Source: Periplaneta americana (Eukaryota > Arthropoda > Insecta > Blattodea > Blattidae). Taken from it: a stretch of DNA of 64,000 nucleotides. The translations under genes were made by a program, and so were the position numbers. The notes under the pieces were generated by a model. That model made no database searches, had not been told where the DNA came from, and worked only from the letters and a program-made list of their open reading frames with translations. Below, piece after piece: positions 1 to 64,000 of this stretch (the first letter of the stretch is position 1; every line of letters begins with the position of its first letter). The DNA lies in assembly GCF_040183065.1 (NCBI RefSeq), contig NC_091131.1, positions 103,603,830-103,667,829 of the forward strand. The letters run 5' to 3'.

Positions 1-164
1 CCTGTAATGGGCCTGCTTACTACATGTTTTGTAATTTAATTAATCTGCTTTCTGTGTATTTTATATTTTTGTGTAGATCAACTGATGAAACTGTTTGCTA
101 TGCTTGCTTTGTAGAGTCATAAGCGTAACTTAACATTAGTCGACATCAGGAACTGCTCTCGGGC

Positions 165-290
165 TTGGGTTAGATTCCTGCTTGACTGATTACCCAGTTG
201 AGTTTTTTTCTGAGATTTTCTCAACTGTAAAGCAAATTCCAGGTAATCTATGGCGTATCCTAGGCCTCATTTCATCGTACCAAAAAAGTG
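165..290 (+). repeat. SINE fragment, type B body
   Basis: This matches the body of the SINE at 42560-42812: a 'gattacc...gttgagttttttt' stretch, then 'aggtaatctatggc', then 'cctaggcctcatttc'. The tRNA-like head is mostly missing, keeping only a degenerate B-box region. It is an old, truncated retroposed copy. Confidence 0.6.
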
Positions 291-332
291 TGCAACTCTT
301 GACTTGTTTCATATCTTAAAGCTTTAATGATA

Positions 333-493
333 TTGTAAGACCTTTAGGGAGGTCGAGACGTAGATGGGAAGATAATATTAAAATGGATTTGAGGGAGGTG
401 GGATATGATGATAGAGAATGGATTAATCTTGCTCAGGATAGGGACCAATGGCGGGCTTATGTGAGGGCGGCAATGAACCTCCGGGTTCCTTAA

Positions 494-524
<31 letters not shown>

Positions 525-525
525 A
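333..525 (+). mobile_element. LINE 3' end with TAAG tail
   Basis: The segment encodes a relic of the LINE C-terminus seen better at 16848-17129 (GRPRRRW...KMDLREVG...DWINLAQDRDQWRAY) and ends in about six TAAG/GTAA units. Short tandem repeats at the 3' end are common in non-LTR retrotransposons. The copy is 5'-truncated to under 200 bp. Confidence 0.75.
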
Positions 526-1607
526 TCCATGGAATACAATAAATGAAATGAATTGAAATGAAATGAAAAGTGACGCAGTGCCTCGGGAAACACTCATATC
601 ACTTGGAACGCCTATTTGAAAGCTTGGCTCGCCAACAAATTGCAGGGAAATTCTCATTTTCATATCATTATCGAGAGCTCTTCCTATTTTCCCATTTTAA
701 TCTTGCAAGAAATGCTATGCTAGCCACTGTATGTTCTCCTTAAATTTTTACAAATCCTTATACTGTTCTCCAACCAGGTGATAAACCGTGAAAGGAATGT
801 GCTTACTATTGCGTCATCTATTGGAGCGAAGTAGATAGATAATGTTAGAGTTGTAACGTCAGTTTAAAAATTATGCGCTCTCCTGCATATGTTATTGCCT
901 GTATGGAGGGATTAAAAGACCAGGAGATTAACAGTGATCTAATTTTGTAACTAGGGTAGTATAAAAATGTGTATATCAGTGTGTTATGGTTTGTGCTTTG
1001 AGAGATAGCCATGACATGATCTTATGACATCAACATTCATTCACAGCATCACCCCGCTTCGTTTCATTCCCTGGAGACTTTCTCGTGGTTGGAGTACAGT
1101 AACTATGTTTACAAGTTTCTCTGTGAGGTTCTTACCTTTCCTTCTGCGTTATACAATAATAATATACCTCGCCATTACGATTTTGAACTTCACTCATCCA
1201 CTTTGAGTCACCTATGAGGTGCCCCTAGTATAAACTCAATTTTATGAGTGAGTAGTAACATTTATTAATATCAAATCGTGACATGTCACTCGTTTGTTAC
1301 GTCGTGTAGAGTTGTTACTCAAGGCTCAAAGGTCAGTGCCAGTCTGAGGGAGAGATAAGTATGTTTATTAATACACATACGAATTAGAACTCGAAATTGT
1401 CGGGTGATGAGTAACAACTCAAAATATTATTAATATCACTCATTGAGTCACTGCCGACTAATCTTTAACTTCCCACTACACCTTTTCCTGCTGAGACAGT
1501 AATGTTTTGGTCCGATACAAGTATGGTATGTAAATGATTTAGTTGCTGATAGCGACATCCGTCTCGCTGGATGCCGGACTAGGACTAGCCAGGCGGCCGA
1601 GTCTAAT
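526..1607. other. Intergenic, nothing recognised
   Basis: AT-rich unique-looking sequence. I see no convincing coding region, tRNA-like head or terminal inverted repeat. The 60-codon open frame at 1024 has no recognisable features. Confidence 0.5.
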
Positions 1608-1796
1608 GGCTGGTTCACAATAAACCGGGAACGGAAACGACAACGAGAACGAAAACGGAAATAATGTTAAAATAAATGTATTTAAATGAGATAATTCACA
1701 AATAACTATTGTGAATGCCCATATTCAAAAATACATATTTTAACATTATTTCCGTTCTCGTTTTCGTTCTCGTTTCCGGTTTATTGTGAACCAGCC
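1608..1796. mobile_element. Foldback MITE, 189 bp
   Basis: The two halves are near-perfect inverted complements: the element opens GGCTGGTTCACAATAAACC and closes with the inverse, ending CCAGCC. The terminal inverted repeats run about 60 bp and leave only a short AT-rich centre. There is no coding capacity. I could not settle a target duplication. The superfamily is not assigned. Confidence 0.85.
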
Positions 1797-2451
1797 TTAA
1801 CCCAGTCAATAAATCCCAGATTTACGGGATATGTAGGACGATGGATAAGAAACTTTGTCTGTGATTAATAGTTCGGAATAAAGTTCACTTTGGGGGAGAA
1901 CATCAGGAAGATTATGGCATAAGCTAAGCTTGGGATGGGACTTGATCAAGAGAATTGTTCATTTTCCTTATTTTTCTACTTTCCTCTAATTTATTTACCA
2001 TTCAGCCTATACAAATAACACAATTTCTATTATGTTTCTCAACTCTGGCGAACATAACACCGGGATGCAATGGATATCTTGTAGAAATCCATTTGTATTT
2101 CTACGTGAGAATCTGGAAGTAATTGATTCACGTTAAGTGGATATTTGATATGCAGAACGCAGCGCTTCCGATGGCAACGTCATGCGCTTGGTTCTATACA
2201 CAACTGCGTGTAATAAAAAAGACATCCGCCATTGTCTTTCCAGATAGCTTGAATCTTCACCGTGTTCTCACAATTCCTTACGGAAAGTGGATAAACGGCA
2301 GTATTTTCAATTTATACGGTAAGCTCATATACAGATTGTATTACGTTTGTAGCTTTCAGCGTGACATTATTTCCATTTCAAAGTAGTATGGCTGATAGAT
2401 TACATGTTCATTGTCTGAGATATAAAATGTAATATGAGAGTGAATACGCAT

Positions 2452-2530
2452 ATATATATATATATATCATATAAATATATGTATATTTATTTATGTATTT
2501 ACATAATATTTCCAATAATAACACAATAAT
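2452..2530. repeat. TA-rich simple repeat
   Basis: An alternating 'atatat' run followed by AT-rich sequence. Confidence 0.7.
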
Positions 2531-2689
2531 AAATTATAGCCTACTTCTATTATATTATTAAATATTATTAACGAAAAATTTGACCTTAGTAGAGGACTGT
2601 CCCTTAGTTTTATATTCAAATAAAGTAACTTCTTCCATCATAAAATATTTTTATACGACTTTTGTTGTGTTGGTATCTTCCTTGTTAAT

Positions 2690-4910
2690 ATGTTATCCTT
2701 CCAGATTCTCTTTCTTCTTCTTTTTGCTCCTTTCCCTATTTTTCCTCCTTTTCTTCAATTTTTCTTTTTACCTTCTTTCTTTTTGTTTCTTCTCATGTTC
2801 CTTTTCATAACTTATGTATTATAGTGCTTTACTTACTTTTCTTGCCCATTATCGATCCTTTCTATTTAATTCATAATAATTCATTCACGCTATCTACTTA
2901 ACTATCTTCCACTTATTAATTCTTGTCCAGTAATTAAATCCGTTCCACTAATTCGTTGTCTTCTACAAATTTTTAAATAATAAACTTTTATAAACTTATT
3001 TCCTGTCATTAAATCAATCTCTTTCCATTGCATGAATATATTTCACAAGTTCTCTTTTTACAATAGGCTAAATCAGTCTTTCAATAAGCTATTAATTCCC
3101 CGTCAATTAATTTGTTATAATTAATTCAATTGTTTTTATTAATTTAATTCCTTTTATCAGTTCATCCGCTCCCATTAATTCATTCGTTTCCATCAATTCA
3201 TTCCCTTCCATTAATACATTAGCTTTCATTAATGCAATAGGTTTAATTGATTCAATTTTATTCCATTAATCTATCATATTTCGTTAATTCATCGTCTGTC
3301 ATTAATGCATCCACTTCTATTAACTCGTTCCCTTCCATTAATTTTTTCGCATCCATTCGTTTCTATTAATAATGAATTCATTTGTTTCTATTAATTCAGT
3401 CACTTGCATTAATTTATTTACTTCCATTAATATATTCGCTTCCATTATTTCATTTGCTTTCATTAATTTATTCGCTTTCATTAATTAATTCCTTTCTATT
3501 AATTCATTCGCTTTCATTAATTCATTCATTTTCATTAATTCAATTGTTTTTATTAATTCACTAGATTTCATTAATTTATTCCCTTCATTAATTCATTCGC
3601 TTTTAATAATTCATTCGCTTTCAATAATTTATTTATTTATTTTGCTAATAATTGTAACATAAAATATAATATAAACAGAAAAACTTTAGCTCGCCCCTGA
3701 AAGAGTACAACTCGTGCTCAGGGGCGGATTCTTGAATTGAAATTAAGAAATATATAATACAATTTGCCTTATGTCTATTACGCAATAAGGATATATAAAT
3801 TTAAATTTACAATTTTTCAGTTTTTATAAAATCCATACATAACTTTTTTAAATTTAATACTAGAACTAACAGAATTGACAAGATTGGGATAATTAATTCC
3901 ATTAATCCATTCACTTCAATCAATTTATTCACTTTCATTAATTCATTCCTTTCCGTCAGTTCATTTGCTTTCATTAATTTATCTCTTTCATTAAGTCATT
4001 CGCTTCTACGAATTCACTTGCTTCCATTAATTTATCGGCTTTCATTAATTCATCCGCTTTTATTAATTTGTTCGCTTCCATTAATTCATTATCTTTTATT
4101 AATTAATCCGCTTTCATTAATTTACTTTCTTTCATTAATTCATTCGCTTCCATATATATTACACATACACACATACACGCTATTGTTAGTTAGCTTATTC
4201 CTTTATTTTCATTTGTTTCTTTATGTAACTATTTCTTTATGTTTATTTTTGTATTCTCTTCTTATTCTTTCTCTTCTTCTGTGCCACTTTTTACATGTTA
4301 CTTGTTTGCTTTATTTCATTGTATCTTTTCGATTATTTTCTTATTTGATATATCATTTTTTATTTTCTTTCTCTTTCCATATGCATCTTCCTCCTTCACT
4401 TGTCTGTTTCTTTGTCTTTGTTTGTTTACATTTTATCCATCTCTTTTTCATTATTCTATTGTTTCTTAAGTTTCTATATATTTTTTTCTTTCTTTGATTA
4501 TTTATTCTTTATCATCCTTCTTTTTGTTCCGTTTCTATTTCTATAGTTTTCTTTCTAACCTTCTCTCTATATTTTTGTTTGTATAAGCCTATTTCTCTTC
4601 TTACTGTTTCATTCCTTCCTTTCACTGTGATTCTCTCTCTGTCTTTAATTAATTTTCATTTGTTCGTTTCTCATGTTTGGTGTTTATATTTCTTCATTTT
4701 ATTCATTTCATTATTCCTTTTTTATTTCTTTTTCATTATTTCCCTTCTTCTTTCTTTCTTTCTTTCTTCCCTTGATTCTTTCATTGTTGGTTTGTCCTAT
4801 CATTTCTTCTTTCTTTCCTCCTCCGTCTGTCTAGGCCTATATTTCCTTATTGTTATTTTATTCGTTAGCTTGTTCGTTTCTATTTTCTTTCTTCCGATTT
4901 CTTTTTTCTG
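2690..4910. repeat. Pyrimidine-rich tract with a ~17-bp minisatellite
   Basis: The + strand is overwhelmingly T and C. Within it, 3150-3640 and 3900-4160 are degenerate tandem copies of a unit close to 'TTCATTCGCTTTCATTAA'. From about 4200 to 4910 it becomes an irregular CTTT/TTC tract. The long Leu/Phe/Ser-rich open frames here come from this composition and are not genes. A separate repeat interrupts the array at about 3640-3890. Confidence 0.75.
3640..3745 (-). repeat. Dispersed repeat copy (CCCCTGA...CAGGGG hairpin)
   Basis: A segment with a small hairpin (GCCCCTGAAAGAGTAC / GTGCTCAGGGGCG) appears here and, inverted, at about 6720-6790. Both sit beside AT-rich sequence rich in 'aaatataatata'. 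It looks like the 3' end of one dispersed element, class unknown. Confidence 0.5.
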
Positions 4911-5229
4911 ATATAACTTATTTATTTTACTAGCTTCCTTCCTTCGTTCTATAATTTTATTTCATTTTATTTACATATTTCTTTATGTATTTATTCTTCT
5001 TTTTCCCATCTCTGCACTAGGACCTGTGAAGTTTTAAACAGATTAGTGAACAATGAACATATACTGTATCAAGAAAATATACAGAGTCATAAGACGCTTC
5101 AGTTTCCATTGAATTTTAGTAGCTATATAAAATTACACATAAGTCTGACCCTGATTTCTGGAAGTGAATTTGGTAATCATATGAAAATATTTTCAGTATG
5201 TGTTCCATTGGCTGTTAGTTGGGATGCCG

Positions 5230-5420
5230 GTGGGGAAAAAGACCTTTGGGGAGGCCGAGACGTAGATGGAAGGCTAATATAAAAATGGATTTGAGGGACG
5301 TGAGATAGGATGGTAGAGACTGGATTAATCTTGCTCAGGATAGGGACCGATGGCGAGCTGATGTGAGGGCGAAAATGAATCTCCGGATTTCTTAAAAGCT
5401 ATTTTCAAGTAAGTAACTAT
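5230..5420 (+). mobile_element. LINE 3' end, degraded
   Basis: Same family as 16848-17250: the GRPRRRW / LINLAQDRDRW region is recognisable at nucleotide level, and the copy ends with a very short AAGTAAGTAA tail. It is strongly 5'-truncated. Confidence 0.7.
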
Positions 5421-6130
5421 GTGCTCCACTGTCATCTGAGGTTCTCAAAAGTCCAGAAAGAACTTGTCTTGTGATGCGGATCACTGCTGTCGGAATTGCA
5501 ATTTTGAATTCTTCAGTAGTATGTGAATTATTCCGATATAAGGCATACTTCAGGAAGTAACCAAAGGGATTGAGATCCATAACCTAATTGTTCCGGAAAC
5601 TGATAACATTTTGTTCTCAAAATGCTCATTACTAAGTCATTAAGAATATCTGGGATTACATCTGTGGTATGGGATCGAATCCCGTCCTGTTAACAGATGT
5701 TTCTCCAACATTAACACGCATTTCCTGGAGAAAAGGAATAAAGTCAAGTTTAAATAAACGGTTATAATGAATGGTTATCACTATCATAAAACAATATTGG
5801 TTCAACAGCACCATATACTGATATTGCTGATAGTGAGTGTGACGGCATACGGATATTCACTGGTCCAAATATGCACATGCTCCTTGTTGATGTACTCATT
5901 CACAAGTAAACGAATCTCGTCACTGAAACATATTATATTCTACAGTACCTTCTCAGAAACTGGTTTCTACAAACATTTTAGAGATACTGCAGAAATAAAT
6001 TGTAGCTTTATCGGCTGCATGAAGGACTTGATGCATTTGAATTTCGTACGGGAAGAACCATTTGCATGTTGTTGGTTCTGACAAGTAGAATTGTTGAGCT
6101 ATACGTTTACAGGCTTTTTGAGACCATGTA
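5392..6130 (-). pseudogene. Tc1/mariner-type transposase remnant
   Basis: On the minus strand the 62-codon frame at 5392-5580 contains 'MDLNPFGYFLKYALYRNNSH', which resembles the DLNPxDYFLWGYLKxxVY block near the last catalytic acid of IS630/Tc1/mariner transposases. Further upstream on the same strand (about 5760-6130) a degraded 'FSDE...HIWTSEYP' stretch resembles the second catalytic block. Several stops and shifts interrupt the frame, so it is a dead copy. No terminal repeats were found. Confidence 0.6.
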
Positions 6131-6719
6131 CAAAAGTTGAATAAGACAATGTTTTACAGCTTCTAACTGACCTCTTCTTATCGACGATACACTTCTTGTT
6201 ACCCATTACGTTCCCTGTATGTTCGAACTTCTTCATAATCTACTAGGAGATTCTTTTTATTGCAATTGCACTCTAAATTCACCCTGAACTGTGCTAAGAC
6301 TCTTTGTTTTATAATTTCACAACATACACAGGCTGTAGTAATATTTACACCTATTTATTATTATTGTTATATTTTTTTCATTATTATTACAATTTTTCCA
6401 AGTTTACTGAACTAAAAAATACATACAAAAATGTAAGACTTATTATCCAGTTTGAAATAAAATGCAGTGAAATTCGGAGCGTCTTTTTTAAAACCCTGTA
6501 GACTAATAAAGAGCCTGCAAAGTTACGTTTTAATTTCTCTTTTAGGATGTGAAAAAATAGAAGAGCTAATGCTCCTTATTTAAAAAATTAAATTAAAAAT
6601 TGCTGTTTAAAGAGAAAATGTGAAGTTCAGTTATTGTGATATCTGTTTTTTTTTCTTCTTCTTCTTCTTCTTCTTTTCTTTTTTTTTTACTTTTTACTCT
6701 ATTATTTAATAAAATGTTT

Positions 6720-6830
6720 TAACATTATGTGGAATGCCCCCTGAGCACGAGTATGTAACTTACTCTTTCTGGGGGTGCTAGAGTGTTTTTATATTTAAAA
6801 AATCAATATGTATCTTTATTCTGACAATAA
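6720..6830 (+). repeat. Dispersed repeat copy, inverse of 3640-3745
   Basis: Shares the CCCCTGAGCACGAGT ... TACTCTTTCTGGGGG hairpin with the copy near 3.7 kb, in opposite orientation. A TTC microsatellite lies just upstream (6655-6680). Confidence 0.5.
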
Positions 6831-8580
6831 AATTATGTTTATATTAATATTTAAATGTAAGAAGCATCATTTTGATTAGAATCTCAACACAACTCAGAAA
6901 ATCTTTTCACAGGTCTGTTTTTTAAATTACTGTGAGGGCAGACAACTTCTGTTTTCCGTGTCAGATTTATTATATAATTAATACATTCATTCCCAATGAC
7001 ATCACACTTCACACTTCAACACTGATTCGGAAGTGTCTTTTTCTTTTCCCTGTTTGATGTGTTTCAATCCATTTCGAGGTCAAAGATGGCTATATAAATT
7101 GCTGTCTTTTATCTTTTGCTGTATTTCCTGTTGAAGACTAAATATTCGTTTGTCATTGCTGACGTTTATAGGACATCCTTTGAAAAATGTCATGCTTTTT
7201 GTTATAATATCTATTTTCCACAACAGGCCTACATGTTATAATTAATTATTTTCTTATGTCACATTAGCTGCTATCAAAACCCTAGAAAATTCTCACTTCA
7301 AATGCTTTAATTCACTTTTGCTAGTTCAGAAATATAGCCACATAAAAATAATAAAACAAAACAATGCGAGACTACGTGATGTCAAATGAGTCCTCTATTT
7401 ATCCTTTCAACAGAATCCCACGCACATCCGGCCGGCTCTTTATGTCATCGGCTGGTAATTTCTGGAAACTCCGACATATTGGTCCTCGAGAAGTGTGTGA
7501 ACATGTGCGAGAATTGTGTGCAGATGTGAGTTTGCATCATTATTAATTACTAATTATACAACTCAATAATTATTCAAGGTAAAGTCGGGAGCCAATCCCC
7601 TCCGCCAATTGTGATAACACTATCACGTAAAACTTCCTCCCCGACAACCAGTAGGACAGAGGGAGAAGACAAGCACAACACAGCAGAGTCGCAATTTCAC
7701 GCTCGTCGAGTTTTCATACATGTGGCCATAACCAGACACATCAATTGCAAAGTAAGTGTTAATTTTGTCCACAAATTCCTTTTCTAGTTAATTTCTCTTA
7801 TCGTTTCATATATGCACGTATAATTTCGTATTTTATCATCATTACTTTTGTGTTAATTTCGTAGTGTAACGGAACTTCCTTCATTTTGTAATATTCGTTC
7901 ATGGTCAACATGAACAACTTCGCTAAGCATTCAGTATATTTCAAAGAACTGTTTTTCTTTCAGTTTTTAGATGCTATAATTGTTCCATGACAATGCATAA
8001 TTGCAAATATAGGGCATAATACTTAACCGACCAACATACTAAAACTGAGACCATATATGGTTAAGAATATTTTTTTTTCAAGGTGCGTGGAGAAAAAAAA
8101 AATATATAGTCCACTTATGTCTAGAACACTTATGATGAATGTGAATATTTAATTATCTTATTTCCAAATATAAATAAAAGGCATTCGAATTTCTATCGTA
8201 TGGAATACATAGTTTATCATCACATATAAGTGGGTCAGAAGCAAAGGGGTAAAGGTGACATTTCTAAGAATATGAGTTACGTGCATCTAGGGCAACCTAA
8301 AACATTTACAATTTTAGTGACAAAGAGATACAACTTTTAACCACATCACACACTAAAATTTAAATAAAAAATTTAACGGAATTTACGAAATCTTAAGTAC
8401 TTTCAACCACATTTTCTCACAAATAACTTAAGTGCATTTATACCCTTTTGCTTCTGACTCCCTCATATATAGATATACCTACTCAGTTCTTAACATTATT
8501 ATGCATGCTTTTTAAACGAATTTCAATAGCAGAACTTAACTATTGTACACTAAAAAGCATATTATACAAGTTAGTATAAA
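6831..8580. other. Intergenic, nothing recognised
   Basis: AT-rich sequence without a supported gene or element. The short open frame at 7364 shows no conserved features. Confidence 0.4.
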
Positions 8581-8587
8581 ATATTCT

Positions 8588-8652
8588 TTTATATATATAT
8601 ATATATATATACATATATATATACATATATATACATATACATATATATATTA
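8588..8652. repeat. AT/ATAC microsatellite
   Basis: Alternating 'atatat' with interspersed 'acatat' units. Confidence 0.9.
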
Positions 8653-8822
8653 CATTTGTTGCAAGTTTTAAATTTAAATATATTTTCATTTTACTGATAT
8701 TATTGTAATTTTTAGATAATAAACCTTACATTATTTAGATTAACTATAATCTTCCTTAATTTTGATATAAGTGTGAAATAATTGCAACAAAACTTTCGCC
8801 CAGTCCCTTAAATCTACACAAA

Positions 8823-8905
8823 AGTAAATAAACAAACAAACAAACAACAAACAAACAAATAAACAAAGAAACAAACAAACAAAACAAACAAACAAACAAA
8901 CAAAT
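8823..8905. repeat. AAAC microsatellite
   Basis: Imperfect tandem 'aaac' units. The Cys/Leu/Phe-rich open frame read from it is an artefact. Confidence 0.9.
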
Positions 8906-9458
8906 AATTTCACCAAATGAAGATATAATTCATTAAATACGAACAAAAAGTATAATTTAGGAGTTTTAAGTAGTAGGCTTTACAAAACAAACATGAAATT
9001 CAATAAAATGTAACAGTAATGGATTCAAGAGCATAATTTCTCAATTTAAGAGCTTATTTGATTGAGAATCGCTTTTCAGCTGCTCCATTTTTAAATATTT
9101 CACAGGTATAAAGATGTATTTAACAGAATACTCGATTCGGGATTGTGATTTATAATATTTTACTATAACATTTGTGTCATAGAAAAAAATCGTATTCAAA
9201 AATTGTTCACAATTAACTTCTGTATAAACTACTTTCTTATCTTCAGTTCGCTTAAAGATGTCAACAGATAACTATTCAAACTATCTTTGCTTTTCCAATT
9301 CTTAAATTACTTCTCATACTAATTATAAAGAAAAAAATACTGATTAAAATAATTTCTATATCTTCATTGACATATGTTGTTTTCAATGCTAATGATCTTG
9401 AAAATATAATTTTTGGTATATTGTATGTCTGTCGTTTGCATATATCGATATATAAAAG

Positions 9459-9459
9459 T

Positions 9460-9493
<34 letters not shown>

Positions 9494-9662
9494 AAGAGAG
9501 AGTGTATGTATGTATGTATGTATGCATGCATGCATGTATGTATGTATGTATGTATGTATGTGTGTATGTGTGTATGTGTGTATGTGTGTATGTGTGTATG
9601 TGTGTATGTGTGTATGTATGTATGTATGTATGTATGTATGTATGTATGTATGTATGTATGTA
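9459..9662. repeat. Compound GA, TATG and TGTG microsatellite
   Basis: A GA run is followed by about 160 bp of 'gtat', 'gcat' and 'gtgtgtat' units. Several open frames (repeated VCMY on one strand, THIH on the other) are pure repeat translation. Confidence 0.95.
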
Positions 9663-9837
9663 CTCTATACAGATCTACACGCTTTGATCTATATTTGCCA
9701 AAGTTTGCACATTTAGCCTTCTCAACCAGGAGAAAAACATAGGCTACATTAAAATTGGACAAATGGACGTTAAATTATTCAAAAAATAAAAATAAATTTT
9801 ATCAAACATGCATATATAATATTAAAATAAACGAGCG

Positions 9838-10035
9838 AGTTGGCTCAGACGGTTAAGTATGAGACTCGCATTCGGGAGGTTTCGAGTTCAAACCTCGTGG
9901 CCGGCCAATCTGACTGGGAATTTTCATGATTTCCCTCCGTCACAAAGGCAAATGCTGAATTTGGAAATTTAGATATCATGATTCATCACCTCCTCAATCA
10001 CCAATATCATAAACATTAATCGAAATCGAAAATCA
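9838..10035 (+). repeat. tRNA-headed SINE
   Basis: The head 'GAGTTGGCTCAGACGGTTAA' resembles a tRNA 5' half with an A box. A B-box-like 'GGTTTCGAGTTCAAACCTC' follows about 50 bp downstream. A body continues through 'tttccctccgtcacaaaggc' and ends near 'aatcgaaatcgaaa'. This is the pol III promoter layout of a tRNA-derived SINE; it differs from types A and B in this window. Confidence 0.7.
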
Positions 10036-11235
10036 GTTACATGAATATATATTATAACACACGACAATAGAAACGGGAATAGTAAAAACAGCCTATTGAT
10101 ATACTTAACGAGCCTACATACGCTATATAGTTATACATGTTAAAGCGTGTATAAATAAACTTAACAAATAAAGTTAACCACAGTCAGTTCTTGTTTTTTT
10201 TTTCTGTTATATTCCAGATAGACTTTCATGGGGCTGTGGGAAAGGTAACACAAAATTAAATAACATTGTTGATACGTGAAAGGCAAATTTAGAAAATTCA
10301 TGCAATATAGTAAGCAGCTGTAGCTATTACACAGTCGGGCCATTGATATTATGAGTAGAGCCCGAATTTCATGCAATTACAGAATTCTGCCCCTATATTT
10401 GTAGCTATAAGAAAAGCTAAAATCACGGCGAATCACGCCGAATCACGCCGAATCACGCCAAAGGGATCATTATTCCGAAGTTTTAGGTTACATATTTTTA
10501 CATATTTTGATACATAATAATTATGAAAGATATTGTGTATTTTGAATGGGTACACTTTTTTTCACCAATTTTCCCTCGACTTAATTCGGAAGTAGTTATA
10601 TGTTTGAAAATTATTTATAAAGCTTGTCCCTTCGTCTCTAATGCATGCAAATAAATTAATAATTAAAAATAATGTATTCTGTCAAAAAATAGACACCGCT
10701 TTGCGATGCCAACAGTTTGTATATCCCTTAAGAAGTAACGGTTAAGTAAAAACAAATATCAATGCGAAGGGTGGGTCATTGACTCACTGTACTGCTACCG
10801 CGGTGAAGGATAGAGTGAAAATTACCCTATGGGTATGACCGTTTGGCACAAACACTCTCAATCAGTTGCTCTGAAAGAAAACAGTACTGTATTTCTTTCA
10901 GTTTTCTTGATAAGTTTATTGTGACATCAGGTTATACAGCTAGTTAGTCTACTGCTATGGCGTCAGTTGCATCCAAGTCATAAGACTGAATTTCAATTGA
11001 CGGTGCCTTTACTAGTGATGGTAAAGTCGTGCTGTGCAAAGTGTGTGTGTGTCGATAATGAAAGATGTAACCAATAAACTGATCGTTGTGTCTGGAGCAA
11101 TCGGTGAGTGTGTTTCAGTAAAATTTAATGATGCATTGAAAAAGAACCCAGGATAAACAACTTTTTCCGCTGCATGCAAAATACTTAAAGGTGACTGTGC
11201 GCAGCTTCCTGAGAACATTGTTCCGAGTATCATTT

Positions 11236-11245
11236 CTCATCTGAA
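11236..11245. repeat. Target-site duplication of SINE (left)
   Basis: CTCATCTGAA here is repeated exactly at 11501-11510, on either side of the SINE. Confidence 0.9.
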
Positions 11246-11500
11246 ATTTTATTTTTTTAGTAGGTTATTTTACGTCGCTTTATCAACATCTTAGGTTATT
11301 TAGCGTCTGAATGAGATCGTGATAATGCCTGTGAAAGAGTCCGGGGTCCAGCAACGAAAGTTACCCAGCATTTGCTCATATTGGGTTGAGGGAAAACCCC
11401 GGAAAAACCTCAACCAGGTAACTTGCCCCGACAGCGAATCGAACCGGGGCCACCTGCTTTCGCGGTCAGACGCGCTAACCATTACTCCACAGGTGTGAAC
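11246..11500 (-). repeat. SINE type A, full length
   Basis: Read on the minus strand it starts with a tRNA-like head 'CACCTGTGGAGTAATGGTTA', has a B box 'GGTTCGATTC', a body through 'GGTTTTTCCGGGGTTTTCCC', and ends with 'AAATAACC' and an A-rich tail. A perfect 10-bp duplication flanks it. It has split the hAT transposase remnant inside the conserved region. Confidence 0.9.
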
Positions 11501-12305
11501 CTCATCTGAAGTACGCGCTAGTTACTTCGTGTGAAGCTGAGAGATCGTTTTCCATTTATAAGAACATTGTAACAGACGGAAGGTAATCGATGACAGCAGA
11601 AAATGTGGAAAAATATTTAATTATTAATTGCGTCTGCAAACAATAATTAAATGAGGTTGAATCACATGTAAAACTGTAATTTTTTCACTTCTATTTTCTT
11701 ATAAGTCTGCAAAAATATATCTATTAAAGCTGAGATTTTAAATTACATATCTTTCATTTATTGCATATTTATCTACATATTTTGCCACTTTTAGCTACAT
11801 ATTTATGTACAAATTTCTCATTTTCATATTATATAAAATCCGGGCTCTAATTATACCCAAGTTCCTCGATACAATTACAGATAGTGAGCAGGTTGTGTTT
11901 TATCCAACTGAATTCTTGAATTCTTTGAAATCATAAGAAATGACACTACATAATTTAATATCATCATCATGAACTTCTTCGTTTTAGATCATGTGATCTG
12001 TAACGATAATCTAAGAAAGATGACCTTGATCCCTTCATGGATGACTTGGTCTTCCTTGATCTCTGTGTCCTCTTGGTCTGTAGACTATACCGAGACTAAT
12101 CTTTGAAGCCTCTTCCTTCCATTCCTTGTACGTACATGGTTCTTCTACTGTTGCTGATATTGTTGAATTTCTTCGGTTATACAAGGAACTTGTAATGTTT
12201 TTCGAATGTCTATATTTCTTTATGGTCCAATGTCGTTAAACTCAATAACGATCTGAAAAACGCATCTAATTTAACATAATATTTAATAATTTAATACTGA
12301 AATCA

Positions 12306-12307
12306 CC

Positions 12308-12381
<74 letters not shown>
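12306..12381. repeat. AAT microsatellite
   Basis: About 25 perfect 'aat' units. Confidence 0.95.
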
Positions 12382-12383
<2 letters not shown>

Positions 12384-12499
12384 TAAGCTTCCCTTATGAA
12401 AAGGTTGCCAGATTTGACAAAGCGTATTACATATAATTTAGAAACACACCTAAAAGTTAAAATGATTTGCACTTAAGAAAGGGACAGTAGTATCATCAG

Positions 12500-12852
12500 A
12501 TATGTTAGAATGATTTGAATGCCATATATCGCGAGAGAAATAATAGTACGGATTTATTGGCATTGATATCTATACCAATCAATAGCCAACGGTTAAGATA
12601 ACTTGAAATTTCCAATATCACTTCCATACAGTGATTTGTCATTATCTGAACCGATCCTTTGAGGGCACTAATGGCTATTCCCTTCACAATGCCTTCACAA
12701 TGTGTTAGCCCCAGGTTTTTACATTTGTTGGCAAAGAAGGAGGGTATTGTACCTCGTGCTCCCACCATCAGACCTATTGCATCAATGTGGGACAGGCTAT
12801 ATTTATCTATTGTGAAATACTGAACCATCAAATTTATGCAATGGAGCAAGAG
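12500..12852 (-). pseudogene. LINE C-terminal fragment, R2-like
   Basis: The 114-codon minus-strand frame contains 'IDAIGLMVGARGTIPSFFA' followed by 'ALKGSVQIMTNHCMEVI'. This GARGTI...LKGSVQIL.NHLY pattern recurs at the C-terminus of site-specific-type (R2-like) non-LTR retrotransposon proteins, and in the second copy at 21845-22320. The reverse transcriptase part is absent. It is a 5'-truncated relic; assignment to the R2-like group is from memory. Confidence 0.55.
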
Positions 12853-13600
12853 TTGGTGTGAAAAGAAATCATGAAAAACATAATTGGCAAAGCGAAAAAA
12901 GTAGATATTCTTATCTCACTTATTCCTATGATGCCCAGTAACATGCTTTTCGATTTTAAGCCACTATAATTTCAAGTGAGACTAGCATTCGTAATGATCA
13001 TATTAAAGTAAATCTCAAGGATAGTCGCTCAAAATTGCAGGCATTAATTTAGAGACTCCGTGTTTTTCACATTGTTAACTATGTCTCGAGTGGGCACTCC
13101 TAACATAACATATTTATGCAACAGAAGAGTAAAAACACAGCATATTGTACGCATATAAAAAAGCAATTTAATGATACTTCTGCCATACTGCTAATATAGC
13201 AAGTGAATGTATGTAAGCCCAACGAAAATAACAGTGTATTAATTCTAAAATATAGAGTATGCCTCTCAAAATATTGTTGTTCATGTCCGAAAATATTTTA
13301 TTGCGAAATTATATCTATATAAATCATGTTGTCAATGTAGTATGTGAGCTTTATGCTCTCTTCATTTCTTGCTTAGATAAGCGTCGAGTGTTTTAGTATA
13401 CTTGCGGCCGGTGGCCTTGCGAGCCGTAACTCTCTGATGCCTGAAGCACCGGACACGCAAATAACTTGGAAGCTCCAAAGTATCCAATTCTAGAGATTTG
13501 TAGCATGTAAAGCTTACTGGAAAGAACAATCTTTCAATTTCTAAAATACTTGACTCTTAAAATGTTATTCTTTAGGTCAAAAATACTTACTGCGAGATTA
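12853..13600. other. Intergenic, nothing recognised
   Basis: No supported coding region or repeat seen. AT-rich throughout. Confidence 0.4.
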
Positions 13601-15464
13601 TATAGATTGCAGCAGTGGAATATGACAATTTTTATAATCCTGTTGTGGGACACTCAGGACGAATTAAAAGAAAAAAACATATCGTTACATCAGAACTACA
13701 GTGGATTATCTTGACAAATTGTGGTTTCGAGATAAACTAAGTTTTAAGTTAGCTTCATTTTGTAGATCAGTGGTGCTTGTCAGTTTCTTGTTGTTTTAGC
13801 TTCATATTAAATCAAAAGTTTGTTTACATATTGCACTCGATGTTCAATAGCAATTTTTATCCTCATTATTTAAAATATGATTTGTGCAAGATATCCCACT
13901 ATTGTATTATATTATACTGAATATTACATATATTGCATATTGTATTGAGACTATTAGGATCAAATCTACGACAATCTGACTTCAGGCAAATTTTGCATGC
14001 ACCATATTCCTTTACGAAACAAGCTCAGGTGAATATTATATTCTGAGAATTTACAGATGTAAATTAAATAGTCACAATACTATTTTGCTCTATACTGGGC
14101 GTAGTTAGGTATTGACATTGTAAGTGGAGAAGTGAAATAAGTGCATAGAATGGAAAACTGAAATAATAGGCCCATTTTGGTCACACTGGCAAAACGGATG
14201 ATTAAGGAGAATATCATGAATAATAAGAAAGCATTGAAAGATTCGATTATTAGTCTAGAAGAAGATTTTGAATGAGGTAAGGTGCAGAAGAAAGGTGCTA
14301 GTGCCGTTTATGAAAAGAGCTAGGAAAAATGGACATTATGCTAAATTAATGAAGAAGAAACTGAAAATTAAGGAAGATTACAACTACAGGTGTGCAAATT
14401 TTCATAGATGTAAATTGAATAGTTTCTGAGATAAGTGTACCTGAAGTTGCTAAAATTAACATGGCAAGGATAGGGCTTACAACCTCCCCTGACAGGGAGT
14501 TATTCGATGTCGAATTTTGTTTAGAAAATTTGAATGGATCGACAAATGGAGAGAATATAATTGAAAGAAAAAGAACAGAGATAAAGGAGAGAGTAAGAGA
14601 GATTGTAAATAACAGTGTAATGAATAGAAAAGGTGAAGTTTCGGAAGGCAGTGACACAGAAAATTACGGTGGAAGGATGTTGGAAGAAATCATCAATGTC
14701 AGCAAATTCCTTTCAGGAGATAACGAACTCTCTGCGTCAGGAAGACGATGAGTAATGGCACCACTCCAAGTCAGAGGTACGGAGATGCAGAAAAGTAGAG
14801 AAACAAGCAAAATATCAAATATTGTATATTGTATATTATACTGCAAGTAACCTGGTACAATGCAATTTATTAATGTACGATTACTTTTTAAAAACTACAT
14901 TTCGTAAGTAGCCTCCACGGCAACGAATACATTCCTGCAATCTGCTATGGAAGTTCTGCATAACTCTCCCCACCAAAACAGTTTTGTTTCAGCTGGATGA
15001 TGGTGCGAGGCTTGTTGCAACACACTCTACTTTTGAGATAACTCCATAAGAAGTAATCTGCTGCAGCCAGGTCAGGCAATTTCTCCAAATCGTGAAATTA
15101 TTCGTCCTGGACACATGTTTCGCAGACAGTTCATTGAACCATGAGCAGTGTGTGCTGATTATTTCCTTTGGGGTTATCTAAAAAATAGGATGTATCGCAA
15201 CATGCCTCGCACCATCATCCAGCTGAAACAAAACATAAGGAACGAAATTAGTGCCATCGAACCTGTTTTGTTGGGGGCGAGTTATGCAGAACTTTCATAG
15301 CGGATTGCAGAATGTTTTCGTTTCCCTGGATGCTACTTACGAAATGTAGCTTTTAAAAAATAATCAGACAAGATTACTTCCAATATATGTGTTTTCTTTT
15401 AATTCGCCCTGAATGTCCCACAACAGGCTATAAAAACCGTCATATCCCACTGCCGCACCCTATA
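13601..15464. mobile_element. Mariner-like element with ~75-bp TIRs
   Basis: The left end (13603-13680) and right end (about 15385-15462) are inverted complements over about 75 bp, sharing 'TATGAC', 'TTTTTATA' and 'CCTGTTGTGGGACA', with TA at each border. Near the right end, + strand codons around 15200-15340 read like the C-terminus of an IS630/mariner transposase (MPRTIIQLKQNIRNEISAIE). A second internal inverted repeat spans about 14880-15365. The 96-codon frame at 14461 is not recognisable. This is a rearranged, inactive element of 1.86 kb. Confidence 0.7.
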
Positions 15465-16389
15465 AGTTACTGTATCTGTATCCAGTTTATAAAATAAAAT
15501 AAAACAAAATATTCACATAATTAATATTTTCTGAATTTGAGAGATGTAATTTTTCAAGTCGTATTTGAAAAACTGGGTGTTATGTAAGCGGGCGTACAGC
15601 GCTCAAAGGTGAAAAATCCTCGAATATAAATTAAATAAATTATATATTATATTCTTTGGTATGATCTATACAGAAGGAAATTTTTACTCACCATGACATT
15701 CCAATGGGTTCAGACTGTCTTTGAAGGTCAAATGAAAGCACAAGTGGGGCAAAGCTCAGGGGGCGTTTTTTGCTAAACTTCAAGGCAATGCTAATTAAAA
15801 GACTGCATTTTAACTCAGTGTCATTTCCGGTGGCACTGATAGGATCGCACATCAAGTCAGTCCGGCCAAGAAAGCAGGTAGGAACCAAAGGTCACATCAG
15901 AATATTGTCTTACGATGTATATATCCGCCTCTCAATTGAACACCCCTCCGCATTACTATGTATACATTCGCCGTTTCTACCACCATCTCACAAACTAATA
16001 ATGGCACGTAAGGAGATGGGCAGTAATTATTTCATTTTCGTTAGGCAAACTGAAATATCAGTCCCAAAACTATAAAACTCCATTTTAACGTTATTCAGAA
16101 CTAATAAAACCCACTACAGTGAAGAGAAATTCAGTTTCTCAAGGCAATTATAATGCCTGAAAGGATTATCGTGTTAACCACACGTTACGTTGGATAATCG
16201 TTCACCTCAGCTGAAGCATGTGGACATGAGACCAGCAGTCGGCTAATAGCCTTTGGCCCTCTATGGGCTGTCGCGCAACGGATTTATTTCTGTAATGCGA
16301 AACGATTTTTTCGTTTACACAAAATTGACCATAAGTAGGCCTACATATATTATGTCGATGCGATAGATTAAAATGTGACATTGTACGTA
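15465..16389. other. Intergenic, nothing recognised
   Basis: Open frames at 15688-16075 overlap on both strands without recognisable features. I assign no gene. Confidence 0.4.
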
Positions 16390-16766
16390 CACTATCTACC
16401 AAGAAGTAATTGGGCACTGTTTTTTCCCCTTTAGAACCTCGTGGTACCACCTCTTGTTGCTATAACAGCAGCCACCCCATCAGGCATGTTCTCCACTAGT
16501 TTGTGTAGGATATCCACTGGAATGCGTCGCCATTCCTCTTGCAATATGGCTCTCAGTTGGGTAATGGAAGTTGGCCGCATTTTCCGAAACCTCAATCGCC
16601 GGTCCAATTCGTCTCAAATGTGCTCAATGGGATTGAGATCAGGACTCTGTGCAGGCCAGTCCAACCGGTGAACATTATTGTCTGCATACCACTGCATAGT
16701 AGCCGCCGAAACATGGCATCTAGCACGTAAAATCCTGGGTGTCCAGTTACGTTTTGGTAGATAGTG
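16390..16766 (-). mobile_element. Tc1 deletion derivative, 377 bp
   Basis: Inverted ends CACTATCTACCAA...TTGGTAGATAGTG sit between TA dinucleotides. Read on the minus strand the interior gives 'LDWPAQSPDLNPIEHI', one stop, then 'DELDRRLRFRKMRPTS' and 'LQEEWRRIPVDILHKLVENM', the DLNPIEH...RIP block at the C-terminus of Tc1 transposases. The N-terminal two thirds are deleted, so it cannot transpose by itself. Confidence 0.85.
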
Positions 16767-16847
16767 TATAATATCGTAGTAGATTAATCAAAATGCGAAA
16801 ATTGCACATTTCATTTATTTAGTAGGTAAAAGTCAGAACTGCACGCA

Positions 16848-17132
16848 TTGTATTCTTCACCTGACATAATTAGGAACACTAAATCCAGACGTTTGAGATG
16901 GGCAGGGCATGTAGCACGTATGGGTGAATCCAGAAATGCATATAGAGTGTTAGTTGGGAGGCCGGAGGGGAAAAGACCTTTAGGGAGGCCGAGACGTAGA
17001 TGGGAAGATAATGTTAAAATGGATTTGAGGGAGGTGGGATATGATGATAGAGACTGGATTAATCTTGCTCAGGATAGGGACCAATGGCGGGCTTATGTGA
17101 GGGCGGCAATGAACCTCCGGGCTCCTTAAAAG
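16848..17132 (+). pseudogene. LINE ORF2 C-terminus fragment
   Basis: A 93-codon frame reads 'RRLRWAGHVARMGESRNAYR', 'GRPEGKRPLGRPRRRWEDNV' and 'DWINLAQDRDQWRAYVRAAM'. This C-terminal signature is widespread in insect non-LTR retrotransposons. It ends at the 3' junction just before a TAAG array. It is the best-preserved of four 3' ends of this family in the window (also near 0.4, 5.3 and 40.5 kb). The rest of the element was lost by 5' truncation. Confidence 0.85.
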
Positions 17133-17256
<124 letters not shown>

Positions 17257-17624
17257 TTATTCAAAATGTCGTCGGCCTGATTTTCAGTAACGAAGTGTTT
17301 GTAAAAAGTGCACAACGCATTGCATATTACTGGAAGCGCAACACAAAACTGTTTTCATCTTGTTTAGGCATGAAAGCAATTTAAGAAACTGTATCACTTG
17401 AATAGCGTATTTTTTTACACAGTAAACAATTATAACGGTTGCTTTTACGTCAAGTTATATCAAATGTTATGTTTGCTGGAATTATTCTAAAGAAATTTTG
17501 TCATAAGTCACTGACATTTCACCATAACACTACAATTTAGTAAATAACTACTGAAGTTAAAATAAGTCGACAAACGTATGTTATCTTCTACACAATTTTT
17601 TGTACTGAACAAGTGCGGGAAACT

Positions 17625-17635
17625 CTTCCAAACCT
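17625..17635. repeat. Target-site duplication (left) of double SINE
   Basis: CTTCCAAACCT, repeated exactly at 18111-18121. Confidence 0.9.
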
Positions 17636-18110
17636 ATATATTATTATAATGTACCGAAGTACATATGATATTTCCATGCAGATATTCTGCGTCATCATAC
17701 GATGAAAGAGTAATGGAACGGAGAAAAATTCTCTTCGGCGCCGGGATTTGAACCCGGGTTTTCAGCTCTACGTGCTGACGCTTTATCCACTAAGCCACAC
17801 CGGATTCCACCCCGGCGTCGGAAGAATCGTCTCACTTCCGTCGGATCCCGGCCAATTAGTCACTCATTACGAGTGCACCTCAGCACATGTGTGGACTTCG
17901 GTCCTAGGTTCATAGATATCTATGACGTAGTGCAGAGGGCGGCCACTAGAGGGAACCCAAGAGTTGGAACTTAAAAGTGAGACGATTCTTCCGACGCCGG
18001 GGTGGAATCCGGTGTGGCTTAGTGGATAAAGCGTCAGCACGTAGAGCTGAAAACCCGGGTTCAAATCCCGGCGCCGGAGAGAATTTTTCTCCGTTCCATT
18101 ACTCTTTCAT
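17636..18110. mobile_element. Double-headed inverted tRNA-like SINE, 475 bp
   Basis: Two tRNA-like sequences face opposite ways within one insertion: minus strand at about 17739-17806 and plus strand at about 18009-18078. Each folds as a tRNA-like cloverleaf with a T arm CCGGG/TTCAAAT/CCCGG. Beyond each head the inverted similarity continues (ACGATTCTTCCGAC; AGAGAATTTTTCTCCGTTCC). The left, minus-strand half keeps a 3' tail with 'ATGTACTTCGGTACAT'; the right half stops at CTTTCATC. An 11-bp duplication flanks the pair, so it integrated as a unit. Confidence 0.85.
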
Positions 18111-18424
18111 CTTCCAAACCTGTCTCAATTCCACAATATAAGACAATTTCCTGTCTTTGAATAAAATACTCGTATCCGTAATCTATCGCATTAAGAGCCA
18201 ACGCCGACCAATCGATTGCTGGCCTCAAGTCCATATGCCCCAGCAAAGGTGAACGATATTCCAACATGTGCAGGGGTAACGTGTATCAGCATAATGGTCA
18301 CTCTAGATGTTATAGCTAGTTTTCGAAACAGGGTTTCGCTACTCACTCTAGTTCCCCAAATTCATGACTATGCTGAGTGGACACCGGTCCCTTACACTCG
18401 CCGAAATTTCATGAGAAAAATACT

Positions 18425-18510
18425 TTCTCAACAAGACTCGAACCAGCACTCATTCTGTGACGCAAGTTCAAGCATGTTGCCTTAGACCACGACACTACAG
18501 CGCGGGAAAA
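18425..18510 (-). repeat. Degenerate tRNA-like head
   Basis: On the minus strand a 'GTAGTGTCGTGGTCTAAGGC' A-box-like stretch and a 'GGTTCGAGTC' B box lie about 60 bp apart. No clear body follows. Probably a SINE head relic. Confidence 0.45.
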
Positions 18511-20239
18511 TACCCTGTATTAATATCACTCTTCACTATTTTGATTATACGACAGCACTTTTGTAATTAAAAAAATATATACATTTATACCTGTGATTTA
18601 ACAGTTATTTATGAGAAAAGTTAGCAAAGGTTCTCTTTTTGGCAAGAGTGTAAAGTTTGTGAAAGGAGGCAAGGCCGAATTTCACAAACACACGAGGCCA
18701 AAAAGATAACCTTACGAACGTGTGACATACAACGTTTTTTCTATGATAGCACAAATTTACAGTAAATAAATATTTCAAGTTGGAGAGGATATAAAATCAC
18801 AATGTCACGGCCGTCTAAACTCAGAATCAATAAGAAATAAGTATCCCTGGAATGGTAGAAGGATAAAATCTTATTACAATCAGTACAACATGTAACTTGA
18901 AAATAATAAGAGCTAAAATGTAGATAGCGTATGAATTTTAAATTTGTCACTTATTTGTATTAGTGTAATAAGAATGAAAGATCGAGATAATGCATTAATT
19001 TCTTACTGAATGAAGTTTGTACATTGAACGTTACAGTTTCTTTGGCAGTGCGTAAATGAATAGCAGTGCTTAAAGTGATTACTTACTTTTTTACGCACAA
19101 ATGTTTTAAATATTCACTTTAGGCACTGATAACAGTGGGTAAAATGCACTATAGTAGAAAAACATATTTAGCCTACGCCATTATATTTATAAATCATAAT
19201 TGCCCTAATAACTTAAGAAGAAAATAATTACGCCTACCCTTATTTCGACAAATTGTCATATCGTGACATTTGAATGTATGCTAGACCTATTATTTATATT
19301 AATAAAGATATGATTAAACTCTGTGCAGAATATATTTCTGTTTTGAAGATGAATAGAGTTCGTACAATAATTACGAAGAAAAGTCTACCGGCAGAAAAAT
19401 GGCATGCCAGCACCACTTTCTCGGTATTATCAATGCCGAAAATACATATTTATATGATGATTTCTAAAAATATACTTGTACATTATAATTTTGGTCAGGT
19501 TAATAAAATTCAAACACCATTTCAGAGATGGGCTCAACACACAAGTATTTTTAGTATCTAATATTTTTGTGTTGTTAACATTATTTTAAGATTTACTTAA
19601 CCATTTGTCTTCAGTAAGATGGTTTTGTTTCCCAATGTCTGCTATCTGAAGTAGTTAAATTTAAATTGTTGTATTTCTTTCAGGTAGCCACTTTATCAAA
19701 TATTTTATTGGTCTGTCTCTTTATTTTTATTCACGGCACCGCAATTTGCAGACTTATTCGTTCACAAAGAACTTACTGTAATTCTTCGTCCAAATATACA
19801 ACTGCTATTATTTTGTAACTTTCGTCTTCCCTCTTATCCACATCACAATTTTTATTAATACACTGCTTCACTTGAGCGAAAATCCTGCTGTGCCACCTCC
19901 AGGTTCTTGTTGCCTATTGCAGTTTCTTCACAGCGTCGTACTGCAACGGTCGCGTCTTGGTCTATGCTTCTCTCTTCTCGAATTAGCAGAATCGAGTTAT
20001 GATGAATGATATAAGTATGGACGCTAGGTTCCCCCACCCCGAGCTAGAATGCCGCGCCTATCTTACAGTCCCTACATCCATGGTACCTTGAAATGCAATA
20101 GAATTTCGAGAGGGGGGACTACGATCCAGCATTGTGACCTTTTAAGATTCATTGCACTAACCCTCAAGCTAGGCGCATTCCCAAGCCCACACCGGCTGAT
20201 TACACTAAGGTTCGCTGTGTACTCAGGTTTCGAGCAGGC
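18511..20239. other. Intergenic, nothing recognised
   Basis: AT-rich, with short open frames only (for example 19274-19561, 95 codons, no recognisable motif). No gene assigned. Confidence 0.4.
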
Positions 20240-20244
20240 AACCC

Positions 20245-20466
20245 TACTCATCCCTAGGCCAGCCTTTCCGTGCGTCGCCAGCCGGCGCTATGGAATGATG
20301 GCGAAATGTTGATGGAAAGATGTAGATGTCTAATATGGGGAGACGGGAGAACCCCGAGAAAAACCCAACTGCGACCTTGTCCGCCACAAGTGTCACTATG
20401 GATGACCGGGAGTCGAACCCGGGCAACTTGCGTGACAGGTTGAAGATCTGCCACTCAGTCACGTCA
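20245..20466 (-). repeat. tRNA-headed SINE
   Basis: On the minus strand the head 'TGACTGAGTGGCAGATCTTC' is followed by the B box 'GGTTCGACTC', then a body with 'GGGTTTTTCTCGGGGTTCTC' and a 3' part 'GGGATGAG'. A distinct family from types A and B but with the same general body motif. Confidence 0.65.
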
Positions 20467-20636
20467 TGGGTTCTCTCATTTTGTTCTAATGTGATTTCAT
20501 TTTGGAGAATGGAAAGGGTTACTTATATCAAAGGTTTAATAAATGTATGTGTTTGGGTGCTATTAATAAAGATAGTGGACAAGGAAATTACATTAATCAG
20601 AATACAGAAAGAAAGATTAGCAATAGCAATTTTTTG

Positions 20637-20880
20637 GTTGGTTATTTAACGACGCTGTATCAACTACGAGGTTATTTAGCGTCGATGAGATTGGTGATAG
20701 CGAGATGGTATTTGGCGAGATGAGGCAGAGGAGTCGCCATAGATTCACCTTACGGTTGAGGAAAACCTTGGAAAAAAACCTAACCAGGTAATCAGCCCAA
20801 GCGGGGATCGAACCCACGCCCGAACGCAACTTCAGACCGGCAGGCAAGCGCCTTAAGCGACTGAGCCACGCCGGTGGCAA
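20637..20880 (-). repeat. SINE type B
   Basis: On the minus strand: head 'CCACCGGCGTGGCTCAGTCG', B box 'GGTTCGATCC', body 'GGTTAGGTTTTTTTCC', and an end with 'AAATAACCTCG...GTTAAATAACC'. Same family as 42560-42812 and 43305-43520. Confidence 0.85.
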
Positions 20881-21844
20881 TAATAGCAATGTTAAATGGA
20901 ATATTATGAAATAAAAATATAATAAAGTACACCAAAATTAAAATGTATAAATTTGTAGTTCGAAGCACTATAACACACAGATCTGAAATTTTGGCAATTA
21001 AATAACAGTAGGCCTACTGTTCGTCTCAGTGGTTATGTCGTATCCCGCTTTCCCCACCCCAACTTGTTTCTGATGGTTCCTCTGTAAAGGCTAGTGGCTG
21101 GGCTGTTAATACTCTTTCCTTAAAATATTTTCTGTTTGGAATTGGAAGTCTACCTAATATTATACAACTATTTAATAAAATAATTTAAAGAAAAGGGCCC
21201 GTTTAGTAACTATCACGTTATTTCCCCTGTTCCGGCGACTCTGCGACATAACCATAACTGACAGTACAAGATTGAAATTGTTATCAACAAAAATTTATTA
21301 TTTGAGAAGATCATCGGCGAGACATTTCAGTTTATATAGAATCAGAAACGATATAATTAGACAAGAACAGATGTTCAGGATTCTTCATTAGATTTTATAA
21401 CATACAAACGACTGGAATGGTTTAGACGCGTAAGATGAATGCCACAGCAATGATAAGACTAGAAAGTTTTAAAATTGTTAGCATCCGGGAAAAAAGAGGG
21501 ATCGACCTAAGTTCACATGATTAGATGAGGTCAGAAGATGAATGTGAGAGAAAGAATTGGAAGAAATATATTGGAAAGACAGGATGGAATGGAAAAGGGA
21601 AAATTTAAGTGTCATAATCTTTTAATACTGGAAGATGCATAAGCATTGTAATCTTGTTAGCATAATTATAATTATATTTATTATTGAACACTCTTTTTGA
21701 TATGGCAAAAATTTAAATGACAAAGAATACAATACAAAATTTACATTTCTTGATACGGTGGTTGTAACAGTAGCAACTGTTAAATTTGCTGATACATGGT
21801 AGAATGAAAAACAATAAAATTATGATAAATATGTAAATTGATCT

Positions 21845-22320
21845 TCAGTTCATAATGTATAAATTGTTGCTCAATATTTTTAAAGAACCTCTCAAAGCAA
21901 GAACGACTACATTTAAACAAATTTGCTTCGGAATGGAAAATTCTTTACTAAAATTTAAGAAGTGCCTTAGAATCGTGCCACGGCTCTCAGTCATTAACTC
22001 AATGACGGAGAAATTGTCAATGTTATATTTTTGTTGGAAGTATGGTATCGTTGATTCATATATGTTTATTTTCCTCAAAGTCGACGTCTTCCGGCTATTT
22101 CAAATCTCACCGTTGAGTTTTTGATGAAACCTCTTTTACTCATCTTGTCAAAGACGATTATATCGGCTCTCTGCGTGCTCCCATAAGTATCAAGGCAATG
22201 CATTTCTTCAAAAACATAATCGTAATTCTTACCAGACAGCGGCTGCAATCTTGCTGCGGTGGTGTCGTATATTGCGCGGAAGTTCACCACTTGGACAATA
22301 GTCGGAGACATTGGCCGAAA
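21845..22320 (-). pseudogene. LINE C-terminal fragment, R2-like
   Basis: Two minus-strand frames, in different phases, together resemble the C-terminus of R2-like non-LTR elements. The upstream one has 'QRADIIVFDKMSKRGFI' and 'TVRFEI', reminiscent of the restriction-like endonuclease core. The downstream one has 'KINIYESTIPYFQQKYN', 'IELMTESRGTI' and 'VVLALRGSLKILSNNLY', paralleling 12500-12852. A frameshift near 22080 separates them. It is a dead fragment without reverse transcriptase. Confidence 0.6.
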
Positions 22321-22445
22321 TTTCTTTCACACTGCAGTGGGTTCCATCCTGACTATGTTCATAGAGTGAACTAACCAGAGCAACATTACCTTGTAGTTTT
22401 ACAGCGGTTAGCCTTCCAGTACTACTTAATCCTTTTTATATTTTA

Positions 22446-22686
22446 ATTGGTCATTTTACGACGCTTTATCAACTGCTATGGTTATCTAGCGTCTAAATGA
22501 AATGAAATTGATAATTCCAGCGAAATGAGTCCAGGGTCCAGCGCCGAAAGTTACCCAGCAGTTGTTCTTAACGTGTTGAGGGAAAACCTCGAGGAAAAAA
22601 CTCAACCAGATAACTTGTCCTGACCAGGATTTTAACCCGGGCCCGCTCGTTTCACGGTCAGGTATGCTACCCGTACTCTACAACGG
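22446..22686 (-). repeat. SINE type A
   Basis: Same family as 11246-11500: a body with 'GTTTTCCCTCAACACG', a B-box region degraded to 'GGGTTAAAATC', and an end 'GTAAAATGACC'. Imperfect flanks (TTTTTATATTTT versus TTTTTGTATTTT) look like a diverged target duplication. Confidence 0.8.
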
Positions 22687-23855
22687 TGAATTTTTGTATT
22701 TTGCAACCACCTGTGTGTAAAAGGAAATTCCTCATTAAGAGTCACGTCTTTGCCATGAGTTCGTAAACATCGTAATTTATTAAACTGTTCTTGTGTAAAT
22801 GCGTTCTTGTAACTTGAGGACTTTTATAAATAAAATTGTGTGTGTCTACGCTAATAAATTAAAATTCATCACAGAAGTAACAACTTTCCGCAATGGTGAT
22901 GTTTTATGGGACAAGGACTCGTTGACTATTTTGTGTACATCAATGTGCCGACTACTTTCACTTTCAATTCTGCGTACAGTGGACTCTCCTAAGTCCGGCA
23001 ATATGGGTAGTGGGTGTGGCAGGTGAAATGAATACAAATTCTTATTGGTTATCCATCAACGAATACAGTACTGTACTTGCATTTCCTGCCCGCCCCGAGA
23101 CAATAGTTTCGACAGTTCCGTCTCACAAACGACACAATTCTCAAATAGAAAAAGAAGAATTCATTAATTTAAAGTCAGTGATCAATATGGATGTCCTAAT
23201 CTATAAAATATTCTGTTTTCCTTTAACAAAAATATCACTACAAAACACAGAACAAATTCCCATTCAAATGGCAAACCCATTTCTTATGCCCGTATAAGGG
23301 CGTGTCTAATTCTCTTACGTAAGCGGTCGAACTATAGGATGTCGAACTTGATTTCTGTCGAACTTAAGTACTGCCAAAGAATCCAACGTTATCTGTGACA
23401 TAGTGCTACTAAGGCATTGCTTGGGCAACTTTCTGCTTGCAGTATAATCACTCAGATGTTTCTCTTTTCATCCGAAGAGTAAAATAGATTTGTAGTAGAC
23501 TAATATTCTCAAGTTCGAAACACCATTAGCAAGTGCCAGTTCATTAACAAATGAAAGTTCAAAATTTCAGTTCCTCTTCACACTTCGAAAACTTACAAAT
23601 TGTTGAAGCTCAGTAACTGGTATACAAATGAAAGTATTCGCAGAGTGTATTGGCTTTTTCTTGGATTTACATTTTTCTGAACTGCTGAGTACTAGCAAAT
23701 GGGATAGCTAAAATTTTCTAAGGTCAACCGACTTATCGTGTTGTTGATGATGATGATGATGATGACAACGAAAACATTATATGGTTAAAATTAGTGGTAG
23801 TGGTAGCGGCGGCGGCAGTATTCGTCGTCGAAATTCAACATGGGCCAGATTTGGT
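22687..23855. other. Intergenic, nothing recognised
   Basis: Open frames at 22799 and 23010 show no recognisable features. A short GAT run is at 23746-23765. Confidence 0.4.
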
Positions 23856-23866
23856 ACACAGATTTT
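23856..23866. repeat. Possible target duplication (left) of the 218-bp array
   Basis: ACACAGATTTT recurs at 24877-24887, just outside the other end of the array. Confidence 0.6.
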
Positions 23867-24876
23867 TATAATATAATAAAATGTTTCAAGTTCAATCTAT
23901 AAGATTTATCTATTTTGCAAATGTTTATTGTTAAGAAACACGTAATCTAAACCTTGATCAAATTAAACATGTACATTGTAATATGCATTATGTAATTTGA
24001 TTTTCAAGTTTAGATAACGTTTGTATAATACTGTCTGATTGACATTAAGTATTTTACAATTCATTTTGTCTTCAGATAAATCTAATTTAATATAATAAAA
24101 TGTTTCAAGTTCATTCTATAAGATTTATCTATTTGCAAATGTTTATTGTTAAGAAACACGTAATCTAAATCTTGATCAAATTAAACATGTACATTGTAAT
24201 ATGCATTATGTAATTTGATTTTCAAGTTTAGATAACGTTTGTATAATACTGTCTGATTAACATTAAGTATTTTACAATTCATTTTGTCTTCAGATAAATC
24301 TAATTTAATATAATAAAATGTTTCAAGTTCAATCTATAAGATTTATCTATTTGCAAATGTTTATTGTTAAGAAACACGTAATCTAAATCTTGATCAAATT
24401 AAACATGTACATTGTAATATGCATTATGTAATTTGATTTTCAAGTTTAGATAACGTTTGTATAATACTGTCTGATTAACATTAAGTATTTTACAATTCAT
24501 TTTGTCTTCAGATAAATCTAATTTAATATAATAAAATGTTTCAAGTTCAATCTATAAGATTTATCTATTTGCAAATGTTTATTGTTAAGAAACACGTAAT
24601 CTAAATCTTGATCAAATTAAACATGTACATTGTAATATGCATTATGTAATTTGATTTTCAAGTTTAGATAACGTTTGTATAATACTGTCTGATTAACATT
24701 AAGTATTTTACAATTCATTTTGTCTTCAGATAAATCTAATTTAATATAATAAAATGTTTCAAGTTCAATCTATAAGATTTATCTATTTTGCAAAATAGAT
24801 AAATCTTATAGATTGAACTTGAAACATTTTATTACATTAAATTAGATTTATCTGAAGACAAAATGAATTGTAAAAT
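23867..24876. repeat. 218-bp tandem array ending in an inverted copy
   Basis: The word 'ATGTTTCAAGTTCA' starts units at 23881, 24100, 24318, 24536 and 24754, a period of 218-219 bp. Units are nearly identical. The fifth is cut at 'ATCTATTTTG' and followed at once by its inverted complement, forming a hairpin centred near 24791. The inverted part continues to 'AATTGTAAAATA'. Probable 11-bp target duplications (ACACAGATTTT) flank the whole, so array and hairpin seem to have arrived or grown within one mobile element. No coding capacity. Confidence 0.9.
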
Positions 24877-25184
24877 ACACAGATTTTGTCTAGAGTTCTC
24901 CATCAAGGAGAGGCTCAAAGGTTTATTTCCCTCCTGAACTAGAGCTATAAAAAATCATGCATAGGCTACCATTAGAAGTAAATATTTTCAATAGAATAGT
25001 ATGTATATGTAATATGTTTCCACATATCTGCTTTAATGAAAACGTGCAAAGTCATTCAACGTGCATAATCTGAAAATAAAAAAAAATCTGTCAAGCACGT
25101 TTTAAAATATTATACGCATAGCACGTTTTTAAAATGTCTGTATTTTGAATCAGTAAGAAACAAGAATAGTAGGCTTATATTTTT

Positions 25185-25420
25185 AACTCGTACTCAGTGG
25201 TCTAACGGTTACCGAGCTAGTTGTAGGATTCAGACCGAGGGTGTTGGATTTTAATGGGCGACAAAATCGTTAGCTTGACTTCCTCTGGGAGGTGAAAGAA
25301 ACTGGTTTACGGTAGGTAAAATAATCCTGAACCTAATACAGGACCTTAGGAAAAATTTTTCTATTTTCGCTCACGTTGAATTTCGACGCTGAATAAATTC
25401 TGCAGTTAATAGCGTCCTTA
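25185..25420 (+). repeat. Possible tRNA-headed SINE
   Basis: 'ACTCAGTGGTCTAACGGTTA' resembles a tRNA 5' half, but the expected B box is degenerate ('GGATTCAGACCGAGG'). A body with 'GAGGTGAAAGAAACTGG' follows. Tentative. Confidence 0.4.
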
Positions 25421-25523
25421 AATAAAATACTACTGCAACTACTACTTACACTCATTTTAACAATATACTGCGAGCTTCGTATGGCTTACAAGCAAACGTT
25501 CTGATGGGGCAGATAAAAAAGTT

Positions 25524-25572
25524 ACTTTTTTTTTCTTCCACCATATTAATAATATCAAAAGAAGTGTTTATA
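25524..25572 (+). repeat. Left part of a dispersed repeat interrupted by the mariner at 25573
   Basis: 'CTTCCACCATATTAATAATA' and following bases recur inverted at 36175-36262 and direct at 47225-47320. The sequence resumes at 26139 after the mariner insertion ('AATCTTGGCCACTCGACCGC'). Confidence 0.75.
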
Positions 25573-26136
25573 CGAGGCGCATCCAGAAAGTAAGTTTCCC
25601 GATTTTCCCCCCTTGAAAGTAAACGTAATTAGCCGTGTCAATTGCGCATGCGTAACAGATATATGACGTATCAATCATATGTCAGCCGGACAGGTCCCAC
25701 CTGGTACCAGTAGCATGGCAGCAGTGGCCCGAAATGGAAGCTCTTATTCCTTCTCCCGCCGCCTGCGAGGTTCGGTCGGTGATAAAGTTCTTTAATGCAC
25801 AAAGCATTGCGCCAATTGAAATTCATCGGCAGCTCTGTCAGGTCTATGGGCCGAACATCTCTCTCTCTCTCAAGAAATTCCTGTCCTCCTGTGAGCGTTT
25901 TGGCAACGACGAAGAGCTGAAGACGTCTGTCACACGCTGGTTCCATTCACAGGCGGCAGAGTTCTACGACAGAGGGATACAAAAGTTTATCCCACGATAC
26001 GACAATTGTCTCAATTCTGATGGTGGCTATGTTGAAAAATAGCTGAAACATTTCTGTACCTGTTGCCAATAAATGTTTTCCTGAAAGTGTGTTCTTTTTT
26101 TTTAAATAGGGAAACTTACTTTCTGGATGCGCCTCG
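25573..26136 (+). mobile_element. Mariner deletion derivative with open ORF
   Basis: Inverted ends CGAGGCGCATCCAGAAAG / CTTTCTGGATGCGCCTCG lie between TA dinucleotides (25571-25572, 26137-26138). These are long, clean mariner-type termini. At 564 bp the element is less than half of a full mariner (about 1.3 kb). It interrupts the dispersed repeat at 25524, so it is younger than that repeat. Confidence 0.9.
25734..26042 (+). CDS. Fused N- and C-terminal mariner transposase remnant, 102 aa
   Basis: Starting at the ATG at 25734, residues 1-41 ('VRSVIKFFNAQSIAPIEIHR') match the N-terminal helix-turn-helix region by which mariner transposases bind their inverted repeats. Residues about 49-102 ('QAAEFYDRGIQKFIPRYDNC', ending YVEK) match the extreme C-terminus. 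The catalytic DD(D/E) core between them is deleted, yet the frame stays open through the join. It cannot catalyse transposition. If translated it could bind termini and compete with a full transposase; that is inference. The stop lies about 95 bp from the right terminus, as in full-length elements. Confidence 0.85.
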   Translation: MEALIPSPAACEVRSVIKFFNAQSIAPIEIHRQLCQVYGPNISLSLKKFLSSCERFGNDEELKTSVTRWFHSQAAEFYDRGIQKFIPRYDNCLNSDGGYVEK

Positions 26137-26166
26137 TACAAATCTTGGCCACTCGACCGCAATTAC

Positions 26167-26172
26167 GAGGCC
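26167..26172. repeat. 6-bp target-site duplication (left) of palindromic element
   Basis: GAGGCC immediately before the left terminus AGTAGAGAAGG; identical to 35839-35844. The joined flanks (TTAC-GAGGCC-GTCCAGAAAG) would read as a continuous mariner-type terminus. Confidence 0.9.
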
Positions 26173-26223
26173 AGTAGAGAAGGTTTGCGCGTGACGTCAA
26201 AGCATGGCGGAGTCCCGGATATG

Positions 26224-26385
26224 GCGTGACCTTGAGTGACCTTGAGGTAGGTCACGTACGCGTAGGTCAGTGACCTTGAGGAAGGTCACGTGCGCGTAGG
26301 GGTAGGTCAGTGACCTTGAGGTAGGTCACGTACGCGTTGGTGTAGTTCAGTGACCTTGGGGTAGGTCATGGTCATTGGCCTTGAG
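26224..26385. promoter_or_regulatory. Subterminal ~40-bp repeats with nuclear-receptor-type sites (left)
   Basis: AGGTCAGTGACCT occurs exactly at 26264-26276 and 26304-26316, and as AGTTCAGTGACCT at 26344-26356, spaced 40 bp. This fits the inverted-repeat-1 consensus for ecdysone receptor/USP elements (PuGKTCANTGAMCPy). TGACCTTGA, the complement of the FTZ-F1 extended half-site TCAAGGTCA, occurs at 26227, 26237, 26271 and 26311. Each repeat also has CACGTACGCG or CACGTGCGCG. The pattern is seen directly; hormone control is inference. Binding sites for a replication or integration protein are the alternative. Confidence 0.65.
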
Positions 26386-26700
26386 CGAGCACGTACCCCG
26401 CGCCCGTATGCATGTCAATTAAGACATGTCGCGACATGAGGTAGCACGTACCTCACCGGACGCACGTTCCCCGCCGGAAGCGGACCACCCCGCCTGCATG
26501 CATGTCAATGATCAAAAAGACGTGTCAGAAACCACGTACCCCGCCGGAAGCCGACCCCCGCCTGCATGCATACCAATGCACAGGACGTACGTGGTGGGAG
26601 GCACGTACCCCGCAGGATGCCGACCCCTAGCCAACGACAGGAAGCAGAGACCTACCCATGCATGCTAATGCGTGCAGAACGACAGGTATGAACTTGTACC
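26386..26700. repeat. Second subterminal repeat block (left)
   Basis: Three to four degenerate copies of a ~50-80 bp unit containing CACGTACCCCGCCGGAAGC, GACCCC, CGCCTGCATGCAT and CAATG. It probably carries the promoter of gene 1. The inverse lies at 35311-35625. Confidence 0.75.
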
Positions 26701-26718
26701 GTACGTGATGTAGAGAAA

Positions 26719-27195
26719 ATGCGAATTTTGGGTATAAAAACGATTAATTTACCACAAACGAGCATCATTCTGAGGAATACCATGGATCACCTACCGACGT
26801 GCAAATGTGATTGCTTTGCTAGGAGGCAGCCATCGCCTCAAGAAATGCAGTGCGAGGACGGCTACACGGAGGGGCCACCACCGGACAAGATGTGTAACAT
26901 TAAAGTGGGCGATCTAGTGAAAGGGATGGAGTACCCGATTAAGCGACTTCGATTTGCTTACACGAAGTACGGGCGGAAGGTAACAGCCGACCTGAAGAAT
27001 GGCGAGTCGCTGTTCCTACCATCGAAATTTGATGGATTGACGTATACCGATGTGCAGCTAATGTCCAGGACACCGCACAGCCTATATTACTATGGGCGTC
27101 GGAAGACCATGGATAACGAAAGAGAGTACAATATGGTGGAAATTAACCCCTCCCCGATGGGCTGGATGCCAGCGGACTGGGCGCCGCACTACTAA
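26719..27195 (+). CDS. Gene 1 (left): small protein with KYGR...FLPSKF core, function unknown
   Basis: 158 codons from the first ATG; a second ATG at 26779 would give 138 residues and begins with a Cys cluster (CKCDC). A core of about residues 60-120 has 'RFAYTKYGRKVTADL', 'SLFLPSKF', 'LTYTDVQLM' and 'LYYYGRR'. The pattern of a strand-rich 'TKYG', an 'FLPxRF' and a following 'LYYxG' reminds me of small OB-fold-like proteins found beside other virus-derived genes in arthropod genomes, which suggests single-stranded-DNA binding. That is weak inference. It is the gene closest to the terminus and lies 50 bp before gene 2 on the same strand. Confidence 0.65.
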   Translation: MRILGIKTINLPQTSIILRNTMDHLPTCKCDCFARRQPSPQEMQCEDGYTEGPPPDKMCNIKVGDLVKGMEYPIKRLRFAYTKYGRKVTADLKNGESLFLPSKFDGLTYTDVQLMSRTPHSLYYYGRRKTMDNEREYNMVEINPSPMGWMPADWAPHY

Positions 27196-27245
27196 AAGGG
27201 AGAAGGGGAGCAACAAGAGCGGTTAGTACGTCAGTAGGAGGCAAC

Positions 27246-27824
27246 ATGGAGTCATCATACTTTTATATTGGGAACGCATTGTTTGCGAAGATAAAACTGG
27301 TAAACGAAGCGCAGATTGACTCTATCACGGTGGGTGGCACCTCAACAACAGTGAAGATAGTGCGCGATGTGGACTACCCTAGTGACCATATCAAGTTCGC
27401 GATTGTAATATACAATCCTACATTATCGAGATCGGTAGCCGTACACATGTCACGACAAGACGGACAGACGATGCGGATGCGACCGACGGGGCTAGAAAAG
27501 GAAGAGACTGTGTCGTCACTAGGCGAGCACGGCGATTTCGTTGTGCTACTACCAAGTTTTACCGGGGTTGATACAATTAAAGAAATATACGCGGAGTGCA
27601 ATCTATCGATCACAACGTATCGTCTAGACCTGGATGTGCTACACGTGCAGGCGCCGAACAGAACACAATGCGATGGTGTGAGAACCGTGGCAGCGGACAC
27701 TGGGGCACTACTGGTGGCAACAATGGGGGTCTCAACGCAAAATTACAAACACGTCCCATATATTCCTCGGAAGATGAGTACAGAACACAAGACAATCGTT
27801 AATTTTGCACTTGTAGAGAAGTGA
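27246..27824 (+). CDS. Gene 2 (left): beta-rich protein of unknown function, 192 aa
   Basis: An uninterrupted frame from ATG (27246) to TGA, preceded by AGGAGGCAAC. The sequence alternates hydrophobic and polar residues (IGNALFAKIKLVN, IKFAIVIYNP, GDFVVLLPSF, YRLDLDVLHVQAP), typical of an all-beta fold. No signal peptide, membrane segment or cysteine pattern. Position between gene 1 and the spliced gene 3, and lack of catalytic motifs, would fit a minor structural protein, but I do not recognise the family. The right-arm copy differs by one deleted base near 27732/34279 that changes the last ~30 residues. Confidence 0.65.
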   Translation: MESSYFYIGNALFAKIKLVNEAQIDSITVGGTSTTVKIVRDVDYPSDHIKFAIVIYNPTLSRSVAVHMSRQDGQTMRMRPTGLEKEETVSSLGEHGDFVVLLPSFTGVDTIKEIYAECNLSITTYRLDLDVLHVQAPNRTQCDGVRTVAADTGALLVATMGVSTQNYKHVPYIPRKMSTEHKTIVNFALVEK

Positions 27825-27865
27825 CGGTTACAGCGGATGTGGGGTCCACGTGCTCCATCCTCACA

Positions 27866-29064
27866 ATGGACCAGGGGGGAGATGAAGTCATCTGCAAATT
27901 GTATATAAACGGTCACCTATCAGACAGACCATCACCAGTTTTCACAAAGGCAGAATGGCTGTGCACGGTGAACATAAAGGGTATTATGTATCGTATTTTG
28001 TCTTCTAGTTGTGGAGTGAGCAAGACGATAGCATCTTGCGGGGGGTGCTCCAGGCGTGGGAGCAACATAGTGCAGAGTTCCACACCCGTCTCTGTGATGG
28101 GTCGAACCACACGATTGTGTGTCTCACCCCTGGGAGAGGGAGGCCGAGGCGACGACGTCGACGTGCTACCCGGGCTGCCCTGAATTTTACCGTTGCCTGG
28201 GCGAGGTACGTAATGATGATACATGGAGTGATGACATATATATGGTGCCGGCAATCAGTGAGCTAATGCATGTGGTGTCTGCTGTTACAGTACGTGGCGA
28301 GGTTTGGACAGCACCGCTGGGTGCTGTTCTGTGGGTCGGAGGCCACAGCAGCCCATCGCACGGCCTTCCACGCGGAGGAGTGCTACGGGTTGGTACACGT
28401 TGAGACGTGTTCTGACCCGAGGGAGGGCGGGTGTATGGAACAGCGAAGACCTTGTTCGTACACCTGCTTCACGTTCGCCAGGACGGCTCAAACGGTAAGC
28501 AGAAAGAACAACATTGTCTTAAAGGGACCGGATATGTATCACAGAGCGACGATGTATTGATGTACTGTATACATGTTTCAGTTCTTGGAGAACGTACTCG
28601 GTGCAAGGGTGAGGGACAGCCAGGCGCTGGACCTCTCGTGCGAGCCGGTCCCTGCAGCAGGCCTCCCACCGACCAATGACCTCGCCGCCCCCTCCACCTC
28701 CGGGATGCGACCCCTGGACGAGACACCGCCACGGCAGCCGACGTGGTGCAGGCTGCCGTCAGAGTCGGAGTCCAGGGTTCTCACCCCAACGCCGGACTAC
28801 AGCCATCCGTGGTCGCGGACGCCGTCGTCTATGCACATCGATTGGGACACGGCGTCCACGATCAGCGCACCGGCCTCGCCATCGCTGTGGGCTGCAGCGG
28901 ACCTGCCATCGTCCGGTGACGACGTTTTCACCTCTGGTGGAGAGGTGGAAGACGCATCGTCATCGGACGGCTTCGAATACTTCGTGCCGGATGACACCCC
29001 GTCCTCTGACGAGGGCGTGGTGTTGTCCGACGCTGACGACAGGTATTCGCTGCGTGAGGAGTAA
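27866..29064 (+). CDS. Gene 3 (left): spliced Cys-rich protein with acidic Ser/Asp C-terminus
   Basis: Three splice sites are clear: donor GAG/GTACGT at 28206, acceptor TTACAG at 28290, donor ACG/GTAAGC at 28495, acceptor TTTCAG at 28581. Exons 28291-28494 (68 codons) and 28582-29064 (161 codons incl. stop) are both phase 0. The first is rich in Cys and His (HAEECYGL, HVETC, CMEQ, CSYTC), perhaps a metal-binding module; the second ends in an acidic tail (VPDDTPSSDEG). Upstream, three frames overlap at 27866-28205. A further acceptor (TCTTCTAG, 28008) suggests alternative 5' exons, or there is a frame break. The start is unresolved. A polyadenylation signal AATAAA is at 29179. Confidence 0.6.
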
Positions 29065-29069
29065 ACTGT

Positions 29070-29101
<32 letters not shown>

Positions 29102-29338
29102 GTATACTTTGTAGTAAACTGTGGCGTGTGTGTGTGTGTGTGTGCGTAATGCAAATACACATATGTAAATACTTAATTAATAAATGTAGATGACTCCATG
29201 TATCAGTGTTTGGTATTGGAACCCTACAATCACCTGACCGGGGGGTGGGATCGTTTGCGTAGGGGGGAGCTATCCTGTACCTATATCCCGCACATGGGAG
29301 TGAGGAAATAAGACTATGGTATCACAAAAAAAGCATAT
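29065..29338. other. Convergent intergenic with GT repeats (left arm)
   Basis: Two GT runs separated by a duplicated TAGTAAACTGTGG. The first run is 8 bp longer than its mirror copy at about 32920-32942. Genes 3 and 4 converge here, each with its own AATAAA. Confidence 0.85.
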
Positions 29339-29921
29339 TTATTTTCCTGACATCCAATTGTACAGTACATATATATTCTGTAACGCACATTGAATATTCG
29401 CACGTCGACAATGGAAAAGGCAGCTGGCCTTTATCCCCACATGCTGTTTTAATGTCCTCAGCGGTGGGCAGCCACATGAATACAAATCAATGACATCACG
29501 TCCCAATATTGATTCCAAGTACGCCTTCTTCTCCTCTCCTTTGGTATACACTTTATCCACTCCTTGGGCGACCATATGCAGTATGCGTCGGAGTTCGGGG
29601 TATGGAATGCATCCACTGTCCCACTTGAGCCCGTGGAAGCTGGACTCGAGCCAGGATGCACTTCTCGACGGTGTGCAGTGTGAAGGTGGGCGGAATATGC
29701 AATGCACCATCTGGTAGTCATCCGTCACGGCAGCTAATTCTTTGCAGACAAAGTTCCCTGCAGTGGTGTGGAATCCCTGAACATCGAGTATAATGTAGGT
29801 TTCCTTGCGAATGAGAGCAATAGTTACGATATGGACAAACCTAGTATTTCGTCCACCTCTAAGTACGACCAATGCACATGAATGTGCGAACTAGTAACGT
29901 ATATCGATAGCCGACTTACAT
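29339..29921 (-). CDS. Gene 4 (left): DVQGF-type protein, possible nuclease, spliced start
   Basis: The main exon 29339-29840 encodes 166 residues, starting just upstream of 'YIILDVQGFH' and including 'KELAAVTDD', 'WLESSFHGLKWDSGCI', 'VDKVYTKGEEK' and 'GCPPLRTLK'. Proteins with the same ordered blocks (DVQGF, KEL, HGLxW, VYxKGxEK, CPxL) occur as uncharacterised proteins in many arthropod genomes. The spaced acidic and Lys residues suggest a nuclease-like fold, but this is inference. A GTAAGT...TAG intron (29841-29919) would join AT to G to create the start codon. The AATAAA overlaps the stop region. Confidence 0.6.
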
Positions 29922-29923
29922 GT

Positions 29924-30821
29924 TCACGCAACGTCTCGTACAATGCGGGAGAGCGGTGTATAGTCCACAACCTTCTCGTGCAGAATGAGGCAATATGCAT
30001 TAGTTTGAGCCGGTATATTTTCCGACTTTGTGAAATCAATGCGCACGTGGACGGAACCGACGTTCAGTTGGTCCTCTTGTTTGGAGCAGTCAATTACAAA
30101 GAGGGGGGCGGTGTCCTTGAACTGTGATATCTGAAGGAGAGGATAGCTTTCGCCTCCATAGTAGGAGGCCTTGGAATCTGGCGTAATGCTCATATAGCAT
30201 TGCGAACTTATCATTTTTAAAATCGAGATTGTAGTTGCTATAGGGAAACCGTTCTCCATTTAGGTACATCTTTAGGTCCGTGATGTTGCAATGGTCGAAT
30301 TTACTCGCGTCCTTAGTCACGCCGTTCCTGTCTGTCTGGAATCCCACAATTATAAATCTCGGCTTTGTCGCCTTAGGAGACGTGCCAACGTCCCAGGAAT
30401 GCGTAGTGGCCTGTGGGAGCGATGGGCGTTCGTATAGAGTCCAGGACCGAAACGGCACACGTATCGGTTTATCGCCCTCCAAGAGCTTATAGAACATGAG
30501 TTTTTCCGTATCCTCCACGGTCACGACGGGCATCCTCCACTCTACGCCCGTTATTTGTATTAGCCCGGGGTCCAGATCCGTACCGATGGTTGCGTTTTTT
30601 GTATTTTTGCTTCTGATTAGAATCAGCTCCTGTCTACATTTTAGTAGAACCTGCGTGAAATCCTCAGCGAAGCCTAGTAGCATCCGCAGGGGCACAACAG
30701 CACTGAACGCGTTATTGGTAACGATCGCGTTAGCGCCTTCAAGGTCCCACCCCGCATTCTGCAACCGTTTAGCTTCCATGATGTTAAGGGATGCATAACT
30801 CTTCATGAGGCTGGCGATACC
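29924..30821 (-). pseudogene. Gene 5 (left): capsid-like gene, 5'-truncated and frameshifted
   Basis: Mirror copy of the gene at 30890-32096 but lacking about its first 103 codons: homology ends at 30821, where the loop begins, and the open frame merely runs on into loop sequence. It carries the same frame change near 30170-30180 as the right copy. Differences from the right copy include K/S, D/Y and P/L replacements, so the arms are not identical. It cannot make a complete product. Confidence 0.8.
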
Positions 30822-31198
30822 GACACGCAAGTCAATAACAACGCCTAACCGCCAATTTCTCGAAGCACTTGAGTTCGCGGTAACCATACATGGATCCTCT
30901 CGCGATAACGGCACCGGAGCCCTCCGACAATAGAATAACGAAGGTGGAGGAATTTGTGTTTAAACCGTATAACAACACCGCACTGAACGAGAGCGATGAG
31001 ATCAGGATATCGGTTCAGACTGAGGATCTTCTCACGCTTCCGTCTAACAGCTGTCTGTACATTGAAGGTACATTTAAGAAGACTGCTGCTTCGAATGACA
31101 AGACGTCCGCGAAGCTAGTTAATAATGCCTTGGCATTTCTGTTCGATGAAATCCGACTAGACCTAAACGGCGTAAGGATCGATGATGTACGCAATGTA
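30822..31198. other. Single-copy loop of the palindrome
   Basis: 377 bp present once. It contains 68 bp of upstream sequence plus the first ~103 codons of the right-arm capsid-like gene. Inverse pairing ends sharply on both sides (…GATACC / GGTATC…) with no obvious repeat at the junction beyond a few bases. Confidence 0.9.
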
Positions 31199-32096
31199 GG
31201 TATCGCCAGCCTCATGAAGAATTATGCATCCCTTAACATCATGGAAGCTAAACGGTTGCAGAATGCGGGGTGGGACCTTGAAGGCGCTAACGCGATCGTT
31301 ACCAATAACGCGTTCAGTGCTGTTGTGCCCCTGCGGATGCTACTAGGCTTCGCTGAGGATTTCACGCAGGTTCTACTAAAATGTAGACAGGAGCTGATTC
31401 TAATCAGAAGCAAAAATACAAAAAACGCAACCATCGGTACGGATCTGGACCCCGGGCTAATACAAATAACGGGCGTAGAGTGGAGGATGCCCGTCGTGAC
31501 CGTGGAGGATACGGAAAAACTCATGTTCTATAAGCTCTTGGAGGGCGATAAACCGATACGTGTGCCGTTTCGGTCCTGGACTCTATACGAACGCCCATCG
31601 CTCCCCCAGGCCACTACGCATTCCTGGGACGTTGGCACGTCTCTTAAGGCGACAAAGCCGAGATTTATAATTGTGGGATTCCAGACCGACAAGAACGGCG
31701 TGACTAAGTACGCGAGTAAATTCGACCATTGCAACATCACGGACCTAAAGATGTACCTAAATGGAGAACGGTTTCCCTATAGCAACTACAATCTCGATTT
31801 TAAAAATGATAAGTTCGCAATGCTATATGAGCATTACGCCAGATTCCAAGGCCTCCTACTATGGAGGCGAAAGCTATCCTCTCCTTCAGATATCACAGTT
31901 CAAGGACACCGCCCCCCTCTTTGTAATTGACTGCTCCAAACAAGAGGACCAACTGAACGTCGGTTCCGTCCACGTGCGCATTGATTTCACAAAGTCGGAA
32001 AATATACCGGCTCAAACTAATGCATATTGCCTCATTCTGCACGAGAAGGTTGTGGACTATACACCGCTCTCCCGCATTGTACGAGACGTTGCGTGA
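30890..32096 (+). pseudogene. Gene 5 (right): double-jelly-roll major-capsid-like protein, frameshifted
   Basis: From the ATG at 30890 a 346-codon frame holds blocks such as 'DEIRISVQTEDLLTLPSNSC', 'NNALAFLFDEIRLDLNGV' and 'RFIIVGFQTDKNG'. Proteins with these blocks are common uncharacterised genes in arthropod genomes. The beta-rich layout with a repeated LNG...P motif is what I expect of a double-jelly-roll capsid subunit, which would build the virion shell. Near 31846-31850 the conserved reading passes to the +1 frame, which stays open to 32096 and encodes the expected C-terminal third (VIDCS, TNAYCLILH, PLSRIVR). So the gene is broken by one base, or read by +1 frameshifting. Gene 4 follows directly. 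Confidence 0.6.
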
Positions 32097-32098
32097 AC

Positions 32099-32681
32099 AT
32101 GTAAGTCGGCTATCGATATACGTTACTAGTTCGCACATTCATGTGCATTGGTCGTACTTAGAGGTGGACGAAATACTAGGTTTGTCCATATCGTAACTAT
32201 TGCTCTCATTCGCAAGGAAACCTACATTATACTCGATGTTCAGGGATTCCACACCACTGCAGGGAACTTTGTCTGCAAAGAATTAGCTGCCGTGACGGAT
32301 GACTACCAGATGGTGCATTGCATATTCCGCCCACCTTCACACTGCACACCGTCGAGAAGTGCATCCTGGCTCGAGTCCAGCTTCCACGGGCTCAAGTGGG
32401 ACAGTGGATGCATTCCATACCCCGAACTCCGACGCATACTGCATATGGTCGCCCAAGGAGTGGATAAAGTGTATACCAAAGGAGAGGAGAAGAAGGCGTA
32501 CTTGGAATCAATATTGGGACGTGATGTCATTGATTTGTATTCATGTGGCTGCCCACCGCTGAGGACATTAAAACAGCATGTGGGGATAAAGGCCAGCTGC
32601 CTTTTCCATTGTCGACGTGCGAATATTCAATGTGCGTTACAGAATATATATGTACTGTACAATTGGATGTCAGGAAAATAA
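32099..32681 (+). CDS. Gene 4 (right): DVQGF-type protein, possible nuclease, spliced start
   Basis: Mirror copy of 29339-29921 with the same residues. A consensus donor GTAAGT begins at 32101, three bases after the end of the capsid-like frame. An acceptor ACTAG ends at 32179, giving a 79-nt intron. Exon 32180-32681 then runs 166 codons to TAA, which overlaps AATAAA (32677-32682). This layout implies gene 4 is expressed from a transcript that includes, or is spliced from, the capsid-like gene's leader. The alternative in-frame start is a non-AUG codon at 32148. Confidence 0.6.
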
Positions 32682-32947
32682 ATATGCTTTTTTTGTGATA
32701 CCATAGTCTTATTTCCTCACTCCCATGTGCGGGATATAGGTACAGGATAGCTCCCCCCTACGCAAACGATCCCACCCCCCGGTCAGGTGATTGTAGGGTT
32801 CCAATACCAAACACTGATACATGGAGTCATCTACATTTATTAATTAAGTATTTACATATGTGTATTTGCATTACGCACACACACACACACACACGCCACA
32901 GTTTACTACAAAGTATACGACACACACACACACACACACACCACAGT
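32682..32947. other. Convergent intergenic with CA repeats (right arm)
   Basis: Mirror of 29065-29338, with shorter CA run. Confidence 0.85.
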
Positions 32948-34146
32948 TTACTCCTCACGCAGCGAATACCTGTCGTCAGCGTCGGACAACACCACGCCCT
33001 CGTCAGAGGACGGGGTGTCATCCGGCACGAAGTATTCGAAGCCGTCCGATGACGATGCGTCTTCCACCTCTCCACCAGAGGTGAAAACGTCGTCACCGGA
33101 CGATGGCAGGTCCGCTGCAGCCCACAGCGATGGCGAGGCCGGTGCGCTGATCGTGGACGCCGTGTCCCAATCGATGTGCATAGACGACGGCGTCCGCGAC
33201 CACGGATGGCTGTAGTCCGGCGTTGGGGTGAGAACCCTGGACTCCGACTCTGACGGCAGCCTGCACCACGTCGGCTGCCGTGGCGGTGTCTCGTCCAGGG
33301 GTCGCATCCCGGAGGTGGAGGGGGCGGCGAGGTCATTGGTCGGTGGGAGGCCTGCTGCAGGGACCGGCTCGCACGAGAGGTCCAGCGCCTGGCTGTCCCT
33401 CACCCTTGCACCGAGTACGTTCTCCAAGAACTGAAACATGTATACAGTACATCAATACATCGTCGCTCTGTGATACATATCCGGTCCCTTTAAGACAATG
33501 TTGTTCTTTCTGCTTACCGTTTGAGCCGTCCTGGCGAACGTGAAGCAGGTGTACGAACAAGGTCTTCGCTGTTCCATACACCCGCCCTCCCTCGGGTCAG
33601 AACACGTCTCAACGTGTACCAACCCGTAGCACTCCTCCGCGTGGAAGGCCGTGCGATGGGCTGCTGTGGCCTCCGACCCACAGAACAGCACCCAGCGGTG
33701 CTGTCCAAACCTCGCCACGTACTGTAACAGCAGACACCACATGCATTAGCTCACTGATTGCCGGCACCATATATATGTCATCACTCCATGTATCATCATT
33801 ACGTACCTCGCCCAGGCAACGGTAAAATTCAGGGCAGCCCGGGTAGCACGTCGACGTCGTCGCCTCGGCCTCCCTCTCCCAGGGGTGAGACACACAATCG
33901 TGTGGTTCGACCCATCACAGAGACGGGTGTGGAACTCTGCACTATGTTGCTCCCACGCCTGGAGCACCCCCCGCAAGATGCTATCGTCTTGCTCACTCCA
34001 CAACTAGAAGACAAAATACGATACATAATACCCTTTATGTTCACCGTGCACAGCCATTCTGCCTTTGTGAAAACTGGTGATGGTCTGTCTGATAGGTGAC
34101 CGTTCATATACAATTTGCAGATGACTTCATCTCCCCCCTGGTCCAT
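32948..34146 (-). CDS. Gene 3 (right): spliced Cys-rich/acidic protein
   Basis: Mirror copy of 27866-29064 with all splice signals preserved: exon 33518-33721 and terminal exon 32948-33430, with introns of 85 and 87 nt. Only a few residues differ, near the 5' end (for example I/M and S/P). The same unresolved triple-frame overlap occupies 33807-34146. Preservation of every splice site in both arms argues that the introns are real and used. Confidence 0.6.
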
Positions 34147-34187
34147 TGTGAGGATGGGGCACGTGGACCCCACATCCGCTGTAACCG

Positions 34188-34765
34188 TCACTTCTCTACA
34201 AGTGCAAAATTAACGATTGTCTTGTGTTCTGTACTCATCTTCCGAGGAATATATGGGACGTGTTTGTAATTTTGCGTTGAACCCCCATTGTTGCCACCAG
34301 TAGTGCCCCAGTGTCCGCTGCCACGGTTCTCACACCATCGCATTGTGTTCTGCTCGGCGCCTGCACGTGTAGCACATCCAGGTCTAGACGATACGTTGTG
34401 ATCGATAGATTGCACTCCGCGTATATTTCTTTAATTGTATCAACCCCGGTAAAACTTGGTAGTAGCACAACGAAATCGCCGTGCTCGCCTAGTGACGACA
34501 CAGTCTCTTCCTTTTCTAGCCCCGTCGGTCGCATCCGCATCGTCTGTCCGTCTTGTCGTGACATGTGTACGGCTACCGATCTCGATAATGTAGGATTGTA
34601 TATTACAATCGCGAACTTGATATGGTCACTAGGGTAGTCCACATCGCGCACTATCTTCACTGTTGTTGAGGTGCCACCCACCGTGATAGAGTCAATCTGC
34701 GCTTCGTTTACCAGTTTTATCTTCGCAAACAATGCGTTCCCAATATAAAAGTATGATGACTCCAT
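34188..34765 (-). pseudogene. Gene 2 (right): frameshifted copy
   Basis: Identical to the left copy over most of its length (one N/S change), but one base is missing near 34279. The frame leaves the conserved C-terminus and ends at 34235 after a 176-codon frame with a different tail; the original C-terminal frame continues to 34188. Either this copy is damaged or the left one has gained a base. The left one has the longer, cleaner frame, so I regard this as the damaged copy. Confidence 0.7.
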
Positions 34766-34815
34766 GTTGCCTCCTACTGACGTACTAACCGCTCTTGTTG
34801 CTCCCCTTCTCCCTT

Positions 34816-35292
34816 TTAGTAGTGCGGCGCCCAGTCCGCTGGCATCCAGCCCATCGGGGAGGGGTTAATTTCCACCATATTGTACTCTCTTTCGTTATCC
34901 ATGATCTTCCGACGCCCATAGTAATATAGGCTGTGCGGTGTCCTGGACATTAGCTGCACATCGGTATACGTCAATCCATCAAATTTCGATGGTAGGAACA
35001 GCGACTCGCCATTCTTCAGGTCGGCTGTTACCTTCCGCCCGTACTTCGTGTAAGCAAATCGAAGTCGCTTAATCGGGTACTCCATCCCTTTCACTAGATC
35101 GCCCACTTTAATGTTACACATCTTGTCCGGTGGTGGCACCTCCGTGTAGCCGTCCTCGCACTGCATTTCTTGAGGCGATGGCTGCCTCCTAGCAAAGCAA
35201 TCACATTTGCACGTCGGTAGGTGATCCATGGTATTCCTCAGAATGATGCTCGTTTGTGGTAAATTAATCGTTTTTATACCCAAAATTCGCAT
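34816..35292 (-). CDS. Gene 1 (right): small KYGR...FLPSKF protein
   Basis: Mirror copy of 26719-27195; two residue differences seen (G to V in the Pro-rich segment, T to I before MDN). The frame is intact at 158 codons, so gene 1 exists as two full-length, near-identical copies. Function as for the left copy: unknown, with a weak suggestion of nucleic-acid binding. Confidence 0.65.
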   Translation of the reverse strand: MRILGIKTINLPQTSIILRNTMDHLPTCKCDCFARRQPSPQEMQCEDGYTEVPPPDKMCNIKVGDLVKGMEYPIKRLRFAYTKYGRKVTADLKNGESLFLPSKFDGLTYTDVQLMSRTPHSLYYYGRRKIMDNEREYNMVEINPSPMGWMPADWAPHY

Positions 35293-35310
35293 TTTCTCTA
35301 CATCACGTAC

Positions 35311-35625
35311 GGTACAAGTTCATACCTGTCGTTCTGCACGCATTAGCATGCATGGGTAGGTCTCTGCTTCCTGTCGTTGGCTAGGGGTCGGCATCCTGCG
35401 GGGTACGTGCCTCCCACCACGTACGTCCTGTGCATTGGTATGCATGCAGGCGGGGGTCGGCTTCCGGCGGGGTACGTGGTTTCTGACACGTCTTATTGAT
35501 CATTGACATGCATGCAGGCGGGGTGGTCCGCTTCCGGCGGGGAACGTGCGTCCGGTGAGGTACGTGCTACCTCATGTCGCGACATGTCTTAATTGACATG
35601 CATACGGGCGCGGGGTACGTGCTCG
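35311..35625. repeat. Second subterminal repeat block (right)
   Basis: Inverse of 26386-26700. Confidence 0.75.
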
Positions 35626-35787
35626 CTCAAGGCCAATGACCATGACCTACCCCAAGGTCACTGAACTACACCAACGCGTACGTGACCTACCTCAAGGTCA
35701 CTGACCTACCCCTACGCGCACGTGACCTTCCTCAAGGTCACTGACCTACGCGTACGTGACCTACCTCAAGGTCACTCAAGGTCACGC
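35626..35787. promoter_or_regulatory. Subterminal repeats with nuclear-receptor-type sites (right)
   Basis: Inverse of 26224-26385. Perfect inverted-repeat-1 sites lie at 35735-35747 and 35695-35707 (AGGTCACTGACCT), and AGGTCACTGAACT at 35655-35667. Confidence 0.65.
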
Positions 35788-35838
35788 CATATCCGGGACT
35801 CCGCCATGCTTTGACGTCACGCGCAAACCTTCTCTACT

Positions 35839-35844
35839 GAGGCC
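35839..35844. repeat. 6-bp target-site duplication (right) of palindromic element
   Basis: GAGGCC, identical to 26167-26172. Confidence 0.9.
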
Positions 35845-36015
35845 GTCCAGAAAGTTATTTTCTCTGCGGCCGTTTATAGAAAAAAAGCACAATTGCATGG
35901 AAATATTTACTGAAACAGATACAGCAATTGTTGCGCTATTTGTCAACATATCCCCCACTGGAATTGAGACATTTGTCATACCGTGGGATCTATTTTTGTG
36001 TCGAAGTCAGTCGCC
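35845..36015 (-). pseudogene. Mariner 3' end forming the integration target
   Basis: Begins GTCCAGAAAGTTATTTTC, like the terminus of the mariner at 25573. On the minus strand about 35930-36010 corresponds to the mariner C-terminal IPRYDKCLN-type block. The same arrangement recurs at 47300-47470. The palindromic element therefore inserted at or next to a mariner terminus. Confidence 0.7.
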
Positions 36016-36174
36016 TCAGATCGGAACCAGCGTTTGACTGCGTCTGCACCTTCTCTGTCGATCATATAGTATGAGAAATGTCTCAATTCCAATTGATGTG
36101 TGTGTTCCAATAAATTTGTCCAATGAAATTATATTTTTTTTTTTCTGTTAACGACCTTAGGCGAACTTATTTTT

Positions 36175-36262
36175 TTACGGCTCTCGTAATTGCGGTCGAG
36201 TGACCAAAATTTGTATAAGCATTTCTTTTGACATTATTAACATGGTGGAAGAAAAAAAAAAC
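36175..36262 (-). repeat. Dispersed repeat, inverse of the left-flank copy
   Basis: Inverted and diverged copy of 25524-25572 plus 26139-26166. The palindrome's target was thus itself inside an element with inverted repeat ends. Confidence 0.75.
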
Positions 36263-37140
36263 TTTTGTGCGAGATCGTGCGTATTTGCTTGTTTTCCGCA
36301 CAGAATCAATACGCGGTAAGTGTGAAATACCACATTCAGTATTCCCAACGTAACACACATAACAATTTCCCTCTTCTTACCGCTTAAGCGCGACATTCAT
36401 TTTACTGCTTTAGGCTTTTAACATATTATTTTTAGAGACGTTTAACATAGTAATAATTATAAATTGGAAACCTACCACTGCAATTTCACCTAAATTGCAA
36501 TGTTAATTATTGTTTTTAAATATTTGCAAAAATTAAGTAAAGTCTACTACTCCACGAAACTTATTGCATTCCTGATACAAGTAACATTAAGGAAGCCGTG
36601 AAAAAATCAACAAGATTCCAGATGCGGATGTTATTACTGCAATATGTTATATAAATAATATTGTTAAAATATTAAAATGAAAAATAAATCATTACATAAC
36701 CTTACCGTTTGTTTTAAGTTCGCATTTATAGACTGGGGGGGAAAAAAAGACAGACGTATATCACGGCCTGCTGGAGTATAGTAAACACAGAAAACATTTT
36801 ATAGCAACAATGTTGAAGAAATATATTTTGGTTTTCCGAAGTTGCCGTTATTAAACAGAAACCAACATGGAGATTTCATTGCAACTAATTAGAAATTCGT
36901 CTTTCAGGTATGTAATAAACGATCTTCGCACAAAATAATGTATGATACACGAGCGGTATGTTTGTTTTCATGTTCTCGGAAATTAAAAAAGCTCAACTAC
37001 GTTTCGCTTTTTCAATCTTTTCCTCGACCATGAAAACGTCAACATACCGCTCTTGTGACGTATATTACTATTTTTATCTGCCCCCATCAGAACGTTTGCT
37101 ATTGTTTGTTAGCTATTTCAGATGAACTCAAGTAAGAGTA
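36263..37140. other. Intergenic, nothing recognised
   Basis: AT-rich; no coding region, tRNA head or inverted ends identified. Confidence 0.4.
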
Positions 37141-37142
37141 AT

Positions 37143-37161
37143 GTGTGTTTGTATGTGTGTT

Positions 37162-37213
<52 letters not shown>

Positions 37214-37233
37214 TGGGTGTGGGTGTGTGTGTG
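37143..37233. repeat. GT microsatellite
   Basis: TGTG run with interspersed TTTG and GGGT units. Confidence 0.95.
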
Positions 37234-37419
37234 TCCAATGCCTATTCACTTCACTTACGTGATTCGGGCTCCTCATTTTGTGGATAGATGGCAGGACTGT
37301 GACTCGTTTTCAAGTTGTACACAATTCGGCGGGCCATGCTGTGCATGATGTGTATCTATGTAGAGTTATGTTGTGCATTAGGGTGAGTATATGTTCAAGT
37401 GTTCGTGTAACTGTAGTGT

Positions 37420-37790
37420 AGGGATTTGGTGAGGATGATGATAAATATCACCAAGAATTAAGGGAAAACCCGGTGCCGGCATGTAGCCTACTCCTATTGA
37501 ATAGCATCAAGAGGGTTGCCAGGCTTAACGTCTCCATCCAACGGACGAATCATTATCAAGAGTGACATATGCCTTCTCTTCATATGCACTGCGGAGAGAT
37601 TTTGGATTTAACCCAGGCATATTGGTGCGCAATCTCGTGATTAGAAGTTGTGCACCGCCACCTCTTCTAGTCCCGAAGTAGAAATTTTACACGAAAATTT
37701 CTGACCACGCTGGGAATCGAATCCGTGTCGGCTAGTCTGGAGGCAGACGCGCTACCACAAAGCTAAGTCGGCGGACAGTAACTAATACAA
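37420..37790 (-). repeat. tRNA-headed SINE
   Basis: On the minus strand: head 'GTCCGCCGACTTAGCTTTGT', B box 'GGATTCGATTCCC', then a long body to 'GATATTTATCATCATCCTC'. A third, longer SINE family than types A and B (about 370 bp). Confidence 0.75.
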
Positions 37791-38340
37791 ATTACTTAGT
37801 CAAAGTCACTATGATCGGTAAACAGTCTGTGAGTCCAAACCTGTACTTCTAGTCTACAATTTAATGTTGACTGTATGCAAATATGTTTTCCTAAAGGTCG
37901 TTCTTTGAAACACACTCTGTCAAATTACAAACAGAAATAAAGAGAAATGACATTATTCTTTCATTGTTAAATATTTATTTAACTATGTCTTCTTGGAATA
38001 CGAAGGTAAAAACTTCAGTACAAATAGTCATAAATGTACTACTGTATGTGCTATGATGTTGAAATAGATTTCAATGTGCACCATAGAAAGAAATATAAAA
38101 ACTGGTGTGTCTATGAATAGTTAGGTACTTCATTACATTATCTTAACTTGTAAATCGTTACTTAAAGCTGGGAAAGTAACTGCAGTAGTCTTTAAAATAC
38201 GTAATAATACTATAATAAGGATAAGCTTTAACGTGTAAAATATATTATAACTATCCACTTAAATTGACGAATAAATAATAGTACCTATTTCATTAATTAA
38301 AGAAATTTATAGCTGAGCTTCTTTTCAGTGCTTTTTTTTA

Positions 38341-38587
38341 TTTTTTATTGGGTTATTTTACGACGCTGTATCAACATCTTGGTTATTTAGCGTCTGAATG
38401 AAATGAAGGTGATAATGCCGGTGAAATGAGTCCGGGGTCCAGCACCGAAAGTTACCCGGCATTTGCTCGTATTGGGTTGAGGGAAAACCCCGGAAAAAAC
38501 CTCACCCAGGTAACTTGCCCCGGGATTCGAACCCGGGCCACCTGGTTTCGCGGCCAGACGCGCTGACCGTTACTCCACAGGTGTGGA
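38341..38587 (-). repeat. SINE type A
   Basis: Well-preserved copy: head 'CACACCTGTGGAGTAACGGT', B box 'GGGTTCGAATCCC', end 'GTAAAATAACCCAATAAAAA'. Flanked by CTTTTCAGTG (38331-38340) and CTTTTTCAGTG (38588-38598), a near-perfect target duplication. Confidence 0.9.
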
Positions 38588-38744
38588 CTTTTTCAGTGTT
38601 AAAAGAAAAAGGGTGTGATTAAATTAATGAAAAAAAAAAGTGGTTAGTAGCATGTATTTAGTCACTTGTTAACTGCCCAATAAATAGAATATTTCTTCTC
38701 CGGTCTCTTTTCATCTGCGTGAACAAGTTCATCATTCCATATTC

Positions 38745-39567
38745 CAGTGGTTCCCAAACTTGTTGAAGGAGGGACCCAATTTGGGCGAGATATTTGTTTG
38801 CGACCCTCCATTACCATATCGGTACTTAACTAGATTCGCAAAATACAAATTCCTCTAAAATCGAAAAAATGATTATTTTACTCACCCCAACTTCTACCAC
38901 CCAACTTATAATATACCGGTACTTCCAAGAGCAGAAATCGGAATATGCAAACCTAATTTCCAATAAAATTCTCCGTGGCTTCTTAGATTAACCTACCTTG
39001 CTGATATATTTTCGGAACACTCAAACACTTTGAAGAGTAGCTTGCAACGCCAAGATATGAACAATAACAGCCAGAGACAAAATCAAAGGATTCACAAGGA
39101 AACTTGATTTTTGGTCGACATCACTTGACAAAAAGAAATTTGGTTCATTCCTGTGTATTATAAAAAATTCATGAAAAATTTAGTTACGTAGGCCTACCGT
39201 ATGATACAGAGTTATTTTTGTGGCCATAAAATTAAATTTGCACAATTTTAAATAACAGTTCTTTTTAGTATTTTCTAAAAAAAAAAAAAGCAAAACAATT
39301 ACGACATTCACAGATGGATACTTCGTCCATTTAAAACAATTTTATTGCGTTCATCTGGCTGTAATTCCAAAAGTCACAGACCAGTTTTGGATGAAAAGAA
39401 GTAAGAATACCTCGAGCTTGCAAAAGAAGCTCAAACTTGTTATAGTACTTGCAAATTCGTATTTATGGAAAATACGTTTCTGGTCTATGAATGACATCAA
39501 AACAAATACAAGAGCTAAAAAATAACGGTTTGTGAATAAAGAGTTCAGACTTGGACAAGTTACTTTC

Positions 39568-39610
<43 letters not shown>

Positions 39611-39785
39611 CACTTATTATTTTTCACTTAACAATTACTTCAACAAGTTTATATTTACGTCCAATGTTGTTTACGTTTCTAAATGCAATATAAATTTATG
39701 TTAATAAGGCGTTTCTTGTTTCATTTTGTAAATCATCTCACGACCTCCTCAACTCTTTGCACGACCCTCACTTTGGGAACCACTG
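38745..39785. mobile_element. Non-autonomous hAT, about 1.04 kb
   Basis: Ends CAGTGGTTCCCAAAC...GTTTGGGAACCACTG-type (right end CTTTGGGAACCACTG), the classic hAT terminus. The flanks share ATATTC next to the ends. No transposase coding seen inside. An AT dinucleotide run sits at 39571-39608. Confidence 0.8.
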
Positions 39786-40084
39786 AATATTCCATTATCT
39801 ATTTAAGTTACAGTTGTATAGCTGCTACTTCGTTGAGCAATGCTTGCGACGCAGATATTGTACTAAATCCTAAAGGAAATACCTGAAGTAAGTAACTAAA
39901 AGCAGTGGTGATGTCACTCTCCTTTATGACATTCGACTAGTGTATAAAGTTAAGAGTAATAAATGTGTGGGCAAATAATAAGTTGCACTCTGTTAATATA
40001 ACCTTTCGTTCAGCAGACATTAGGCCTGCCTTCAAATAGATAATTATAAAGTATTACAAATTATTCAACTTATAAGTTGATCAG

Positions 40085-40330
40085 GAACACAGGGTGGCGT
40101 ACTGATTAAGATGGCACGCTACATAGTCGTAGATCGCGGGTCCGATTCCCGATTCAATTTTTCCTCTCAACATGACCCATAGGCACTGACATCGTGATCT
40201 AATGGAGATCGAGAAGGCATTTTCCATAGCGGTAAAAATTTGTTCTCCGAACCGACACCATCTCCCTCAAGTTAACTGTCATTCAACTGTCAACTGCATC
40301 CTTGACTGGTGTCCAGTATTTCCTTGTCAC
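40085..40330 (+). repeat. tRNA-headed SINE
   Basis: Head 'GGTGGCGTACTGATTAAGAT' and B box 'GGGTCCGATTCCC' about 40 bp apart, followed by an unrelated body. Another family. Confidence 0.65.
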
Positions 40331-40444
40331 TCAAAACTTTGAAACCTCGAGAGAAAGTTTAGTCTACTAAGAAAGAGTCAAAAACCTTCAAACAAAATGA
40401 CAAAACCCAAAGGGAGAAACACATTCAAACAGAAAAACCCACAC

Positions 40445-40625
40445 CTACTTACTTATTTCTTATGGATTTTAAGGAACCCGGAGGTTTATTACAGCCCTCA
40501 CATAAGCCCGCAATTGGTCCCTATCCTGAGCAAGATTAATCCAGTCCCTACCATTATATCCCACCTCCCTCAAATCCATTTTAATATTATCTTCCTATCT
40601 ACGTCTCGGCAGCCCCAAAGGTCTT
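40445..40625 (-). mobile_element. LINE 3' end
   Basis: Inverse of the 16848-17132 family: LNLAQDRDQWR region and 'TTTTAAGGAACCCGGAGG' 3' junction. The TAAG tail is reduced to 'CTTACTTA'. Confidence 0.8.
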
Positions 40626-41109
40626 ATTCCCAAGACAAAACCCAAACTACCCCTACATATTAAGGACTCTTCGAAAGTTAACTGTACCGGTATTTTTATG
40701 TACACATTTATTTTTTAATTGACGCAAAAATTTAGTGAGCCTAACTGTAAGAATTCCACACAAAATCCACCAGCCAGTCACTACATACAACATTCGACAC
40801 AGAAATAAAAATGTCACACATCTTGTGGAATTATACACAATCTAGTAACACTGGCGGAGAGCTTTAAACAAATCGCTCATCAAAATATATAAATATAAGT
40901 GACAGTGTGAGAAGTAACAATTCAATCTCGATTCAGTTAATATAATAAAGGTAGTGAAGTGCTTGTGCGAACCTGCATTCAAGCCAGAAGCCACAACTGC
41001 TATATACTGAAAACAGAGACATTTTACTTCATTTATTTGTATTGAATTGTACAGTTTAAGTTCATTTTAATTAATGATATTTTCACAAATTGAAATATAA
41101 TAGGTGTGC

Positions 41110-41152
41110 GTGCATACATACATACATACATACATACATACATACATACATT
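41110..41152. repeat. CATA microsatellite
   Basis: About ten CATA units. Confidence 0.95.
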
Positions 41153-41153
41153 A

Positions 41154-41230
41154 GTCCACACCTGTGGAGTAACGGTTAGCGTGTCTGGCCGCAAAATTAG
41201 ATGGCCCGGGTTCGATTCCCAGTTTTTATT
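41154..41230 (+). repeat. SINE type A head only
   Basis: 'CACACCTGTGGAGTAACGGT' and 'GGGTTCGATTCCC' without a body: a 3'-truncated copy. Confidence 0.8.
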
Positions 41231-42555
41231 TCAACTATTCAGGCTTTGACAGTACCGCAACATTTAAAGATTTAATTGAAAATGCCTCACAAGAAGCATT
41301 GCTGTATAACATCATAAAAATCTAGTATATCATTTATGTAACCGTAACAGTCTACGACTTAAGTTACAAGATAACTAAAATGAACTACGTATAAACGAAT
41401 GATTAAACCCAGACTCAGACGATATGCTCAGACCAAAAGGCACCCTGCAAATAATTCGTGATTTGGTTTAACATAAGTTGCTCTCTTGTAAGAACTCCTG
41501 TTCTTTAGAATTAATATACATTTTGAGTCAATGCATTAAAACTATCGGGTAAACTAAATTTGTGTGTTGTATGTGATAAGTTTGGTATTTTTACATTTCT
41601 AGTGATGAATAAGATATCACAAAGTTCCGAAGGTTGCTCCTATCTTCATCTTATATTGAGCAATAAAGGGAGGTGAAAAGGGCACCATATCCGTTGCAGT
41701 CATCACAAATGGCTTAACTTACTTGACCAATCAGCTTGTAAAGACCCAGTAAATAGAATATCCTTCTCACCTCTCTTTCTTGCTCACTTGAAGAAAAAGA
41801 TAGATCCAACCTTCGCAACGTCGTGGTGTCTTTTTATTTTAGGCATATTTATAGTCGCTTTAACTATGAGATCAAGTCAACACCGACTGACTGTTGAGAA
41901 TGGAACATTTGATTTCAATTTTTCTGCCATCTACCAGGCTGTCTGCAGACACGTGTTGCCATCTAGTCAGGTCTTAACGAACCAGTATCTGCATCTGTCT
42001 CTGTGTCTCTGTAGTGAAAGTGAGAACTAATCGGCATGTACCTATTACATATTTGGTTTCCTACTTATTTTATGATCAAGAAAATCACTAAAAACCGAAA
42101 TTAGTTCCACCGATTCCGGGTTTCAACACGGCACCTTGTAAATGCGAGTTCACTGAGCCACCTAAAATCTGCCCAACGAAAGAATAAAGTGATGAAAACA
42201 ATTTATTTGGTGTTCTGTGATGTAAACACATGCACCTGATTTCAGAGCTCTGAATTGGCAGTGACGCCTTCATTTTCTGTCATTTAAACGGACCACATCA
42301 CTTTATTCTTTCGCTGGACAGAGCACAGTTCTCTGTTGTGTTGTCCCTGTCGTCTTACTCATTGCCAACTTATTGAAAAAAAAAAACACTTAAATTATTT
42401 CTACTTTAAACAATTTTTCGTATTAAATTTTAAGTGATATTATGTAATTATTTTGGTTTGTTTTCAAGATGCACAATGAAACATGTAACAACTGAAGCAT
42501 TATTTTGACATTTTGTAAAAGTTTGCTTGTTCCAAATAAAAACATAAGATAGTCT
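41231..42555. other. Intergenic, nothing recognised
   Basis: An 80-codon open frame at 41788 shows no recognisable motif. No gene assigned. Confidence 0.4.
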
Positions 42556-42559
42556 CTAC

Positions 42560-42812
42560 ACCGGCTTAGCTCAGTCGGCAAAGACGCTTGTCTGCTTACC
42601 CGGAGCGACGCTCGGGTGCGGGTTCGATCCCGTTTGGATTGATTACCTGGTTGGGTTTTTTTAGGATTTTTTCCCTAACCGTAAGACAAATGTCAGATAA
42701 TCTACGGCAAATCCTCGGCCTCATCTCGCCAAATATCATGTCGCTATCACTAATCACATCGACGCTAAATAACCTCGATACAGCATCGTTAAATAACCAA
42801 GTAAAAAAATAG
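42560..42812 (+). repeat. SINE type B, full length
   Basis: Head 'CCGGCTTAGCTCAGTCGGCA', B box 'GGGTTCGATCCC', body 'GATTACCTGGTTGGG', end 'AAATAACCTCGATACAGC...GTTAAATAACCAAGTAAAAAAA'. The clearest copy of this family. It shares its 3' end with type A (AAATAACC), hinting at the same LINE partner. Confidence 0.9.
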
Positions 42813-43304
42813 TATCGAAAGTAATTAGTTGATTTTTTTTTTGTAAATTTAATATACTAACGATATATGACTGAATTATTTATTGTTATAGATAATCATT
42901 ATCAGTAAACCAGTGATTTACAATTACCTGTATTATGAAAATTATTGCACTAGATAATTTGGAAAAAATAATACTCGTAGTGTTAGAGAAGTTTTTATGG
43001 TAAACGGCTCCTCTCTTCTACTATATTTTAAAATATTTTATTTCTATAGATTTTGGGATTCAGTGTTGTTTCTGTTTTTTGCAATGTCAGTGACCTCCAA
43101 CGAAGTCAAATTTTATAAAAACCGTACACACGAATGACATAAGCAGAATTTGTTAACAAAAAACATTGATAGACTCGTTGATGACAGAATTACTACAAAA
43201 ATGTCTTTAGCGCTTAGGCTTTGTGTTAATATGTTTTCAAAAGGTGCAGAAATATAATTTGTCACTTTTAAAATCACACGGATAGTAGCAAACAGCTAGC
43301 TGCC

Positions 43305-43520
43305 ACCGGCGTAGTTTAGATGACAGCGCATTTGCCTCCTGATTAGGAGCTGCGTTCGGACATGGGTTCGATTCCCGCTTGGACTGATTATCAGGTTAGG
43401 ATCTTTCCAAGGTTGTCTCCAACTGTATGGAGAATGACGAATCCTCGCTACCACTACTTCCATTGACGTTACAATTATCTTATTAATTGATATAGCTTCA
43501 TTAAAATAAATAACCCACTA
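43305..43520 (+). repeat. SINE type B, diverged
   Basis: Head 'CCACCGGCGTAGTTTAGATG' and B box 'GGGTTCGATTCCC'; 3' end diverged but still with 'AAATAACCCAC'. Confidence 0.8.
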
Positions 43521-43892
43521 ACCATAATCAATACTTGATACCAATACCTGTTTTTAGATCTTCGATACACAGTGCTACAACTTTAAAAGTGAAAGCTGAA
43601 AGCACAAAAAAATATATAAATATAAAATAAATTCTCCAAAGCGAAATGAAATATTTTATTCCTAGCTTCAGTGCTCACACATATTTAAGAATTGTCAATT
43701 TTAGTTATACATCTGAATTGATTCACACGATTTATTCCTGATAGGAACCATTCTAGTTGGATGGTAGCAATACTAAACCTTTCAGAATATGTAGGCCTAT
43801 ATTTCCACAGGAATTCCTCTTACTCAGCACTACTGAGGGATTTCCAAATCTCACAGATATTGAAATTTTTGGTTAACCATGAGTGAGGATTG

Positions 43893-43900
43893 CTTTACAA
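43893..43900. repeat. 8-bp target duplication (left) of hAT
   Basis: CTTTACAA; right copy CTTTAGAA at 45816-45823 (7 of 8). Confidence 0.85.
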
Positions 43901-44214
43901 CAGGGGCGGACGCAAGGGGGGGGGGATTAAGGGGACATATCCCCTCCCGAAATTTTTAGAAAAATACGAAACAAGAAACAAAAATAATATTGACTTTAAT
44001 TCGTGAATGTACATAAGAATTAGAGGGTTTTCCACGTAAATTCTCTTTGCTAAAATGTTAAATAAATGTATCTTCGCATTGAAAGAAATCCCTATATCTG
44101 GGATTTTTCTTGCCTCTCCTTCGCAACTCTGATCCGCTGCCCACTGGAGAGTAGCACTGTTCTCTGACACTTACTGCAAGAGATCCAGCACAAGAGGATT
44201 AATAATATAACTCG

Positions 44215-44600
44215 TTATGAGTGACTAAGTGGCCAGGATCCGACGGAATAAGCACCATCTTAAATCAAAAAGTGATTATTTTTCGCATATCATGATATGC
44301 ACCTCTACACATGTATGGACATTGTGCCATTATCATTCATCTCTATGACGCAGTGCATGAGGGTAGGCCACTAGAGGGAATCCAAGATGTGGAACTTAAA
44401 CTGAGAAGATTCGATCAGACATCGGGATGGGAATCCGGTGTGACTTAGTGGATAAAGCGTCAGCACTTAGAGCTGAAAACCCGGGTTCAAATCCCGGTGC
44501 CGGAGAGAATTTTTCTCTGTTCCACTCTTCCATCATCATATGATGACGCAGAATTTCTGCACTGAAATATTATCATATGTACTTCGGTACATCGTAATAT
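44215..44600 (+). repeat. SINE of the double-headed family (single head)
   Basis: Contains the same tRNA-like sequence as 17636-18110 ('GACTTAGTGGATAAAGCG', 'CCCGGGTTCAAATCCCGG') followed by the same tail ('ATGATGACGCAGAAT', 'ATGTACTTCGGTACAT'). Upstream it shares 'CACTAGAGGGAATCCAAG'. A segment upstream (GAGTGACTAAGTGGCC) is inverted relative to the 17.6-kb copy. Confidence 0.8.
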
Positions 44601-44699
44601 ATGCCATACAGAAACCAACATTTTTGGTATCTATGAATGTAGCTAGCCATGTTTTTAGCCTGTCACATGGTTTAGCCATGTCTATTACAGTCAGAACAG

Positions 44700-45427
44700 A
44701 TGGACCTTGAGACATGCATTGAACTATGTAAGAATCTAGAAAGAGAACTGGAAGATTTTCGTTTAAATTTTCAGCCAGTGAACCTAGAGGCACAAAGTGT
44801 TGCTGAACTTACTGGAATTAAACTGGAAATTCCAAGAACTGCAGGGAGACAAACACACCATTCTAACTTCAAGACAGAGAGTCCTGAAGAGTATTTTAGG
44901 CTTTCAATTCTCATTTCCTTCTTAGGCTATTTTATTAGTCAGCTCAAGGACAGGTTTTTAAATCATAAGGGAATCCTAAAGTCCATACAAACTTTGCTGC
45001 CTAAAGACATAGTGCGAGCATCAAATGAAGATTTAGAAACTGCTGTTGAGGCTATAGTAAATCAGTGGCCCAATGATGTTGATGCATCACCAGAGTCTTT
45101 CTTCAATGATCTGAAGATGTGGAAAAGAAATTTCCTTGATCAGAAAAATCTTCACTTAATGCCTACTGATTTTATATCATCTTTGAACAGGTGCAATGAA
45201 ATTATTTTTCCCTGCACTCACAAGGCGCTAAAACTTTTCTGTATGTTGCCTGTAACTACAGCAACACCAGAACGGTCGTTCTCAACATTGCGGTATTTGA
45301 AGACTTACTTGAGGAGCAGACAGATTAAATGGACAGGTCTTGATGATGATACATAAAAATGTGGAAATAAAAGCTTATGAAGTACTGGATGAAATGTCTA
45401 AGAAGCCTCGTCACCTTCTAATGTAAA
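44700..45427 (+). pseudogene. hAT transposase C-terminal half, frameshifted
   Basis: A 218-codon frame ends in 'TTATPERSFSTLRYLKTYLR', the hAT dimerisation signature that follows the catalytic core, and has 'FISSLNRCNEIIFP' before it. After 'RSRQIKWTGL' the frame is lost; the expected continuation ('VEIKAYEVLDEM', 'KKPRHLL') stands in another phase to 45427. Wording of the blocks resembles the ZMYM1-like/52-kDa repressor-like branch. The catalytic N-terminal part is absent. Confidence 0.85.
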
Positions 45428-45470
45428 TATCACTCTGTTATGGTTTTTGTATTCAGTCATTGTAAATATT

Positions 45471-45700
45471 AAAATTAAAAAAAATGTGGTTTATTTAACA
45501 ACGCTCGCAATTGCCGAGGTTATATCAGTGTCACTGGTGTGCCAGAATTTTTTCCCGCAGGACTTCTTTTACATGCCAATAAATTTACCGATATGAGGCC
45601 TGTCACATTTAAGCACACTTAAATGCCATCGAGCTGGGTTGGGGTAGAACCCGCAACTTCGAGCACAGAAGGCTATACCGACTACCCTACTCAGGCCAAC
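45471..45700 (-). repeat. tRNA-headed SINE nested in the hAT
   Basis: On the minus strand: head 'GGCCTGAGTAGGGTAGTCGG', B box 'GCGGGTTCTACCCC', and an end 'GCGTTGTTAAATAAACCAC'. Flanked by TTGTAAATATT / TTGTAAATGTT (10 of 11), so it inserted after the hAT. Confidence 0.85.
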
Positions 45701-45937
45701 TTGTAAATGTTTGTGACTCGGAAACAAATTGTGAGTATATAAACTTATTTCTCATTACTCCATTTTTATTATCTCCTCAAATCCCTCCCCGAAAAAAATC
45801 CTGCGTCCGCCCCTGCTTTAGAAGCTATTCTTTTAAAATATTTTTGAATGGTGGAAAATACAGTATACATTTCTGTAAATCGAGGAACATACATTTATTA
45901 CATAAACTTTGAAATACTAAAAGTCCAATTCATCACT

Positions 45938-45972
45938 GAAGAAAGGAAGGAAGGAAGGAAGGAAGGAAGGAA

Positions 45973-46044
<72 letters not shown>
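45938..46044. repeat. GGAA/GAAA microsatellite
   Basis: Seven GGAA units then about 19 GAAA units; the Lys/Glu/Arg-rich open frame here is an artefact. Confidence 0.95.
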
Positions 46045-46045
<1 letters not shown>

Positions 46046-46389
46046 TTAAACCGTAACGAGTCCTTTTCCAAAAGTATCATTAGTTCTCGATACTTCCGAG
46101 TACAGAAATTATCGAGGTACCGGTACTACTGAAAGTATCAAGAATCCAACTCTAGTTAAAAGTTAATACGATAGGGTTCCTAAGGTATTATTACGATGAA
46201 GTTCAATATGCATATTTATTTTAAATGAAGCACCATTAACTTTCAATACCTTTTATTTCTTGCGCTTAATTCCCAATTGAATTACAGTAACTCGTTGATA
46301 TTGGATAACAACAGAACTCGTCAAAAGACGAAGAATCAACTGTACATAGACAGATGCCGTGGCAGAAACCACTTTCGGAGTATTTTTAG

Positions 46390-46515
46390 TCCTTATTTGA
46401 CGATGCTGAATTAATTAGTAGGTTATTTAGCATCCATGAAGTCTGTGATATCAAGTGGATATTTGGTGAGATGAGGCCGAATATTCGTCATGGAATTACG
46501 TGACATTCGAATCGA
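46390..46515 (-). repeat. SINE type B 3' fragment
   Basis: 'GGTTATTTAGCATCCATGAA' and 'GGTGAGATGAGGCCGA' match the body of type B in reverse; the head is lost. Confidence 0.7.
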
Positions 46516-47224
46516 CAGAAAAAAACGCGCCCCCACCCTTTTTCAGTATTACTATTGCTAAAAATGTGTATTCATATTAAAATATCGAAATATATTTTTG
46601 TAGCACCACGATGCTTTCCTTATCCATATTTCAGAAGAAACTAAGAATGTAAACAGCAAAGCAACTGAATCGGGATTGCAGAAACAGCACGTCATGAAAA
46701 CTAAATTTTTCAGTAGATACAAAAAACGGTATTAGGCCTACTGGTGGTAGACCACATCATTGGTTATAGTAGGCCTACTGGCTTCTTCAGACAGAAGCCT
46801 AATAAATGTGTTGTTTCATACCAGATTCATTGGAATCTAATGAATTTTTAATGAAATAAATCAATATATGTATTAGTTTGACATGTGCTGTTTCTGCAAG
46901 GAATCAAAATTTTAGTATAATAATTCCAGTTCAACTAAAGTTTATTTGTCAAATTAAGAATATAATATATGCATAGATCTACTGTGTACTTAATACTTAA
47001 GTACAGCATACAACTTAAATGAACTTATTTTACCACTATAGGCCACTGAAAAATATTATTGTAAAATTCTTGATATTCATGTGGTATGTAACGCATTAGT
47101 TTGCGTATATCATCAAGCTTCTCTCTTTGAATTGGCACGATTTTGTCCGGATATGCCAAAGAAGATTGTAAATATGGTATTCTCCTTTGTACTTACAAAC
47201 ATTCTCATGGTGGCAGACAAAAAA

Positions 47225-47470
47225 ATTAATCTTCCTTCTTCCATCATATTAATAATGTCAAAAGAAGTGCTTACACAAATTTTGGCCACTCGAGCGCAAT
47301 TAAGAGGGCCGTAAAAGAATAAGTTTCCCTGGGGTCGTTTACAGAAAGAGAACAAAATTTCATGGAAAGTTTTATTGGAACATATAGCAATAGTTGAGTT
47401 ATTTTTCAACGTATTCACTACCAGAATTGAGACATTTGTCACTCAGTGGGATCAATTTTTGTATCCTTGT
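47225..47470. repeat. Dispersed repeat plus mariner 3' end
   Basis: Third copy of the arrangement flanking the palindrome: 'CTTCCATCATATTAATAATG', 'TTTTGGCCACTCGAGCGC', then AGAGGGCCGTAAAAG and a mariner C-terminus-like stretch on the minus strand. It shows what an uninterrupted version of the integration site looks like. Confidence 0.7.
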
Positions 47471-48039
47471 TTTTGTAGATGTCTGCCGTCTGGAATCGGA
47501 ACCAATGTGTCGGCACATGTCTTTGACATGAGTTGTTTCTGCGCGCTTCCAGGATTTCACAGGTCTCCAAATGTGAGACGGCTATACTGACATATGTGGT
47601 TTCTGCATGGAATGATAACCCATATCAACAGTCCATGAAACTCGAACTCATTTCGCCACAAATAGTGACATGTGCTGTTTCTGCAATCCCTGATTCAACT
47701 CATGTAGACCATATTTTGATATACATACGGAATTTAAACATCACTGATTCCGTCGTACAATTCTGCTTTTTGCTTTGGTTTTTACCTGTAACCTCGTCTA
47801 TTCTCTACATTTCTGTAGGTATATAGATCACATTCCGGAGTTTACAATAGATTTAAAAACTTCCCATTGTCATTTGCACATTTTTCCTCTCCTCCCCTCG
47901 AAAAGTTTTAGAATACTTTCTCTCCTCTGACGTGAAATTTTAAATAACAATTTACACTAAATTTTTAAGTGAGTACCTAGCACAGGTACTTTTTCCAAAA
48001 TATTATAATAAATTTGTAAACATATTAGTTAATCGTAAA

Positions 48040-48059
48040 TTTTTCTTTTTCATTTCAGA
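48040..48059 (+). promoter_or_regulatory. Splice acceptor before the TRPA coding exon
   Basis: A pyrimidine tract with TTTCATTTCAG ends at 48058, two bases before the start ATG. A 5'-untranslated exon must lie upstream; I could not locate it. Confidence 0.8.
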
Positions 48060-50801
48060 ATGATGCCAAGCAACAACAAAGAAAATAGTTACCAACAAAT
48101 TCTACTGAAACATCTCGAAGATAAGGATATTAAATCCTTCGCTCACGTCCTGGAAAGAAGAAATATTTATGACATTGACCCGAACTTTGAATACGGAGAT
48201 CCTCATTTCAAGAACTGCCTCTCAATAGCTGCACAAAAAGGTCTTGTTGAATTTGTAAATATCTTGCTGCAAAATGGAGCACAACCTAATGAAATATGCA
48301 AATATCACGACGGCAATGCTGCTATTCACTTTGCTGCGAAAGAAGGAAGACTTGATGTTTTGAAGTTATTAGTTAAATATTCCAATATAAATGCTGTTAA
48401 TCGACAAGGAAATACTGCTTTACATATTGCAGCTCATAAGTCGGAAGATTGTTTCTCTTACCTTCTTACACTACCAGAAATAAGAATCAGTCAAAGAAAC
48501 CTGCAACGTCAGACTGCAACGAAGATAGCCGTCCGAAACTGTAGCAAAGAAACTTTAGCAAACTTAGTCAATCGATCTGATCTTAGCTCAGAAGATAAAA
48601 TCGAGATCATAAATAAATACCCTGATCTAAGAAATGAGTTAACTGACACAGACACTACAGCTTCATACACACATCCAGAAGCATACCTGGATCTCTGCGG
48701 TTCCGATAATTATATCGAAGAGTTTAAAAGTAATTTTAATCAACTGGATGATGACATGAAGAAAGAGTTCGTCAATAAAACTGACTTTGTGGGAACTTTG
48801 CTGCAAATAGCTTGTGAAAAAGGTCTTATCGATATTGTTAAGCTTCTAGTTAAATGTGGAGCAGAAGTAAATACAGTGGGAAAGCACACAGTAAGACCCC
48901 CAGTACATTTGGCATGTTATTTTGGTAAACATGATGTTCTTCGTCATCTAGTTGAAAACAGTGGCGTAAAAAACAGCATTGTAGAGGGACAAAACTTACT
49001 CCATGCTGTTCTTCAAGGCCTAAGTACAAGAAGAAAAGATGAAAACCAATATCGCTTGTGCTTTGACTATTTGCTGCAGAATCTTGAATGCTTAGAAATT
49101 CCCATAAATCAAGGTGAAAATTCTGGGCATACGGCACTTCATTTCGCTGTCCAAGAAAAGAATACATATTACACAAAAGCTTTGCTTGCCCGGGGAGCTT
49201 ACATAGGAGCGCTCAATGAATTTGGCATCTCTCCCCTGAATGATATGGAGCCTGCAATACTGGAAGATTCACTGGATGACTGCATAGAATATGAAAAAGA
49301 AAGTAAAGGCAACGAACATCACATAAAAGTGAATTTTAGTATTCTGAAACCATATGTTAACAGTGACTCAAGTGAGCAAAATAGTGACGAAGAATTAGGA
49401 AACGCAGAACGTGAAACGTTACCAGAAATGTATCCCTTGTATTACATCAGTCAGTCATACAAATTAGGACATCTTCTGAAACATCCTGTTCTGCTCTTAT
49501 TTCTCCATCTTAAATGGAATCGAATATGCTTGGTATTCTATTTAAACATTTTATACTACTTAATATTCGTCGTTCTCTTAACAGTAGACATTCTTAACGA
49601 TCACAGCCTCTGCAGTACATGTGAAGAAAACAGCTGTAACTCTGAAAGTTCTCTATACAAACTCTCTGGAATTAGATTTGTAATATTTGTTCTGTTCCTT
49701 ATACTCATAATAAGGGAGACTGTCCAATTCTTCATGGCACCACAGAGAAGAACTTTCTTTCTTAACTTGGAAAATTGGTTGGAACTAGGTATCATTGTTA
49801 CCATAAGTTTAATAATATCTGGGCACTGCACAAAATTAACAGTTGCAATATTGCTGCTTCTGGCATGGGCTGAAGTTATTCTTCAATTTGGCTGTATATA
49901 TACCTTAGCAATCTACAATGAAATGATGAAAAGGGTCACATTGAACTACATGAAATTTCTAGCATGGTATGGACCACTTATCATTGCATTTACCTTCAGT
50001 TTTTTTGTTCTTTATCACAATGAAACTCCAAATGAAGGACAGAAAGAATTTATGTCTTCCCTTCAAAACTGCAGCAATTCTTCAGGGGAGAATGAAGTGG
50101 ATTTCTACAGTTACATACCACTAACTCTGGTCAAAACAGTTGTTATGATGATCGGAGAATTTGATGCATCTAGCATGTCGTTCAATAATGGGGGTTATTT
50201 TATTTTCTTGCTTTTCGTGTTCGTGATGACAATTGTGCTGGTCAATCTTCTCAATGGTCTGGCTGTTAGCGACACTCAAGCCATTAGGGATAACGCTGAA
50301 CTTGTCACATATAGGTCAAAGGTCAAACTGGTACACCGTTTCGAGAGTGTCATTGCCTGCCCTCTCGTCAGCTCTTTCTCTAAAATTTCGTCTTGCTGCT
50401 CTTGTAGTTACAAGCTAATTGGAGTCATTCCCTGTTCGTGGAGGGAGAGAATATTGAAACGAATTTGTTTGTTCCCTGATGTGCTAGCAGAAGACAGTCT
50501 CAGCATTATCATTAACCATGGAGTACGTTACATTGATCGACAGTTGAAGACAGAAGAAATAGAATTTAGACCTGACACAAGTTTATCGATTGGAAAGTTC
50601 AGAATGGGATTCGAACTTAACCGGAAAGTGATAGAATTAATCAAGGACATTTTAGATAGAAAAGTGGAGACTCAGGATTATAAAGACAAGGAACTTTTAG
50701 ATAGGATATCTAAAATAGAATATACTCTACAACAAACCGTAACATTGTTGGAGCAAGTGATACAAAAAACTAGTAATTTTAAAGAAATTAATGAAAGTTG
50801 A
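48060..50801 (+). CDS. Painless-like TRPA cation channel, 913 aa
   Basis: A sensory cation channel of the plasma membrane. Ankyrin-type repeats lie at about residues 50-140 (LSIAAQKGLVEFVNILLQNG, AAIHFAAKEGRLDVLKLLVK, NTALHIAAHK) and 245-385 (LLQIACEKGLIDIVKLLVKC, PPVHLACYFGKHDVLRHLVE, GHTALHFAVQ). Hydrophobic segments S1-S6 occupy about 488-735. A pore helix reads 'LVKTVVMMIGEFD' (about 690-702), S6 'LFVFVMTIVLVNLLNGLAVSD' is followed by a TRP-box-like region. A C-terminal helix (about 870-905) may form a coiled coil. Length and layout match Drosophila Painless (thermal/mechanical nociception). The second ATG at 48063 is equally possible. AATAAA at 50843. Insects can have several such paralogues, so orthology is not claimed. 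Confidence 0.88.
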   Translation: MMPSNNKENSYQQILLKHLEDKDIKSFAHVLERRNIYDIDPNFEYGDPHFKNCLSIAAQKGLVEFVNILLQNGAQPNEICKYHDGNAAIHFAAKEGRLDVLKLLVKYSNINAVNRQGNTALHIAAHKSEDCFSYLLTLPEIRISQRNLQRQTATKIAVRNCSKETLANLVNRSDLSSEDKIEIINKYPDLRNELTDTDTTASYTHPEAYLDLCGSDNYIEEFKSNFNQLDDDMKKEFVNKTDFVGTLLQIACEKGLIDIVKLLVKCGAEVNTVGKHTVRPPVHLACYFGKHDVLRHLVENSGVKNSIVEGQNLLHAVLQGLSTRRKDENQYRLCFDYLLQNLECLEIPINQGENSGHTALHFAVQEKNTYYTKALLARGAYIGALNEFGISPLNDMEPAILEDSLDDCIEYEKESKGNEHHIKVNFSILKPYVNSDSSEQNSDEELGNAERETLPEMYPLYYISQSYKLGHLLKHPVLLLFLHLKWNRICLVFYLNILYYLIFVVLLTVDILNDHSLCSTCEENSCNSESSLYKLSGIRFVIFVLFLILIIRETVQFFMAPQRRTFFLNLENWLELGIIVTISLIISGHCTKLTVAILLLLAWAEVILQFGCIYTLAIYNEMMKRVTLNYMKFLAWYGPLIIAFTFSFFVLYHNETPNEGQKEFMSSLQNCSNSSGENEVDFYSYIPLTLVKTVVMMIGEFDASSMSFNNGGYFIFLLFVFVMTIVLVNLLNGLAVSDTQAIRDNAELVTYRSKVKLVHRFESVIACPLVSSFSKISSCCSCSYKLIGVIPCSWRERILKRICLFPDVLAEDSLSIIINHGVRYIDRQLKTEEIEFRPDTSLSIGKFRMGFELNRKVIELIKDILDRKVETQDYKDKELLDRISKIEYTLQQTVTLLEQVIQKTSNFKEINES

Positions 50802-51193
50802 ATGCAATGATAATCTATTCTCACTTCTGAATTAAATGACACAATAAACTCAGAATAAAATGTGAAGAATATTACAAGGGCTAGAGCTTAACATAATATA
50901 TTCTACTTTTCTACACGTTTCTTTGAAGATCCTTACATTAAATTATAGGTACTGTATTGCTTAAAACTCAAAGTTTAGTGTCTTAATTAAGATGTGCAGT
51001 AATTAACTTTTCAGTAATCACAATGTTTGAGACTTCAGGCAAATCCTCCATTCCTCAATCAATCACTACACTTATGACAATATAAGGAAAAGTTTAAATT
51101 TCAATCTTTCTTATTTTTCAGAGTGAAGATAGTGAGAAAAGAGATTGTTCCAGTTTTGTCTGGAATTGCTGATTGTTTTGTAATATAAGATGA

Positions 51194-51466
51194 TTTTGTA
51201 TATCGTCGTTGTTCCTGCAATAACTCCTATGAGATATATTTATCGATTTTCAGATTTTTGCTCTATTAAATTACTTAAATAGTGATGCAGCAAATAATAA
51301 AATCTCCTAAATGTAATTATATTTCTTTCTTTCGAAAATGTAAGAATTCACAATCCCCTATGTACGGCTGCCATAAGATGAATTAATGTGTTTTTTCCTT
51401 CTTCTGAAAAATTGTGTATTTTGCACATAGGAGTTACTGCAGGAACAACGACGATATACATAATTT
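51194..51466. mobile_element. Foldback MITE, about 270 bp
   Basis: Inverted ends 'TATATCGTCGTTGTTCCTGC' and the complement 'GCAGGAACAACGACGATATA' with ACTCCTATG / CATAGGAGT next inside. No coding content. Lies 390 bp past the TRPA stop. Confidence 0.85.
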
Positions 51467-51606
51467 GTGATCTCTTAGTTATTACGTGTAATTGGTCAAT
51501 ATAGGAGATGTCAGAAAAATCATGTTATTAACTTCAGGGTGAAGGTGTTATAAGACTTAAATTAGTTTTGTGTGAATGATGTGAATAATCTTAAATTTAA
51601 AAATGT

Positions 51607-52302
51607 GTACAGAGTGAGTCAGTAGGAAAGGTACATGGTGTGAGGAGTGATAATATTGGTGATTCTGAACAAAAAAGTTTATATGAACATATGCCCTGTT
51701 CTTAACAGTATCTGACATACAGCTGTTTGAAAATCACGGGCGTCAGTCTCATGTCCTTCATCAGCACTCACATGCGGACGCAACCAAAACGACATTAGAT
51801 TGTAATAAGATCAAGTAAACGTATCCTGGACGTTGGATCGGTCGCGGTGGAGTCATTTCTTGACCACCGAGGTCACCCGACCTTATTCCATTGGATTACT
51901 GTGTGTGGACTTGGCTTAAGAGCGAAGTCTACAAGCGCAAAGTGGAAACAAGGGAGGAACTTCTACCTTGCATTTTATATGCTTGTGCTCAAGTAAAGGA
52001 ATGTCCGAAACAGCTCAGATCAGCAACACAGTAACTGTCTACAAGAGCTGCAAAATGCATTGAAGTTAACGGTGGACTTTTTTTTAACATGTTCTGTAAA
52101 GAAAAGTGCACAATTAAACAGAACATAAGGTAACAATATTTTAATTTACTATCACCTGCACTTTCCTCGTTCCTCATTGTTTCCTTTAGTTTTCTCCAAA
52201 ACCATTAGGAACAGGACATATGTTCATATAAACTTCTTTGTTCATAATTACCAACATTATCACACCTCAAACCATGTACCTTTCCTCCTGACTCACCCTG
52301 TA
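51607..52302 (+). mobile_element. Mariner-like element, internally deleted
   Basis: Ends ACAGAGTGAGTCAGTAGGAAAG and its complement near TTTCCTCCTGACTCACCCTGT, with TA at both borders. Inside, 'WPPRSPDLIPLDYCVW' gives the last catalytic block of a mariner/IS630 transposase, in a broken frame. About 700 bp, non-autonomous. Confidence 0.85.
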
Positions 52303-53326
52303 TAAATACATTATAATAAAATGTGCAGAACTAGTAAGTAAAAGAAAACAAAAAGTTGTATTAATGATTACTTTATACTGCGTGTAATAAACATTTATTT
52401 ACTATTTGGAGTTGTTTAACAAAATTTTCTCATTTCAGCTGATGTTGACAGGTATTGGTCATCAATTATCTCGTGAAACCAAATGAAGCGTGTGCTTGTT
52501 TATTGTAAGAACCTTACGGTGAGGGTATGTGAGCTAGCTAGCTGCAAGTGGAATCGTAGCGAGAGAGGCAAGCTTCTCAGTACACTTTCTACTTCCCCTC
52601 ACGCGCAGGTAGTTTTCACTAGATAACGAATGATCTATAGAAGATTAATTATAAGCTTGTTATGTCCTTTAATTTAAAATTATTTAAAAAAAAAGGTGAT
52701 ATATTTCATTTAAAAATTGTATATTGTGTACTACATTCCTTCTGGTATTTAAGGCTTCATAGCAGATATCTTACAACATTTTACATTTTTCTCATATGTC
52801 AATATTTTGAGATACTATTTTTGTATAATTTAAAACATTTAAAGAAACAAGTAAATGTCATCACTGGGGATTCCAGCAAAGAGAATTCGATCAATTGAGG
52901 GCGTTAGAACTACATGATATAAGTAACAAATTTATGAAAAATGTTAAAAGTGCACTGGTGTATATCTTAATGTGATGAACTTCTGTTTTAGGATGATAAG
53001 TATTAAGGTTTTTCTTAATTTTCATTAGACATTGGAATATATTGAATTGTCATATTTTAGTGGTGGAATCTTTTCAGTTACTTTAGTAATTTGTCTTGTT
53101 TTACGCTATAGACTGCCATTCTTTGAATCTAAGGATTTTAACTCATTGTCAGTTGCCCCCTGCATAATTATTTTAGAGCTAATTTTAGTTCTTGTGCAGT
53201 CTTATTATAATTTTGCTTATAAGAGGATATTTTGTTCTTTGCCATAGTGCCCTTGCTGATCTTCTTACATATTGGAGAAGTCGTATTTGCAGCTGCTTTA
53301 ATATTATTGGTAGGCCTAAGTGTATT
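52303..53326. other. Intergenic, nothing recognised
   Basis: AT-rich; no gene or repeat supported. Confidence 0.4.
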
Positions 53327-53566
53327 AATTGAGCCGTTCAGAGCAAAAGTGGTGTAAGTCAAAATTGGGTAATGAGGTTATAGTAAAAATTCTGTAACTT
53401 ACAGCGCAAAATAGCTATTAATGTCCTTCTTGCTATCCACTGACTACTAATGATTTAACTAAATTTAATATTAATTGCTACTTTGCCCTGTATTTTACAG
53501 AACGTTTACTTTAACCCTTATTACCCATTTTTGACTTACATCACTTGTGCTCTGAACGGCTCAATT
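53327..53566. mobile_element. Foldback MITE, 240 bp
   Basis: Inverted ends 'AATTGAGCCGTTCAGAGC' and complement, continuing inward as TTGACTTACA / TGTAAGTCAA and ACCCAATTTT-like sequence, about 50 bp in all. Confidence 0.85.
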
Positions 53567-53750
53567 ATTGCCATATATATACGGTCTCTCTTTTATATTA
53601 AGTTGTTTTCCCGATCGTAGTGGTAATGCCATGTCCCAGCTTTAGAAAAAACCGGTCCTTTTTCTATTAAAAGCTTCCTTTGCCATTGCTGCTATTCTCC
53701 TTTTGACTTCTTGACAGCAGCTCATGTTACTGCTTATAATATACCCCAAG

Positions 53751-53755
<5 letters not shown>

Positions 53756-53797
<42 letters not shown>
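53756..53797. repeat. AAT microsatellite
   Basis: About 14 AAT units. Confidence 0.95.
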
Positions 53798-53798
<1 letters not shown>

Positions 53799-53833
53799 GT
53801 TGTTATTTTATTGGGTTAAGAAGTGCTTATAAT

Positions 53834-55224
53834 CAAAGCTCGGAACTTGGGGACTTGTGTGTCGTGCGCTTGAGTAAGGTTACAGGTACAGCGAACACAA
53901 AGCTCAAGCTGCAAGTGCTCAGGGACAGTCGTGTGTACTAAGAAAGTGGTCACATCGAATGGCAAGAAGACGAACGAAGAAACCGTGTCATGTCGAAGCC
54001 AATGACATTAAGAGAATTACAGGTAAACGGTCTGTCTGAGGAATGAGAAAATACGTGTTATTCGAATGGATGTTATGGAAGTTTGAAAATACATTTCTTA
54101 AATTTTAGGTACAGAATTTCGTGGAGGAATTCTGAGGAGATACATTATTTTCTTCTAATGCAGAGTTTATATTTTGTAAGTTGTGCCACACATAAACTAG
54201 AGCTGGAAACGGGCATTCATTGAAAGACATTGCAGTCCTTTAAATTGATGGAAAATTTGTCCATAGAAGTCGTAGAGGGACCTTCCCTAGTAGTGATACA
54301 CTAATTGAAAACTATTTGCGAGAAAAATTTAGGATATACTTATCTTTCTCAGATACGAGATCTGCTGAAAATCGAACAGGAAGCAGTAACAGTGAAAATA
54401 TTCAGTATTTTATTTAGGCCCAAGACTTTATAATAAAATTTCAAACCATTTTCCAAATTTGAAATTTTTTAAAATTGAAACTTTTAAAAAAGAAATTTGT
54501 AAAATTATCCATGATATATAATAGTAACAAATGTACTTTTTACCATTTATTTCTATCGACTATATTCATGTTTTTATTGATTATCACTAGCTTCTGTCGG
54601 ATTGTCAATTTATATTAAATGTGTATTTTTCTCTCGTTTTTTCTTTCTTCTTTATTCTTGCTCTTGTGTTGTATTTATTTTTTTGAATTAAGTTACTTAC
54701 TGTATTTAATAAACTGTCCTTGTAAATTTGATGTTATATTATTCACTAAGACCACACCGTACACGAGCCTGGCTCTTACGGTAGTGGCTAGAAACATTTT
54801 TATTTTATAAATGCAATTTGTACTCGCTAGGTAGCTAGTTAAAATAAATAAAATAAAAAAATTAAAGTTTGCTCCCGTCACTTCATGTGACGTGGAAATA
54901 AGTTTCCTTCGTTTCAAATCATGTTTAACTAACAGACGAATAATTTATGGGTTCGAAAATCTTCGAATGCATGTAGCCATACACTGTAATTAAATGTACA
55001 GAGCAGAACTGTAAATTTGATGTATTTTGCATGTTTATTTATATATATGCTATAAAATTACGTGTTTCAACCTATCATAATATTATCATTATGTTGTTCC
55101 AGCCAGGAACCACTTTTATAGCACACCTGGCAGTACCTCTGTGCTGGAAGCGGGAGTTTGTTGACATTGAAGTCCGGTCGCTTAACCACGTTCAAAGACA
55201 CAAGTCCCCAAGTTCCGAGCTTTG
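53834..55224 (+). mobile_element. Degenerate hAT-like element
   Basis: Inverted ends CAAAGCTCGGAACTTGGGGA and complement (right end 55193-55224). Inside, a broken frame near 54090-54260 ('FSSNAEFIFCKLCHT') resembles the N-terminal zinc-finger region of CGBP1-like hAT proteins. No intact coding. Confidence 0.6.
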
Positions 55225-55470
55225 CTTATAATACAGACTTAAGATTTTGTGCAGCACACGTTTACCGTTATTAAATGATAAGAAGCGCTTTTAATACAAA
55301 TTTAAGATTATTTACAGCACACGTATTCCGTTATTAAATATTACGGAGCGCTTCTAATACAAAATTAAGATTGTGTGCAGCACACTTTTTTCGTTATTAA
55401 AAATGTTAAGAATTCTTATAATACAAATTTAGAATTATGCGCAGCAAATTTTTCCGTTATTAATTTCACA
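55225..55470. repeat. ~64-bp tandem repeat, four copies
   Basis: The words 'AATACAAATTTAAGATT', 'GCAGCACACGT' and 'CCGTTATTAAAT' recur at about 55230, 55295, 55356 and 55420, with the copies increasingly diverged. It abuts the right end of the element at 53834. Confidence 0.85.
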
Positions 55471-57790
55471 CTATAATCAAACAAGAACCTAAGATTCATA
55501 GGTACTTAATGCCTTTATTGTTTAGCTGACAGTTAATTTTTGTGTACTTCTTCAAACAAGCGCAGACATAGTACCTGTTTTAACAGTGTGAAATCTTAGG
55601 CTCAACTGTACCACCCTTACTTGTCTGTTAAGTTTTTCCGCGGATATGTTCGGCAAACGAGTGGAAGACTATTCCATCAATTTACTGTTACCCCGTTATT
55701 CGTAAATTAAATATATGTATGGTAATTTTAGAGGTGTAACACAATTTTAGCATACGAAATCGGTCTAGTTCTCAATGAAACTATGTTCTTGAATTAAATG
55801 AAACTAATTATTACTAATTTCCATTTCTCAAGAAAAATACTTATAAATAGTTGATTGAACAGCCTCCATAAGTGCAATGCCATTTTCTTAAAGTGGAATC
55901 CTCTATAGTTGTTAATCTTCTTAGACTACTACTCCCTTACTGCTGTCAGCAAATTCCTGCGCGGGGATGCATAAACAGCAATCCCTCATATGTATGCAGT
56001 ATCCACGATACTTTGTAAGTACACAACGTAAGTTAAACTCCTCATATAGGCAAGACTTTGAATCTTTGCTCGGTTTAAAGGAACATTCCTTTCTTAAATT
56101 GCACCAAGAACAAACATTGTTTGCTTATCATAATATAATATGTATACTTGCAGTATGCATAACTTTTTTTGGGTATTGTATTAAATTCGAAGGATATTAA
56201 AAAATATAAAAAATCTACTTTCTTATCATTATGAGCAAACAGAAAACAATTATAGCATAAAGCTGAAAATGTGTGGTTTGCACAATAGAAAAAAAAAACA
56301 AATTGGCAGTTCGCTTGAATTAAACAAGGAAAGTACTTGAAGTTATTAAAGAAGGTGAGGCAGTGATATCAGTCAGTTTGACGACTTTTAATCTGTGTAA
56401 TATCTGAATGAGATACCTACTTCAAGTACTTTCCTACTGTAGAGGTTAAATGAGTCGGAACACGTCATAGGGCGGATTAAGGCCGGTAGAAAGGGCGTGA
56501 TGAGTGGAAAACAAGATTCGGCAAGTAAAAGTGAAAAAGAAAGTGCAGAAAGTGTCAGTGCAGTAGCAGAAAAAATAGTGATAGAAAAAATCAGTAACAA
56601 AGTAGAAGAGAATAACAATAGCAATAAAGACAGAAATATAGTAGAAGTGAACAGTGCGAAAAGGAATGAACCAGGGCCATATTCTTTATCTTTCACCGTT
56701 TCTGCAGCCTATTTCTGGAAGTCTGTACCACAGCATGTCAGAGACTGTCGGACATTATAAAATATAAATAAATTAAACCTGCGCTTCTTCAATGTGGATT
56801 CCCTTCAATTATAAGCCCTTTCCTCTGTCATGGGTTTATAATAAATAATGTATGTTTATTTTACCATCACTACACTTACTTGATAAGCAGATTAATTTAC
56901 CATCATAACTTTTCTGTTTTTGTTTTTATTTGTAAATTTTGTTTTTATCATTTTATTATATTCCATTTTTTGTACTTTTCTTTATGTTTTCACTCTCAAC
57001 TATATGTACTGGTTGAGTTACTTATGTTATATTCCAATCTACAGATCTGTATTTTACTTTCTTGTATTGTGATATTTTCATTTTGTATTGTCTCAGTTTT
57101 GTTATTATTTTGTAATATGTTGGTAGTTTTTTTCTGTCCAATTTTCATTTAATTTTACCGCTTGTGCATTTGTGACCTGGTGGAATGTAAGCGAAGGCCC
57201 TTCAGTCTTAACTCCGTCAGTATAAATGAATCAGTAGTGAGTGAGCGAGCGATCGAGTGAGCGAATGAATTAATGTTACGTTACTGTAGTTACAAGTCCT
57301 ATGATAGAACGAACTATTGTTATGTAACCTTCTCTTAGGCTACATCAATAATAAGCTACATAATTTACGATTTATTTACTTCGGACCCGCTTATAACTCC
57401 TCTTTTACCCCTTTGCAGCACAGTAAGCAAAAAAAGAAAACAAATGGAAACGAAATGTAATTTTTATGTTATTCATATGCATCGTAACAAAGCTTCAATC
57501 ACTTTTTTTCCCCAAAATTTTCACTCTGCACACAATTAAAAAAATGATTGTCACTCTGAACGACCACTATGTCACCAGTACGAATTTTGATATAATATAC
57601 CATAAATAATAATCGAGATAGTTCTTATTTGAAAACACAGATGGCACCTCCATGTAGCCTCAAGCAGAGAGGTCTGCCTCAAGCAAGATCCGTCGATTGT
57701 TCGACAGCAACATCTAGACACCTTGGCCTCAAGCAGAGTCTGTGAATGTACTGTAGTATAAGTAGAGTATCGAAACAATTGCTACTGCTT
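55471..57790. other. Intergenic with possible LINE 3' sequence
   Basis: A 79-codon frame to 56757, after a plausible ATG, is Ser/Glu/Lys-rich then 'FWKSVPQHVRDCRTL'. At 57165-57230 'GAAGGCCCTTCAGTCTTAAC' resembles the 3' end of some LINEs. Both are weak; no gene assigned. Confidence 0.35.
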
Positions 57791-57794
57791 TCAA

Positions 57795-58935
57795 CAACAA
57801 ACAGTATGCTGCGATGATGTTACTTGATGTTAACAAAGCTTATGACACTGTATGGCATACAGGTCTATACTATAAATTGATTCAAGTTGGAACAAACCCA
57901 AAATTAATACGCCTTATTAAGCCATACCTTTCCAACAGAAAATTCCAAGTTTTACATCAAGGTGCCTCATCAACATAATATAACATATACGCAGGTTTGA
58001 AACAAGGATCCAAGCTATCACCTATACTTTATAACTTCTACTCCGCAGATATCCCTGCACAACCATATATTCACACGTTTCAATATGCCGACGACACCGC
58101 ATTTTTATCAACCGCAGAAAACCTACCATTTGCAATCAATAGACTACAAAACTTCTTAAATAATTACGAAACATGGACCTACAGTTGGAAAATTAAAATA
58201 AATCCACTTAAAAGCTCTGCAAACATTTTTCAAAAACGACAAGCCCAACCTAGGACCCGACTCAAATTAGTCAATAAATACATCAACAGGACTCCTAAAA
58301 TCAGATATCTGGGAATAATTATGGATAAAACACTAATATGGAACCAACATGTCACTCAAATAACAGGGAAACCAATGGGTAGATTTCTTCAATTATATCC
58401 ACTATTTAAAACTCCAGAATTAAAACATAAAACTAAATTGCATGTCTACAAGGCCTTAATTCGAAGTATGATAACATACGCAGCACCAGCTTAGGCATAT
58501 GCTAGCAAATCCGTTATGAACAAGATAGCCTACAAGTTATCCAAAACAAAATACTGAGAACCATTCACGGCAGTGGATGGGGAACAAGTACACGACAACT
58601 TCACGATGACCTCCAAATAGAATATCTTCACGAATATATACAAAAAATCACAAACTCTATCACAAGGCAGCACTCAATAACAACAAACTAATAAATTCTC
58701 TTGGCAGATATGATATAAACAGGAAATACAAACATCGACGACCCAAACAACTATTTTCATAAACTCAATCCAACAAAATGACATCCACAAGATTTATACT
58801 ATACTCATTCAGAGCCACCTACCATAGCTGAAACAAATTTATATTCCGTTGGACGCATTCGTATCGACGGAATTTAGATACCATGCGGATACCAAAGATT
58901 ATAATATTCTACATAATTGAAGAGGAAGGGTTTAT
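57795..58935 (+). pseudogene. LINE reverse transcriptase fragment (Jockey-like)
   Basis: The + strand reads 'MMLLDVNKAYDTVWH', a stop, then 'GLKQGSKLSPILYNFY' and 'YIHTFQYADDTAFLS', the catalytic YADD of reverse transcriptases, followed by 'KIRYLGIIMDKTLIW' of the thumb. The order DVxKAYDTVWH / GxxQGSxLSP / YADDTA is typical of Jockey-clade non-LTR elements. Stops at about 57976 and 58492 and later shifts make it inactive. Both ends of the ORF are missing. Confidence 0.85.
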
Positions 58936-59059
58936 ATCAACTGAAACTCTAACCAATCAACAAGATAGACGACTTGTGCATGTAGAATATCGCAGTCATC
59001 GAGTCGGCCGCCAGAAATTTGGAAAGAAGTGGATAAAGTGATACTACGTATGTGTATAA

Positions 59060-59660
59060 GCAGTGTATGTTAAACAGAAATGTTTATGGACGTTGTGAAA
59101 ATAGTGTTGTTGAATGTATTGTAAAGTAATAGATAGTAATATAATAAATTGAACTACCTAAGTAGTTTTTGCAGACTTTTCCACTGCGCTGTACACTAAA
59201 TACCCAAAGAATATAATCCCAATTATCTAACCTTCTACCTTCTTTTCTGTCTCTGTTTGGTTATATTTTTAATTGGGTAGTGTAAAATAGATCGTCTCTT
59301 TTACCTTCCTGTTGGCTCCAGTAAGAATTTTTAGTAAAAGATGTCAGGAATAAAAATGTAAATGTTTCATTTTAAATTGGGCTGGTTTGTGAATGAGGAG
59401 GGAGGGAGGGAGGGAGGGAGGGAATACTTTCTGCATAGTTTAACTTTTTCGCCATCAGGTGCGCTACTAAATGCATGGAGTAATTAGTTTTTCTTTTCGC
59501 CATTTGGTGTGCTGCTAAATGTAATAAGTTCGCCCCCGGATAAGAGATGGCAGCGAGATCAATTTCTACATTAGTGCCTTTAAAGTGGGAGACGGGAAAC
59601 TCAGTAAGTTACGCACGCTATTATATATTAATCCATGCAGTGTACCTTAAACAGTGATGG
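59060..59660. repeat. Duplicated unit, first copy
   Basis: 'GTTTTTGCAGACTTTTCCAC', 'AAATACCCA', 'TTCGCCATCAGGTGCGCTAC' and 'GCATGGAGTAATTAGTT' recur in the same order around 59660-59741 plus 61779-62040. The second copy is interrupted by the Penelope-like element. A GGGA run is at 59398-59422. Confidence 0.75.
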
Positions 59661-59728
59661 TTATGAACCTTGCAAAAATTGAGTCGCTGAATATTTTGTA
59701 AAATAGTAGATAATAATGTGTATAATAA

Positions 59729-59741
59729 TTTAAATTAACTA
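59729..59741. repeat. 13-bp target duplication (left) of Penelope-like element
   Basis: TTTAAATTAACTA, exactly repeated at 61766-61778. Confidence 0.92.
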
Positions 59742-59787
59742 ACTTAGAAAGCATGATGGAAATATTCAGATTGTCAATTAATATAGA

Positions 59788-60623
59788 TAAACACAATATA
59801 ATATTTGTTACTCAGTCAAATGATAAATCAATGTAAAATAATGACTTACATTATATGGTCATTAAGTTTTATATACATGAGCTACAAATTGCAAACGTTT
59901 TCGCCCATTCAGCCATCTTCAGGCACAATTATACAATATCTCAATATCAAACTATATAGCTATTACATTGGTGGTAGATAAACTGTTTAAGATTAATGGT
60001 GTACAAAACATCTCCATAATTAAAATGTAATATTACAAGTCATAAATTAAAATAATGTTAAAAACCATGTAGTGTTGTAATTAAACTTCATAATATTCTG
60101 TGAAACTCTTGTTCAGTAGAGTCCAATAAGTGATGAATTATGTCTGAAATATATAGATAAATACGAAATAGAAATAGGAAATTATCAAACGTAAAAGTGT
60201 AATCGGAATTGGATGGGATAAGTAAAAGTACTCACGTCGTTTGAACGTGGCAACTGTATAGATCACTATAAAACAATATGTTAAAAACTACGTAGTGTTG
60301 TAATTAAACTTCATAATATTCTGTGAAACTCTTGTTCAGTAGAGTCCAATGGGTGATGAATTATGTCTGAAATATATAAATAAATACAAAATAGAAATAG
60401 GAAATTATCAAATGTGAAAGTGTAATCGGATTGGATAAGTAAAAGTACTCACGTCGTTTGAACGTGGCAACTGTATAGATCACTATAAAACATCCTATGT
60501 TTGAAGCAGTTATCTGTAATAAAATAATAAATAAATAAATAAATAAATCAAAATTTTGAAGAATTTGAAAAACTAATTGGAAGACACAAATTATGGACGT
60601 ACTTACGTAGACGTGAGACGACC
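59788..60623 (-). repeat. Left (inverted) pseudo-LTR of the Penelope-like element
   Basis: Inverse of 61171-61765, with an extra tandem copy of an internal block ('TAATTAAACTTCATAATATT' occurs twice). A hammerhead-like core lies on the minus strand at 59896-59926. Confidence 0.88.
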
Positions 60624-60689
60624 TTCATATAATAAATATATATATCTAGCAAATTAGCCAACTTTTTTAAAAAAGAAAATATTTACGTA

Positions 60690-61079
60690 ACACATAAACC
60701 AAATAATAAACTTAATAACAATTTAAACAAACTTCAAAAAGTTAATCAACTCCACAATAATGGTATTTACGGATTGGAATGTTTTACATGTAAGGAAAAA
60801 TATATAGGACAAACCAAAAGAAATTTCAAAATTAGATACAATGAGCACATTTCTGATTTCAAACATAACCGTAAGAAATCCACATACGCATCCCATCTAA
60901 TAAATACTGGACATGAATTAGGCCCAACACATAAAACTTTGAAAATATTAAAATCAGGAATAGATACTAAATTGATAAATTCTACAGAGGAATATTATAT
61001 TGCAAAACAGATTCAAATAGACAACTGCATTCTTAATGAAAATTTGACTCAAATCCGGAATCCCCTGTACAACCTCTAA
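60690..61079 (+). pseudogene. Penelope GIY-YIG endonuclease, C-terminal fragment
   Basis: The frame reads 'NGIYGLECFTCKEKYIGQTK', then 'RYNEHISDFKH' and 'YASHLINTGHE'. These are the GIY, YIG, catalytic Arg and EH..H blocks of the GIY-YIG nuclease that Penelope-like elements use for integration. No ATG precedes the domain within the element, because the reverse transcriptase part upstream is deleted. The domain itself looks intact to the TAA at 61077-61079, which suggests a fairly recent copy. Confidence 0.88.
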
Positions 61080-61170
61080 CCCCATCACTACGCAATATCC
61101 TTCCGCGTTGGTTGCTCACACGAATACATACTTCCTCCGCGTCATACTAGCTACAGTTCCAACAGTAGCA

Positions 61171-61765
61171 GGTCGTCTCACGTCTACGTAAGTACGTCCA
61201 TAATTTGTGTCTTCCAATTAGTTTTTCAAATTCTTCAAAATTTATTTATTATTTTATTACACATAACTGCTTCAAACATAGGATGTTTTATAGTGATCTA
61301 TACAGTTGCCACGTTCAAACGACGTGAGTACTTTTAATTATCCAATTCGATTACACTTTCACATTTGATAATTTCCTATTTCTATTTTGTATTTATTTAT
61401 ATATTTCAGACATAATTCATCACCCATTGGACTCTACTGAACAAGAGTTTCACAGAATATTATGAAGTTTAATTACAACACTACATGGTTTTTAACATTA
61501 TTTTAATTTATGACTTGTAATATTACATTTTAATTATGGAGATGTTTTGTACACCATTAATCTTAAACAGTTTATCTACCACCAATGTAATAGCTACATA
61601 GTTTGATATTGAGATATTGTATAATTGTGCCTGAAGATGCCTGAATGGGCGAAAACGTTTGCAATTTGTAGCTCATGTATATAAAACTTAATGACCATAT
61701 AATATAAGTCATTATTTTACATTGATTTATCATTTGACTGAGTAACAAATATTATATTGTGTTTA
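61171..61765 (+). repeat. Right pseudo-LTR of the Penelope-like element
   Basis: Starts 'GGTCGTCTCACGTCTACGTA' and ends 'ATATTGTGTTTAT' at the target duplication. Confidence 0.88.
61626..61690 (+). ncRNA. Candidate hammerhead ribozyme core
   Basis: CTGAAGA (61631-61637), a short GC-containing hairpin, then GAAA (61651-61654) matches the CUGANGA...GAAA catalytic core. Hammerheads are known within Penelope pseudo-LTRs. Stem III and the cleavage site were not resolved by eye. Confidence 0.5.
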
Positions 61766-62186
61766 TTTAAATTAACTAGTTTTTGCAGACTTTTCCAATG
61801 CACTGTATACTAAATGCCCAGAGAATACATTTTTAATTATTCAACATTTTTCTTTCTTTTCTGTCCATTTTTTGTTTGTTTGTATTTTAATAAGTTGTGT
61901 TGCAAGATAGTGTAAAACTTCGCCACTTGGTGCGCTCCTAGATGCATGGAGTAATTAGTTATCCGGAGAAAAACAGGTGGCAGCAAGATAAATTTCTACA
62001 TTAGCGCCTCGAGCGTTTGAAACGGGAAAGTCAATGCGTTTGGCATCTTATTATTCATCCATGGCAGCACACTGAAGAACAAGAGAAATATCTGCCATGT
62101 ACTTAAGTTTCAGCTTTAATTTCCTGTTTATTCAGTTGTCCTTGGACACATGTGTGCATGAATTCATAGAATGTAATAACCTAATG

Positions 62187-62672
62187 CAGTGGTCCTCAAT
62201 TCTTTCTCACATATTCGCTACTTCGTAGCCCATTTTCGTAAATTTTACCCTGATTTGTAATAATAGTTACCGTTATTTCAAATGTATATGTTGTAACTGT
62301 ATACGAGTATAAAGGGTCTAATAACGGGATTAAAAGTCAGTGTATTAATGTTCTGGAAGGTTTCGTTTTTTAATTTAATTTAGTAGGTTATTCTACGACG
62401 CTTTATCAGCAGCTTATGTTATTTAGCTTCTGAATGAGATGAAGGTTATAATGCCGGTGAAATGAGTCCGGGGTCCAGTACCGAAAGTTACCCAGCATTT
62501 GCTCATCTTGGGTTGAGGGAAAACCCCGGAAAAAATCTCAACCAAGTAACTTCCCCGACAAGGAATCGAACCCGTGCCACCTGGTTTCGCGGCCAGACGC
62601 GCTGACCGTTACTCCACAAGTGTGAACGAAGGTTTCGTTGGTAGTATGCTTACCCCATGTTGAGATCCACTG
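62187..62672. mobile_element. hAT-type MITE interrupted by a SINE
   Basis: CAGTGGTCCTCAATTCTTT at the left and GTTGAGATCCACTG at the right are hAT-like inverted ends. Removing the SINE leaves about 215 bp. No clear 8-bp duplication. Confidence 0.55.
62368..62627 (-). repeat. SINE type A, full length
   Basis: Head 'CACACTTGTGGAGTAACGGT' and end 'GTAGAATAACCTACTAAATT' on the minus strand. GAAGGTTTCGTT at 62356-62367 and 62628-62639 is a perfect 12-bp target duplication. Confidence 0.92.
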
Positions 62673-63489
62673 ATACCATCTTTAAGTCTAATCCATTGGT
62701 TCTCAACCTTTATTTATTCACGGCACACTATCCCATGAAGTGAGTTCCCGCGGCACACTAACGTACGAGTTAGCAACAATGCGAGAGGGGGATAACGTAC
62801 GAGTTGGCAATAATGCAAGAGCCTAGTTATAGCTCGCTCACAGCTTGCCTTTACCAGTCAGTTGTTTGTAGACTTGCAGTCGTAATGCCATTTTGTCCGT
62901 GTTCTGGCATATTTTGAGGTTGATTTTACACGTGTTATTTGCGTTATTGTGTTAATCTAACTTCACTATGGATAAGTTTTTTTTAGTTAACAGGAGAAAA
63001 GTTGACACTCAGTGACATAGGCGGAGTTATGGGGGGACACTGTCCCCCCCCCTCCCCAAACTTGGCCGAGCTCTTTTTTTATTAACATTAGAAAATATTG
63101 AATTCAAAAGATTTTTCTTGCTTTTGTTTATGATTAAGTTTCTGTCCTTAAATTGAGGAATTAATGTCTTCAGACCATGTGTCTGGACTATAATATTTAT
63201 TTTAAATTTCTGAATGTAGGAGAATAAGAATTTCTGTACCTCATTTGAGGAATGAAAGCACTGTAATGTTTAATGTTTTTTGTAACAGTCTGTACTGATG
63301 TGTTAGAACTCTGCAAGTATTCAAGCAGCCACTTGGAGAAATATGAAGAACATACTGCACAACAATGCAGAAAAAAGAAAAGTGATCCCGGTATAATGTG
63401 TAAACTTAAAGACGAGATTAAATAAAATAATTAGAATTTACATTTCATATGACATCTTGCTCTTTTAAATAAACAGATAAAGTAAATGT

Positions 63490-63680
63490 AAAATTGGTCC
63501 ACCGCTGTGGAGTAATGGTTAGCACGTCTGGCCATGAAACGAACGGGCCCAAATTCAAATCCTGGTTGGGACAAGTTACTTGGTTGGGGTTTTTCCTCAA
63601 TTGAAGCAGAATTGCTGGGCAATTTTTGGTGTTGGACCTCGGACTCATTTCGCCATCATTAATTCACATATCTTTATTTT
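63490..63680 (+). repeat. SINE type A, diverged
   Basis: Head 'CCACCGCTGTGGAGTAATGG', degenerate B box 'AAATTCAAATCC', body 'GGTTGGGGTTTTTCC'. A separate 'GTTATTTTACGACACTGTAT' stretch at 63693-63720 is the reverse of the SINE 3' end. Confidence 0.75.
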
Positions 63681-63725
63681 TTTATTTTGTTAGGTTATTT
63701 TACGACACTGTATCAACATCTAGGT

Positions 63726-64000
63726 CAGCGATGGGCGTTTGAGTGCATTTGCCCTCCGTGCGCACGGGGTATTCCAAGTGCGAGCGCTACAGCGCGCTGT
63801 AGTGTGCAGCTGCTAACACAGATCTTACACAGCTTTTAAAAGAGCTAAATTTAGGACTTCAGGGAAAAGAAGTTCTTAATACACAGTTTGCTGATAGAAT
63901 TGCAGCGTTTAAGGAGAAATTGCTGTTATGGATACGTCAAATGCAAAAGGGCGAAATATGTAATTTCCCATCCTTATCTAAGCGAATAGAATTTTGAACA
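63726..64000 (+). mobile_element. 5' end of a hAT (GTF2IRD2/ZBED-like), continues past the window
   Basis: Begins CAGCGATGGGCGTTTGAGTG, a hAT-like terminus. At 63812-63997 a frame reads 'LTQLLKELNLGLQGKEVLNT' and 'FKEKLLLWIRQMQKGEICNF', matching the ELNLxLQGK...FxxKLxLW block of GTF2IRD2/ZBED5-type hAT proteins. A stop at 63995 shows degradation; the zinc-finger and most of the catalytic part are absent. Confidence 0.75.

Follow-up and report, generated by a model that had tools for sequence, protein, structure and literature searches.

A palindromic element of a Polinton/adintovirus family in Periplaneta americana and its probable copy-back origin

Symmetric adenovirus recombinants and palindromic yeast linear plasmids are protein-primed linear genomes in which one end is duplicated in mirror image, although neither is an integrated transposon. 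To our knowledge, the replication of animal Polintons has been deduced mainly from their gene content. According to PMC8097293, the ends of vertebrate Mavericks carry the motifs (AGT)2 and (AG)3, and Maverick virions have not been seen. Adintoviruses have an integrase with a C-terminal chromodomain, in the definition given in PMC11071296, and a PolB with an N-terminal OTU-like domain. The AAV snap-back genomes (defective interfering particles) described in PMC8235507 are self-complementary and derive from half of the genome, whichever end this is; they are either symmetric or have a loop that is left unpaired. A limited literature search found no account of palindromic Polintons.

The element reported here lies in a window of 64,000 nt from Periplaneta americana (GCF_040183065.1, NC_091131.1, positions 103,603,830-103,667,829, forward strand), and its coordinates are relative to that window. 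It shares with Polintons/Mavericks a 6-bp target duplication and a DJR capsid, and its longer relatives have an rve integrase, with a PolB match in one of them (C7); in contrast to Polintons/Mavericks, polymerase and integrase were not found in the element itself. Like an AAV snap-back genome, it doubles one end in mirror image around an asymmetric loop, but the AAV forms are packaged molecules of another virus group whereas the cockroach palindromes are integrated, with target duplications.

Structure, target site and genes of the element

The inverted arms described in the initial annotation, each ~4.65 kb long, were borne out by self-alignment, in gap-free blocks at 26172-27730/34281-35839, 27726-29092/32920-34286 and 29079-30825/31195-32941. 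The arms differed by 13 substitutions (0.28%) over 4,644 aligned positions and by two gaps of 9 bases together, one of 1 bp and one of 8 bp inside a microsatellite. The loop, put earlier at 377 bp, measured 369 bp. The inverted repeats of the element take up the whole 4.65-kb arms, compared with 46-1,447 bp in the vertebrate Mavericks of PMC8097293. Both termini carry AGTAGAGAAGG, which agrees at 5/6 positions with the (AGT)2 motif given there and is also close to (AG)3, and the end sequence AGTAGAGAAGGT was present at both sides. The DNA folding of one element end gave a z of -2.4 and contributes nothing to the interpretation.

The proposal of one integrated virus-like unit was upheld. The GAGGCC duplications match perfectly and are of the Polinton type, and the flanks differ where the arms stop, i.e. 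at the element ends. When the flanks were joined, they aligned across the junction with an uninterrupted related sequence elsewhere in the window (78%, E 8e-41). The locus was also checked for arms inserted separately, each with its own duplications, and a single matching pair was found to enclose the whole.

Table 1. Features of the window element (window-relative positions) and of related loci in the same genome (locus label and position)
Feature	Position	Strand	Details
Whole palindromic element	26173..35838	.	9,666 bp
Left arm	26173..30825	+	self-alignment
Right arm, inverted copy	31195..35838	-	self-alignment
Left target duplication	26167..26172	.	GAGGCC, 6 bp
Right target duplication	35839..35844	.	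GAGGCC, 6 bp
Left counterpart of longer relatives' terminal inverted repeat	26173..26445	+	~273 bp
Right counterpart of terminal inverted repeat	35566..35838	-	~273 bp; identical to left one
Subterminal tandem repeats	26235..26368	+	~40-bp unit
Subterminal tandem repeats, mirror copy	35643..35776	-	
Related target-sequence copy without insertion	47275..47465	.	
Loop	30826..31194	+	369 bp; capsid gene's first ~102 codons and 64 bp upstream
Fold-back junction	30821..30825	.	parental segments overlap by 5 nt
ORF1, left arm	26719..27195	+	158 aa; function unknown
ORF1, right arm	34816..35292	-	
ORF2, left arm	27246..27824	+	192 aa; function unknown
ORF2, right arm	34235..34765	-	176 aa
163-aa ORF, left arm	28573..29064	+	
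163-aa ORF, right arm	32948..33439	-	
123-aa ORF, left arm	29339..29710	-	
123-aa ORF, right arm	32310..32681	+	
Major capsid protein ORF (DJR, PF21738)	30890..31930	+	frame lost near codon 322; rest in ORF 31761-32096
Left-arm capsid gene	30090..30825	-	without first ~102 codons; identical frame loss
Longer relative	C6 90799844-90812605		ACTCGG, perfect; ~273-bp repeats; AGTAGAGAAGG ends
Longer relative	C7 101839851-101861429		ACAACC, perfect; ~273-bp repeats; AGTAGAGAAGG ends
Longer relative	C10		TACTTC/TACTTG, match 5/6
Palindrome	C4 129659258-129667487		loop 2,542 bp; AGTGGC twice
Palindrome	C1 115596188-115606447		loop 552 bp; GTCAGC twice
Fourth palindrome	C4 69933747-69937665		older; polymerase end doubled; duplication match 5/6

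The initial annotation counted five virus-like genes per arm. The capsid stood (PF21738, E 1.8e-78), as a gene broken in this element and the only one that could be identified; the other ORFs tested, six of eight against Pfam and four of the five non-capsid ones against PHROGs, had no significant match. A structure model of a capsid relative (P0002) matched the capsid chains of mavirus, Sputnik and PRD1. The capsid protein search also gave a hexon (P0119) that bears the name of an insect adintovirus, a likeness to adintoviruses, from which the element differs in being defective and palindromic. In line with the reported absence of polymerase and integrase from the element, none of the eight ORFs tested, the largest of which are the capsid ORFs, matched a protein-primed DNA polymerase B or an rve integrase in Pfam, and no integrase lay inside the element among the matches listed. 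ORF1 and a 183-aa frame had one protein match each, and the stop-to-stop frame of the right-arm 123-aa ORF was 97% identical over 154 residues to P0122 of Periplaneta americana. ORF2 is shorter in the right arm because of a 1-bp arm difference, and its single-sequence structure model was poor (pLDDT 38). No relatives were found among viral contigs with the capsid ORF, ORF1 or alignment A1 as query.

Relatives and further palindromes in the genome

The whole outer-arm query was covered at eight other places, six at 94-96% and two at 82-84%. Three longer relatives were read at both ends (C6, C7 and C10) and two of these for genes (C6 and C7). Both C6 and C7 contained an rve integrase, a Pox_A32-type (packaging) ATPase and a PLA2-like domain. 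A PolB match was found in C7 (DNA_pol_B_2, PF03175, E 1e-16, covering part of the profile only), with no match in the ORFs given for C6. The C6 integrase had a weak chromodomain match (PF00385) of 20.2 bits, below the cut-off of 25.1, as might be compared with adintoviruses, and the ORFs adjoining PolB in the relatives had no Pfam match at E 0.1. Aligning the end repeats did not separate polymerase-side from capsid-side ends.

The loop and right-arm sequences were contiguous in all five relatives holding both sides, and in these the two sides of the junction belong to one capsid gene, on opposite strands. The window element turns back within the capsid gene, while the five relatives run on past the loop edge. 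The fold-back junction was found nowhere else in the assembly, where only the window spans it, and no second copy of the window palindrome was found there. The suggestion of a layout separate from those described for this gene set was not sustained, given that the genome also has longer relatives encoding an integrase and a packaging ATPase (C7 with a PolB match too) and that the junction is private to this locus: the window element is a defective, half-duplicated copy of a Polinton/adintovirus family.

The 84 capsid matches in the assembly corresponded to 60 loci. Capsid genes lay on opposite strands at exactly three of them, and all three loci were palindromes with perfect 6-bp duplications. 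Those on C1 and C4 (129659258-129667487) belong to a single lineage, being 97% alike in the core and 87% in the outer arms. With the window element, the capsid-end palindromes represent two lineages and three end sequences. Including the fourth, older palindrome, the capsid end was kept in three of four and the polymerase end in one, and the fold points differ among all four. Four is a lower bound, above all for polymerase-side palindromes.

At 12 of the 13 arm differences the state was private to one arm (7 left, 5 right), which indicates that one template was duplicated and that the arms diverged afterwards; at capsid sites these states are backed by only three or four distinct relatives, as loci overlap. 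Seven of the 13 differences were clustered in the final ~515 bp (P 0.009 by scan test), which uniform mutation would not predict and for which arm-to-arm conversion would account. In the C1 palindrome the arm differences were also patchy. The capsid frame loss is common to both arms and absent from four relatives with open frames, so either the parent was already defective or conversion occurred.

Origin of the palindromes

In our view the window element probably represents a defective copy-back form of a Polinton/adintovirus genome, integrated by enzymes supplied in trans. We infer by analogy with AAV snap-back genomes that such replication took place, that it preceded integration and that the enzymes came in trans. 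During extrachromosomal linear replication, a strand would grow inward from the capsid-side end to beyond the capsid gene, lose its template 64-69 bp upstream of that gene, move back by about 370 bp to re-pair at a 5-nt match within the gene and then copy itself back to the starting end. The product would be a palindrome whose two termini share one end sequence; it would have lost the genes of the other half and retained the presumed replication and integration signals. The polymerase and integrase of a fuller relative may then have acted in trans in forming the duplex and inserting it at GAGGCC.

Rearrangement after integration is rather unlikely. A full-length provirus would have broken near its polymerase-side repeat and been repaired by invasion of the capsid-side repeat, with copying inward and joining near the capsid gene, and the polymerase/integrase half would have been replaced. 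This would leave the outer target duplications in place, the ~273-bp repeats would serve as the homology, and the clustered arm differences, together with the patchy C1 palindrome, hint at arm-to-arm conversion. Since the outer repeats do not tell the two parental ends apart, a terminal-repeat rearrangement of a provirus would give an identical sequence. Such an event must, however, have recurred, affecting four loci of two lineages and using either end, and, as weak evidence against it, none of the 10 control loci inspected showed an intermediate. We give little credence to a stable lineage of satellite elements propagating as palindromes with a helper: the ends, target duplications and recurrence are compatible with mobilisation in trans, but the window junction does not recur in the assembly and the four palindromes fold at different points. 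Large palindromes are a known class of assembly artefact, yet a fold-back of that kind is very unlikely here because neither arm runs beyond the element ends and the flanks are unlike; the matching duplications, the 13 arm differences, the related target without insertion and three further palindromes with matching duplications (one at 5/6) also speak against it. Two independent inverted insertions followed by internal deletion would explain only the head-to-head arrangement and are hardly credible, as they would leave unmatched outer duplications where three loci have perfect ones.

On the copy-back reading, four loci where palindromes have intact ends and matching duplications are what strand-displacement replication of a linear genome is expected to leave behind. 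They suggest that defective copies arise from Polintons much as they do from ordinary viruses, and that insertion is still possible for a Polinton lacking an integrase of its own. The palindromes make two questions testable: the occurrence of free linear Polinton DNA in the insect, and a part of defective Polintons in interference with intact ones or in small-RNA silencing. It is conceivable, though we think it unlikely, that copy-back Polintons of animals, like defective interfering genomes, draw polymerase and integrase away from intact ones and that integrated palindromes, if transcribed, give long hairpin RNAs silencing the intact family. If true, the palindromes would both record interference as genomic fossils and act as a heritable defence.

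The window element, its insertion site and its genes

The palindrome reported by the initial annotation proved to be real, with near-perfect inverted arms and flanks that differ beyond the arm ends. Over 4,644 aligned positions the arms differed by 13 substitutions and by two gaps, one of 1 bp and one of 8 bp. They stop at the element ends, where the two flanks are dissimilar, and the joined flanks aligned across the junction with uninterrupted related sequence at 47275-47465 (78%, E 8e-41). G+C was 0.48-0.53 over the element versus 0.28-0.41 in the rest of the window (2-kb blocks). The insertion site (25526-26172 and 35845-36260) is a nest of old hairpin and, by eye, mariner-like repeats; its flanks match in inverted orientation, with related copies at 47259-47523. 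The window also contains a 218-bp tandem repeat (23869-24794; 4.2 copies, 99% matches), an uninterrupted 920-aa frame judged by eye a candidate ankyrin-repeat TRP channel (48039-50801), and two predicted tRNA-Tyr genes on opposite strands, approximately 200 bp apart (17733-17804 and 18008-18079).

Features of the window element and its relatives
Feature	Position	Length or arms	Loop	Ends and duplications
Window element	26173-35838	9,666 bp		AGTAGAGAAGGT at both termini
Target duplication flanking window element	26167-26172 and 35839-35844			GAGGCC
Loop of window element	30826-31194		369 bp	
Relative C6	90799844-90812605			AGTAGAGAAGG ends, ~273-bp repeats; perfect 6-bp duplication ACTCGG
Relative C7	101839851-101861429			AGTAGAGAAGG ends, ~273-bp repeats; perfect 6-bp duplication ACAACC
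Relative C10, decayed				TACTTC / TACTTG, 5/6 positions
C16 array units	49004557-49008207, 49008205-49011555, 49011553-49015918			
Palindrome C4 129659258	129659258-129667487	2,841/2,847 bp, 8 substitutions	2,542 bp	AGTAGAATACAAATG ends, AGTGGC on each side
Palindrome C1	115596188-115606447	4,836/4,872 bp, 86 substitutions, 10 gaps	552 bp	AGTAGTATTGGA ends, GTCAGC on each side
Palindrome C4 69933747	69933747-69937665	Arms 87% alike	Parental, ~1.4 kb, plus nested insertion	CACTTG/CACCTG, 5/6 positions

The single identifiable gene of the window element encodes a double jelly-roll capsid protein (PF21738, E 1.8e-78); a second capsid piece also matched PF21738 (E 3e-21). The gene starts in the loop and continues in the right arm; in the left arm it is present only from about codon 102 onward. 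In both arms the reading frame is lost near codon 322, a defect absent from four relatives with open 403-residue frames. No significant Pfam match was found for six other ORFs of the element, and a 183-aa frame matched a Periplaneta americana protein at 97%. The structure model of the relative P0002 (mean pLDDT 81.8) had 217 matches at E <= 0.001, among them capsid chains of iridovirus, PBCV-1, Sputnik, mavirus and PRD1. Searching a protein collection with the capsid gave 978 matches; the best 120 of these include ants, beetles, soldier fly and phylloxera, together with P0119, a hexon named for an insect adintovirus.

Longer relatives and the fold-back junction

A 1-kb outer-arm query gave 52 matches in its own genome. 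Besides the two window arms, the whole query was covered at eight places, six at 94-96% and two at 82-84%; three of the six close places were paired with an opposite-strand match ~260 bp long, lying 12.7, 14.3 or 21.6 kb away. The other half of relatives C6 and C7 encodes an integrase (PF00665; E 2e-11 and 4e-12, respectively), a Pox_A32-type ATPase and a phospholipase A2-like domain. A DNA_pol_B_2 match was found in C7 (E 1e-16) and no PolB match among the tested C6 ORFs (18 ORFs over both relatives). The integrase, ATPase, ends and duplications of C6 and C7, and the DNA_pol_B_2 match of C7, are Polinton/adintovirus features. Vertebrate Mavericks, according to PMC8097293, measure 12.7-24.6 kb, end in (AGT)2 or (AG)3 motifs, carry repeats 46-1,447 bp long and have 6-bp duplications.

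Other arrangements of the family were an opposite pair of end sequences 24.9 kb apart (G000:C6:76100460-76125345), an array of tandem ends (C12:46327387-46330855) and a head-to-tail array of capsid-side half units (G000:C16:49004557-49020961; pieces L021, L022, L015, L016). In the last, 3 nt are shared at two unit joints, and a new end at 49015919 is joined directly to capsid codon ~97, a break 17 bp from the window fold point (window 31178 versus 31195).

A 601-bp query placed across the window fold-back matched 14 times in 7 candidates; only the window itself spanned the junction. Positions 1-200 and 196-601 matched opposite strands of the same capsid gene in all five candidates holding both sides (C6, C7, C9, C10 and C16), the two parental segments overlapping by 5 nt at the junction; one C16 fragment matched at 1-200 and 553-601 only. 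These opposite-strand matches indicate that loop and right arm together preserve one half of the parent uninterrupted, starting 64-69 bp before the capsid gene and running to the terminus. The left arm is a mirror copy of this half, beginning about 370 bp further in.

Twelve of the 13 arm differences were variants private to a single arm (7 in the left, 5 in the right), and the remaining one was polymorphic among relatives; several loci in this comparison are pieces of one copy, so that the evidence at the capsid sites comes from three or four distinct relatives. Since the 12 were private to one arm, the arms were most likely copied from a single template at the start. The innermost ~515 bp held seven of the differences (scan P 0.009); the only explanations we see for this are arm-to-arm conversion and a local hot spot.

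Recurrence of palindromes in the genome

At least 84 capsid matches were grouped into 60 loci at a 20-kb cut. Opposite-strand capsid matches occurred at three loci, and all three are palindromes. The C1 and C4 129659258 palindromes represent one other lineage (core 97% alike, outer arms 87%) and differ in fold point. In this C4 palindrome the loop stays colinear with relatives (96%) up to 6 bp from the junction; in C1 colinearity covers the inner arm and loop positions 111-552, and no match was found for the initial 110 bp of the loop. Microhomology was not evident by eye at either junction. Both depart from parental sequence approximately 2.07-2.12 kb upstream of the capsid gene, about 50 bp apart or less (L027 near 7641, L029 near 8135), perhaps at a fragile spot. 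Arm differences in C1 are unevenly spread, with 15-18 per 500 bp in the outer 1 kb and 0-1 over the same length at 1.5-2.5 kb, as if parts had been homogenised.

The fourth palindrome, C4 69933747, doubles the polymerase-side end of the family to which the window element belongs; its arms match C7 at 83-87%, starting at the polymerase end and going inward. As a control, long inverted arms were absent within 6 kb either side of the capsid gene at all ten of the other capsid loci examined (of 30 chosen); one had two ~150-bp inverted matches (74-86%) and another a 0.6-kb hairpin (76%) in the downstream piece. An integrase search (150 of 1,613 candidates scored) gave at least 151 matches; among the 72 listed (>=37% identity), read by eye, there were no opposite-strand pairs and none lay inside the palindromes.

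Origin of the palindromes

Copy-back synthesis on a linear, end-primed genome is the simplest account. The growing strand would change to its own earlier product as template and copy back to the starting end; insertion with target duplications would then require integrase from a fuller relative, and several such relatives with integrase are present in the genome. Copy-back fits the asymmetric loop, the one contiguous and one truncated gene copy at the fold, the identical complete ends, the little or no microhomology, the loss of the other half's genes, and the use of either end (three palindromes capsid-side, one polymerase-side). Break-repair between terminal repeats of an integrated provirus is less favoured: it would give identical sequence, and the terminal repeats do not discriminate, but four loci in two lineages with both ends used need no special coincidence under the replicative account. 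For this reason we favour replication, as a judgement rather than a test.

Mirror-image molecules exist in adenovirus and yeast linear plasmids. No description of palindromic Polintons was found in the titles and abstract openings of the papers listed by literature searches, mostly open papers, and the word palindrom* is absent from the main texts of PMC11071296, PMC8363768, PMC12220804, PMC11071308 and PMC10120064. PMC8235507 describes AAV snap-back genomes of either half, symmetric or looped, which replicate given Rep and helper functions. The four palindromes resemble these in being half genomes of either end, each with a loop.
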